64,000 bases of DNA from Sitta carolinensis (taxonomy: Eukaryota > Chordata > Aves > Passeriformes > Sittidae), in contig JAVUNC010000004.1 of the NCBI GenBank assembly GCA_032173965.1, forward strand, positions 23,227,001-23,291,000, read 5' to 3'. Position 1 is the first letter of the stretch, and each line of letters starts with the position of its first letter. Positions 1-64,000 of the stretch are shown here, piece by piece. The notes beneath the pieces were generated by a model. That model saw nothing but the letters and a program-made list of their open reading frames with translations. It was not told the origin of the DNA and made no database searches. The position numbers were made by a program, and so were the translations under genes.

Positions 1-49
1 GCCCAGAACTGGACACAGCACTCTAGATGTGGCCTCGCTAGGACAGAGT

Positions 50-71
50 GGGGGGGGGGGGGGGGGGGGGG
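50..71. repeat. 22-base poly-G run
   Basis: An uninterrupted run of 22 G residues, followed after AA by six more G. It abuts the CpG island to the right. Such runs are prone to length errors in assemblies and can form G-quadruplexes; its exact length is uncertain. Confidence 0.9.
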
Positions 72-99
72 AAGGGGGGATCACCTCCCGCTGGCCATG

Positions 100-520
100 C
101 TTTCCCGATGCACCCCCGGATACCACTGCCCTCCTGGCAGTATGGGCACTGCCGGCTCGCTGTCGCTTACTCGGCCCCCGCCGCCCGGCCCCGCCAAGCG
201 CCGCCAGCCGCCGCTCCGCCAGCGGCGCTGCGGGCGGCCCGGGCCGCGCCGCCGCCATGACGGCGACAGGCGCCCGCCTTCCGCCGCTGCGGGGCCGAGC
301 CGGGGCGCGGCGGGCCGGCGGGCGCGGCGGCGGGCCGGCGGGCGCGGGAGGCGGGGCCGGGCGGGGGCGGCGGGCGGGCGGGCGGCGGGCTGCTGCCGGG
401 GGCGGCGGGGAGCGGGCGGCGGGCGCGGCGGGGGCCGCCCCCGCAGGAGCCTGCCTTCGCCCGGGGGCTGCGCCGGGAAGCGGGATGCGGGCACGGGCGG
501 GAGGCGGCCACGAAGGCCAG
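100..520 (+). promoter_or_regulatory. TMEM14A: CpG island, probable TMEM14A promoter and non-coding exon 1
   Basis: Very GC-rich and CpG-dense sequence with many GGGCGG (Sp1-like) blocks, about 1.1 kb upstream of the first coding exon of TMEM14A. The coding start sits 10 nt inside an exon with a good acceptor at 1560-1561, so a 5' non-coding exon must lie upstream and this island is the obvious place. I could not choose its donor site with confidence. Long open frames crossing this block on both strands are a by-product of its GC content. Confidence 0.7.
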
Positions 521-1571
521 ACACATCAAAGGCCTGGAATCCCTTTCTGTCCCTGTATCCCTGGCCCCCGCCTCTGCAAACCTCGTTCTCCGGGGTGCAA
601 TGGCCCCATAAACCAACCTTTTGTCCTCAAGGTTACCACATGGGGAAGAGTGGGCTCGCTGCCAGTTGCTTACCTTTAATACTAAAGGCTTGACATGAAA
701 TGCTGAGCGAGCACTCTTTGCTACCTTTAACACTGGTTCAAGGAACACACGCTGAATTATAAAGAAGGATGTGCTTAATTAAGTGTACGCTTAAAATCTG
801 TGAGGTGTGCCGCTCCGGCTGGTGGGAGGGAGGCCGTGGTGCCGCAGGGGCTCTCTGGCTGCAGAGCGCTGCCGCTCGTTCCTTCACACAGCATTGCCAG
901 GGACCAGCATCCAACAGAGCCTTAAATGCTTCCTGCGGAACAGAAGCGTAAATTCAGACTATGCGTCAAAATGTTAAAGGTGAAATAAAAGGAGCATAGA
1001 TACAGGATAAAGTACCTCTATGTATATCTTCCCAAAACAGCCAAAGTTTCTATCTGTAATCTTTGAATAGACTCTGAAAATTCGTATTTTTGCCTGGTGC
1101 AGGGTTTGTTACATGCCGCTTGAAATGCTGCAGGTACAGTATGGTTGAAAGGAGATGAAAGCACTGAGCTGAGCACTCAGAAGACCTATATGTGTCCATA
1201 GTGTGCACTCAGCTCATCTGTAAAGTGCAACAAAACATGCTTTGCATGGTGTCAAGCTTTTTGCCTGCATACATGTATTTGTGACTAAGGAAAATGTGTG
1301 CCACATAAATCCCAAATAATCCCCAAGTGGAAATATGGTATACCCAGATGCTGGGGTGGAAGAAAATGCAGCAGTTAGTGAAAGGATGGTACAGTAGCCA
1401 ACAGGCACACACACCTTCACCTTCTGAATGTTTTGACACAGTAGTCAAACACAATTTAGGAGAGTGTAGTGTTATTTAGAGCCCTTTAAGTAATGATTTC
1501 TTTTTACCAGGAGAAAGGAATTTGTTTGCCTTCAGTTGCAATATGTTTGTTTTTCTAACAGAGTTGGGACC

Positions 1572-4500
1572 ATGGCTGTTGACTGGATTGGTTTTGCATA
1601 TGCTTCATTGCTGGTGGTTGGAGGTGTTGTAGCATACACTCGTAAAGGTTAGTACTGGGACAGAAGGATTTGGAAATTAAACATTTGATTTCTTGTATGC
1701 AATGTGACACATGAAAATTTTGCTGTAATTAACACAGCTGCATTTTACATCCATCGTGTGCTGTTGTAAATGCACTGAGTCTCATGAGATGTTTTTGAGC
1801 CAGCTTAAGAATTTAAGTGAGTTTGTTTTCAGGGCAAAGAGTGGGAGTTGTCATGTTATCTTTGAACTTTAATGCATTTTGTTCTTTCTCATCTCCTTTT
1901 AATCATTCCTATGTTGTGCACAGTATATACTTGATTAAAGCTTATTTTCTGCGGAGAAATCCACGCTTGATTCTGATATTTCCAGACGCACGGTAGGAAA
2001 AACCCTCTACTTGTGTGCTCTGAGTTGGTGGTTAATTCTCTGTCGCTGTTAGAATTGTGCCTTTTCACAGTAAGATACCCAGTCATGTTTTGGTGGCAGC
2101 GTACCGCAAAGCGCGGTTTCGGTTTTCCAGGCATTTCGCAGTCCCGCGGGTGCTCAGCACCCGGCAGGGGTCGCGGCCGTACCGGGGGCGGGCCGGCGGA
2201 GCTGCGGGCGGCTTCCCGTCCGCTCCCGCACAGCCCCCGCGGCGCGGCGGGCCCGGCCCGTTCCTTTGGCCGTCACGATTCTTGGGCTTCGCGGTCACCG
2301 GCTCCCTTCGTAGTGTGCCCGTGCTTTGCTCTCGGAGGCACAGCTTCACTTCTGAATTTCTGAAAACGCTGTGCTTTTGTGTTTGCAGACAGCTGCGCGC
2401 ACTGACTATCCCACTCACCTATTCACTCATTAATAGTTGGTCAATCCTCGTGGTAAATCTAAATTATTTTTCATTGGCTATGATTAACATTTTCTTGCAA
2501 AGACTTGATTAAAAATACTCAAAAGGATTGAGAGCTAAATGACATCGGGGATCTGGATTCCTTATTTATAAACATCTGGGAATCAATTCAAATAATGTCT
2601 GCTGTCAGATTCTACACTTTTATCATGTGGTACTAAGACAAACACTTTTTCGGAAATCTGAATATATTAAGGATGTATCTGGGATTTATGAACCTGTTTT
2701 TCAATAGCACTGCAAGAAGATGTCAAGTTACTTTTAGAAAGCCCGTTTTTATTCTCGCTGCCATTTATTTGTTTTTTTCATTTTTCTTAATTAAATGTGA
2801 TGTTGGTGATTGCATTTCTTTGTCCAGAACTGATGTCAGACTGAAAAGTCTGACATTATGACCACACATGTTGTCTAATTTACTCTTTATATATATTGGC
2901 ACATTTCTACCATTTTGGAGACTCCCAGGTGCTGTAAGATAAGTTAAAATGAATGTAATTTGGAGAAATTACAAAAATCCTTCTTAAGTATGATAGAGAA
3001 AATAGGCACATTTAGGGTTGTATTTCTCCCAAGTTGCAAGTATTCCTGGGTCCTGTTCATCTCCCTCTAACTTGGTCGATCTTGCCCCTAATCCCACACA
3101 TTAGAATGACCCAGTTACAGAAATATTACCTCTCTATTCACACTGGGTGAGGTAAGCTGGAATGTGGCAAAATCAGTTCTATTTTTAATATATTTGGATA
3201 ATACTGTGTAGAGAGACAACTGCCATATAAAAATTGACCTTAAAGACGTTGTATTGCAAAATAACACTTGAATGATTTCTTGCAGGTAGTAAAATCTCTT
3301 TAGCTGCTGGACTCACCTTTGGCTCCATGGCTGCTTATGGAGCTTACTGTGTAACATATGATCCAAGAAATGTGAAGATATCATTGTGTAAGTGTTTCAC
3401 TGCAGTAAACAAAAAAAAAAAAAGCATCCTGAACAGCATGTAAAATTCTCTTTTCAGTAAATTTTGGGTATTGCTTTGGTTTAAATGTTGGGTTTTAAAT
3501 AGAGTTCAATGCTTCAGATTAGCTTACAAAATTCAGGAGCCATTTACAAGGTAAGGCAGATCATTGACAAAAAGCCAGTAGATATGTGTTGCCACCTGGC
3601 AACACCTCCTTTATAAGATGGTTGTGCAACATTGCACATATTGTGAAATCCAGCTGAGAAACAGGAGGTAGTACTGCAATAAAATCATTACCATTACAGA
3701 TTAGAATTTTGCAATTTGAGCAGTAAAGCAGGTGTAGGATCCAGTGTTGCATAATATAAGGTATCCTCAGCTCCCAGTGAACTAGAACAGTTTGACTTAG
3801 TGTTTTTCCTTTGCTGCTAAGCAAGACAGGATACAAACTATGCAATAATTGTCATGGTAGGTAGTTTGTCGTGAAACCCTCATGGAGGCAAAAAACTACA
3901 ATGCCTAAGGGGGACATAACCTCACATAAGTGATTTGCAATAAGAGCTGTTGGGAGATTGTCTCACTGATGGTTTTAGCAGAGGTGGTTTAGGCTGTGAT
4001 TTCACATGCACAAATGCATTTAGAATACATTTAATCCAGATTCTGTGAGCACAGAATTGTTTTTTTCTCAATTTACAGTTTGTGGTAGATTGTTCATTCT
4101 GGCTTTGTGCTTTGCACCAATCACATTTATTAAAAAATTCCATTTTAAAAAAACGTTGAGTAGCATTGACAGCAAAGTGTTCCCAGCAAGTTCTTTAGTA
4201 AAGGTGACAATTGTCGACCTGATCTGATCCTAGATGGCCTTAAATTGGATTTCCAGTTTTGCTATCATGACCTTGCTCAGATTAAGTTATCCCACTGTTT
4301 AAAAAAAAAAAAAAAACAACAACTTTTTTTTTTTTTTAATGAAGACATAGCCTTAAATATATCATTAGTGTGAGATGCTTTTAAGCAGTGTATGCTATTA
4401 TACTTCTATGGGTCAGTTAAGTCACTTGAGTTAGATACAAAATGTATGGAAAAGAAGACTCATTAAAACTTAATATATGTTGCCTGTTTCCCAGTTCTCA

Positions 4501-7500
4501 GGTTTTGAAGAGCCTAATGCAAAATTTTCCATTAATGTGCTTTTGAATGTCTGTTATCTAAAGTAGTCAGTGTTTTGCATTTCATGTAGTTGTAGGCATG
4601 TGAGGACTTTCTCAACTGGAGAAATGTAGATCATTTATTTGGTAGAAGTTGCAGCAATGAGATGAGATAAGAGTTCACTACACCTGCCTTAGAAAGTTCT
4701 TACATAAAGTAAAAGGAGCAAAGACTTCTTAAAGCAGTTTTAGTTTAGAATGTTTACAAAGAAACATTTTAAATGCTTTTTATTATAAATGTGTATTACT
4801 TTTGTGGAAAACTAGGATGTTTTCACTTAGGCCTAACATGCCAAAATGTGAAAAGCAGCTGGAGCACAAATGAAAGATGGAAATTAAATGCATGGAAGAA
4901 AGCCACCACACTGAGCTTAGGAACCACTACAGTAAATTACAGCATAAAATAAAGCAAGTAGCCAAACCTTTTAAAGGTTAGGAAATCTAAAAACAATCCA
5001 TCCATCCAAACTGTAATTATTGACAATATTTTTCACCTACGCAAGACTCTCCTACAGTAATTTATGTAATATTTTAGTACAAGACCTTGATAGTAAGATT
5101 GTTGTAGCTTGTCCTGCATACAAAGATTATGTAGCATGGGGTACCCCAGGCAAATTCTCTTTGTTGTTTTATAAATTATTATTATTTCAGGCATTTTCCT
5201 ACTTCACCTGAAATAAGCTCTGTGCTTTCTTGGATACTTTAATATATTTTTATGTATTTGAAGCAGATGTAGAAATTCAAATCTCAGTATGCAAGAGTTA
5301 GTAGGATTCACAATACAAGTTGATTCTGATCTGAATATGATTCACTGGATTGAATTTGTCTTGATTTATTGAGTTTCTTTGACTGGTTTAAGGTGAAATT
5401 TAAAAGTCTCTGGAACCTGTGAAAAGCCAGATACTAGCAAATGATTAAAAAAAAAATTATAGAGTGAATATGCTTTGTAGCTTGAAATAAACTGTAAATA
5501 TATTCAGGACTCTAGCAAGACACATGCTGTGGAATAGTTCACTCTTGAGACATTCCTGAGAGGATCAAGGCTATGTGACTAGAAAATAAGAGCAATGGAT
5601 AATAGAGCATATTTTTTTGCAAGGTATTTTTAATGAGTGCACATAGTTGGTAGCATTCTGTAAGATACTTGTAACTTTTAGGGCTTGTTTTATAATGGTG
5701 AAGTGAGTTTAAAACTAATTTTTGACACCTATGAACACAGGACTGACCCCAGAACTAGACATTGGAATTTGAAGAGTATTAGCCGAATGGTTTAACTGCT
5801 CCATAGGAAGGGAAGAGGTCTTTGTAACTGCCATTACTTTGGCTGTGAGAGTGACAAAGCCCAGCTGCTCATGAGAAATCCTGCCTCTCTGCCCACTTCT
5901 AGGAAGCATTTCAAGTGACTGTTCTTTAATGAAGGTAGCTATCTTTGCAGTTTTATATGTTCTCCTCAGTCTTCTTATTTATGTAGCACTCTGTAGCCAC
6001 AGTTCAAAGTGAAATCCCTATGCCAGATGAGTTCATTGCTGCCTTCATTTTTAGATAAGACTACTCCACAAAGAAGATGCAGTTTCTTTCATGGTTGTTC
6101 TCTGCTGCTTCTGTGGCATTTATTGTCCTCTTGAGCTGCCCATCTCTTGTCACAGGCAAGGATGGTTCCATTGTAGCAAAAGGCTACAAAGGAACTGCAG
6201 TCATGAAGATGTTGATAGCTATATTTTGTAGTAAAAACAGGTGGCAAAGCTTCCAATATAGTTTTTAAGTCTCAGCAAATAAAGAGCTAATATTCTAAAA
6301 AAGAAAGTAAGTTGAATGCTCTAGCTCCTTGAATAGTTAGAAAACAGCTGCAATGATCTAGGGTGGTGGGATTTATGACACACTATTCCTGTAATTCAGT
6401 ATACATGTTAATGCTATGGCCAAGATTCTTTCTACTTTGTTGGTATCCCTGTGAATTTACATATGGGTGAGTAGAAATGACTGACTGACAAACTTACCTA
6501 GTCTCCATGGAACAGGATTTAGCATTCTGCTGCAGATGGAAACTTTATTTGTAGCTAAAAGAAATCATAGTAGTATATTTTGGAAAAGCAAGGATGTTTT
6601 TATAGACTCTATCTCTGATCTAATGTTTCACTGAATTGCAGTTCATAGGAAAACAGCAATGACCTTTGATAAACTCTGTGTTCCTGCATGGTCCACTGAG
6701 AAAAGTGAGAACATAAATATATTGGATTGTCTTTTACAGTTTCATCTTTTCTTTTGACCATTATAATGGGAATGAGGTTCAAGAGGTCCAAGAAATTAAT
6801 GCCAGCTGGACTAGTAGCATGCCTGAGGTAAATACATATTCCAGATCTTAATATAAAAGATTTCACTGGTTTTCAAATAATTGCCATTTCACCCCCAATT
6901 CAAGGCAGTATTGGTGGAAGTCACTGTCATTCAGCAACTATACAGCTTAAGTGAAATTAGTTTGGAGGTCACAGGCCTGTTTCCAGTGAACAGCTTTTTC
7001 ATCTTACTAGGCAGATACAGCTGATAAGAAGTTCCTTTCTCAGCACAGAGAGGTCAGCAATTAAATATTAATGTATATTGATAAGGCTTTTGGAGGAACC
7101 TAGATAAGCCTTAGTGTTTTCAAACACATACACATAAAGTCAGTCTAATTTCATACTACACAGTCATCTTTAAAAAAAGGCCAGCACTTTGGTTTAGAAG
7201 TGCTGCATTCAAAACTACTGGAAACACAGTACTGTTGAAAACCAGGACATTTTTTTACCTGAGCTAAGAACTATGGTCAGTATTAATGCAAATTTAAAAA
7301 AAAAAATTCTGTCTGTTCCTACTGCTTTATTGCTGCTGTTTGGCATTCTGGAAAATATAATTTTCTGAACGTATTAATTTGGCATTAAATTATGGAGTTT
7401 AGATTTTTTTCCCGTAAGTCTTTAATGCAGAACATTTTCCAAGTGTAAATCAGAATCTCCATCTTCTGAAGGAATAACTATTGCTTTGTTGTTACCAGGT

Positions 7501-7849
7501 TTAATATAACACCATTCTGTTTTACTTCAGTTACATACAGGGAGGAAAAAAATCAGAAGCAAATTGTCAAGATGCAAAATGTAAGAATCGGGACTTACAC
7601 TGGAAAATGTTATTGTCCATTGTGGATTGCTTTTCAGCCTGGGTGGGCTTTTTTTTTCAAGACACTGAGATTGTAGATTTAGATACCCGAAAAGATGACT
7701 TAATAGTCGTCAGCTATTAATGAATGCACTGTTATTTAATGATGACTTTCACTGATTTTATTAATGACAGCCATATTTATGTTTTCTTGTTTTGCATTTT
7801 TTTTTTCAGCCTTTTGATGATTTTGAGGCTTGTTTTTATGCTGCTGTAG
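1572..7849 (+). CDS. TMEM14A: TMEM14A, small four-helix membrane protein
   Basis: Four coding exons: 1572-1647, 3286-3387, 6740-6827 and 7810-7849 (stop TAG), joining to 306 nt, 101 residues; the human protein is 99. All junctions are GT-AG and phases agree. Exon 1 begins MAVDWIGFAYASLLVVGG, a hydrophobic helix; exon 2 adds a glycine- and alanine-rich helix ending YDPRNVKISL; exon 3 carries the basic block MRFKRSKKLMPAGL that is characteristic of TMEM14A; exon 4 is the hydrophobic C-terminus. Family knowledge: TMEM14 proteins are small integral membrane proteins of mitochondria or ER, and TMEM14A has been linked to suppression of apoptosis. The gene is next to the GSTA cluster in mammals too, supporting orthology. 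The start has a good Kozak context (GGGACCATGG). Introns 2 and 3 hold nothing else recognisable apart from the CpG block at 2.1-2.3 kb. Confidence 0.95.
2095..2310. promoter_or_regulatory. Second CpG-rich block inside a TMEM14A intron
   Basis: About 215 bp of CpG-dense sequence (CCCGCGG, GGGGCGGGCC, GCGGCGCGGCGGG) inside AT-rich intron sequence, 0.45 kb downstream of the first coding exon. It resembles a short promoter or enhancer island. No conserved coding frame is evident. It could be an alternative TMEM14A promoter, a separate non-coding promoter, or a fragment of a GC-rich retroelement. Confidence 0.45.
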
Positions 7850-8360
7850 GAGAATTTAGAACCAAATATAGCTGCCATGCCCACCAGACAGACATGCTCT
7901 CCATACTTGAAAGATGAGTTTGAATGAGTCTTATACCGCATTTATATTTTCTGTAAAAGACCTGTACCTGTTATTTGATTATTGACATGTGCTGATATTT
8001 TAAAAGCTTTTTTTAAAAACTAAAGCAAGTGTTTTGTTGGTATAATTTGATCTGCTTTCATTTAAGGAGTCTATTAACTCGTAGGATATTTCTTTGTAAG
8101 TTTGATCTCTTTTAGGGGTGCAGAGCACCCCCGGAAATTGAATTACTCTTGCACTGTACCTCTGAAAGAATATCTATAAATACGTGTTTATGCTAAAAAA
8201 AGGTAACTTGTATTGAAATATAATTTTGTATTTTCTGAGATTAAATAATCAGTTCTAAATCCAAAAAGTATTGGGCCTGTACTGTGTTGCACTAGATAAA
8301 CAACTTCTTACCAACATACGTTCTTGTTCCCCGGTTCTAAATATAAAAAATCAGTCTTCA

Positions 8361-8366
8361 AATAAA
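8361..8366 (+). terminator. TMEM14A: TMEM14A polyadenylation signal
   Basis: AATAAA 512 nt after the stop codon, in a 3' UTR (from 7850) with no other canonical signal closer to it. Transcript end expected 10-25 nt downstream. Confidence 0.6.
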
Positions 8367-8389
8367 ATGTAAAATGTTCGAAGCTTATC

Positions 8390-9840
8390 AGTTTTTTTAA
8401 GCAGAGGAGTGGGCCATTTTGTCAATGGAAGAGTCTGGTGCTCTGCTTTGTACTCAGTAGTGGTTTAAAACATGTACCATGCTGTAAACTGCCAGTGACA
8501 TGAACCATGGCCGAGGTTCATCATGCTGCACAAAGAGGTTCCAAGCTCTCAGTACTCTGGAACAGGTTTGCCATTCCAGTCTCACACAGATTATCTTGCT
8601 GAAGTGTCCCCCATAAGCAGAAGAGACTATTCAGTCATAAACTATTCAGGGACTGAAGTTGCTTTGATTTGCGTATAAAGTAAATATTCCTGGGGGTCTC
8701 AAAGCTTGGCTAAGACTGTCTTCTGGTGTTCAGGGAATATAAGCAAAATCATTAGAAAGCAATATGGGTGGGTGCACTCTTGAAGACAAAAATAAGTTTT
8801 GCTGCTTTTCATTTTTTTCATACAAAGGTTGCTTATGAAGGTTATCATGGATCATGATACCACCTTTGTGATGGCTCCCAAATCATAATACTTGTTTGGA
8901 AGAGAGGAATAGCCCGGTGAAATGGGTACTGTGCTGGGCACAGCAAAGCACTGCTTCCAGCCATTGAAGTAATTTTAATATAAACCTGTTTGGAACTCAG
9001 CAGTGCCCAGGTGACTGGGGCACTTGTGGTTTGTACCTCTGAGCTGCATGTGACTCTTCTTAGGCACAAGTCAGGAAAGGAGTTAACTGCTGGGCAGTAA
9101 TTCTTCACATACACTGGCTGTCTGCCTAATCGATTAAGTCCTACTGAGGAGAAACAACTAAGTGCAAAGAAGGATGGTTTATGGTAATTTTCTTAAAGAG
9201 AACAGTGATGGTTCTCTTATGAAATTAGGGTAAAGAATCTTACATAGTAGTCCATGCTTTAAGCACTTTTGAGATAAAACTCACTCTTGAAAAGGTAAGT
9301 AGGAAGTGCACTTGGCTTTATAACTGTGGGACGTGACTGCAGAAGGTAAAAGCTTACAAAGAAACCACTCAAGGGGCATTTGCCTCATGACCAGCGAGCC
9401 AAGCAGCAAAAAGAACAAGGGAATAGGTGCTTTCAGCAGATGAACACCACAGCAGGCCAATTAAACACGACAACTTTGATCTTTCAGTAAAAAAAAATTG
9501 CTCCTAAGAGATTCATGTGGGGATTAGAAATGTTCCTTACTTCTGCCTCTAAACTTAAAAGGATCATGAATTTTAATTTTATTTTTAAAGGTGTATTTAC
9601 TTAATTTTTAAGCTGTGAAATACAGCAGGGAGACTGAATTTTCCATGAGACCACCTAGGGAACTGACCCAAAAGATTCTAGGCCTGAATTTAAATGACTT
9701 CTCAATTTTCACTGTGTGGCTCCTCTCTCCTGCAGTTTACAAAGAGGGGGTCAGGGGTCACGTGGCTTTTCTACAGTACTCCGGAAGCTACAGCTGAACA
9801 TATTACCCTACCAGGCATGCACTGCAATTGAACACACACA
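8390..9840. other. Convergent intergenic spacer TMEM14A / G1
   Basis: About 1.45 kb between the expected 3' ends of TMEM14A (+) and the first GSTA gene (-). I see no coding exon, repeat family or RNA gene in it. Confidence 0.6.
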
Positions 9841-9854
9841 AAGCATCAGCATGT

Positions 9855-9860
9855 TTTATT
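9855..9860 (-). terminator. GSTA: Polyadenylation signal of GSTA gene G1
   Basis: TTTATT on the + strand, i.e. AATAAA on the - strand, 188 nt downstream of the G1 stop codon, in a GAAATAAAA context also seen at the 3' ends of G2, G3 and G4. Confidence 0.65.
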
Positions 9861-10047
9861 TCATATAACTGCTTCATGAAAGTCTTCTTTTTGGACTCAA
9901 CAGGTCCAAATTAGCCTTTTACTCTAATTTAAAAGCGTCTTCACAGTGTATTGTTTCAACACTGGCCATATGATGCAAGTTACAGAGCACATCTATGCAA
10001 TTTATGCTTACAAGGCAATGTACTACAGTTGGGTTATCTTCATCAGA

Positions 10048-13000
10048 TTAGATATTGAATACTGTCCTCACAAAAGCAACAAACTTCTCATCTGTTGGTG
10101 GCTTCCTCTGGCTGCCAGGCTGTAAGAATTTTTTGATTGTTGGAATGTTGCTGATTCTTCCTTTAAAAGCCTGTAAGAAGCAACAGTAAAGCCAGTGAGA
10201 TTAAGGAAATTATAATTCCATCCTTTATATCTTAAAGATGAGGTGAATTGGATTTTTAATTGTTGGACATACTTATTAAACAGAAAAAGGTAGTAGTTTT
10301 TCCTGATCTGTAATGCTGCTGCTAGACTTTAGTTTCCCAGACCAGTATGGGAGAAATTAATATTAAAGAATTAAGATTCATCTAGTAAAAAGTGGAACGA
10401 AAAATCCCATATCCTGGATCGCAATCCTGCAGATATATTTAAGGAAAAAAAAAAAAAAAAACAAAAAAAAAGAAGCGAGGACTGGAATACCTCAGTACAA
10501 AGCATTACAGAAGTCAAGACATACAAAACATAACTGCTCTTTGTATACGATTTCTTAAAAATTTAATTTTACTGACAAAAAGAAAAGGACAGGAACTGCA
10601 GGCACACCAGGCCACAGACTTTCCTTCTGTTTGTTATTGCTGTGCTTGAAGACATGGAAGTAATTAAAAGACCAAATTGGTAGCATTAGTGAGTGAATTC
10701 CTGCCAGCTGAGAACATCTGGGGAAAGAACTGGAGAAATGTGAGTCCCCAGAAGCTCTGGGGCAAAGCAATGCACTGAGTGCAGGTTTTTGTAGTCAAGC
10801 AGACCAGAGAAGTGTAAGTACAATGGCTCAAAAGACATAAACGTCAATTAACGTTTAAGAACAGTTAAAAAGTGAAATTTGTTTGTTACCTTCCAAATTG
10901 ACACCAGATAATTACTAACCTGTAGCAGAGGGAATGCAGACAGTACATCAGGCTTACATTCTTCTACCATTAAAATGGCTTCCAGCAGATGGACATCTGC
11001 CCAGCTTAATTTGTTGCCAACAAGATAATCCTGTCCATGATCTTTTAAGGCCTATAAGGCATGAACACAAAAAAAAAATCACATGGGATCTAACAATTTT
11101 ATCTAACGATTTCATTGCAGATAGATTTCTAAAAAAAAAAAAAAAAAAACACAGCAGAACAAAGCCATGCAAGAACCTATCAAGTTAGAAAGTGATAAAT
11201 ATTTTTTAAACAAAAAAATTAAATCAGAATTCATGTTTCAGTGCCTGAGCCCATCTCTCACTCTAACCTACTGTACCAGGTAGCTGTATACCAAGTCCAG
11301 TACCACAAGAAAGACTTAATCACACAAAAGAAATGGGACTAAAGTAATTGGAAGAGGTAGTCAGGCCAGTTTACATGTAAGCACACCTCGAATTTTTAAG
11401 AAAAAAGTTAAGTGACTTTCCAGTGTTTCAGCAAAATTTGAGACTGATGATTACAATTTGAAATACATCCAGAACGAAGGAATACAACCTTCCCATCCTT
11501 TACCCCGTAAGGAAGGACTCCTTTATGGCAAACTGCTTATGCAAAAACCACAGCCTGCCAAAGCTACTAACAACTGTAGGAGACCAGTTGAGATGAGCAC
11601 TGCAGCACAGCTTCAGAACAGCTCTCCAGCCTACCTTTGTCCTGAAGACTATGACCCTCCTAGCAGGAGCAAGAGAAGGATGTGTCTGTGCCTAAGTCAC
11701 ACCAAAGCTACTCTTAAGTAACAAATGTGCAGTAAGACATCAGTCTGTGACTCTGGAAGACAACTACTCCTCCAGGCCCATCTGCCAGTTCTACCATAGA
11801 GGCAGCAATCACAGGCAGTCACAGCTGATACCTTCACATAATTATTTCCTACACTGCTCTAACAAAATCCACCACAGCTTGTTTGTCAGACTGTATGTAA
11901 ACTCCCAAGCATAGCACTGGAATCTGATTGCCTGCAGGGCTTTATAATCCCTTCTGGTGTTCCATTGGGCTGCTGAGTGTTTAAAGTGAACACTCACAGC
12001 TAGGTATGTTTCCTGTCAACTTGCTGAATGAATAACACATAGACTGCAAACCCTGATAAGCTGGATCAATGGACCTCTTAAACAGCTGGTACTGAAAGAA
12101 AATTATTAACCATTTTAACAAAATTAACTAGGCTAAAATCATGGAAAAGTTCAGCTGTGCCTTTACCTTAAGCAAACAAGGATTACTTTAAAGAATCTCC
12201 TACATGGAGCATACATGCTAAAACATATCACAACAGTAGTTTATGCCACCTAGGCACAGGCTTAGAGAATTTTGGTGCATGTTTTATTGTTTAATAACTT
12301 AAAATACATATCAGACTTCTAATCTTTGAAAGACTAATGTGTGTAATCAATATCTCTCAGCACATCCCTCCATTGGTGTGGCAGTGGATATATATGAACT
12401 CTGATTACATAAGTGCTGGATTATGTCGTTTACATAATTTTACCGTGCAGCCTCTGTGGGTTTTGTTTGTGCAATTTAAGGCTCTAATAAAGTGGGACAT
12501 GAAATTGTATCAAGTCTTGTATTTTTTTGAATGGACTTCAGCTGCCTAGTAACCAAGGCTTCAAGCTGGAAACCCAGCTCAGCTCTGAAACAACACAGCT
12601 TTGTACCCTTGGCAGACTTCTGAGGAGACCACTATGCCCTGAAAAAGCACTGTGAGAAAGTCTGTACAGCACAACCACATGTGGCACAAAAGGAAAAGTT
12701 ACAAACAGAAGCAAACTCGTAAGATGGCTCAATTCAAACAGGAAAATTTTAACACAAAAAAACACAATTAAAAGATCCTTACAGGAGAAATAAAACAACA
12801 AGAACAAACTGCAAGTTGGTAGAAAATGGCAGTTCAGTAACATCCAGGCAATGTTCCAGGGAAAAGAAAAGAACAAACCATCCCCTCCCTAGCCAAGAAA
12901 GCCTCTTCATGTGCTCTAAGGGGATGGCAAGCATACCAATGCCTTTCCTCACAGCTCAAGCTAACTCCTTGGTGCATGCTAGCCAGTAAATAATTGCTTT

Positions 13001-16000
13001 ATGCTTTCTATGCTACATATCTTGCTTGCAGAACCTCTCTGCACACCTAAGGATGACCAAGTAGCAATTCAGAAAATCATAGTCTTTAAGTATAATACAT
13101 TTAAGCAGTTGATTTAAAGAAGATCATAGAATTGGATCCTTAGCTGTAAATCACAAATATATTTAACTTTGAATAGCAAGAATAAAGGAGGTTGTAGCAG
13201 GGTGGGGGTAGGCCTCTTTTCCCAGGTAACCAGTGACAGGACAAGAGAAAATGGGCTCAAGTTTCACCAGGGGAGGTTTAGGTTAGATCTTAGAAAATTT
13301 TTCTTCATGTAAAGGGTTGTAAAGCACTGGAACACTGAGGATTGGTGGACTCACCATCCCTGAAAGTGTTCAAGAAACGTGTCGATGTATCACAGGACGA
13401 CACAGTTTAATGTGGTGGTGCTGGGTTGGCATTTGGACTTAAGAATCTTTAGAAGATCTTTTCCAACCTTAACAATTCTATAACACATTAGATTTCCAGA
13501 CAGTAAGTACATAAGGCTGGCACAAGTATTGACATGGTGCATTTAGGCAAACTGCTGGGAGCCATCAGCCACTAAGCTAGGTTGGAAAAGAAAGACAGCA
13601 GAAAGACCCAGTACTGAAACCAGCTGAAAATTATTTTGTGGCACTCTTTTCACGTTGCTGGATACTAGCTCCATCACACATTTCTAGAGTTGTACTGTCA
13701 TTTGCCTTCTGGAGTGTGTGGGGACAGGGGAGTGGGGTAGGAGGGGGAGCCTGGAACTCACTGTCTTTGTGAACTGCTGGTGATTTATCACTTACCTTTT
13801 CATAAACAGGAAAGTACCTGGTTGTAGCTCGTTCAATGATTAAGGCAAGATTCTGCTCTTTTGTATCAGCTGGTTGAAAAGGGAGATACGTGATCATTCC
13901 CATTAGGTCTGTAGTTCCCTCCACGTACATATCAATCCTGAAACAAATATTTTTGTTCAACATATGTAATTCAAACTTTCCATTTTGGTTATTTTCCTGA
14001 AATTCAACTCTGAAGAGATCACTGAGTAAAATGTTTATTAGTGAATGTAACTTAAGGCACTGGTTTATTTCTTGCTTCTTCCACTTTGAGAAAACTTTCA
14101 GTTTTTTTCCAAAGCACAAATTGTAAAACAGGCTCACAGTGTATGCAATAAGCAAAAGGTGCAATTAATGTATTTATAGTGGAATTCATGCTGTTTTCCA
14201 TTGATAATCTATTCATTTATGTTGTGGCAGAAAAGATTGCATATGCAAACCACTTTAGGAAAAAAAATTAGTTTTGAGGTCTAACCATGAGAGGATGCTG
14301 GCCACCAAATGCCAGTCCATAATGATCCCCAAAATCTCTGGAGTTGCCCTTCCATTCTCACAAAATAAACCCTCTACAGTAAGTGACAGTCTGTTAGTGA
14401 CTCATCTTTACATGCAGATACTTCACAGCAACATTCTTTCTGTAAATATTAACAATCATGGAGGAGTGTTAGTAAGTGGCACACTGTTACCGTACCAGGC
14501 TCTTTCCTTCAGGTCCTTCCCATAGAGGTTGTACTTTGCTGCAATGTAGCTGAGGATGGCTCTGGTCTGCACCATCCTCATCCCATCAATCTCCACCATA
14601 GGCACCTGCTGAAACAGCAGGACTCCATCTAAAAAAAAGATGAAAGGAAAAAAAAAGACAAAAGGAAAAAAGCGCTAGCAAAAGGAGCTTAAGACTCCTT
14701 AGTAATTACACTGCTCAAGTACTACACTGAAAATAAGGAAGAGACCTGGTAAGAGAGCAAGACCTCTAATTCTCAGGGATGAAAGCATCCACAAGGAAGC
14801 AGCTCTTCTTTACACGTCACATCATATTGCAGGTCTTAAAAAATACCTCCTGTTGTTCTTTAGTTATATTTGTGTGAATTTATGTTTAGGGTACAGTTTA
14901 CAGACTCACCATTGCGCAATTTTTCTAAGTCTTCTTTCTTTTCTATGAATTCTTCATCAAACTGAAACGCATCAATAGAAAACAACACTGTCACTCCAAA
15001 GGCAGTGGAAAAGTGGAAGGAAGTCTGGCAGTTAGAGCCTACCTCTCCACACTATTCTCTGTACTTTTCTAGCGTTGACTCTGTTGAGGAATCCATTCAG
15101 TGCCAGTAGCTGTGTGTGCAGCTGCTTTTCCAGCTGCTCACGGAGCTCTGGGAGCCCAAGGCAAGAGCTGGGAACTGCCTCCCTTTGCACAACAAAGGGC
15201 ACAGGGACCTGTGGCACTGGCCAGGTGAGACAGAGTCCATAACCCCAAACCTTCACTTAGACTGTGAGGGTGTGAAAGACCCGGGGTTTCCTTTGTTCTG
15301 GATCCCTCCCTGGAGCTTGCTCCACCTGTTATTCTCTTGTTACACCCGATTATATTATTTTAAGGACCCATTCAGAGGGTCCTGGATGGTCAGACAGGAA
15401 AGTTTCCTTAACAGACCCCCTAATTCATCTCTGCTTGAGCAAATAACCGAAGACTTTGGTGTCCCCAACCCCACAGGATTGTAAAATGCATTATGCTCTA
15501 GAAAGAATTTCCTTGTTATAAAGACACGATTTGCCTGAATGAACCATAAACGGGTACCAAATCACTCACTTTAAAAGCAGCTGGTGCCACATGAAATGTT
15601 GAGAAACTTCTTGTAAATTATACCTCCCTTACACAGCACTTACCTCCCTCTTTAATCCACTGGATTTTTTTTCTAATTTTTTTTTTGAATGAGGATATTT
15701 GAATGAGGACAAGATCTTGATTTCCTCAGCATTCGTGCTCTGCAAATTCTCTTGTCAGCAACATTCTCAAGTGAGCACCATTTAAAAAAGGCTTTTATTT
15801 CCAACAAAATGTAAATAGTTTCAAAAAAATATATTAAACCAAAAACTTAATGTAAAAATTAAGATGTCTTAGGATGGCCTTCACCTGATGTGAATCTAGA
15901 TAGATCCCCTAACACTGGCTTCGGGACAGATCTGATGATTTAGCCTACTCAGGTCCTGACCCAAAGAACAAAAGGCACTTTGTTTGGAGAGAATGTTCAA

Positions 16001-16444
16001 AAGTTTTCATGTGGTATGCATGGCCTTTCAGTGGAGAATTCTTATGAGATACAGGGAAGTTATGAGCCTTAAGAAAAAGTCACAGTTTTGTCTGTAGCAA
16101 CAAGTTACAATCTCATCTTAAATTATGTTTCAAAAATGAACCCATCAATTCTTTTTGTTGTAAAAACCTCTTTACTCTGCAATTATTTCTCAAGGAATAC
16201 ATGAAATACAACACAAGAATGTATCACTCAGTCTAAGCATTCTGCATCACAATATGTGATGATGTGCAAATCCATAAGCACAGATGCAATTGGGAAACCC
16301 TTACAGAGAACACCTACTTTAATCACAAATCACTTTATAAAAAGAAAAGGTACATACCTCAACCCCAGCTGCTGCTAACAGCCATCGGATTGACTCCATC
16401 TTCCCCCTTCCCTTGGTGTAATGCAGCTTGGGTTTCCCCGCCAT
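10048..16444 (-). CDS. GSTA: Alpha-class glutathione S-transferase, gene G1
   Basis: Six coding exons in transcription order: 16444-16358 (ATG), 14961-14910, 14628-14496, 13937-13796, 11051-10920, 10170-10048 (stop TAA); 222 residues, the family's standard length. All junctions are GT-AG with matching phase. The N-terminal thioredoxin-like domain (about 1-80) has catalytic Tyr9, the Gln54-Val55-Pro56 turn and Gln67-Thr68 for glutathione; the all-helical domain carries Asp101 and Arg131 and the [15 protein letters not shown] capping region. In human GSTA1 numbering the usual Arg15 is Lys, which I recall in other bird GSTAs. Substrate-pocket residues are distinctive: Thr10, Gly104, Thr107, Tyr108, Phe111, Val216, Phe220, Ile222. 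Role by family: cytosolic dimer conjugating glutathione to electrophiles and reducing lipid hydroperoxides. Exon 1 is non-coding and not located; the nearest promoter candidate is the CpG island at 18.7-19.5 kb. Which named bird GSTA this is cannot be settled here. Confidence 0.93.
13195..13487 (+). mobile_element. CR1 LINE 3' fragment
   Basis: Matches the CR1 3' region in sense orientation: ACCAGTGACAGGACAAGAG, a middle block with CACCATCCCTGAAAGTGTTC, then GATCTTTTCCAACCTTAACA and an ATTCTATAA tail, the usual CR1 terminus. It lies in G1 intron 5 (between exons 5 and 6), on the strand opposite to the gene, and is 5' truncated as most CR1 copies are. Confidence 0.85.
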
Positions 16445-18684
16445 GATTGCAGAGTTCTTGTTTCCTGATAAAGTCAAGATGATGATCTTATAGGAAGCAG
16501 GCTTTAAATTAGCATTTTGAATATCCACTCCAAACTAATAAATACAGTTGGATGAATGTGAAAGTAGAACAATCAAGTCCTACACAGTTATGCTTGATGC
16601 AACCAGATTTCCTGTGGGTTAATGGAATAAAAAAAAAACAAACTACACACTACCAGAATATGCAGCCATTCAATCAAATCATGACAATAAGCATACCCTA
16701 AATAATATATTATTGTAGTTTTAACAGCTTACTGGAGTTTTACAACCAAAGAACTGTAGGGTATTCCTGAATTAACACATTTTTAACCTTGCAGTGATGC
16801 GATCTTTTCAGTAGGTGCTGGGTTTTGTCCTGTCACACCATACTTGAAAAATGTACTAGATCAAATGAATGGCTTCCAAAAAACACCAAACCAGCACTAT
16901 TTTCACCTCTCCGATATGACAATTCAGAGCCCTGCGCTCCTGTGCCTTTACAAATACGCTTTTAAAAGCAACATATTTCACCAGGCCTACTATTTAGCTA
17001 GTTCTGCTACAGTCAAACTTTAATGGGGATTTATGTTCTATCTGCCCTGAAAATGTAACTTTAAAATCAAAAATCAAACAGATAGGTCTGACCTCTGTTG
17101 GGCAGATAAGGCCTGGGCAGTGCCCCTGGCAGCAGGGAGCTCAAGTCAGCCCATCAGATGATGGCATTGGGGTGAAACACTGTCCTTTCAAATTTCCCTA
17201 CCATGTGCAGTCACATGCCACTGTATGACACTGGCAGCTGATGTGAGCTTGTGTGATGCTGGAAACAAAGCTAACACTGTACTCTTATCACTAATAGGTG
17301 ACAGAAGAATGAAGCAAATTTCATAAGACAAAGGCACAGACCAACAGAATGCTTCATTGTTAAGTCAATGGTTTATCTGTTCACAGATAAGCTTATTTAT
17401 GCTTGCAAAGACTTCGCAATACATAGCTGAGCCACAAAGCAAAAATTTTGGCCATAATCCCAACGCATCAATAAAGAGGCACAAACAGCACAACAGTGAC
17501 AGGGGAGACTGCATCCTTGGCCCTCTCAGCTGAAGTCCTCTGTGTTGGGTGCTATCTTCCACAGGCTCCACAGCACACAACCATCATTCTGTTAAGAGCT
17601 GGACTCACAGGAGAAAGAGGTGCCCCCATCTAAAATGCAGGTCTTCAATACCACTGCTCAGTTTCCACCTAGCCCTGGCAGTGCCTGTGTCCCCAGACAC
17701 CTTAGCCTCTTGTAGCAAAGTTCTCCTGATAGAAAAAGATGTGCTTGTCAATGGATTATGTCTTGAGTGGAGTTGGCATCTAGTGCTGCTGGATGCCTAG
17801 CTAGATTCCTGATGCCTGAACAGCAACAAGGCACACAGAGAAGCAACTTGGCACAGCCCTCTTACCAGGCCCTACACACATAAGGCCATGACCTACACTT
17901 CATTTCTATTTCCCGTGTATGACTTACATTATAAGAAGTAAGAGAGCTCATGACCTTCTATACTTCAAAAATTCTTCATTCCTTGATGCTCAGAAAGTAG
18001 GTGTTTGTCTCTCATCAGAGAGGAGAACTGCACTTAAACCCTCACAGACTGGACAAACGCTCTAACCTCCAGCACGTGGGATCAAGGCTGAGAAACACAC
18101 TATAAGGACAGGCTAGCATAAGCAGAAAGAGCAAACAGCCTTGACCCCTCCACAAAGCAGAGCTGGAGCTGATAAAATTCAGCCCGCCCAGAACCATGAT
18201 TGTATCTCAGCTCAGTGCTCCACTCCAAACAGCCGGGAATATCTTCCCGTGAATGCACTGTTAAAAGTCTGAATTTGGGGTTTAGGCTGAACACTTATGA
18301 TGTAGGGCTGCAAATTATTTTGGTGGCCCTGTTATGGCTCTGTAATGAATATCCATCCCTTTGTAATATAGTGAGTCATGATAAAAGAGTCGCAAAATTG
18401 GTAAACTGTCTTTTTTGAATAGCAATAATGGACCTGAAAATTAATCACAAACTTTCTTGATGTTTTAGTGCATCAGACCTTCCTTGGACCACAGCTATGC
18501 AGGTTTCAGAGAGGCAGCTACTGCTGTGATCGCTGTATTTAAAAAAACCCACCTTGTTTTGTTCAAAACAACTCAGCCACCAGCCTTTCAGTGAGAAACA
18601 AGTAAATTAATTTAGCAGCAAGCTCATAATCTGATCCAAGACCTTAAACTTTCTTCCTAACTGGATATGGGCCCCACAGCAGTT

Positions 18685-19545
18685 CTGTGCAACGCTCTGC
18701 TGCTCGAACCGGTGTCGCGCGGGGCTGTTCCACAGGACCCCACAGCACAGCGCTGCCTCGCCCGGCTCGGCCTCCGCACCAGCCTAAGGCTGCAACTGCG
18801 CACCAGCGGGAGTTTCCGCTGGGGCTCGGGCCAAGCCCGGATTCGAAAAGCTTCCCTCCACCGCCCGACCGAGGAGGAGCGTCGGGACGAGGGCAAAGGC
18901 AAAGTACTCCCAAGATTGCAAAACTTGCACTCCTAAGAGCAGCTCCTCTTCAGCTTCCCCGCTGATCCTACCCAGAGCCAAACACAAACCCCTTCTGTGC
19001 CCACCTACCCGCCCGTCTTGGTCCCTGCTGCGGGACAGAGGCTGGGGAACAACCCCTGGAGGAGCACGCCAGGACGCTCCTCGAGGGCCTGTCCCGCACC
19101 CCGCCCTTTAACCTCCGGGCAGGGGCCCCGATCCCAGCAAAATGTACACACTCCACCGGGCTGGCACCACCCGCCCGCCGCCGCAACGCCCGCCCGCCGC
19201 CGCAGTACCGTCTGCCCGGGCCGCTCCGCCGACACGGCCCCGACACAGCGCCGGAGAGGCACGGACACGGCCCCGACACAGCGCCGGACGGGCACGGACA
19301 CGGCCCCGACACAGCGCCGGAGAGGCACGGACACGGCCCCGACACAGCGCCGGAGAGGCACGGACACGGGCACGGGCACGGGCACGGACACGACACAGCG
19401 CCCGGCCCCGCCGACGCACAACCCTCCCGCCCCGTCAGGCGGCCGCTCCTCCTCTCGCCGTGCCCACCGCCCGCCCCCGCTGCCAAACGGCATCGTCAAA
19501 CCGCAGCTCCGGGAAAAACCCCCGCCGCCATGTCCCTGTAGTTTT
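18685..19545 (-). promoter_or_regulatory. GSTA: CpG island upstream of G1, candidate promoter
   Basis: About 0.85 kb of CpG-dense DNA, 2.2-3.1 kb upstream of G1 coding exon 2. It is the only strong promoter-like sequence between G1 and the 3' end of G2, so I infer it holds G1 non-coding exon 1. The other GSTA genes in the array use TATA-type promoters in AT-rich DNA, so this would be a different promoter class. Several GT donors are possible on the - strand; none is decisive. It could also serve an unannotated transcript. Confidence 0.5.
19233..19392. repeat. 33-bp minisatellite (4 copies) plus a short CACGGG array
   Basis: Four near-perfect copies of a 33-bp unit beginning CACGGCCCCGACACAGCGCC at 19233, 19266, 19299 and 19332, followed by three or four copies of a CACGGG hexamer. 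It lies inside the CpG island. Because 33 is a multiple of three, it opens long arginine/threonine/proline frames on both strands that are not credible proteins. Confidence 0.9.
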
Positions 19546-19599
19546 GCGGAGTTTCTGTTGCAAAATGTGGAATATGTAAACATTTTCTTGCGAGAGGAT

Positions 19600-19990
19600 G
19601 TGCTTTGATGTTTGATCTTTGTATAGTTTCGAGCCTAATCAACAAGAAAGAAGTTCTAATCCGTGAAACACAGAGTAGCTACCAAACCAAGATCTAAGTG
19701 ATGTTCAGCCGTGGGAAAGAGAAATTACTTGTGAGAATTGCCTTGTTAAGTGTCGAACATGTTGTAATGATCTGTAACCTAGCGGGAATTTAACAAGTTT
19801 TGGAAAGAAGGATGTACCTCTGATAGTGGATATATAAAACACAAACTTTACGGGCCACAAGGGCATTTGGCAGAAGTCCTAAGATAAGGAAGAAACTAAT
19901 AAAGCCCACTCAGCAACTGCGCTGAGATTAGCTCTGACCGGGTAAAAGGTAATTCCGGCAGAGAGAAATTGCCACATAGCTGACTCACAG
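19600..19990 (+). mobile_element. Probable endogenous retroviral LTR
   Basis: TATATAAA at 19831-19838 is followed 60 nt later by AATAAA at 19898-19903 within CTAATAAAGCCCAC, the compact TATA-to-poly(A) spacing of avian LTRs. The wording of the block around GGCAGAAGTCCTAAGATAAG resembles LTRs known from passerine genomes, which is recollection and not a search. The LTR edges and target duplication were not resolved. Confidence 0.45.
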
Positions 19991-20886
19991 CCCACCGACT
20001 CAAGAAACCCAACTCAAAAGAGAAAGACCAAGCATACAGGTTAATCAGCATGAGAAGAGGGAGAGTCATTAAACGATAGAGGATTGAATACTAATTATTA
20101 AGAGAACTAGGCAACTTGTAGTCAATGAACGTTAATGCCTTTGCTTGCCAACATGAATAAATAGTAAAAAGTTGTCCTGAATTTTTGGAATACCACCGAG
20201 CAACCAGGCTGGAATAACTGAAATGAATAGCCAATGTCTCTCTTAAGTATGTGATTATTGTTTCCTTGCGCACTGGGTAACAAACCCAGGTTTTCTGGAC
20301 ACTTCCACTGGGCTGGCTCCGAGGCAGCTGCACCTCAGGGACATGGTCAGGACACAGCGAGCAGGGGACAGGCTTGCAGCCGCCGAGGCAGCAGCGACGG
20401 TGTCACCAGGCGGGAGGCTGGGGCTTCAGCCCCTGTGCAAGGGGTGCCAAGCTCTCCTTGTGCCAGGGCCTCTGGCACGAATACCGGGATCTCTGTGGGG
20501 AATCCTGAAACAGCACGGCCATGCACGGAGCTCGTCCTGGCATAGAGTCAATACCCACAGGCCAAGTTTTCTGGTTTGGGTTTCTGACAGCACTCAGCAG
20601 CTGCAAGTGTTGTCTGAATGCTTCAGTGAGGCAGGAAGGAAGCAGCTTGTGCAGCAACTCTCTTTAAGACATGCTTTGCTGCTGAAAAACATGGGTTTAT
20701 TTCCTTTTTTGATGATGAAAACCGGTCCCAGCTGCATGACATTTCTTATTGAAGAAACTGTTGGCTTTAGCAAGAGCTACAGTGCCCTGAGTTTGCCCAG
20801 CTGAAAGCTGCTACTGCTCTAGTTTGAGCTGCATTTAGGGCACTGGCTCTTTCTTTTACAAACTTGGTTTACTTGGTGTTTAAATA

Positions 20887-20985
20887 ATATCACAGAATCA
20901 TAGAATGGTTTGGGTAAGAGGGACTTTAAAGATCATCTAGTTCCAACCCTCCTGCCCTGGGCAGGAACACATTTCACCACATAAA
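20887..20985 (-). mobile_element. CR1 LINE 3' tail
   Basis: Reverse-strand CR1 terminus: on the + strand it reads CACAGAATCATAGAATGG, then GATCATCTAGTTCCAACCCT and CCTGGGCAGGAACAC. It is part of the duplicated unit; the matching copy is at 29219-29317. Confidence 0.85.
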
Positions 20986-21578
20986 TGCACATATTCACCA
21001 AGGTTCCATAGTCTTGCTAACCGCAGCAGTGGAGCTTGATTTAAGTGATTAGAACGAACAACTCCAGTACAACCTGTGTTAAACTTGGTTTAATATACAG
21101 CAAAATAAGTCAATATGGATTCCAACATTCCAAGGTCTCACTAGCACCTGACACCATCCTGACTCCTTCCTCAGAAAGTTTTAAACTGGTGACAAGCATT
21201 TGTTTCTCAGAGTGTGCAGGGTGCTTTTAGCTGCTACAATAGACCTTCTGATAAAGGAAACATTGGTGAAGCTGCAATATAAGACTTTAAGTGTCTAGTG
21301 ACAAAACAGAGGTGCGGTAGGACTTCTGGTCCAAGCATATTCCAAGTTAAGCTCAGAGGAAAGCTGAATCCAAACCTTTCATCCTGACCTAGCCAGAACC
21401 TGCAGGCTTTTCCTGGCATCTCCCAGAAAACATACATGACCTACTGTTTGGGATAATCTCTCCTCGTTTTCCAACAATTCTTGTGAATGCCAGAGAAACA
21501 GAACCAGACAGATTTTAGGCATAGAAGTAGCAGCAAGAAATCAAGGAACAGCTGGGTTTTGAGTATCAATAATAAGAC

Positions 21579-21584
21579 TTTATT
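21579..21584 (-). terminator. GSTA: Polyadenylation signal of G2
   Basis: AATAAA on the - strand, 244 nt past the G2 stop codon, in sequence shared with G3. It lies outside the divergent island at 21753-21877, so both genes keep the same 3' end signal despite different 3' UTR interiors. Confidence 0.6.
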
Positions 21585-21827
21585 TCAGGTATTCCCTTTA
21601 GTTATTTAAGGCATCCTGTGTTGTCCATTGCACTCCCCAAGCAGTGAACTATCTCCTTTGCTGGCATGCTCATGTAGCTTTACATTGAAGACTCTGCAGT
21701 AGGCTAAAACCAATCCTGTAGCTAAGGAAAGAGAGATCAAAAACCTTTTTCACACTTTGCATTAATTTGTCTTTTCGACTACAATCAAACTCAATGAAAT
21801 ACAGCCTGTACAGCTTCGGACAGCTGC

Positions 21828-24800
21828 TCAGGACCGGAATATTTTCATTGCTTTGACCACATCTTCTTCTCGTGTTGGTGGTTTCCTCTGGCTGCCAGGC
21901 TGCAGGAATTTCTTTATTGTAGGGATATTACTTATTCTTGCTTTGAAGCTCTATAAAACAAAAACAAAACACCACAGTGCTTAGGAATCATTGCAACTGT
22001 CAGACATTTCAATGTTATCCACACTCTGAAAGTCACATTTACAGCTTGATGCTGCAGAAGAAACTATATGCTTCCTCCTCTTATGCTTTTGGGATGTAGT
22101 GGCAGAACGTGACATACAAAAAGAATATATGAGGCCAGCTAGAAGTTCTTAGGGTGCCTGATTATTTTCCATGTCACTTCTGACCCTCCCATTCTCCCAT
22201 ATTTCTCAGTCAGATTAAACCAGTGGTCCTTTTCTAATTCATTATCCATCCAAACTGCCCACTCATTTACCTGCAAGAGAGGAAATTTGGCAAGTATATC
22301 AGGTTTGTACTCCTCTGCCATTAAAATGATTTCAAGTAATTGAACATCTGCCCTGCTCAGCTGGTTGCCAACCAGAAAGTCTTTTCCATGGTCTTTCAAA
22401 ACCTAAAAACAGAGAACGAGAAGGAGATGATGCCTTTTCTCTGTGTTACTTAATATATTATCTTCAAAGCAGGGTCACACATTGCATGGAGCTGTCTGTG
22501 AAAGAAGGAAACACAGTTCCAACACCTGTAGTACAAACAGCGACCTGATGGCACTGCCATCCTAGGCATAATCTCTCAGCTCTTTCCCGTCCACATGTCT
22601 GTCTGGCAGCTCAGTTGTGCTCATCTTGTCCTGACTGCTGTAGCTGCACTGAAGGCTAAGCTTTATGAGATACAGAAGGGACTGTAATGCTTTTACATAG
22701 CATGCAGGGTAAAGGGGCATCTGCAGTTCAGGAGGAGACTTGATGTCAAAGCTGATGCTGTAGTGTCTCTTGTCTGAAACAACACACAGGTTGAAACATG
22801 GACATTTGGGGAGCTCAGAGTGTGCTGGGTTTATGCAGTTTTACATCTCTCACAGGTCTTAAGTGCCTTCTGTCCCCTCTGGAGTGTTCTGTTCCCACCT
22901 TACTCCCAGCACCACCAAAACCAGAGCATATATATATTTATATTCCAGCGGTAGTTTTACTTCTGTTTTCCTCCATAGAACTTGTGTGCTCCCAGGATGG
23001 AGGTTCAAGGGAACCTTACTGATTGAAGGACAACCTCTTTGCCACATACCTTCTCAAAGACAGGGAAGTATCTGTTTGTTGCCTTGTCCATCATATTAGC
23101 AAAATGTTCCTCCTTTTTGTCTGCTGGCTGGACAACATACATTATGAGTAACTCATTCAGATCGAACATTCCTTCCACATACATATCGATTCTGAAAGGC
23201 ACAGATCCACTTGGTCAGGTCAAACGCAGTAGGTGTGAAGAGCAGAATAGCTCCTGGCATATCCTCACTGAGATGCTGGGAAATCCCTGCCTCTTCTATC
23301 CCACACACACATACCCTGTCAAACTTCCCCCAGGAATGCAGTTGCACTGGTGGCAGGCTGGGGTGAGCTTGGGTGAAAGACAAATGCAAAATTCCTTGGC
23401 AAAACCTAAAGACTGTGCCCCTTTCACTTCTTACAAGGACTGACACTTCTCAAGACTATGGGTTTTTGAAGCTAACTACAAAATTGTCACGTTTTCCTTC
23501 CAAATTTCTGTTAAGGATCCAATCAAACAGGCTATGTTTAACAGCAGGTCCACACCATTTCTAGCAAGTATCTTGACATGTGTTTACCAGTGCTTAGGAA
23601 TTTGAAGCATTCAAAAATACCTCAGGTCCAAACAGTGTCCCAGGAGTCCTCTCCTTTAATAACCTCTTATTAATTCTAATTCTATAGTAATTCCTGGCTA
23701 TCAGAAGGATGATGGGTTTTATTTCCTTAAAAGACAGTGCCCTGAATGTGATGAGGAGAAAATGATGCTGATGATAACTGCAGGAGAAAATGAAAAGCAG
23801 CATCAGTAAGATAATCTGCCCCTATGACTGCTTTCTTCTAATGACTGCATTGACCTCTGATTGATGATTCATGGGCTCACTTGCCCTGTCTAATCTAGCT
23901 GGCTCTCACTGCTGTAGACATCACCTGCAGACAGTCATCTCACACTGCACAAAGGGCTGCTGTCTCCCCCTGAATGGAGCTGTGAGCTGGGATATCCTGG
24001 TGTTACACCAAGCTACAGTGTCAGCTGGGGTCTAACAAGCACAGGTGGCACTGTTACAGTACAGGGCTCTCTCCTTGAGGTCCTTCCCGTAGAGGTTGTA
24101 CTTCATTGCTATGTAGTTGGCAATGGCTCTGGTCTGCACCAGCTTCATCCCGTCGATCTCTACCATGGGCACTTGCTGAAAGAGCAAGGAACCATCTGGG
24201 GAAAGGGAATAACACAAGGAGATGTTCAGACCCTGAATGAGAACCATGAATGTGTGTTAGGCAGAGCAACCACATGTATTATTTTTATTGAGAATCTGAA
24301 TCATTTAGGCTGGATAAAAAATCCTAAGCCCATCAAATCCAACTGTGAACCCAACGATGCCAAATTTCACCACTAAAGCATGTCCCCAAGTGCACATCTA
24401 CACACAGCCACTCAACCACTTCCTTGGGCAGCCTGTTCCAACGCTTGACAACCCTTTTGAAGGAGAAGAGAACCTTCCTCCTTCTTACAAGAAGGTGTGG
24501 AAAATGCTCACCATGCAACAACCTTTTCTTAGCAACATCTTAATACCTTAATACTATAGCAATGAACCTGTGGAAATTTCAGATTTGAGGAAACAGCCAA
24601 ACGCAGAGCTTTCAGCTGTCACACACTTAAAAATACATGCACTCCATGTCCCTAACTCAGGTGATTTTCAAGGAGGTTAATACACATGAGAAGGATGGAA
24701 GGATCTGACCCAGCCAGTTTCTGTCATGCCTTGCTAAAAATATCTGGACTTTCTAAGTGCTGGCCAGCATATAATGTGAACAATAATGAAAATATATATA

Positions 24801-26382
24801 ACAGTGAAGATAAAAGCATAAAATGTCTTTGTGACTACTTTATTGACTTTACAAATGGAATCTCATCCGTGCAGGCATGAAGTGGGGACAATGAGCAAGT
24901 TCCATGGGATTCCTGCAAGACCCAAATATGACTTGGAGTGAGGCTGGAGCCATGTAACTCTTTTGCTAGCCTGCAGAAGCCTTGTCCTAGCACAAAAACT
25001 CAGAAATCTGGAACTCTGTTACCATGTGGATTATAAAACAACAACTTTGTAGGCAACCTCAAATGCTAATGAATTTCACAATGATCTGATGACAAAAGCC
25101 TCTATATTGCCATAGGGTGGAAGGCAATGGACACAAGATGAAGCAAAGGAGAGTTTACCATCTGAACTTAAAGAAAAGCTCTTTGACTCTGTGCATTGTC
25201 CAGAGAAGCTGCAACTTCTCCATCCTTGGAGAAACTCAAAACCCAGCTGGACATGGTCCTGTGTAACTGGCTGGAGGTGGCCTTGCTTGAAGAGGGGAGG
25301 TGGAGTAGACAATCTTGAGAGGTCCCTTCTGACCTCAGCCTTTTTGTGATTCAGTGAAGATTGAAGCAACTGGGTGGATGATACCACCTAACATACTGCA
25401 GCGTGAACCTCTGCGACCTCATGTACAATCCAGTTAGGAGATTTTCTTGTTAAGACACTAAGACTTAAGAATTCATAGGTGTACTCAGACAAGTAATTCT
25501 AGTCCTACTTATAATTCTGATTCTTCTTATTATTACCATTGCAGCTGCTTTTATTTAAAAGTAGGAAACTTACCTTTCTGTAACTTTGTCAGATCCTCCT
25601 TTTTTTCCAGGTAAGATTCTTCAAACTGCAGGAAATAGAAAAGAAATTTGCTGTCATTCCATGTTTCGGCTTTCTCCGTTTTTAGGTAAAGAGAGCCCAA
25701 AGAGATGTGTTTTGGTAAATTTTATTTTTAACACATAAACTGTATTTGAAAGCTTCCAGGCAAATTTGCCATGACTGTGAGAGAAACCCATGGCTCTTGA
25801 AATACACAGATTCCCCACACAGATATTGAAACACTACATCTCTGGTTTAACATCAGAATCTGGTGGAGGTAAAGAAACATCACTCTGTGGTTAACAATAT
25901 ACAGTACGTTCAAATGTAAACTACATTGTGGCCGCAATAATAATCTCTTGCTATTTTGTGCCTTGGAATTTAACTGAAGGCACTCAGAACTGCAGGTGCT
26001 TGATCTCTGTGATCAGAAGATGAGAAGCCAGGTTCTGCTGCTGGGGTTTTAAATTTTTTCATTCACTACCAACAGGGGACAAGCATTTGTGGTGCTACCA
26101 GTGGGCTTTGCACAGGATGTGTGGAAGCAAGACAGGAACTTGCCCCTGCTCAGGGTAAGCTCATGGATACTGTTGGCTTGCTCAGCAATGCACTGAAGGC
26201 AGAGTTTGAAACTGCTGCTCAGTCACACTTTTCATGAGGAATAGTGAAAGCACATATTTGTCACATGATCTCAGTATAAAAGACGAGAGGCAAACCTCAA
26301 CTCCAGCTGCTGCCAGTAGCCACCGAATTGGTTCCATTCGGCCTCGTCCATTGAAGTAGTGCAGCTTGGGTTTTCCAGACAT
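21828..26382 (-). CDS. GSTA: Alpha-class glutathione S-transferase, gene G2
   Basis: Coding exons in transcription order: 26382-26296 (ATG), 25625-25574, 24195-24063, 23191-23050, 22402-22271, 21950-21828 (stop TGA); 222 residues, all GT-AG and in phase. Begins [17 protein letters not shown] with catalytic Tyr9 and Arg15; Gln54-Val55-Pro56, Gln67-Thr68, Asp101 and Arg131 are present, so the glutathione site looks intact. Substrate-pocket positions (human GSTA1 numbering): Phe10, Glu104, Ile107, Met108, Val110, Val111, Thr208, Val213, Ala216, Phe220, Ser222. Exons 3, 4 and 6 are identical to those of G3, and the protein differs from G3 only at position 10, within 107-114 and from 207 on. Family role: cytosolic dimeric glutathione transferase for electrophiles and lipid peroxides. 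Non-coding exon 1 is probably at 28.01-28.04 kb. CR1 pieces sit in introns 3 and 4. Confidence 0.93.
24285..24530 (-). mobile_element. CR1 LINE fragment in G2 intron 4
   Basis: Reverse-strand CR1: on the + strand it reads AATCATTTAGGCTGG, ATCAAATCCAACTGTGAACC, then CTTGGGCAGCCTGTTCCAAC, matching the CR1 3' end. It lies between exons 3 and 4, and the duplicate copy is at 32641-32886. It is noticeably mutated, so the insertion predates the duplication. Confidence 0.85.
25150..25365 (+). mobile_element. CR1 LINE fragment between G2 exons 3 and 4
   Basis: Sense-strand CR1 end: TTGGAGAAACTCAAAACCCA, then AGAGGTCCCTTCTGACCTCA and a GTGATTCAGTGA tail. The duplicate is at 33506-33721. Confidence 0.8.
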
Positions 26383-27394
26383 GTTTCCACGTGACTGATT
26401 CCTTAGTATTTGCAAGGAAAACAAAATTAGTTTTGTACAATAAAGGTTCACAATCCTGGTTTGGAGTCTAACTGGCTCTCAAAGTTGTCTTGTTTGAAAC
26501 CATAATTTATTGTTCTAGACTTTAATCAAATCAATAGAGAAGGTGAAAGTTAGACTAAATTGATAGAATATCTGCCTTCAAATGCTTCTTGCATATGCAG
26601 GATAGTTAATTAGAACTCTGTACTTAGAGCAATTCACCCAGTCAGAGAACCAGTGAATATCAAAACCATTTGCATCCAAAGTGTTCTGACCAATCAGCCA
26701 AGGGTGCTCTCTGTATGCATTTTGGCATTATCTCAGAATACAGTTTACTACTTAATCAGACACATGCTATAAACTCATATTTACTTTTGCTGCACTTTCT
26801 CCAGCAGCCATTTTGCCCCACTATAACTGGACAGGAAGAAATCCTTTCCACCAGTAAACCTCTTTTACAACACTCCCTGCTTCTGTCATTTCTTTAGACA
26901 AGCCTCTAAAACATAGAAATTAATTTTACCCTGGTAACATCAGGTAATTTGCCTTTACCATGGGCACAGGCACAGGGCAATGCTTGCTTGGTCCAGTTCC
27001 AACTCTGCTGGAATTTCAGGCAACAGTTTCTAGGTAGGAATTTAATGCCACAAGAGTTTCTAGGCAGATTGCCACCCACCCCACTCAGAAACAGACGTTC
27101 ATATTAGTGACCAACACACAAACAGTGCCCAGCATCTACCAGCCTCACAGCGATTGGCACCCTGTCAGCAGCAAAGCTGAAGCATTAACAGCAGCAAAAG
27201 AAAACACACAGAGGAAACAATCCCCACTTCTGAGAGCTACACTTCTTGTTCTTAATTCTGTACACTGCGAAAGCAGCTCATTAAGAATTTAACGTTTGGT
27301 ACATATAACCATGTTAGTAAAGAAAGTACATAGACACTACTAATCTATAGAATGCATTCACTGGCTGAGTTTCACATACAACCTCTCTCTGCAT

Positions 27395-27995
27395 GTCCAA
27401 AATAATATCCTCATATTGGGGTGGGAGAGACAGGGAAGACTGAGAGGCATTATAAAGAATGTTTCATTGGACAATCAGTATCATTAAAGGTGTTACTTGC
27501 AATGCCCTCATGTCAGAAGCCGAGCTAATTCCAATTACGAGACCTTTTAAGCATTTCTTAGCCAATCAAGTATTTCCACAAAACTTACTTTTACACCAAT
27601 CATGAACTGCTTTGCTTTACATCGCTCTGCCACAACGTGTCTTTTCTCATCCAATCATATAACACTACACCAACTTATATCGATTCATCTGAAATTTCTC
27701 ACTAACTCTATTAGTGAGATTATAACTTATAATAAAGTTCTACTATTAAACTTTAACATCTTCTATTGTTTAACTAGTTCCATACTTTTGCATTAACATA
27801 AAGTATATTTTTGATTACTTAAGGCATATTTGTACTTAAACTACAAACCCATATTTCAATTCTAGTCTCTGTAACTTTTGTCTATAACTGTAACAACTCT
27901 CAAAGCCTTCTCCAAGATCTTAAGTCAAACACTGTATCCATCTCTACCTCTGAGCCTGCACGCACAGGGCTCTCAGAATTCTCTGTGCCTCCAAT
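27395..27995. other. About 600-bp segment in G2 intron 1 absent from the G3 unit
   Basis: Flanks align between units (GTTTCACATACA here, GTTTCATGTACA near 36.40 kb; and the exon 1 donor on the other side), but this AT-rich block has no counterpart in the G3 unit. It contains several CCAAT-type motifs (GCCAATCAAG, ACCAATCATG, TCCAATCATA) and a perfect 8-bp hairpin, CTCACTAA / TTAGTGAG, with a 5-nt loop at 27698-27718. It may be a degraded LTR inserted in unit 1, or unit 3' material lost from the G3 unit. I could not find a clear target duplication. Confidence 0.5.
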
Positions 27996-28013
27996 TCCAA
28001 CATCCCCACTTAC

Positions 28014-28072
28014 CTTGAGCACAGTGTAGCTCACTCTAAACCCTCAGCAGTTCTGCCTTCAGATTATATAAC
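28014..28072 (-). promoter_or_regulatory. GSTA: G2 promoter and probable non-coding exon 1
   Basis: On the - strand, GTTATATAATC (28072-28062) is a TATA box; about 30 nt downstream transcription should start near 28038, and the short exon ends CTCAAG at 28014 before a strong GTAAGT donor. The same arrangement, with substitutions, is at 36462-36519 in the G3 unit; conservation of the TATA box and donor in otherwise diverged DNA supports the call. Splicing to coding exon 2 would remove about 1.6 kb. A TGACTCA motif lies about 0.5 kb upstream in both units. Confidence 0.6.
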
Positions 28073-28889
28073 TCTGTAGCCCCTCCTATAGAGAACTGCA
28101 AACACTTCTCAGCAAATAGGAAACTTCTCTCTCTTAAGCAAACAGAAACAATTATCTCGGTTTAGTTACTTTTCACCTACAGGAACTGAATCCCTGACTA
28201 ATGCTGACTATGTACAAATGTAAGACAGATGAGAGGTCATGATCACTGGAAACATCTATGCCAGTACAAAATGGTAATATGCCTCCTATTTCCTAGTTAA
28301 AAATAATTATAACAGATGAAGGACTCAGTTTATAAAAATACTTCTATGTCAAAACCAATTTTATTCTAATATTTCATGGAGTTTTTTTACTTCTTACACA
28401 TTGACCACTTTACATAAATCACATCAACTAATTCAGCTCAAATCTGTCACAAGCTTCTATGCATTACTTAGTGTATATTCCTTCAGGACACTTCGGCTGA
28501 ACTTCATCTCTGCTTTTGAATTTTTTTCTGTCCAAAATGTTTCCATGAATTTGACTCAGTGAAAATACACACTAACGACAGCTGTAAGAGACAGTGAATG
28601 AAGTATGGTATCAGAAGTCAAACTGCCCTCTGCACTCCTGACTGTTTACTTTGCACAACTATATTGATTTCAAAAAGTTAGTGCAGAATAATCCAAGAAA
28701 CACCATCCAGCCTATCTAATCTATGTGGTTAATATTGATGTAGGTATTACCTGCAGTTAAGGTCAAAAAATACATGCAAAATTTTGCCGAATTGCCCTGA
28801 ACATAACTACAAGCTGGGATATCCTTCCTCTGTTACACCCGGAGGTTGTATAAATTGCAGTGCATCACACAAAAAAAATTGGTTACTAC

Positions 28890-28938
28890 AATAGGAGGGG
28901 CTTTCTCCTTCAGTTCCTTCCTGTACACTTACAGCACA
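28890..28938 (-). pseudogene. Truncated GSTA exon 4 relic at the duplication junction
   Basis: The + strand GGGGCTTTCTCCTTCAGTTC followed by CTTCCTGTACAC corresponds to the 3' end of a GSTA exon 4 (the GKDLKERA region on the - strand). It stops abruptly where unit 2 begins. The more complete relative is at 37250-37350, so this is the piece left on unit 1 by the tandem duplication. Confidence 0.6.
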
Positions 28939-29218
28939 TGTTGTCTGAATGCTTCAGTGAGGCAGGAAGGAAGCAGCTTGTGCAGCAACTCTCTTTAAGA
29001 CATGCTTTGCTGCTGAAAAACATGGGTTTATTTCCTTTTTTGATGATGAAAACCGGTCCCAGCTGCATGACATTTCTTATTGAAGAAACTGTTGGCTTTA
29101 GCAAGAGCTACAGTGCCCTGAGTTTGCCCAGCTGAAAGCTGCTACTGCTCTAGTTTGAGCTGCATTTAGGGCACTGGCTCTTTCTTTTACAAACTTGGTT
29201 TACTTGGTGTTTAAATAA

Positions 29219-29317
29219 TATCACAGAATCATAGAATGGTTTGGGTAAGAGGGACTTTAAAGATCATCTAGTTCCAACCCTCCTGCCCTGGGCAGGAACA
29301 CATTTCACCACATAAAT
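29219..29317 (-). mobile_element. CR1 LINE 3' tail, copy in unit 2
   Basis: Duplicate of the CR1 terminus at 20887-20985, same orientation and boundaries. Confidence 0.85.
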
Positions 29318-29909
29318 GCACATATTCACCAAGGTTCCATAGTCTTGCTAACCGCAGCAGTGGAGCTTGATTTAAGTGATTAGAACGAACAACTCCAGTA
29401 CAACCTGTGTTAAACTTGGTTTAATATACAGCAAAATAAGTCAATATGGATTCCAACATTCCAAGGTCTCACTAGCACCTGACACCATCCTGACTCCTTC
29501 CTCAGAAAGTTTTAAACTGGTGACAAGCATTTGTTTCTCAGAGTGTGCAGGGTGCTTTTAGCTGCTACAATAGACCTTCTGATAAAGGAAACATTGGTGA
29601 AGCTGCAATATAAGACTTTAAGTGTCTAGTGACAAAACAGAGGTGCGGTAGGACTTCTGGTCCAAGCATATTCCAAGTTAAGCTCAGAGGAAAGCTGAAT
29701 CCAAACCTTTCATCCTGACCTAGCCAGAACCTGCAGGCTTTTCCTGGCATCTCCCAGAAAACATACATGACCTACTGTTTGGGATAATCTCTCCTCGTTT
29801 TCCAACAATTCTTGTGAATGCCAGAGAAACAGAACCAGACAGATTTTAGGCATAGAAGTAGCAGCAAGAAATCAAGGAACAGCTGGGTTTTGAGTATCAA
29901 TAATAAGAC

Positions 29910-29915
29910 TTTATT
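29910..29915 (-). terminator. GSTA: Polyadenylation signal of G3
   Basis: AATAAA on the - strand, 272 nt past the G3 stop codon; the counterpart of the G2 signal at 21579-21584. Confidence 0.6.
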
Positions 29916-30186
29916 TCAGGTATTCTCTTTAGTTATTTAAGGCATTCTGTGTTGTCCATTGCACCTCCCCAAGCAGTGAACTATCTCCTTTGCTGGCATG
30001 CTCATGTAGCTTTACATTGAAGACTCTGCAGTAGGCTAAAACCAATCCTGTAGCTAAGGAAAGAGAGATCAAAAACCTTTTTCAAGGTTTCGATTCATTT
30101 GACATGGACACTGTTTTCATTTATTTCACTTTTCTACAAATCTGCAAATAAAATCAAATAGACTTTCTGTGGCTTTAGGGTTCAGC

Positions 30187-33100
30187 TCAGGAGTAGAAAA
30201 TTTTCTTCACTTTATCCACAACTGCCTGATTTGACAGTGGTTTCCTCTGGCTGCCAGGCTGCAGGAATTTCTTTATTGTAGGGATATTACTTATTCTTGC
30301 TTTGAAGCTCTATAAAACAAAAACAAAACACCACAGTGCTTAGGAATCATTGCAACTGTCAGACATTTCAATGTTATCCACACTCTGAAAGTCACATTTA
30401 CAGCTTGATGCTGCAGAAGAAACTATATGCTTCCTCCTCTTATGCTTTTGGGATGTAGTGGCAGAACGTGACATACAAAAAGAATATATGAGGCCAGCTA
30501 GAAGTTCTTAGGGTGCCTGATTATTTTCCATGTCACTTCTGACCCTCCCATTCTCCCATATTTCTCAGTCAGATTAAACCAGTGGTCCTTTTCTAATTCA
30601 TTATCCATCCAAACTGCCCACTCATTTACCTGCAAGAGAGGAAATTTGGCAAGTATATCAGGTTTGTACTCCTCTGCCATTAAAATGATTTCAAGTAATT
30701 GAACATCTGCCCTGCTCAGCTGGTTGCCAACCAGAAAGTCTTTTCCATGGTCTTTCAAAACCTAAAAACAGAGAACGAGAAGGAGATGATGCCTTTTCTC
30801 TGTGTTACTTAATATATTATCTTCAAAGCAGGGTCACACATTGCATGGAGCTGTCTGTGAAAGAAGGAAACACAGTTCCAACACCTGTAGTACAAACAGC
30901 GACCTGATGGCACTGCCATCCTAGGCATAATCTCTCAGCTCTTTCCCGTCCACATGTCTGTCTGGCAGCTCAGTTGTGCTCATCTTGTCCTGACTGCTGT
31001 AGCTGCACTGAAGGCTAAGCTTTATGAGATACAGAAGGGACTGTAATGCTTTTACATAGCATGCAGGGTAAAGGGGCATCTGCAGTTCAGGAGGAGACTT
31101 GATGTCAAAGCTGATGCTGTAGTGTCTCTTGTCTGAAACAACACACAGGTTGAAACATGGACATTTGGGGAGCTCAGAGTGTGCTGGGTTTATGCAGTTT
31201 TACATCTCTCCCAGTCTTAAGTGCCTTCTGTCCCCTCTGGAGTGTTCTGTCTCCACCTTACTCCCAGCACCACCAAAACCAGAGCATATATATTTATATT
31301 CCAGCGTAGTTTTACTTCTGTTTTCCTCCATAGAACTTGTGTGCTCCCAGGATGGAGGTTCAAGGGAACCTTACTGATTGAAGGACAACCTCTTTGCCAC
31401 ATACCTTCTCAAAGACAGGGAAGTATCTGTTTGTTGCCTTGTCCATCATATTAGCAAAATGTTCCTCCTTTTTGTCTACTACTTGGTACTGGTATTTAAT
31501 GAGTAACTCATTCAGATCGAACATTCCTTCCACATACATATCGATTCTGAAAGGCACAGATCCACTTGGTCAGGTCAAACGCAGTAGGTGTGAAGAGCAG
31601 AATAGCTCCTGGCATATCCTCACTGAGATGCTGGGAAATCCCTGCCTCTTCTATCCCACACACACATACCCTGTCAAACTTCCCCCAGGAATGCAGTTGC
31701 ACTGGTGGCAGGCTGGGGTGAGCTTGGGTGAAAGACAAATGCAAAATTCCTTGGCAAAACCTAAAGACTGTGCCCCTTTCACTTCTTACAAGGACTGACA
31801 CTTCTCAAGACTATGGGTTTTTGAAGCTAACTACAAAATTGTCACGTTTTCCTTCCAAATTTCTGTTAAGGATCCAATCAAACAGGCTATGTTTAACAGC
31901 AGGTCCACACCATTTCTAGCAAGTATCTTGACATGTGTTTACCAGTGCTTAGGAATTTGAAGCATTCAAAAATACCTCAGGTCCAAACAGTGTCCCAGGA
32001 GTCCTCTCCTTTAATAACCTCTTATTAATTCTAATTCTATAGTAATTCCTGGCTATCAGAAGGATGATGGGTTTTGATTTCCTTAAAAGACAGTGCCCTG
32101 AATGTGATGAGGAGAAAATGATGCTGATGATAACTGCAGGAGAAAATGAAAAGCAGCATCAGTAAGATAATCTGCCCCTATGACTGCTTTCTTCTAATGA
32201 CTGCATTGACCTCTGATTGATGATTCATGGGCTCACTTGCCCTGTCTAATCTAGCTGGCTCTCACTGCTGTAGACATCACCTGCAGACAGTCATCTCACA
32301 CTGCACAAAGGGCTGCTGTCTCCCCCTGAATGGAGCTGTGAGCTGGGATATCCTGGTGTTACACCAAGCTACAGTGTCAGCTGGGGTCTAACAAGCACAG
32401 GTGGCACTGTTACAGTACAGGGCTCTCTCCTTGAGGTCCTTCCCGTAGAGGTTGTACTTCATTGCTATGTAGTTGGCAATGGCTCTGGTCTGCACCAGCT
32501 TCATCCCGTCGATCTCTACCATGGGCACTTGCTGAAAGAGCAAGGAACCATCTGGGGAAAGGGAATAACACAAGGAGATGTTCAGACCCTGAATGAGAAC
32601 CATGAATGTGTGTTAGGCAGAGCAACCACATGTATTATTTTTATTGAGAATCTGAATCATTTAGGCTGGATAAAAAATCCTAAGCCCATCAAATCCAACT
32701 GTGAACCCAACGATGCCAAATTTCACCACTAAAGCATGTCCCCAAGTGCACATCTACACACAGCCACTCAACCACTTCCTTGGGCAGCCTGTTCCAACGC
32801 TTGACAACCCTTTTGAAGGAGAAGAGAACCTTCCTCCTTCTTACAAGAAGGTGTGGAAAATGCTCACCATGCAACAACCTTTTCTTAGCAACATCTTAAT
32901 ACCTTAATACTATAGCAATGAACCTGTGGAAATTTCAGATTTGAGGAAACAGCCAAACGCAGAGCTTTCAGCTGTCACACACTTAAAAATACATGCACTC
33001 CATGTCCCTAACTCAGGTGATTTTCAAGGAGGTTAATACACATGAGAAGGATGGAAGGATCTGACCCAGCCAGTTTCTGTCATGCCTTGCTAAAAATATC

Positions 33101-34739
33101 TGGACTTTCTAAGTGCTGGCCAGCATATAATGTGAACAATAATGAAAATATATATAACAGTGAAGATAAAAGCATAAAATGTCTTTGTGACTACTTTATT
33201 GACTTTACAAATGGAATCTCATCCGTGCAGGCATGAAGTGGGGACAATGAGCAAGTTCCATGGGATTCCTGCAAGACCCAAATATGACTTGGAGTGAGGC
33301 TGGAGCCATGTAACTCTTTTGCTAGCCTGCAGAAGCCTTGTCCTAGCACAAAAACTCAGAAATCTGGAACTCTGTTACCATGTGGATTATAAAACAACAA
33401 CTTTGTAGGCAACCTCAAATGCTAATGAATTTCACAATGATCTGATGACAAAAGCCTCTATATTGCCATAGGGTGGAAGGCAATGGACACAAGATGAAGC
33501 AAAGGAGAGTTTACCATCTGAACTTAAAGAAAAGCTCTTTGACTCTGTGCATTGTCCAGAGAAGCTGCAACTTCTCCATCCTTGGAGAAACTCAAAACCC
33601 AGCTGGACATGGTCCTGTGTAACTGGCTGGAGGTGGCCTTGCTTGAAGAGGGGAGGTGGAGTAGACAATCTTAAGAGGTCCCTTCTGACCTCAGCCTTTT
33701 TGTGATTCAGTGAAGATTGAAGCAACTGGGTGGATGATACCACCTAACATACTGCAGCGTGAACCTCTGTGACCTCATGTACAATCCAGTTAGGAGATTT
33801 TCTTGTTAAGACACTAAGACTTAAGAATTCATAGGTGTACTCAGACAAGTAATTCTAGTCCTACTTATAATTCTGATTCTTCTTATTATTACCATTGCAG
33901 CTGCTTTTATTTAAAAGTAGGAAACTTACCTTTCTGTAACTTTGTCAGATCCTCCTTTTTTTCCAGGTAAGATTCTTCAAACTGCAGGAAATAGAAAAGA
34001 AATTTGCTGTCATTCCATGTTTCGGCTTTCTCCGTTTTTAGGTAAAGAGAGCCCAAAGAGATGTGTTTTGGTAAATTTTATTTTTAACACATAAACTGTA
34101 TTTGAAAGCTTCCAGGCAAATTTGCCATGACTGTGAGAGAAACCCATGGCTCATGAAATACACAGATTCCCCACACAGATATTGAAACACTACATCTCTG
34201 GTTTAACATCAGAATCTGGTGGAGGTAAAGAAACATCACTCTGTGGTTAACAATATACAGTACGTTCAAATGTAAACTACATTGTGGCCGCAATAATAAT
34301 CTCTTGCTATTTTGTGCCTTGGAATTTAACTGAAGGCACTCAGAACTGCAGGTGCTTGATCTCTGTGATCAGAAGATGAGAAGCCAGGTTCTGCTGCTGG
34401 GGTTTTAAATTTTTTCATTCACTACCAACAGGGGACAAGCATTTGTGGTGCTACCAGTGGGCTTTGCACAGGATGTGTGGAAGCAAGACAGGAACTTGCC
34501 CCCTGCTCAGGGTAAGCTCATGGATACTGTTGGCTTGCTCAGCAATGCACTGAAGGCAGAGTTTGAAACTGCTGCTCAGTCACACTTTTCATGAGGAATA
34601 GTGAAAGCACATATTTGTCACATGATCTCAGTATAAAAGACGAGAGGCAAACCTCAACTCCAGCTGCTGCCAGTAGCCACCGAATTGGTTCCATTCGGCC
34701 TCGTCCGTTGATGTAGTGCAGCTTGGGTTTTCCAGACAT
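30187..34739 (-). CDS. GSTA: Alpha-class glutathione S-transferase, gene G3
   Basis: Coding exons in transcription order: 34739-34653 (ATG), 33981-33930, 32551-32419, 31546-31405, 30761-30630, 30309-30187 (stop TGA); 222 residues, GT-AG junctions and phases as in G2. Tyr9, Arg15, Gln54-Val55-Pro56, Gln67-Thr68, Asp101 and Arg131 are all kept, so glutathione binding should be normal. Compared with G2 the protein changes only in pocket segments: Phe10 to Ile; residues 107-114 read IKYQYQVV instead of IMYVVQPA; and from residue 207 the tail is [16 protein letters not shown] instead of [17 protein letters not shown] lysine at 108 inside a normally hydrophobic pocket is unusual. Expected role: cytosolic glutathione transferase with a substrate range different from G2. 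Exon 1 is probably at 36.46-36.49 kb, with a solo LTR in the intron. Confidence 0.93.
32641..32886 (-). mobile_element. CR1 LINE fragment in G3 intron, duplicate copy
   Basis: Same element as 24285-24530, carried by the duplication and virtually identical to it. Confidence 0.85.
33506..33721 (+). mobile_element. CR1 LINE fragment between G3 exons 3 and 4, duplicate copy
   Basis: Same element as 25150-25365; one G/A difference in the CTTGAGAGG / CTTAAGAGG segment was noticed. Confidence 0.8.
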
Positions 34740-35384
34740 GTTTCCACGTGACTGATTCCTTAGTATTTGCAAGGAAAAGAAAAAGTTTTGCAGTTTTGAG
34801 TCTCTAACTGGCTCTCAAAGTTATCTTGTTCAGAACCACCATTTGTGGTTCAATACTTAAATCAATTAACAGAGGGGTAATTGTCAGAATATATTGAGAG
34901 ACTGCCTTGTCATGCTGCCTTCAAATGTTTCTTACACATGCAGGATAGTTAATTAGAACTTTATACTCAGAGCAATTTGCCCTGATGCCTTAAGTTTTAG
35001 CTTTTTTATTTATTTATTTTTTTTCCAGATTCTGTACTGCCTTAGTGTATGACTGAACTTCATACAAAGTGTTAGCAATTTCTCTTCACAATTTAGTTCG
35101 ACAAAACAATCGTTTTCCAGCCTGTCACTGTTGCAGCTTCGGGCCCAAAAAGTGAAAGCAAGAGTGAATTGAGGAGAGCAATCCGGGAGGATGGGACTTC
35201 CCAAGGTGTATGTATCCTTTTAAGGCCTTTTAATAAATACCTACTTTATTCCTTTAACACTGTATAGCCTCTGTTCCAGGTAGCCTCTTTAGGCATCAGC
35301 CCAATCAGAGAGCAAATTATTTTAAAGTATTTGCATCCCAAGTGTTCTCTTCTGATCAAAGAGCTGAGGGTGCTCTCTGTGTGC

Positions 35385-35679
35385 TGTTACTGTTACGCAG
35401 ATAGACACACACAGCAACACACACAACAAGTGGTCAGGCAGAGATGAAGAAAGGAAGTCTCTAGTTTATTGTTGACCTCGTATATATAAGTTTCTGGACA
35501 GTGATCAGAGATTGGACAGAGAAATTACCACCTCTCCATCTTCACTGGTCACTTGAGAAGTCCATCAGGTGATATCTTTTACAAAGGAATGCAAACATGA
35601 TTCTTGTTTATCTTACAATTCATGAGAACTGACTCTACTATACTAAAACAAATCAGAAAGCTTATTTTCAGAGACAACA
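35385..35679 (-). mobile_element. Solo LTR, 295 bp, with 6-bp target duplication
   Basis: The element begins TGTTAC and ends ACAACA, so it has TGTT...AACA termini, and is flanked by GTGTGC at 35379-35384 and 35680-35685. The empty site survives in unit 1 at about 26712 as a single GTATGC in the same context (CTCT...ATTTTGG). Read on the - strand it has TATATATA near 35485 and AATAAA near 35465, the compact order of avian LTRs; a 6-bp duplication fits alpharetrovirus or ERVK-type integration. No internal retroviral sequence is attached, so it is a solo LTR left by recombination between two LTRs. Confidence 0.88.
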
Positions 35680-36461
35680 GTGTGCATTTTGGCATTATCT
35701 CAGAATACAGTTTACTACTTAATCAGACACATGCTATAAACTCATATTTACTTTTGCTGCACTTTCTCCAACAGCCATTATGCCCCATTATAACTGGACA
35801 GGAAGAAATCCTTTCCACCAGTAAACCTCTTTTACAACACTCCCTGCTTCTGTCATTTCTTTAGACAAGCCTCTAAAACATAGAAATTAATTTTACCCTG
35901 GTAACATCAGGTAATTTGCCTTTACCATGGGCACAGGCACAGGGCAATGCTTGCTTGGTCCAGTTCCAACTCTGCTGGAATTTCAGGCAACAGTTTCTAG
36001 GCAGGAAGTTAAAGCAACAAGAGTTTCTAGGCAGAGTGTTACCCCCTCCACTCAGAACCAGGCATGCACATCAACGACCAACACACAAACAGTGCCCAGC
36101 ATCTACCAGCCTCACAGCGATTGGCACCCTGTCAGCAGCAAAGCTGAAGCATTAAGAACAGCAAAAGAAAACACCCAAACCCCCACCATACTCCCCTTGT
36201 AAATTACATGTCAGCTTCTCTACAGTAGGAAGGAGGTAGGTGAGAGGAAACATCCCTACTTCTGAGACCTAAATTTCTTTTTTCTTAATTCTGTACACCT
36301 CGAAAGCAGCTGATTAAGAATTTAACATTTGGTACACATAACCATGTTAGTAAAGAAAGTACATACACACATTTAATCTACAAGACCCATTCACTGAATG
36401 AGTTTCATGTACACCAACTTCCTGCGTTTTTGGGGAAAAATAAAGAAAAAAATCCACTTAC

Positions 36462-36519
36462 CTTGTGTACAGTGTAACTCACTCTAAGCTCTCAGTGGTT
36501 CTGCCCTCAGATTATATAA
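36462..36519 (-). promoter_or_regulatory. GSTA: G3 promoter and probable non-coding exon 1
   Basis: On the - strand, GTTATATAATC (TATA box, core 36514-36519) lies about 30 nt upstream of an expected start near 36487, and the short exon ends ACACAAG at 36462 before a GTAAGT donor. The arrangement matches the G2 promoter at 28014-28072 despite several substitutions. Confidence 0.6.
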
Positions 36520-37244
36520 CTCGGTAGCCCCTCCTACACCGAGTATTCCAGCAAATGGGAAACTTTCTTAAGCATACAAAATCAATTAGCTCTGTTTAGT
36601 TACTTCTCAACTACAGAAAATAAGTTCCTGACCCATGCTGACTATGTACAAATGTAAGATGGATGAGAGAGCAAGATCACTGGAAACATCTGTGCCAGCA
36701 CAAAATGGTAATATGCCTCCTATTTTCATTGCTTGGTAGCCTACATTAAAAATAATTATAACAGCTGAAAAACTGAGTCAGTTTTAAAAAATACTGCTAT
36801 GCCAAAACTACTTTTATTCTAATATTGGTGGTGGTGGTGTAATTTTTACATATTATAATTTTAATATTTTAATTTTTCCACTTTACATAAATCACATTAA
36901 CTAATTCAGCTCAAATCTGTCACAAGCTTCTATACCTTGCTTAGGGTATGTTCCTTCAGGACACTTCTGCTGAATTTCATCTCTCCACATCTGGGCAGGG
37001 CTTTTTTTTTTCTTTTTTCTGTGAAAAATGTTTCCTTGAATATGACTCAGTGAAAATACACACCAAAGGCAACTGTAAGAGACAGTGAATGAAGTGTGGT
37101 ATTAGAAGGTAATCTGCCCTCTGCACTCCTGACTGCTTTCTTTGTACAACTGAACAGACTTTGAAAAGTCAATACAGCATACATTCCCACGCACCTTCCT
37201 GCCTATCTTATCGACATGGTTAATATTGTTGTAGCCATCACCTG

Positions 37245-37350
37245 CTATCACAGTACAGCAGGCTGCCTCCTTCATGTCCTTCCCATTCACATACTTCATT
37301 GCTTGGTAGCTGAAAATGATCCTTATCCTATCTGTCCTCACTGTTGGTAC
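37245..37350 (-). pseudogene. Dead GSTA exon 4
   Basis: Read on the - strand the segment aligns with a GSTA exon 4: a degenerate VRTDRIRIIFSYQAMKY where intact genes have MVQTRAI..YIA.KY, then VNGKDMKEAA in place of [10 protein letters not shown]. The 5' third of the exon (QVP and EIDGM) is lost or unrecognisable, and no clean splice sites remain. It is an older, separate GST copy; its truncated twin is at 28890-28938. Confidence 0.7.
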
Positions 37351-38263
37351 CTGTTACATGGATGTGTTCCATGCTTAATAATAAAATAAGCTTAACAATT
37401 TATTTAGAGCTAGAACCACAGAAAGACATGGCATCAAAAAAGTCACCCCTGCAATATATTGCTTTTGAGGAAGTACCTAGTCCCCAGATGGAACACTCTG
37501 TACCCCCTATGGCATATAAAGGTGTGGAAGCTCACAGGTCTGTGAGACCCCAGCCCTGCAGGGGCAGAGACAGGCAAGGAGAAACAGCCCTCTAAGGTTA
37601 GGGTGGGAAGAGCCTCACTCCCATAGGCCTTTGCAGGCACATGTTAATTTCTTGAATTCTATTGGTTCGCACAGTTGTTCGCCCCCAGTTCAGCCCCGCT
37701 TTTTTTACATTATTTGTACATCCCCTAGAATGTTCTCCCCTCTCCTGATTCCCATTGGCCCCAGTTTGCCACATTGCTCCACTCTATTTGTAAAGAATAA
37801 GATCCCAAAGACACAAGCTCTTAATTCAAATGTTAGGTTATTGTTAAATGTTGAATGTTAAAGTTCTGGATTTGCCTTTTGTTGTTGTTGTATGTTAAGA
37901 TCCCTTGTGAAGCTGGGGTATGTTCTGCCAATCCTGTATCTGTTACCCTGTATCCATGTCCCCTGTCACTCTGTACCCATGTCCCTTTTGCTAAGGAAAC
38001 CACCCCCGCTGCTCCAGAAGAACCTGGACACGAATTATATGCAAATGACGGGCCTCTGGTGCAGTTAAGACCCTCAAAACAGCAAACTAGCATATAACTA
38101 GAGAATAAAAACTGTAACTCCAGCCTGGCAGAATCACAGAAAATCATATACCAGCAACTGGAGGGTCTGTCCTGTCACCATGACTTGACAGCACTCAGTG
38201 TAAATGACAGCCCTAGACCACGAGCCAACTGTGTCTTCCTGAGGACTCTCGCAAGCACGGAAG

Positions 38264-39360
38264 CCCCAGCTCTGTCAGAGACAAAGCTGTGACCCTCCTG
38301 CTCAGCCCCAGCTCTGCCAGAGACAAAGCTGTGACCCTCCTGCTCAGCCCCAGCTCTGCCAGAGACAAAGCTGTGACCCTCCTGCTCAGCCCCAGCTCTG
38401 CCCAGAGACAAAGCTGTGACCCTCCTGCTCAGCCCCAGCTCTGTCAGAGACAAAGCTGTGACCCTCCTGCTCAGCCCCAGCTCTGTCAGAGACAAAGCTG
38501 TGACCCTCCTGCTCAGCCCCAGCTCTGTCAGAGACAAAGCTGTGACCCTCCTGCTCAGCCCCAGCTCTGCCCAAAGACAAAGCTGTGACCCTCCTGCTCA
38601 GCCCCAGCTCTGCCCAGAGACAAAGCTGTGACCCTCCTGCTCAGCCCCACCTCTGCCAAGAGACAAAGCTGTGACCCTCCTGCTCAGCCCCAGCTCTGTC
38701 AGAGACAAAGCTGTGACCCTCCTGCTCAGCCCCAGCTCTGTCAGAGACAAAGCTGTGACCCTCCTGCTCAGCCCCAGCTCTGTCAGAGACAAAGCTGTGA
38801 CCCTCCTGCTCAGCCCCAGCTCTGTCAGAGACAAAGCTGTGACCCTCCTGCTCAGCCCCAGCTCTGTCAGAGACAAAGCTGTGACCCTCCTGCTCAGCCC
38901 CAGCTCTGTCAGAGACAAAGCTGTGACCCTCCTGCTCAGCCCCAGCTCTGCCAGAGACAAAGCTGTGACCCTCCTGCTCAGCCCCAGCTCTGTCAGAGAC
39001 AAAGCTGTGACCCTCCTGCTCAGCCCCAGCTCTGCCAGAGACAAAGCTGTGACCCTCCTGCTCAGCCCCAGCTCTGTCAGAGACAAAGCTGTGACCCTCC
39101 TGCTCAGCCCCAGCTCTGCCAGAGACAAAGCTGTGACCCTCCTGCTCAGCCCCAGCTCTGCCAGAGACAAAGCTGTGACCCTCCTGCTCAGCCCCACCTC
39201 TGCCAGAGACAAAGCTGTGACCCTCCTGCTCAGCCCCAGCTCTGCCAGAGACAAAGCTGTGACCCTCCTGCTCAGCCCCACCTCTGTCAGAGACAAAGCT
39301 GTGACCCTCCTGCTCAGCCCCAGCTCTGTCAGAGACAAAGCTGTGACCCTCCTGCTCAGC
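38264..39360. repeat. 42-bp minisatellite, about 26 copies
   Basis: A tandem array of a 42-bp unit containing AGAGACAAAGCTGTGACCCT followed by CCTGCTCAGCCCCAGCTCTG. Copies differ mainly by C or T in CTCTG(C/T)CAGAG, by CCACCTCTG for CCAGCTCTG, and by occasional 43-44-bp copies with an added C or A. Around 38.93-39.12 kb the C and T forms alternate, hinting at an 84-bp higher-order unit. Since 42 is a multiple of three, several frames on both strands stay open as 14-residue repeats; I do not regard these as genes. It abuts an LTR-like segment on the right. Confidence 0.95.
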
Positions 39361-39409
39361 GCCGCCCAGCGGGAGCAGCGGCGGGGTGCGCGACCCCTCG
39401 AGCCTCCCA

Positions 39410-39770
39410 CCTAAGAGCTGACCTAAATAAAGGCGTTCAAAAGGAGCAGGTCTCCTTGCCCGTTTCTTTCACGATTGGTTCTCCTAGTTGGTTGTCCCAC
39501 CTCTGCACCACTTTAATCTGTTCCCATTGGCCCTTGACCCTCAGATCCACCCCTTTTGTCCTATATTTAACTCTGTATCCTCAACCTCATCTCAGCTTCT
39601 ATCCCCGGACCCCTTTGGTTATTGTGGCTGCAATAAACCCCATTGGAACTCCATATAGAAGACACTTCCCGCCTCCAGCACATTGGCTGCTATCTGTGGC
39701 AAGTGTGTGTGTGGACTGTGTGCTTGTCTGCATGCCTACCCAAACGGCTTCGTGAGGAGATGCTTTTGGG
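39410..39770 (+). mobile_element. Probable LTR fragment (R/U5 side)
   Basis: After the minisatellite comes CCAAT-type sequence (CGATTGGTTCTCC, CCCATTGGCCC), a TATA-like CTATATTTAA near 39560, and a CAATAAACCCCATTGG poly(A) motif near 39630 followed by T/G-rich sequence. This order is typical of a retroviral LTR in + orientation. Related wording near 37.66-37.76 kb suggests the minisatellite grew inside or beside the element. No edges or target duplication were defined. Confidence 0.45.
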
Positions 39771-39779
39771 AAGGTGGCA

Positions 39780-41295
39780 GCAATATACCATCCACCCATG
39801 CTGCTGCGTTAGGGGAGACAGGCTTCACAAAAGGGGACCCCCGACTGAGAGCACATCTTGTAGCTCCTCCTGGTTAGGGCTCCATGTCCCTCTGCCCCCT
39901 CCTTACATTTTGGGAAGGTCTTCTGTCCAGCCTCTGACACTGCTGGAAACATGTTTCCCACATTTCTGGATACATATGACTTACGACACAGAATCTAGGA
40001 TAATGTAGGAGATTGAAGCTCTCCATGCAGTGACACATGCACCAAGGTGCATCTGGCAGTTTCACAAACCCAAACTCCCTCTTAGGCAGCTTGTCAGGAT
40101 TTATCATTTGTACGTCTACCCCTGATAAACTCTAGGAGGCGTCCCGGGTCTAGTGACCACTGGGTAGAAAAACATGAGTTCAAGCCTGAAAGTTAATGAC
40201 AGTGTAGACAACTTGGGAAAACTCATTGCACCTAACTTTGTAGACACCTAGCTACCTCTGGTCTAGCTGTCTAGTCTCCTTCCAATAGCTTTCAGGAGGA
40301 GGAATCCCTCAGCATGTTCTTCAGTTACTGCTGAACTACTCAAAATGATTCTGTCCTAACTGAGGTAGTTAAAAGTTTAGATGAAGATAGTCCCTTCAGC
40401 CTTCCCTTAGAAGTAGGGGAGAGGAGCAGAACTCTTCAGAGGGTGATTTATTCCAAGACTGACATTTTTTGTCCTGTCACAAGTATCCATTGAGATTTCA
40501 GGCAACTAAGTCCAATATAGTCTGTCTCCTAACTTGACTTTTGGAAATGTCACTTCACTGAGCTATTTTGGGAAATGGTATTCTTCTGTTTTCTCCCTCA
40601 GGTTCGTTTTCCCATAATTTTTTTTCACTCATGTCATAGACTATTAAGCATCAGATATGGTTACTGACAGTTATTGGAACACAGTTTCCTTCTAAGCAGC
40701 TGCTTCTCTGTTGCACCAGACCATTTCACAAGGCTGTTATTGTCCGCTGTAAATATTTTTATTTGAAATTCAATGAAACCTGAATATCTGTTGCTGTGTT
40801 CTGTACTAAGTGTGTAGAAATAAACCCCCTCTGCCTTGCTAGAGTCTGCAAAATAGACTGCACCTTTCTTCACAACAATTTGCTCTCAAGAGGTAATGTA
40901 TTTGTAACCAACTTGTGAGTAGCTGGTATGATGAAATACCTGATTTATAGAGAAAAGTAATCAGTTTTGCAAAAACTGCTGAGAGACCTTAAAAATTCAA
41001 TTCACCCACAAGCTTCAAATGTAAGAATGGGAACTTGAAACAAGTCTACTTCTTTAAAGCTTAAGTGGTGCTGTGAGTCTTCTCTTCCACAGCTCTTACG
41101 CTGAGCTTCTTTTCATGTAGGAAATATCTTCTCCAAGTTACATTCTGATAATACTAACATTGCATTGTTCTCTTTCCAAATTAATAAATTCCCTACCCTA
41201 GAAATAGTTATTTCCCTCCATACTCCTTTGTTTTCATGTTTTGCCAAGCATTTGATATCAATAAAGACAAAGCTGCTGTCACATTGCCAGTGTTA
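39780..41295. other. Spacer downstream of G4
   Basis: About 1.5 kb with no exon, RNA gene or repeat family that I recognise. Confidence 0.5.
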
Positions 41296-41303
41296 TAGAA
41301 CGC

Positions 41304-41309
41304 TTTATT
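41304..41309 (-). terminator. GSTA: Polyadenylation signal of G4
   Basis: AATAAA on the - strand (GAAATAAAG context), 157 nt beyond the G4 stop codon. Confidence 0.6.
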
Positions 41310-41465
41310 TCTGGTATGGGTTGCTTTGTTTTTCTAGCACTGGTTTTAACTAAAACAATACTAATTTGCTGAGCTTCCTTCTCCTTTGGTTTAGGGTTTG
41401 GGGTTGCTGCTCTAATTTCCCCTGCTCTCCCAGCATTTTGGGTCTCACCAAAGGTCACAAGGCTT

Positions 41466-44400
41466 TCATTTCTTAAAAACCTTCAACACAGTTTCCACAT
41501 AATGGGCATCTGGTGGGGGTTTCCTTGGGCTGCCAGGCTGCAGGAACTTCTTAATTGTAGGCATATTGCTCATTTTGGTTTTGAACACCTAAATAAAAAA
41601 ACAAAATTAAAAAAATAGAACAAGAGAAATTTCAGCCACAAAAATGTGACTTACCCAGTGTGGGGAGATGATTACTTCAGGACTGACTTCTAGCTCCTGA
41701 ATACAGCATGCTCAGTAATTAAATTACCTGCAACTGAGGAAACCCTGAAAGTATAGCAGGAACTTTCTCCTCCACTGCTAATATGGCTTCAATTAGCTGA
41801 ACATCTGCCCAGCTGAATTTGTTGCCCACAAGAAAGTCTTGGCCATGTTGTTTCAAAACCTGGAGAAGACAAGAAAACATGGACTGCTGGTGAGAGTGCA
41901 TATGGGCATCCTTGGCAGTTAAGCCTCACAGAACAGCTGCAGGGTTGAGCAGCAATTCTATCTGAATTTTCAGGGTGGACTTTTCAGCTGAAGCTGATCC
42001 TAAATCATTTCATAATTGCTGGGAAAAAATGAAGTTTTGTTCATTTTGTGTTCTAGTAAGCAGACCACAAACTTTGGTCATTTGGTAATAATGAAGGATG
42101 ATGGGCACCAGGGACAGAAACAAAACCATGTGCTTAAGTAGACTAGTAACATTCCTAGAATTAGAAATAGGCACAAAGGAAGAAGCAAGCAATGTAAGGA
42201 ATTCATAGAACTCCCATTTAGATGTTTCATGTGAAGTGATGTCCAATGCTGATATCAAGGAAGCAAACTTAGAAATGCAGAATTGCATCAGCTAAGTAAA
42301 GAAAATCTCTGCTTCTGGGAACATGTTATTTTAATGCTAAGAACTTGTGCTGAACACAGCCTTTATAATTGTTTTCCAAGAAAACTAGATAAATATTACA
42401 AAAGTGGGAAATATTGCCAGATGCATGAATCATACAGGTTGGGTTTGTTGTTTTATAAATTTGTGACTGTTGTTTTATTAAAGCACTCCTAATCTCTCTA
42501 TATGATTTATGTGCAAGGGATTTTTGCATTTCTCCAGTGAAACTTTTCCAAATGAAATTAAGTATGGCAGAGAGATGGGCTTTAAACAAACATAAGTATA
42601 GAACTGTTCCTTCAAGAAAAATAATCACATGCTCTTGCTTTCACTTAAGTGAAAAGTTTTTCTGTACAGATGAGAATATATTGCTTTGCAGATGTTCTAA
42701 TACCGCAGCCCTGACAACACAAGCAAACAAAGAGAGGAAAATGTGCTGCTCTATTTCCCCTTCTTTGAGACAGCCAAAAAGCTGAGGATTGGGAAGTAAC
42801 CTACACTACAAACACATTCTTATTTTGCAGAAACTTTTTGGATAATCCCAAGTTTGATGGACACATACTTGCTGTCACTTACCTTTTCAAATACTGGAAA
42901 GTACCTGTTAGTTGCCCTCTCCTTAATTGACTCAAGATTTTTCTCCTTTGCATCAGGTGGAGAGAAAGGAAACATCAAAATCATTTGCATCAGATCTGAT
43001 ATTCCCTCCACATACATGTCAATCCTATTGGTCAGGGAAAGATGGTAGAAAAAAGCACAGAAGTTATTTCATCTGTTTTCCAATTAACTAAGGCCACTTA
43101 CAGGAATTTTATATCACCAACATAGTGCCAATTTTCAGAGCCAAAACTAAGCATGAACAAAACCTGAATATTTTTCAAAAAGAATAAAAGCCTGCTTCTG
43201 TTAGGAGCATTTCAGAAGCAGTGGTTAAATCTTATTGTTAGCCTTCTTGATGCCTTTGTACTGGATTTACAGGATTTAATTTGGTTTATATAATGTAGCT
43301 ATCAAATAACACTGCTCTGTTAGTGATAGGAGGTGTTACATACAGGGCTCTCTCCTTCAAGTCTTTCCCATGGAGATTGTATTTCCCTGCTATGTAGCTC
43401 ATGATGGCTCTGGTCTGCACCATCTTCATCCCATCGATCTCAACCAGGGGCACTTGCTGGAAGAGCAGGAATCCATCTAGGATGGAGAGGTGAACAAAAG
43501 CCTGTTAGCTCCTCCTAGACTGCAAGGTGTACAGGAGAGCAAGGCACTGAGCACATTTCTTTTGCAGTGTAGGAGACCACGTATGTCCTGCTCTAACTCT
43601 TAAACTCACAGCACTCAACTAACTTTGTGGAGAAGATCAAACAGCCTGCATCACACTCCTGTAGTGAGGTCACCAAAGCACAGCTGGGCCCTGGGCTTGA
43701 CAGCATGGCCAGAGCTTCACTGGCTGGTGGGAGTTGATCCTGCCTGTACCTCTGCACTTCTGGAGCCTGCCTCATGCTGGCAGGAAAAGCCTGAACCAGC
43801 ACTTCCAACCTAAGGAACAGAAGGAGAACAAAGATATATGGTAAATCTGAACTTTAAAAAAATCCAACTCTTTTGAATGCAGATCAATGTCAAAGACGTA
43901 CACAAGTAGTACTGCAGCAAGAGCAAGCTGCTGGAATACAGGAAGGGGTCAGGCTTCTTTAAACATCCTGAAGCTCCAGAGCTAGAGGCAGAGCCTGTGA
44001 CAGCTGTTGGTGTTTGAATAAGTTTCACACAGTCACTGCAGGACCAGAGTTTGAGTGTTCCCATAGATTTTACAGGCCATTCTACAACAATTTAGGCCTA
44101 TTTAGAAACATCTTTGTAGTCCCATTTTCTGCTGGTGCTGGTAGGAGCAATTGTCTGAGCTGTCAGTGAGGCAGCTCTGTAAGCTAAGTACACATAGAGA
44201 TTTAGCATTGCAAAGTCAGTCTATTCTAGACCAGTTTTCTGCTGGATTAATTAATGTTTTTGGAGGCACTCCCTCCTCCATTTACACACTAAGGGCATCC
44301 AGAGAACAATCCTGCCCTGTTTATAATTGCAGCAGAACTCCAGATCTGAACAGACAGCTGCCACTTGCATTGCTCAGAGTTAATGATTTCTCTTAATTGC

Positions 44401-47400
44401 TCAATTTATATCTGTTTGGTGAATCCTTCTTTCAGATATGAAGGCTCATTTTAACAGGCACATTTGCCTGCCTTTTTCTCCAGAGCTTGCTAAAATACCT
44501 TGCTAGGCTAGAATTAATATTCTTCACTCATTATTAATTTACAGTTAAAATTCAAAGAGTAGTTTTCTCTGCAGCAACAAATAGCTTGTATTTGCTTCAT
44601 GTAAACATTCACAGAAAGATCATGTGTGTGTTTTCATCTTTCCAGAACACCCCCCTGCATCTTAAGGAAGAAATATTACTTGGAATCTATCTAGCAGAAA
44701 CAACAGAATGGGAAAATATCTGGAAGGATTTTTCAGCAAAAAGATGTGAAGTGAAAAATAAAATTTGTCTTTCTGGCCCTTGGCAAAAATCAATGCAGCA
44801 AATACGACTGAACTGAATACACCAATTGTTTCTTATCTACAGAAAAGAGGAGTGCCTCTTAAAGTACTCTTAAAATCAGTAGTGGACTGCCTCTCCTCCC
44901 TAGTTTTGCAGAGAGAACCACTTCACATAACCACAGCACAGAATACATATGCAGGATTAAAAGGAGTTTACTAGCAATTTCATGGAGCGGAATGTGCTGT
45001 GCAAAGGTGGTCTGTGGAGCACATGTTAAAAACCAATTTGGTTTTGTTTTGTTCCTATTTGTAACCAACCAGCAAAGCTCATTGATACCCAGGTACCACC
45101 TGGGCAGCCTTTGGCTGTACAGATTGTACCAGGTTAGTCATCCCAACAGGTACAGGTTTGGCCAGACCAAAGATGTTTAACTCTCTTTGCCTACAAAAGA
45201 GCTGTCTCTCTGAACGCTGCCTGTTGGGAACAGCCCCTGGCCCAGGCATCATCCTGAAATTGCTGGGGCATTGCCTGGAGGATCATCAGCTAGCGTGAGC
45301 CAAAGTCATGTCTGAACCAGTCTAACAATGTGTCTAAACACAGGAAACTGTCAAAAATCATATTGGTAGGGAGGGAAAAAAAGTTTAAGGGAGAAGTAAT
45401 GTGGCGTTACTCTTGTTGAGTCCTGCCCTGCACAACTGGCAACATTCCAGAGGTCCTCTTATCAGGATGACTAATTAATCTATCTATCTTTCTTCAACCC
45501 TTTCTATTAAACCACACCCTTTTTCCTTGTGCTTTCACCATCTTAAGCTTAATATATAAACATAAAGCACTTGATCTTCTTTTTAAAACTCCTCTATCCT
45601 TTTCACCACCATTTAATTCTTCTCTCTGGATATCAGTAAGTTCAGATACAATCCTGGTTACAGTATCACTCTTTCTAGATAACCTATTCTTGTGAAGGAT
45701 ATACAGATTTGGGCTTTCAGTACCTGTGTTCTTACATTTAGAGCTATAATTGGTTTGTGTACACTGCACTGTCCTCCCACATTGTAAGAGTGCCAGCCAA
45801 CTGGACCTGCAAACTGAATTCTGATCTACTTAATACCATTTCTATCATATTTTTGTTCATTTTAGTTTTCCATGACAGAATTTCTTTAAACACAGCTTTT
45901 TCTTTCTGAGCTCAGCCACAATGCAGGCAAGACTTCTTCCAAGTCTCCTTGTATGGTTTGGCAAGCTCAGCCTGCTCCAAGGTTCCTCTCGCATGTCTTG
46001 GGCAGCAGGTAAACTGTGGGGCATGTGCACTCTCTACTACTCTTCACTGTCCTAACTCCTCCACTCTGGCAGGAAGGTCTTCTCCTTCCAGGGTGTCTGT
46101 AGAGGGGTTCGCTGCTGGATTTCTTCTAACCAGATATCAAGAGCAGTGGCTAGGGGCCTGCACTGCTGTGTGGGAAGAACCGGTCTTGCTCCCAAGGCTG
46201 GCATGAAGCCTTTGTGGCACACTGCTTTGACTATGCCAGGCTTTCCACAGGTCTCCCTGCTGGCTCCAAGCTTTTTAACTAGGAGAAGCTTCACACCTCA
46301 GGCTCAGGGAGTTCTATTTGCCCTGGACTAAAAATGTGCCAGGTACCATGCTAACAATTCAATAGGATAGGTAAGTAAATTGTATTAAGTAGAAGTGTTT
46401 GCTGGTTTAATGTACTACAATGAACACAATCTCAGAAGCTCTAGCTTTTAGCTTATAGCAATTATTTGGCACTGGAAATAACAGGTTAGTCAAAACTAGT
46501 ATTACACTGCTCAAGGTGTGCACCGAGAAGTTTCCACTGGCTTAAATAAACTATTTTCAAACCATAAATATAGCTAGGCTGGACAATTATTTTGAAGGAC
46601 TAAGCCTCAGTTGTCAGGATTCTTACCTTTGATTAACTTGTCATACTGCTCTTTTGTTTCCAAATAAACCTCTTCAAACTGAAAAAGGAGTGATAATAGT
46701 GTCACACTGCTGTATTTGAACATTTTTCTTCTGTTAAGTGATAGCACATAACCACGCCCAGAATTACTGAGTCAAGTAAAAGGTAAAGGGCCAGGTCTTC
46801 AACAACACTGTTGAGTGCAGATGTCCTGAGGATCCACACATGCCCTGACAGCTGATGGGGAGCAGAAACAGGGCCTGAACACTTCTGCCTCAGGGCACTA
46901 ATTCAAAAATAACCCAAGACCAAGCACAGAGTACAGGCATCTACAGAAACAGGACAGGTTGGAGCCAGTATCAAGGGAAGCACAAGGTACATCAATTGTT
47001 TCTAACCCCATCCCAGCTTACACACATTGTAACTAAAAACTTAATAAGACTGAATTAAGGTGATTTAGCACAGCTAGATAATTTAGAATTACTAAAGGCC
47101 CTTTAAATAAATCCCCATTTTGTCCCCTTCTGATTAATCACTTCAGGAAATTGATACCATTTCTGATAAACTCTAAATGCCACTCAGTTTGCATCCCAAG
47201 TATCAACTATGGAACAAGGTAGTTACAAACATGCAGTGCCGCTGGACAAATGAATGTAGCTGCCCTCATGCAGCTTTTATCTGCCACATGCATGTTAATT
47301 GTCCCTCACTGAGGAAAGTTGAGAACACTGGTCTGTAACATTCTACCAAAAATGTCAACCAACCTCCACACCAGCTGCTGCCAACAGCCATCGTATGGAC

Positions 47401-47450
47401 TCCATCCGGCCCCTTCCATTTAAATAGGTGAGCCTGGGCTTCCCCGACAT
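41466..47450 (-). CDS. GSTA: Alpha-class glutathione S-transferase, gene G4
   Basis: Coding exons in transcription order: 47450-47364 (ATG), 46678-46627, 43476-43344, 43024-42883, 41859-41728, 41588-41466 (stop TGA); 222 residues, all junctions GT-AG and in phase. Starts [18 protein letters not shown] with Tyr9 and Arg15; Gln54-Val55-Pro56, Gln67-Thr68, Asp101 and Arg131 are present. Position 45, arginine in human GSTA1, is isoleucine. Pocket residues: Leu10, Gln104, Leu107, Met108, Phe111, Pro208, Val213, Val216, Phe220, Lys222. The QVPLVEIDG and EQYDKLIK wording sets it apart from G1-G3. Family role: cytosolic glutathione conjugation and peroxidase activity. Probable non-coding exon 1 lies at 51.70-51.72 kb, giving a 4.2-kb first intron that holds a retroviral pol relic and a CA/poly-A tract. 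Confidence 0.93.
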
Positions 47451-49287
47451 GTTCCTGAGCTCCTGGTTCCCTGAAAGATATTAAGCAGAAAACAGTATCT
47501 CATAAAACTGGTGTAAACATTAGTATTTGGAGGGGAGATAGCACCTTTTATTCTCACTATGCCTGTTTAAGTTTAAACTTCATTTGGTTCGAAATGTAAA
47601 ATGAGAGACAGACCAGTGATGCCACGCAGCCAGCACTAGGGAAGGAAAGATGTGTGAATCTGTAAAGCCTTCCCCAGTGCTGCCAGGGTGGTTTCTTATG
47701 ATTGCAAGCGAACACAGACATGTTTAAACAAGCAGTAGGAGTCCCTAGCTACAGGAGGAATGCTGCTGCCTATGAAGACAGTTATACAAAGCCCTGAAAA
47801 TCCTGCCACTTCCTCAGGGAAATTACTCATTTAGTCTCATTGCCATCATCACTGAAAACATGAAAAGAAGGAAAGGAAAACATGTTAAGTAGGCTGAAAT
47901 TTGTCTAGCTTTGTTTGCCATATGTGAATTTTGAAGCTTCATAAGATGTCCATTTCTTTCCTCAAGTATATACTTCTTTTATTCCATGAAACATTCCATG
48001 AGCTTCCCTGGCCAACCTGCACAGCTGCAGCTCATTTCCTTGCTGCTTATGGCAGCCTTGAGGTGTCCTTCAAATCCAGATGTGGAATCTAGCTGCACTG
48101 GCTTCATGTGCCCTCTGAAGTATCCCCTGGGCATGGGGACCCTGTGTGTCCGGGGGACTGGCACATGGAGCGGTCAATGCTTTGCTGTAACTGCGCCTCT
48201 CCCAGAGCGTGTGGCAGAGACAGTGCACTTGTACCGAGCTGTTTCATACACAGGGACAACCAGCTGGACTGGCAGTGCTCATATGTGAGCATAAGCACTT
48301 CCACATCCAGGCCTTTATTATTCTGTGCTTTGTGCCCTAATTACTAGAAGAACACAAAGAGAATTCCCCTTCACGAAGATGCTTGTATCATAAACTGATG
48401 ATCAGAAGGAAAAAACCCTTTAAAATAATCTCTTAATCATATCCTAATGGCTCAGAGTGCCTCACGTAAAAAAATTTTCAGATGCCTCCAGTTTTCCCAG
48501 AGTTAAAGCCAAAGCTGCGATGTTATATCTGTCACACCTTGCATCCACTTGACAGTTCTTATTTGAACCAGGCTCAGTACACTCTAGTGATATGTTTTCT
48601 TCCAGTCACAGTGCTTTGTAGGGTACTTAAAGTACATTTGGAACATATTTTGCCAAAACTTGACTTTAAAAAACAAGATTGAGAGTTCTCCCTTGAGCAA
48701 TTCCAGTAAGAACGAAGTCATGTTACCATAATAAATAGGGATATTTGGGGTAATTTAGTAAATATAACCCATATAAACATTAAGGAAAAAAATATGTTTA
48801 GTTTTAAAGTGCAAATAGCTGTTCCTAATTACAGTGTTTGGCTCTAGGGACAGTGTTTTATTAGTTTCTGCACCTACTTTTCACTGTAGGGTAGCTTATC
48901 AACATAGCTCACAACAACTAGCTAGTACTTTCATTACCATACTTTTCAGCTTCCTTGCATCTCTATCATTTCAATACACATTGCTCCAATTTGTAATGCA
49001 CATAAACTTACAGTAAATAAAACTTGGCCTTTAACGACTGAAATGTCAAGTATGATATTTCATAAGATGAATCCTCCTGGAAACTTTATCTTTTGTTTGC
49101 AGAAGAAAAACAGAAGGAGTAAGAAGCCTCAGGTATCATTTTATCATTTCACATGAAAAAGAGAGTCCATGTGGCACTTAACTATGTGAGAAGAACAATG
49201 ACAAAGATAGAATTAAAATTTGCCATATTTTTTAAATTAAAAATAACTGTCAGCTCTGAGTAAATTTAGTTACCTTAAACTTTCAAA

Positions 49288-49292
49288 ACACA

Positions 49293-49356
<64 letters not shown>
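49288..49356. repeat. (CA)n microsatellite plus 51-base A run
   Basis: Nine or so CA repeats followed directly by 51 A (49306-49356), in G4 intron 1. The A-run length is likely unreliable in any assembly. Confidence 0.9.
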
Positions 49357-49358
<2 letters not shown>

Positions 49359-50394
49359 ACCCCCCAAAAGCCTCTTGAATTTTGGTTAGAAGTCACCTCA
49401 ATCTTTAGATCTGCTAAATGCATCTCCATTGACTACACAGGGACCTGACACCTGTAGCTCACATACAGGCAGCTACTTTCAGTTAGTGGTTCTGGACCTG
49501 AGTCTTGTCCAGTGGGCTCAGTTTAGTTGCTCATTCCCATATGAGTACAGACATCTGAAATTCCCTAAGGATCAGAAGACAGAACCCTTGACTAACCAGA
49601 AACTTGGTAACTTCTACCTTAAAAAGCAAAGCTATCCATCCAGACTCTCAACACCTTTCTTCATTTACTTGGGAAAAGATACGGCCTTACAGAGCCAAGG
49701 TCTCAGGATTTCACTCAGACCTCCACTATTTTTCTAGTTCTACTAAGAGACTTTCAGGAGGTACTGTTTAAAAAAGTTGATCCATTTTTGATATAACATG
49801 TTGATGCTTTATTAGTAGCCAAGTAATCTCCTATAGTTGTCACCCATTCCTTACTGTTTGCCTTAATTAAAAATGGTCATTGGGCCTTTCTATATAAGTT
49901 ACAATTTGTGTAAGAGAAGTATAGAATATCTATGTTACATTCTTTATCAAGATAAGTAGCTATTATCTGAAAATCATATTAGAATAATTCAAAATCTTCC
50001 AAGACCAGGTACTAAAAACAAACACTTTTCAGGTGCTGTAGGATCTTGCCACCCCCAGACAGCTCTTTCAAGGAAACAGAAAAACCTCTGATACTGATAA
50101 CCAAAGGTGGTAAAGAACCCATTCACTGGGCAACACACAAGGTAGACATTCAATATTTTGAAGCTAGCTGCACTTGTCCTGGGACTGACACACTGTGGTA
50201 AATCATTTACCTTGTTTGCACAAGAAGGGCAAAGAACAGCCTCTGGGATAGTAACTGACATACCAAATCCCACTACACTACTCCTTTCACCTGGGGAAGG
50301 AATGACATCACACCTGTGTAGTAACCACCCATAAAGCCTAAAAGGTTCAAGCTGATTTAACAGATGTGCTGTTTCTAAATCCCAGTCTGGAATT

Positions 50395-50800
50395 GTTATT
50401 TGTGGGTGGTCATATTATCTGAGCAGCAACTGGAATACAGGTTATTGACTACTGTGAATAAAGCAGAGTTTACTCAGTCCAAAGCTGAGTACACAAGCAG
50501 CTGAATTAATTGCATTAACAAAGGTCTATCGGCTGTTCAAAAAAGAGACTGTAAATATTTATGCTGATTCTCAATATGCATTTGGAGTATGTCATGCCAC
50601 TGGGCAGCTATGGAAGCTGTGTGGATTTATTAGTCTAGGGGAAGTAAAATACCAAATGCTCCATGAATTACTGAACTATTACTTTTAAGGGTACACAACT
50701 GCCAGAGAAATGTGCTACCATTCATCAGCCAGATCATATGGCAGAAGGACAAAAACGAGATAGGAAATGGTCTAACATATATCACACAACAGCAGTACAA
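50395..50800 (+). pseudogene. Endogenous retrovirus pol relic: RNase H and start of integrase
   Basis: In + orientation, antisense to G4 and inside its intron 1, one reading frame from about 50395 matches a gammaretrovirus-like RNase H: an LFVGG segment where active enzymes have the first catalytic Asp, a TQAAELIAL helix, and a DSQYAFGV block. The following GHQ-like stretch near 50700-50800 resembles the zinc-binding start of an integrase. Several in-frame stops and at least one shift break it, and the first catalytic Asp is replaced, so it is inert. No LTRs could be paired with it. Confidence 0.7.
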
Positions 50801-51694
50801 ACCACCAGGCTTACAAGCAGTCCATGGTCTGAACTGGTGTTGCTTGCTCCTGAAAAGCTATGTCCAACTGCTCCTGCTGAAGAAAATTGATTCTTGCAAA
50901 AGGTACAAACGGCCAAATGTCCAGAGACTGTTGAGAACAGACATGGAAGATCTTCTAATTTTAATTAAGTAATATCTGATTTCTATAGCCAAAATGCATC
51001 GCTACTCAGGGCATTTTTAGGGACTACTGCACAAACCCAGACACTGATGAAGAACTGGTCATGTCATGAATTTATGCTGCAGCAAAACAAATATTGCATA
51101 CACTACCCTGACACCTATCAAAACCCTCAACACAAAATTTGACTACATACAATTTTTTATTGTTTTTGTCTAATATCTGTATTTTTCTCCTATTTCCTAT
51201 TATCTTATGAGCCTTAGTAACATGCCTGTCCAGAATTTCTCTGACCATGCATCTTAGGGATGCAAGAACAATTTAAGAGTTCATCATCTTCCAGAAACAG
51301 AAGCCCTCAGCATGAAGTGCTATTTAGCCCTGGAGCTGGGATCAGTCCAGCATATCCCACAGGCTAGCTTTCCTGCTCCAACCTAGAAAAAACAACACAG
51401 TGCTCAAAGCTTGCACTTTGTCCCCTCAGTTGTTTCATGGCTGCCTTGGTCAGCTCTAGACTGCACCACAGAATTAATTTCCTGGTTAAAACACATCTTT
51501 CTCTGGCATTCTCATCCTGCAGTTTCCAGCTGGTGAATAACTATCAAGCCATTTTTAGTCTACCTAGCACCCAGACAGACTAAGGAGAGCAGAGAATTTA
51601 CATTACACCAGCAGCTGCCCTAAAAAACTTACTTGTTTCACTTTAAAATAATCATGCAAACACTTTAAAAAAAAAGGAATTTCTAAGTTCTTAC

Positions 51695-51752
51695 CTTCCG
51701 ACCTTAACTCAGACTCCACCCTGCACAGGCAGGTTCCCCAGAGCTGTTTAAA
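51695..51752 (-). promoter_or_regulatory. GSTA: Probable G4 promoter and non-coding exon 1
   Basis: On the - strand, TTTAAA (51752-51747) could act as a TATA box; a start near 51722 would give a short exon ending GGTCGGAAG at 51695 before a strong GTAAGAA donor. Spacing of box, start and donor matches G2 and G3. There is no second unit to confirm it by conservation. Confidence 0.45.
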
Positions 51753-51799
51753 CTCTGCAGCTTGGGGGAGTTTCCAGCCATACCCAATTAGAGAAAAAA

Positions 51800-54700
51800 A
51801 CCTCCCAAGGCTCTTAAATGGACACTATCCAGTTTAAAGACATATGGCTCTGAAAACTGACACCCAAGCAGAGATAGTCTTTGTTTGCTGATTTGACTAT
51901 ACCATGACGCTCACCTCACAGTTTCTATAGTAGCCATCTATTCAAACGGTTCTCTTGAAATTCTGTGGGCATTTCACCCAAATGCAAAAGCAAGACATTT
52001 GAATATACTGAGAAAATCATAGATTTTTTTTCTGGGTCCTAAAAGGTAATAGTAGTTTAAAAAAAACCCCAAAACACTAAAGTTTCTAGGCTTATTTAAT
52101 TATTAGACAGGTTTTATTTTTGCTGCTGTATGGCATAAAGGAGTTACTCAAAGTATGGTATAACAGGACTCAATTACTTTGAAATACAGTATCGAGCTTA
52201 CTTGATATAAAAAATGGATGAGCAGTTTTTGTCACAACCACCCTGTGTCTCAAGGCAATAGAATTAATTTTTTTAATTGAATGTACATGGCTAATACTAA
52301 GACATGAAATAAATTATGATTTTCTTACCCACGGGAAGTAACTATTTCAGCTTTTCTACCTGTATTTCAGCTAAAAATCCCAAAATTGAAAGTGGATGTA
52401 AATAGACACAAGGATAGCATAGCAAATAGAAAATGGGATTTGGGTGCAAAAGTAAGGTTCTTTCCTCTATCACAGACCCACATGTGATTCACACGTTGGG
52501 CATCGCTTTGCACCCCTGCAGCAGACACCAGTACAACTAATCTGAAGATCTGTTCACACAACCCACACTATTATCAAAATTGTATTTGTCTGTCTAAAGC
52601 CATGGCCATACTAACACAGCACTTCACAATGGGGAATCTCAGGACAAAAGTCTCCAGGTAACTTTTTCCTCACAGTTGGAGTTTTGTAATGCCACTTCTC
52701 TGCCTGGCAATTGCTGGCATTTTCTTCTAGAGGATGCACTTCCCTTAGAGGCTTCCTGCAAATTTGTATTTTGTGTGCTTCAGAGGTTGATGCTGTCAGA
52801 AAAACCAACTGTATGGTGCTTCTTTACACTTTGCCTAATTCTAACTCTTAAGTTCAAAGTTCATAATATACTGAGTAAAGTGTAACATTAACTCCATGTG
52901 TAGACATTTTTTCTATGTTGAACCCAGTTGCTACCAGGCGACCCTACAAAAAAATTCCTAAATACGTGTCAGAAGTCCAGCAGAGACCCAGAACAGTCCC
53001 CAGATGGCAGAATAGGTAGCCTGTTCTGAAAGATCTGAACATTGTGCAAATGCACGGTGTACCAAGCACGGGCATGGATCCCTGTGTAATGCAGATGTAG
53101 CTCCAGTAGGAATGCAACACATACACAGATAGCTGAGTAGGAAGGGAGCATTTGTTCATACCTATCATACCTATCCATGATGGCACTATTGAACCAAGAT
53201 TAATAATTTTGAGGTCTTTGATATCAGCATGCACCTGAATGCAAGAATTGGTTCAGGAACAGAGACCACAGAAGAGCATGCATTTAACTGTAGTCTCTTT
53301 GTCCTCTCTGCAGTCTCAAAAGCTGACAAGGACAGCAGTAGGCTTGGTGGCAGGGATGCCACCAAGGGAGAGAGAGGTCCCTAATTTAAGGGTCAGGGAT
53401 GACTGACTGGTCAAGCAAAGCATTCTAATACTTTTTGGATTTGCTGAATATGGCCATATCCAGATTTGACTGTTGTTCCCCTTCTACCCATTCCGGTTTG
53501 ACAGAAAAACTTTCTTCCTTGTTCTCTTTTTATTTTGCTTCCAGCACAGCCTTTCATAATGTAATTACAAAGCTTCTTTGGAATCTGAAGGTAATCATAT
53601 CAAGGAGGTTGCTGCTATCTATAACTTGGTGTTCTGTAAACCTCTAAAGCAGAAAAGAAAATAAGTTTCTTTTACACATGATTTGTTAAGCCACACCCAT
53701 GAGTATTCAAGAAGTGGGCATGGGGCCCAGGTTCCACTGAAGTGATCTGGGGTTGGGCAAAGGCAGATATTAACTAGTGAGTATTCCATGCCCTGGCATG
53801 ACACCTTCCCACTGTGCTCTGCAGATACACTTCCTCGTGCTGTGTAGATGAGGAAAGTTCAAAGTCTTCTCAAAATGTATCTACCTGCAATCCTCACAAA
53901 CCACTAGGCAGCTGCCTTGGGGAACAATGCCTGATTGCAGCATCGTCTCAGAGGTGAGCACAGGTTACATCACTAAATGCCACCAAATAATTAAACACAG
54001 TAGGGTAGAAGGATTCTCCCCATGCTGCTCATTGCACTCCTAAACTGAAGCACAACACCACTGTGATAAAAACAATTTGGGTCCACATGAATAGTTCGAA
54101 CAAGTCAGGCATCACTTAAGCCTTGCTGCAAACCTTCAGTGACTGCTCTAATTCTGTGCAGGAAGCTGTACTGACTGCTCAAAGCAAGGTTAAGCAAGCC
54201 TGAAGTAAACCTCACATGTATTTCCCTGAGCTCTTTAGCTCTCAGCTGGACCACAAGCACAGGAAAGTCTGAAAACAATAACCCTAATTCTGATTTACAC
54301 TCCCTGTATTGCTGTGAGGAGAGTTTAAATGGAGAGCTGGTTTTCATATTTTTATTTGGATTGTTTATTCTTTATTGATCTAACTATCTCAACATGGTCA
54401 AAGGACTGATTTATCAAGGAACAAGATGGGCAAGATCAAGGTTTCAAAAACAACATCTAGTAGTACAAATTTTATTGTAAAATATTTAACTTAAATAGCT
54501 CACTTATTGTAATTACTTTATATTTTGACAGAAACTTGTATTAGTGTATCTTTCCTCTGTTTGGTATCTGTTGTGTTCTGAGAGTCTTTCTAGGACTTTC
54601 ACTTCATGTGTATTATTACCACTAAAACTACTAATAACCTAAACTTAGGTTTAAAGAATCTTTTATTTTCTACTACTAAGAATTGGAGTGGGAAAACCTT

Positions 54701-55400
54701 TAATCGAGCCAACAAAAGCCTGTGAAATCACCTTCATCAGATGGTGGCTCAGGGCTGATGATGAGGGAGGAGGCAATTTCCTAAGAGCAGAAGGTTGAAC
54801 TTCAGAGAAAAGCAGATGCAAGTCAGATGGTACAAACCTGTGAGGCAGAGTATAACACCATACAGTGATCAATACTGGGATAACCTGCCTTTCAGAGTTT
54901 AATCTTTTTGCACTGCAGAGCGGCTTAGCCCTAAATGTTCAATATCTTTCAAGATTTCACCATGTTTGTTGTATCCTTCATACTACTTTCATCCATTTAA
55001 ATTCCTGGCCTCAATAACATCCTCTAACAATGAGATCCACTTAGTGTGAAAATGTTGCTTTTAGTTATTCGTATTTTGCTGATTTTATTTGTGTTATTCC
55101 ACTTCTATTTATAAGATAGGGGAGATGAAAGCCCTTTTGTCTCTTGTACTGAAATCACATGCATAAAAAACAATTTATCTAATAATTTTTGTAACTAATT
55201 GATTTGTAATTCACTTCTCACATGCATTTCTCAGCTCAGCTTTTTCCTTTTGTATTCTTTGTATTTTACTCTCTTGGTTGCATTTCCCGATTCTCTTTGA
55301 TTACATCTGCATTCTTTAAGAATGCAAGAAACTGCCAAGCATTCTGTCTTCCTCAAAACTTGAAATAAATATGTATGTATAACTATTTGATTTAATTTCT
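51800..55400. other. Spacer upstream of G4
   Basis: About 3.6 kb of AT-rich DNA in which I recognise no exon, RNA gene or repeat family. Confidence 0.5.
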
Positions 55401-55402
55401 CA

Positions 55403-55533
55403 CAGGAAAGGAAACTTAGAAAGAATGGAGGGTACTTTCTCTTCTACCATCAGGACAGCTTCTATCAGTTGCTGGACTTCCGTCCACAGAAGTTTGACAG
55501 ATATAAAAGACTGTAACCAGTTTGATTCAAGAG
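55403..55533 (-). pseudogene. GSTA exon 6 relic of a sixth gene
   Basis: On the - strand the block aligns over the full exon 6 length (131 versus 132 nt). Its second half is an open frame reading LLWTEVQQLIEAVLMVEEK then VPSILSKFPFL, closest to G4 ([28 protein letters not shown]) but with one extra codon (QQ). The first half (the [10 protein letters not shown] region) is in another frame and strongly altered. The donor side has lost the final Gln codon and the GT. With the exon 4 relic at 57.8 kb it marks a dead GST gene between G4 and G5. I did not find its exons 2, 3, 5 or 7. Confidence 0.8.
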
Positions 55534-57799
55534 GAAACATGTTTACAGGAATTAAAAACCTAATTACTTTTCTGAGTTTTGCTCCAGAACAGAGGTGATG
55601 AAGTTATTAACAATCTAAACCTTCATTTCAGGTTTATTTCTGCATCCTTAGTCAGTTCTGTAGGTTGCACATGTACAACAGTTGTTACATTTCCATAAAA
55701 GCTACAAATGAAAAAATATCAGAAGAAATTTGCTATATGGTACAAGATACATAAAAAGTGAAGGGAAAGATAAGTGCATTGGGTTACATAGAAAGCTTCA
55801 CGTGTGTTTGTTTCTCTTGCTCTCCCAGTGCAAGTTTAATAATGGAACAGGAATCTGGTACATCTTGCCCAGCTAGTTAGCAGCACTATAGACCTCAGCG
55901 CCCAGTTCACAAAGGCAATAGCTCCTTTACACATACATAGGACTCTTTTCATCAGCCTGCAGGGTGAGAGTTTAAACTGAATGGATGTTCACAGAGATCT
56001 GACCTGTCCTTACCATAGCATGAATATTGAAAGATGGCTTTGGTGTGCTTGAGAACCATGTTGAAACTGCCTATGGTCTTTATACACAAGGTAATAAAGT
56101 TGTAGTAATAAAATACAGGATGTACACTCATGTAAAATACAGGATGTACACTAATGTTAGGAAAGTGTTGAGGGGGATATGCTTCACTGCTGAAAGTGGA
56201 GATTCCTAATTTTCTAAATTGGAATGACCAGAGGAGACACAAAAATCTTTGGGGCCCAAATCCATATGGCTCAATTGTTTGTTTTGAAGAGGCATCCCTC
56301 CTGCTTCAAGTAGAGCCAAGGACACTGTCCAACTAATGAAGTCTTACTTGGTATCTTGTAGGGTAAAAATGATGCCCATATCCTGGAGATACACATTCTC
56401 CAACCTCAGACCTACACTGCCTTCGTTTTAGCACCTGTAACTATGAGCAAGAAAACACCACGGCACTAGAAAAATAGTGTGCCTGTTTAAGACACAAACG
56501 TTCCTGTCACACCTCTGTTTTGTTGTGTGGGCATACTTTGGGAGAATGTAGAACAAGAAGATGCTCTGAAAAGTATGAGAGATACACTGCTTATTTCAAA
56601 GCTGTCTCTATGCAATCCATTCTGAAACCTCTCAGAAATAATTGCTCAAATCAGGTTTCAAAGGAATCCAGAAGAGTTCTCTCCCAGATCACCCCTTGAC
56701 TAATGCAGCAAAACTGTCTGCTGAATAGCAAGAATTAAATAAGTTAACTACGTCCTTGAGAAAGCCAGTGAATGGAAGGATATTCTCTGCTTGAACTAAT
56801 GAGTATCCAAGTAGGCTGGCAGAGCTGGGGTTTATGTACTAAGCTCTGGCATCTGAGGCTGAATGATGAGGTGAAGCTCCTTTCTCTTCCCAGAAAGGCC
56901 AACATTCCATCTTCTCGTGGATGATGTTTCTAGGTGTGGAATTAAACGGTACTGCTGCAGCGTTGAAATTGGTCTGAAATGTAGTGCTTGTAGGGCAAGC
57001 AACACAAATATGCAGCATAACTAGAAAATTGTCCCCAGTTCTGTATTAGGATTAAGTGATGCCTACACCTAGATAGCTCTTGAGTCAATGTCAGTCAGAC
57101 ATACAATGATGCTATTTGAAAATTTCCACTATACACATTAGCACTTTCATATGTCAATGCCGTGCTGGGAGCTGGCATATGGCCGATTTTCCACTGTGTT
57201 CTTCAGCTCCTCCTTCTCCTCTGAGTGCCTGCTTCCCACATTAGCGGGAATTTAGGCAAAGTGCATTTAACTAGACTAAATGCCTCTGGTTTATTAATTC
57301 CTATGTAAGGAATACTGATTCAGATCACTGAGTTTCAACTTTCCTACCTATTATCACTTCATTTTATTTATTATAAAATGTGCTATTTCTTTTAGCCCTT
57401 TGATAAAAATGTGAAATAGTGAAGTGCCAAGAATCTGGTTTCTCTTTTCATCTACCTAATACATAGTTGCAGACAGGCCAGGACCAGGCTCTCCTCAGAG
57501 GACCATAGTGAAAGTAGAAGAGACAACAGGCACAAGCTGCAGCACGAGAAATTCCAACAGGCATCAGCACTGAAACAAAGCCTGGAAGGAGCTGCTGGAA
57601 ATGTGTGTATATATCCTTTTCTCTGCCCTGCACTCCAAGGTGGTTTGCAGACATGCTTCCAGTTAGGTTTAATCTCAGAGATTAACCATGCCTTACAGAT
57701 AAATTGCATCCTGATAACATTATTTGTTGCCAACGACTCCAAAAGTAGTCACATGTTAAAAACGAGCATCTGGTGCTCAGAAGTTTGAAGTTGCTGCAC

Positions 57800-57932
57800 C
57801 AGGGTCTGTCCTTCAGATCCTTCCCACGGCGGTGTACTCTTCGGGCTCCATGGCTGAGGGTGGCTCCGGGATGCATCGCCTCCCTGCAGCCAGCCCCCAC
57901 CGAGGGCACCTGCGGGAAGCGCAGGGCCCCAC
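57800..57932 (-). pseudogene. GSTA exon 4 relic of the same sixth gene
   Basis: On the - strand this is exactly 133 nt, the intact exon 4 size, with an acceptor CCCCCAG before it and a GT donor after CCCTG, and no stop in the proper frame. The ends match (FPQVP at the start, RGKDLKDRPW at the end), but the middle is scrambled: the Gln67-Thr68 pair that binds glutathione reads His-Pro, and the EIDGM motif is lost. Composition has become strongly GC- and CpG-rich, like the DNA upstream of it. I read it as a decayed exon, although open frame and splice sites leave room for doubt. Confidence 0.7.
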
Positions 57933-58450
57933 CTGGGGGCAGGAAAAGCAATGGCAGGCTAATTCCAGGCCCAGAGCACCGGAGTTGTTGAAAGGGAGCC
58001 TAGGGACACGCCGAGGATTTGCCAACGACTCAGATTTTCCCCACCGCAGCAAATAAAATAGCCTTTCCTAGGAGTAAGATTGGGTTCCATGTGCAGCCTC
58101 CTGAGAACCCTGCAGCAGCAGCGTCCAGGCGCCCTGGTGCCCATGTCCTACACGCCTCTGGAACACGAACTTTCCCCTCGTGGACCTCAAAGGTGCGGCC
58201 AGCACCAGCAGGTCCCTGTGATCCCCGCGGCCCGCTTGGAAACGCGCTGAGGGAGCAGCTTACTAAACCAGGCACGGCTGTACGTTGTGCCAATGGGCTG
58301 CGTGGGGGCTGCGGGGCTCCGTGAGGGGAGGCCAGGGCTGCCCCAGCCGGACCCAGCCGGCTCCAGCCGGATCCGACGGCCCAGCGCGGGGCAGGGCTGA
58401 GCCACGGCACCGCCGGGGAACGCCTTTAACCAGAGCGGGACACTGCACGG
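57820..58450. other. GC-rich, CpG-bearing block
   Basis: About 0.6 kb of high-GC DNA between the exon 4 relic and an LTR fragment. It may be U3 of the LTR-type element that ends at 58.68 kb, or a CpG island. Open frames in it on both strands look compositional. Confidence 0.4.
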
Positions 58451-58544
58451 CGGAGTGCCAGGGAAAAACGGCAGAGTGCCTTGCGAACACACGAAGAGAA
58501 GGAGGGGCAAGGCAGAGGAGTCGGGAACGAAGGAGAGAGGTTGA

Positions 58545-58680
58545 GTCTAGGAAGAAGAGGAGTGGGAGGAAGGTGTTCAGGCTTTTGTTTTTCTCACCAA
58601 CCCTATATTAACTGGTAATAAAGAAATTTTCCCCAAATCAAGTCTGTTTTGCCTATGGTAGCAATAGGCAAGTGATACTA
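58545..58680 (+). mobile_element. Avian ERVL-type LTR fragment
   Basis: CTCACCAACCC, then GGTAATAAAGAAATTTTCCC and CAAATCAAGTCTGTTTTGCC, GGCAAGTGAT: the poly(A) signal and R/U5 wording of a common bird LTR family (consensus recalled as ...CCCCAAGTCGAGTCTGTTTTGCC...GGTGAGTGAT). It ends abruptly after that, so it is truncated. Confidence 0.65.
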
Positions 58681-58699
58681 AGCGTAGGAATATCTGTCA

Positions 58700-58770
58700 A
58701 GTATCTGCTTTATAGAAGCATTGTTAGGAATCCTTCAGTCGACCTGGCTAGTTTTCCCCGAATCTGCCAT

Positions 58771-58806
<36 letters not shown>

Positions 58807-61180
58807 GTTTAGAAGTGCCACAACAAGCATGATGGAATCTTGAAAAATTCCCATGAAGAGCTGATGCTTCTTTTGCATGTTCAGATGTACTTAACCAAAT
58901 AGTAGAGTTCCACTGGAATTAACTGCAATCTATCCAAACATCAGCAAGCACAATGCAAGCATAATTAAAGATCCCATACAGTCATCAGAAACCAAAAGTT
59001 CTACTAAAGCAAATATCCTGTACTCTCTGCACTCCCTAGTAAATCAGTGAGAATTATGTTTTTTTTAATGGAAATGAACTTGTTATTCCATCAGCAGAGT
59101 GTTTTAAAACAAAAGTTGTTGTATAGGATCACAACCCTTATCTCCATTAAGCATAATTTACTTGGCTACCAGAATGATGCTCAGGCTGATTTGTACATAA
59201 ATAGGTCTTACCAGAGCAAGAGTAGAAGAAAACCCCTAGTCCTTCATGGAGAACACATCAAAACGGCCTGTTTAACACCTAAGTGCTTTGTGACAGTAAG
59301 AGTGAAACAAATCCTGAGGTTATTATGCATTAACTAATTTTTAGCCAGGAATTACTGGGCTGGCAACATTGAGAGACATAGGAGAAACGGCAACAAGCAT
59401 CTGTATTATTTTACTTATTTATTACTGTCTTGAAGGCTGGTAACAGAACTGAAGAGCTCTTATGCGTTGTAAAAGCATTACTGAAGTCAGCTAACAGCCT
59501 AAATAATTATTGTTAGAGTGCCTACTGAGCAACTAATGTTGCTCACTCAAGGTTGCTCAGTAAAACAAGATATTCTGTAAAAGACTTAAATTTAAGCTGA
59601 TTTGATTCCTAGTTTGCCCAGAATATGGAAGATCACAATAATAGTTTGTAAACCTGCTGCTCTTTACAGGTTAGAAAGTAAATTGACAAACCTGTTTGGG
59701 ACTATCAAAATAAGGCTATCAGACAGAGTTAACCCACAGCAGTGAGTCACACCATTTAGCTCTGCCACCACAGCATAAGCAAACATGGCTGTAGATTTTG
59801 TATGGAGAAGTGTTCACAATGTATAAACACTTTTAGATGTTTTCATTTCAAAACAAACCAAGAAGATAAGTAAAAAATAATGAAACAAAATGAAGGTTAT
59901 TTACTGAAGTATCAGGAAATGAACCATCACTTGGGCCAGACCTGAAGCCTTACAGGGTATGTCTGCATTAGTGGTCTGGAACAGGAGGATGTTTCAAAAA
60001 TTAATTTCTTAACTGTGCTTTTGCTCCCATCACAGTGTGATCTTGGAGCGTACAGAGTGGATTCTTTCTGGATGAAATTAAACTGGAAACTCTGCTCCAA
60101 AGAGTGCACCAAATGCTCTTTGAGGTGTCATTTAGTCCACACAACCACTCTTAAGCTATGCTGAATTTAACCCTGTCCTGAATACATACATAGCGTTGAT
60201 GACAAGGCTTCAGTGCCAACTGTTCTGCTCACATTCCTTGCTGCTGTACCACTCTATTTACTAACAAGAATAACCATCAGCTATTAGTCTTATCACCAAC
60301 AAGTACCGGCAGAGGCTGCATCTTTGCTTGTGGAACTCTTGAACAGCATAACATCACAACTTTCCACATTTTGTGGAGAAAAAGTTCACTTAGCAAAGGA
60401 ATTATGATCAACTACTACAGCTTTTTCTAAATTTTTTTAATAAACTAATCTGAGACTAAACCAAGGACTGAACTGCAATTGCAATTGACATTACATTAGC
60501 TGATAAATTCCTGTAGGTCAATACAAACTTTGTATACCTGGCAATGAGGGGAAAGTGTTTGTAGCACTGAAAACTTCAATCCTGCAGAAGTTGGGGAGTC
60601 TGACGAACTCTCAAGTGCACAACTTGTTCATCAACTATCAGATAAGTGTACTTACCTCCCAGTGTCAAGCAGTATCTTATTTTTCAAACCATAGTTACCA
60701 CAGGAATAAATCAGGGCCATTAGAGATTGAGCACAAGTCTTTTCTTGTAAGGTCAGTCATCAATGTAGAACTATAAATAAAAAGTATGAAACACCACGGT
60801 AACATCCTGCAGAGCAGCTTTTCAAAACCTAAATGCCATTTGTTGAAGTGATTAAAACTATTTTAAATTCCTTTGTCTTGCTGTCTGTGGAAACCATAGA
60901 GTTAAAGAAAGAGAAAAAGAAACATTTTGAGTTTAGCTGGTACTAGACAGGAGCTACGTCAGGTTTGTGTGATGGTTTACTAGCTCTCCTTCTCATTTTC
61001 ATTCTCTTGTTTATAAACGTGAACAAAATATGCCTTTCCATGAGACGTGGGTAAACAAGGACCAGAGGTGTTGTTATATTCTTATGTATCAAATATAAAG
61101 AATTTATCCTCCAAGAAAAGTAAAAATGATGTTCGCAAGCCCCAGCATTCATTCACGAGACAACTGGACAATGTGACTAC
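58700..61180. other. Spacer downstream of G5
   Basis: A 26-base T run at 58776-58801, then about 2.4 kb of AT-rich sequence without a recognised exon, RNA gene or repeat family. Confidence 0.5.
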
Positions 61181-61188
61181 ATAAAAAG

Positions 61189-61259
61189 TTTATTTGATTA
61201 GCACAAGTCCTCTAGATACAGCAGTTAAACAAAAACATCATTTGGCAGTCAGTTTATTT
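61189..61259 (-). terminator. GSTA: Candidate polyadenylation signals of G5
   Basis: Two AATAAA motifs on the - strand, at 61254-61259 and 61189-61194, 540-605 nt beyond the stop codon. This would be a longer 3' UTR than in G1-G4; which one is used cannot be told. Confidence 0.45.
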
Positions 61260-61798
61260 CCTAATTCAGTAATAAAAGTCCAGCTTAGTTATAAAGGCAC
61301 AGTGTTGACCTTTAGACAAGTCACTGATGTCCAGAACTGGCAAGAGAAAGACCTCACTCCTACTTTCTTTAAGAACTACTTGTTTCATTTGCCAACAGTG
61401 ATATTAAAGAAGAATAAAGGCCTACAATGGAAGCAATCATCATATAAAAATCTGATCTGAATCTAGAAAAAAGTCCTCAGGAATAGCACGGCATACTGAA
61501 GCTATCAGTCAGCAATGTACATTTCTCTTTTTTCTTTTTGCTGCTCCACAAAGTCTCTCGGAACAGTGTGCTTGCTGCCATTTCACTTGCTTAAAATTAC
61601 CAGAAAAAATCTCAAGATGAATGAAGGAGAAAATAGGCTAGTATTGAAGTGCAAGAAAGATACCTGCCTACTGTATTTTGTGTGAGGGCATGACCTCCTG
61701 CCCACTGAAACACATCTCGAACACCCCTTTGCCGTCCTTCGCGGTGCAGTTGGACGCGTGCAATCTGGCAGTTCTCTTACAGCCTGTGGCCAGGCAAA

Positions 61799-63737
61799 CT
61801 AATTTGCTTTTACATCATAATACATGCAGAGCACTCTCCTGACAGTCTCTACATATTTATCATCAGGAACAGGTTTCCTCTGGCTTCCTGGCTCAAGAAA
61901 TTTCTTGATTGCAGGGATGCTGCTTATCCTTACTTTAAATGCCTAAAAGGCAAACAGTAAGTACATGGTATTTAAAGAACAGAAAGTAACACAAGAAAAA
62001 AGCCTATTTTACTGATGTGTGTAATATCCTTTAACAAGCTGTATGTGGAGACAAGACAAGAAATATGGTCTTAACTGTGGATTAATTTTATTCCCACTCA
62101 CTTCAGCCCTTTTATTTTCCACAGTAACAAATGAGCCCTCTGTCTTGCATTGATATGGGATGAAGTGTTAACAGTTATCTGTGGTTTCTAATATGAACAT
62201 TACTCAGATCAGTTTTTGTGATCCAGAAAATGTCTTCCACTTAATGGTATCACAGAACTGGTGGGAGTCAAAAAAAGGGAGAGTACATTTCTTCAGATGT
62301 GTACAGGGGTTATTTCAGAAAATAACAGTTTCTCTAGATAAAACATCTTACAAGGCTCTTCCTAAGAAGGAAAAGCAAGACTACAATGAAAAAGAAACAA
62401 ATGTTTTATGGAATTATTTACACATAACAGACTTTGAAATATCATTTATCACATTTACAGCCATATGAGCATTTTGTTAGTGAAAGGTACCTGTAACTGA
62501 GGAAAGCCTGAGAGCACATCTGACTTCTTCTCCTCTACCATTAAAATGGCTTCAAGAAGATGAACATCTGCCCAGCTGAAATTGTTGCCAACAAGGAAGT
62601 CCTGCCCATGGTCTTTCAAAACCTAGAAATGCCATAGATGAAAACACTCATAGGTGGATAGCCAGCTGAGGTTCATGTTTTCAAAATGCACAGGCACATC
62701 TTTGACAATACCACTGTTGCCTTTTCACCCTTCTCTCCCATGCAGCTAACAGGGGGAGTCCCAGCAGTCACTGATCATTTTACAGCAGAAATCTAGAATC
62801 CCAGGGTTTTTCTTACTGATCCTTTCTTCATATAGGCCTAGGTAACCCTGTGTACTAGACTACAGGGTTAGATACCTTCTTGGTATTCAAATCTTTCAAG
62901 TCTATTTGATCTGAATTTTTTCTATATGTTTTTACAGCTTCAATGGGAAAATAGAGTATAAAAGAGAGGCGATTAGCCTAAAGCCTAAGATGCAACAAGT
63001 GGACTATAGGGCAGAATGCACCCTGGAAACAAGCTATAGGAGACTTGGCAAAGTGAAAAACTGTCTTCTCTTTAGTCTTTAAAATGGAGAAGGAGCTATT
63101 CCTGTTAGATCATCCTGTCCATGCATATTAATTTCCATTCAGAGTACCTCTTGGGTCCTATCTCTCAAATTATCAGTTAGAAAAACACCAAGATTCCAGT
63201 ATAGCTAGAAGTCAGCAGCGATAGCTGTGTATTACTGTGTTTACAAAAACCCAACAACATGTATTTGAAATATTAAACAAAGAAGACAATTAGCACTGCT
63301 TTTGCAATGAAAATTACTGTGGTGAATTGACCCTGGCTGGGCATCAGGAGCCCATCAAAGCTGCTCTATCACTCCCTTCCTCACCTGGACATGGGGAAGA
63401 AAACACATTTAAAATCTCTTGGGTTGACCCACTCCAATGTATCTGATACTGCTATGACCCCCCTCTAGCCAACAGACAGTACAGATGTCCTGGTATAAAG
63501 GACTGCACTGACACTTCTGCTTCTGGTTGTGATGAAATACCCAGCATTCCCATTGCTATCTGTCCAGAATCAGGATAATTTTTTTTCCTCCATACCTTTT
63601 CATACACTGGGAAATACCTGCTTGTTGCCTTTTGAACTATAAAAGCATGTTGTTTCTCTTTATCCTCTGCTGATAAGAAAGGGAACATCAAAATGAAGCC
63701 CATAAGGTCATCAGTTCCTCCAACATACATATCAATC
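61799..63737 (-). CDS. GSTA: Alpha-class glutathione S-transferase, gene G5 (3' part; exons 5-7)
   Basis: Exons in transcription order: 63737-63596 (142 nt), 62622-62491 (132 nt), 61942-61799 (144 nt, stop TAG). Exons 2-4 lie beyond the right edge, so this is partial because of the window and not broken. Exon 5 starts IDMYVGGTDDLMGFILMF, exon 6 carries [20 protein letters not shown], and exon 7 ends with VRRVLCMYYDVKAN. The last exon is 21 nt longer than in the other genes: the C-terminus runs seven residues past position 222, predicting a 229-residue protein. I recall chicken GST CL3 (GSTA3) as a 229-residue alpha-class enzyme with the same GGTDDLMGF and YYDVK wording, so orthology to it is likely. 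Pocket residues seen: Gly104, Leu107, Met108, Phe111, Pro208, Val216, Leu220. Arg131 is present. Confidence 0.92.
63318..63440 (-). mobile_element. Avian ERVL-type LTR end fragment
   Basis: The + strand TGTGGTGAATTGACCCTGGC followed by GCTCTATCACTCCCTTCCTC is the reverse complement of a common bird LTR terminus (recalled as ...GGGTCAACCCACCACA). It lies in G5 intron 5 and is truncated. Confidence 0.6.
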
Positions 63738-64000
63738 CTTAAAACCAAAGCAAACAAAAATCTTAAATAGAAGGCACCTTTACAAGCAGAATTACCTTAT
63801 ATTTGTTTTAGGACAGTAAACACTGAATTTCCCATTCCCCTGTCGTGGTGCCTTCCCCCCCTGTTCCACTTCAGGCTGCAGTGTGATCTGAGAAATGTTT
63901 TCTTAAGCAATCTCAAACATACTCCCTCATGGAAATTATTTCTGCAATTTAAAAAATATGTCACAGTGGGAGTCTTACTTGTATTTGTAGTGATTTTGGC

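Follow-up and report, generated by a model that had tools for sequence, protein, structure and literature searches.

Background

Several systems are known in which gene conversion between duplicated genes has left divergence spared or peaked at particular places, among them the opsins and GOT1, and conversion also occurs in GST classes other than alpha. The divergence peaks of the red and green opsin genes, which are under gene conversion, have been reviewed (PMC3924837). The tandem pair of alpha-class GST genes described here, u1 and u2, resembles these opsins in that conversion keeps the introns alike and divergence is raised at the function-setting exon. However, in the opsins the peak depends on two main residues of a single exon, whereas the patches of u1 and u2 are square-edged, diverged at the level of subfamilies, and located in three parts of the substrate pocket. 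The Tigriopus paralogs GOT1p1 and GOT1p2 (PMC3728101) also form a conversion mosaic of high and low divergence, and the rare transfer of divergent regions between them yields new proteins; that work includes population data, whereas u1 and u2 represent one sequence, with patches on a defined substrate site.

Conversion between duplicates of GST regions has been described for GSTT2/GSTT2B and GSTM of primates (PMC3375281, PMC5918908), where GSTT2 retains a paralogous coding difference in chimpanzee. These genes are similar to u1 and u2 in undergoing such exchange, but they belong to other GST classes, and the accessible parts of the two papers describe no pocket-wide patches. Mammalian CYP1A1 and CYP1A2 (PMC3199271), like u1 and u2, are detoxification paralogs with segment-wise conversion, but in their case it was the substrate recognition sites (1 and 5) that became alike by conversion, the opposite of the situation in u1 and u2. 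With respect to birds, the alpha-class set of the turkey includes several A1-type genes (GSTA1.1, GSTA1.2 and GSTA1.3) that differ in activity, and the paper on this set (PMC3628786) brings up gene conversion only once, by citing work on the turkey MHC. Among the open-licence papers listed in our searches, none described such a mosaic, by its title or the beginning of its abstract, for a GST array of the alpha class or of a bird.

Detoxification families must shift their substrate range without losing a working fold, and u1 and u2 provide a concrete case, in which most of the coding and intron DNA is uniform and the divergence of the pocket is of subfamily age. A natural mosaic of this kind could reveal by what route these enzymes acquire new targets. 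A new element is that the codons of the patches have diverged at synonymous sites too.

Results and discussion

The tandem pair and its array

The window, i.e. the whole stretch of 64,000 nucleotides that was analysed, carries on its minus strand an array of alpha-class GST genes, in the order A, u1, u2, B and C, together with fragments. Gene A occupies positions 16444-10057, gene B 47450-41472 (with no exon 3 identified), and gene C 63736-61871, where it runs off the window end; the nearest solved relative of gene C is 1vf1, a chicken enzyme. Self-BLAST and global alignment place unit 1 at 20608..28938 (minus strand; an alpha-class GST gene with its 3' and 5' flanks) and its tandem partner, unit 2, at 28939..37290 (minus strand), so that both unit starts of the original prediction, 20608 and 28939, are correct. 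The left edge of u1 at 20608 is sharp; the end of u2 at 37290 is that of the original prediction, and the alignable homology to u1 fades out at about 37245.

In an open splice model, the coding exons 2-7 of u1 (minus strand) lie at 26382-26296, 25625-25574, 24195-24063, 23191-23050, 22402-22271 and 21950-21831, with the stop codon at 21830-21828 (coding span 21828..26382), and those of u2 (minus strand) at 34739-34653, 33981-33930, 32551-32419, 31546-31405, 30761-30630 and 30309-30190, with the stop codon at 30189-30187 (coding span 30187..34739). Each gene encodes an intact protein of 222 residues with normal splice sites, in which the GST_N and GST_C domains both score above the Pfam cut-offs. 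The best PDB matches are likewise alpha-class GSTs, 6zj9 for u1 (residues 1-221, E 7.7e-97) and 1tdi for u2 (residues 1-220, E 1.4e-92), and both translations contain Tyr9 and Arg15, the active-site residues of alpha-class GST (PMC8645602). Compared by eye with the turkey primers (PMC3628786), u1 and u2 have the ATGTCTGG start of the A1 primers, and the coding starts of genes A and B resemble the GSTA2 and GSTA3 primers. These resemblances of A and B, and the relation of gene C to 1vf1, indicate that the host is probably a bird. The tandem alpha-class pair u1 and u2 is probably of the avian GSTA1 type.

Alternating blocks of identity and divergence

The near-identical tract extends over 20608-26421 in u1 and 28939-34778 in u2 and comprises the 3' flank, all coding exons and introns 2-6. 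Outside the two strong patches discussed below, this body contains 10 substitutions and 6 indels, i.e. 16 events in 5,668 sites, introns included, which corresponds to 99.8% identity by substitutions, where about 99.5% or more had been predicted; over their first 987 bp, counted from the left boundary, the two units do not differ at all. When 20608-28754 was segmented against the partner sequence, with a BIC-type penalty and with each gap counted as one event, the 358 difference events in 7,547 sites fell into eight alternating segments. The frequency of difference events is 0.3% in 20608-21752, 45% in 21753-21877, 0.5% in 21878-23122, 62% in 23123-23143 and 0.2% in 23144-26421, and beyond 26421 it amounts to 24% (26422-26715), 0.9% (26716-27034) and 18% (27035-28754), in agreement with the stepped divergence that had been anticipated past 26414. 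The longest identical run is 1,596 bp and exceeds the longest run in 5,000/5,000 shuffles of the differing sites, the largest run among these being 746 bp for the body alone and 293 bp for the whole unit. The run-length permutation and the segmentation both indicate that the blocks of identity are non-random, introns included, and we regard the mosaic structure of u1 and u2 as firm. Purifying selection alone as the cause of the identity was rejected, since the introns and the 3' flank are as alike as the exons. Two clusters of events occur away from the pocket, one in intron 5 (22852..22950, minus strand; partner 31211-31305) with 6 events in 99 bp (p about 5e-5), the other at 21595-21632 with 3 events in 38 bp; these noncoding clusters are only 6-8% diverged.

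The diverged 5' flank of u1 (26422..28754, minus strand; partner 34779-37245) contains intron 1, exon 1 and the promoter. Pairwise alignment yields identities of 82.9% (26422-26640), 89.0% (27035-27345) and 86.0% (28006-28754), and MAFFT yields substitutions at 21.8% (26422-26715) and 17.0% (27035-28754), so that according to the two methods the promoter sides differ by 11-22% substitutions, in addition to large indels. This flank includes a near-identical island (26716..27034, minus strand; partner 35683-36001), with 318 of 322 positions identical (98.8%) over 26713-27034. On the minus strand of each unit the sequence suggests a TATA-like box and the end of a non-coding exon 1, at 28070-28064 with a donor after 28014 in u1, and at 36518-36512 with a donor after 36462 in u2. 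Because Tyr9, Arg15, the TATA-like box and the exon 1 donor are kept in both genes, u1 and u2 may both be expressed, from diverged promoters. Searches of the window with the promoters of u1 (201 bp) and u2 (121 bp) returned in each case only the query itself and its partner.

The segmentation, the run-length permutation and the divergence of the flank thus support the original prediction that the units are older than their bodies look and that the bodies were homogenised recently. Together with the patches, three ages can be distinguished in the pair: the body is recent, the promoter side is for the most part intermediate, and the patches are as old as the subfamilies.

The patches and the substrate pocket

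Patch 1 (21753..21877, minus strand; partner 30085-30236), with 57 events in 126 sites, covers the end of exon 7 (codons 207-222) and part of the 3'UTR. In its coding part (codons 207-221) 19 of the 44 columns differ, and it continues into the 3'UTR for 75 bp in u1 and 102 bp in u2, where 51/69 aligned sites are identical and 18/69 differ; one of 500 shuffles scores as well as this alignment. Patch 2 (23123..23143, minus strand; partner 31478-31498) comprises codons 107-114 in exon 5 and differs at 13 of its 21 bp, as opposed to 0/120 bp in the rest of this exon. The exon 2 pair (26350..26355, minus strand; partner 34707-34712) consists of a replacement, Phe10 in u1 and Ile10 in u2, and a silent change at Asn11; the two substitutions are 5 bp apart, and such a pair would arise from ten random background events with a chance of 0.076. 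Three sharp patches had been predicted; those in exon 5 and at the end of exon 7 were recovered, while the one in exon 2 was reduced to two substitutions that the segmentation missed. In u2, the exon 7 patch (30085-30186) contains an extra AATAAA upstream of the AATAAA common to both units, through which the u2 transcript may end earlier, with a shorter 3'UTR.

All amino-acid differences between u1 and u2, 16 in total, are confined to these three places: residue 10 in the exon 2 pair, residues 108, 110, 111, 113 and 114 in the exon 5 patch, and residues 207-212, 214, 216, 217 and 221 at the end of exon 7. The H-site has been described to include residues 107, 108, 110, 111 and part of Glu104, as well as 208, 213, 216, 220 and 222, and positions 10, 12, 111, 208 and 216 are of particular importance for the ketosteroid isomerase activity (PMC8645602). 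The three places match the three H-site regions known from the literature. H-site residues account for six of the 16 changes (hypergeometric p 2e-4, with the clustered changes treated as independent), and four of the five published specificity positions are changed (10, 111, 208 and 216). Randomly placed segments of 2, 7 and 15 codons all touch the H-site with a chance of 0.005, and hit each of its three regions with a chance of 0.001; if the two strong patches alone are considered, the chance that both touch the H-site is 0.047. The original prediction invoked selection on the H-site. The exceptions to identity are indeed located there, but the strength of the argument depends on whether two patches or three are counted, and we regard the link between patches and pocket as suggestive rather than overwhelming. 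Judging from the published role of the H-site, u1 and u2 would differ in their substrate range.

Age of the patches

In the 26 codons of the patches, differences affect 11.2 of 18.1 synonymous and 22.8 of 59.9 other sites, which gives dS of about 1.3, dN of about 0.53, and dN/dS of about 0.4, while the other 196 codons contain no difference between u1 and u2 (synonymous sites in patches versus the rest: 11/18 vs 0/127, p 3e-12). Exon by exon, exons 3, 4 and 6 are unchanged and exons 2, 5 and 7 have dN below dS. The patches are as diverged as between separate genes of the array: the 13/21 differences of the exon 5 patch compare with 5-15/21 in the other nine gene pairs and the 19/44 of the exon 7 patch with 18-24/44, whereas the remainder of exon 5 differs at 0/120 positions between u1 and u2 vs 31-43/120 in the other pairs, and that of exon 7 at 0/73 vs 14-24/73. 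Outside the patches, dS in these nine pairs is 0.9-1.8 (with exon 3 left out for all genes, and gene C compared without exons 2 and 4). Each of the nine pairs also has a larger dN inside the patch codons (0.37-1.03) than outside them (0.14-0.23), and therefore the patch segments vary fast across the family. The synonymous sites of the patches are also more diverged than the flank stretch 26422-26640 (11/18 vs 33/193, p 1e-4); for the 3'UTR part of patch 1 the excess over the flank is not significant (p 0.11). Because their synonymous sites have diverged to the level seen between GSTA genes, the patches represent old sequence rather than fresh mutations. Calculations of dN/dS or of dates for the whole gene are misleading in this case, as the average dS of 0.08 is composed of 0 in 196 of the 222 codons and more than 1 in the patches.

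Origin of the mosaic

The explanation that we put forward, tentatively, as the best one is that an older pair was recently homogenised and that short pocket segments came from a distant GSTA paralog. According to this scenario, u1 and u2 would have started as an older tandem pair, the bodies of which (3' flank, coding exons and introns 2-6) would recently have been homogenised by recombination, and the pocket segments, perhaps together with the exon 2 pair, would have been written into one copy by short-tract gene conversion, the donor being a third, distant GSTA paralog outside the window. As homology between distant paralogs should be preserved mainly in exons, it would have confined the conversion tracts to exons. 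The outcome would be a pair of enzymes that share their scaffold but differ in substrate pocket and promoter, and selection may have kept these differences. In favor of the import are the alternating segments of very different divergence and the square edges of the patches, with no halo around them. Also in favor are the divergence of the patches at the level of other gene pairs of the array, beyond that of the flank stretch at synonymous sites, as compared with 6-8% in the noncoding clusters of the body, and the position of the three places on the H-site regions. On the other hand, three separate imports at the pocket of one gene would need selection or luck, and the 3'UTR of patch 1 is not significantly more diverged than the flank. 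A search of both strands of the window revealed no donor of the patches: neither version matches genes A, B or C, and apart from the match to itself the u2 exon 5 patch reaches at best 14/15 bp (E 0.32). A local template switch is therefore likewise unsupported.

The main rival, which is also the model of the original prediction and which we consider possible but doubtful, is that u1 and u2 split very long ago, that conversion kept the scaffold and introns alike, and that the pocket segments were never converted, either because selection removed the converted copies or because the dense mismatches at the edges blocked the heteroduplex. This model makes a third donor unnecessary, the succession of ages within the unit points to conversion on several occasions, all three places are those of the H-site, and divergence peaks at functional sites under conversion are known from theory and have been described for opsins (PMC3924837). 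However, u1 and u2 would then have to have separated as early as the subfamilies did (patch dS about 1.3), although the flank shows 11-22% substitutions. Moreover, if conversion touching the pocket were rejected, the neighboring sites would be converted less often and a halo of intermediate divergence would be expected. In a simulation of rejected conversion with two exempt patches, in which events at most 100 bp away from any of the four strong edges were counted, 4.5-6.7 of the 16 events are expected near the edges for mean tracts of 120-2000 bp (uniform expectation 1.1), but 0 were found in the 400 bp concerned. The corresponding P is 0.001-0.008 for mean tracts of 120-2000 bp, and the test loses strength for shorter ones (0.035 for 60 bp and 0.11 for 30 bp), with background events treated as independent, which is only roughly true given the intron 5 cluster. 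If the exon 2 pair is regarded as a third exempt patch, there are 0 events in 566 bp around the edges, and P becomes 0.0003-0.004 (120-2000 bp), 0.016 (60 bp) and 0.05 (30 bp). The missing halo argues against a steady rejection of conversion at the pocket, as had been suggested, although the test would not register tracts that always stop at the patch edge, nor a patchy exchange that happened once and recently.

It is improbable that the whole unit was duplicated recently and that other paralogs then overwrote one copy in its promoter side and its patches. The 100% identity over 987 bp to the left boundary does look like a young junction, but two donors of different age would be needed, one at the level of the flank and one at the level of subfamilies, neither of which was found in the window, and the homology has faded at the right end. 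An assembly artefact, with haplotypes or collapsed reads laid out as a false tandem, is more improbable still. The 0.2% divergence of the body falls in the range of heterozygosity, but the promoter sides differ by 11-22% substitutions and large indels, both reading frames and their splice sites are intact, and N bases are absent; the possibility, named with the original prediction, that two haplotypes were falsely placed in tandem is unlikely given this divergence of the promoter sides. Hardly credible at all is a recent duplication after which the pocket rapidly accumulated adaptive point mutations: all 16 of the 16 amino-acid changes are in the three H-site regions, six of them at H-site residues, but the synonymous and 3'UTR sites have diverged too and dN/dS in the patches is about 0.4. 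The synonymous changes in the patches refute plain adaptive point mutation, and the earlier suggestion that new variants were introduced into the patches by mutation fails on the same grounds, including the 3'UTR.

The imported pocket segments of our preferred scenario, if real, would make u1 and u2 more unusual. A more specific version, which we consider rather unlikely but worth stating, is a natural pocket grafting, in which a distant GSTA paralog, perhaps a pseudogene, would have supplied, by short conversion tracts, the H-site segments of one member of the freshly homogenised pair. Pseudogene donors diversify the immunoglobulin genes of the chicken, which provides an analogy. If this were true, the array would keep one scaffold and import ready-made pockets. 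As to which copy was changed, the evidence points both ways in comparisons with solved structures, none of them a true outgroup of the u1/u2 subfamily: u1 has Phe10, as in the mammalian enzymes compared, and scores higher against the best mammalian chains (with 6zj9, 326 bits vs 311 for u2), while u2 scores slightly higher against 1vf1 (304.6 bits vs 300.6 for u1).

Other features of the array

Several further features were observed in and around the two units. Intron 3 contains a repeat that presumably resembles the CR1 type. In u2, a stretch of about 700 bp (34983-35679) that separates the body from the 98.8% island looks like inserted repeat sequence, with no more than about 85 bp alignable to u1, and in intron 1 of u1 a stretch of 660 bp (27346-28005) has only its self match in the window, opposite a gap of several hundred bp in u2. 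At 38262-39360 there is a minisatellite, the copies of which have a length of about 42 bp and an identity of about 96-98%. Between genes B and C there are isolated fragments similar to GST exon 6 (55403-55471) and exon 4 (57805-57930), perhaps the remains of a decayed gene. Finally, the region upstream of the u2 promoter contains, at 37250-37318 on the minus strand, a decayed GST exon 4 (74%), and a shorter trace of exon 4 (28 bp, 86%) is present at the right end of u1, at about 28898-28925; these exon 4 traces point to older unequal exchanges in the array.
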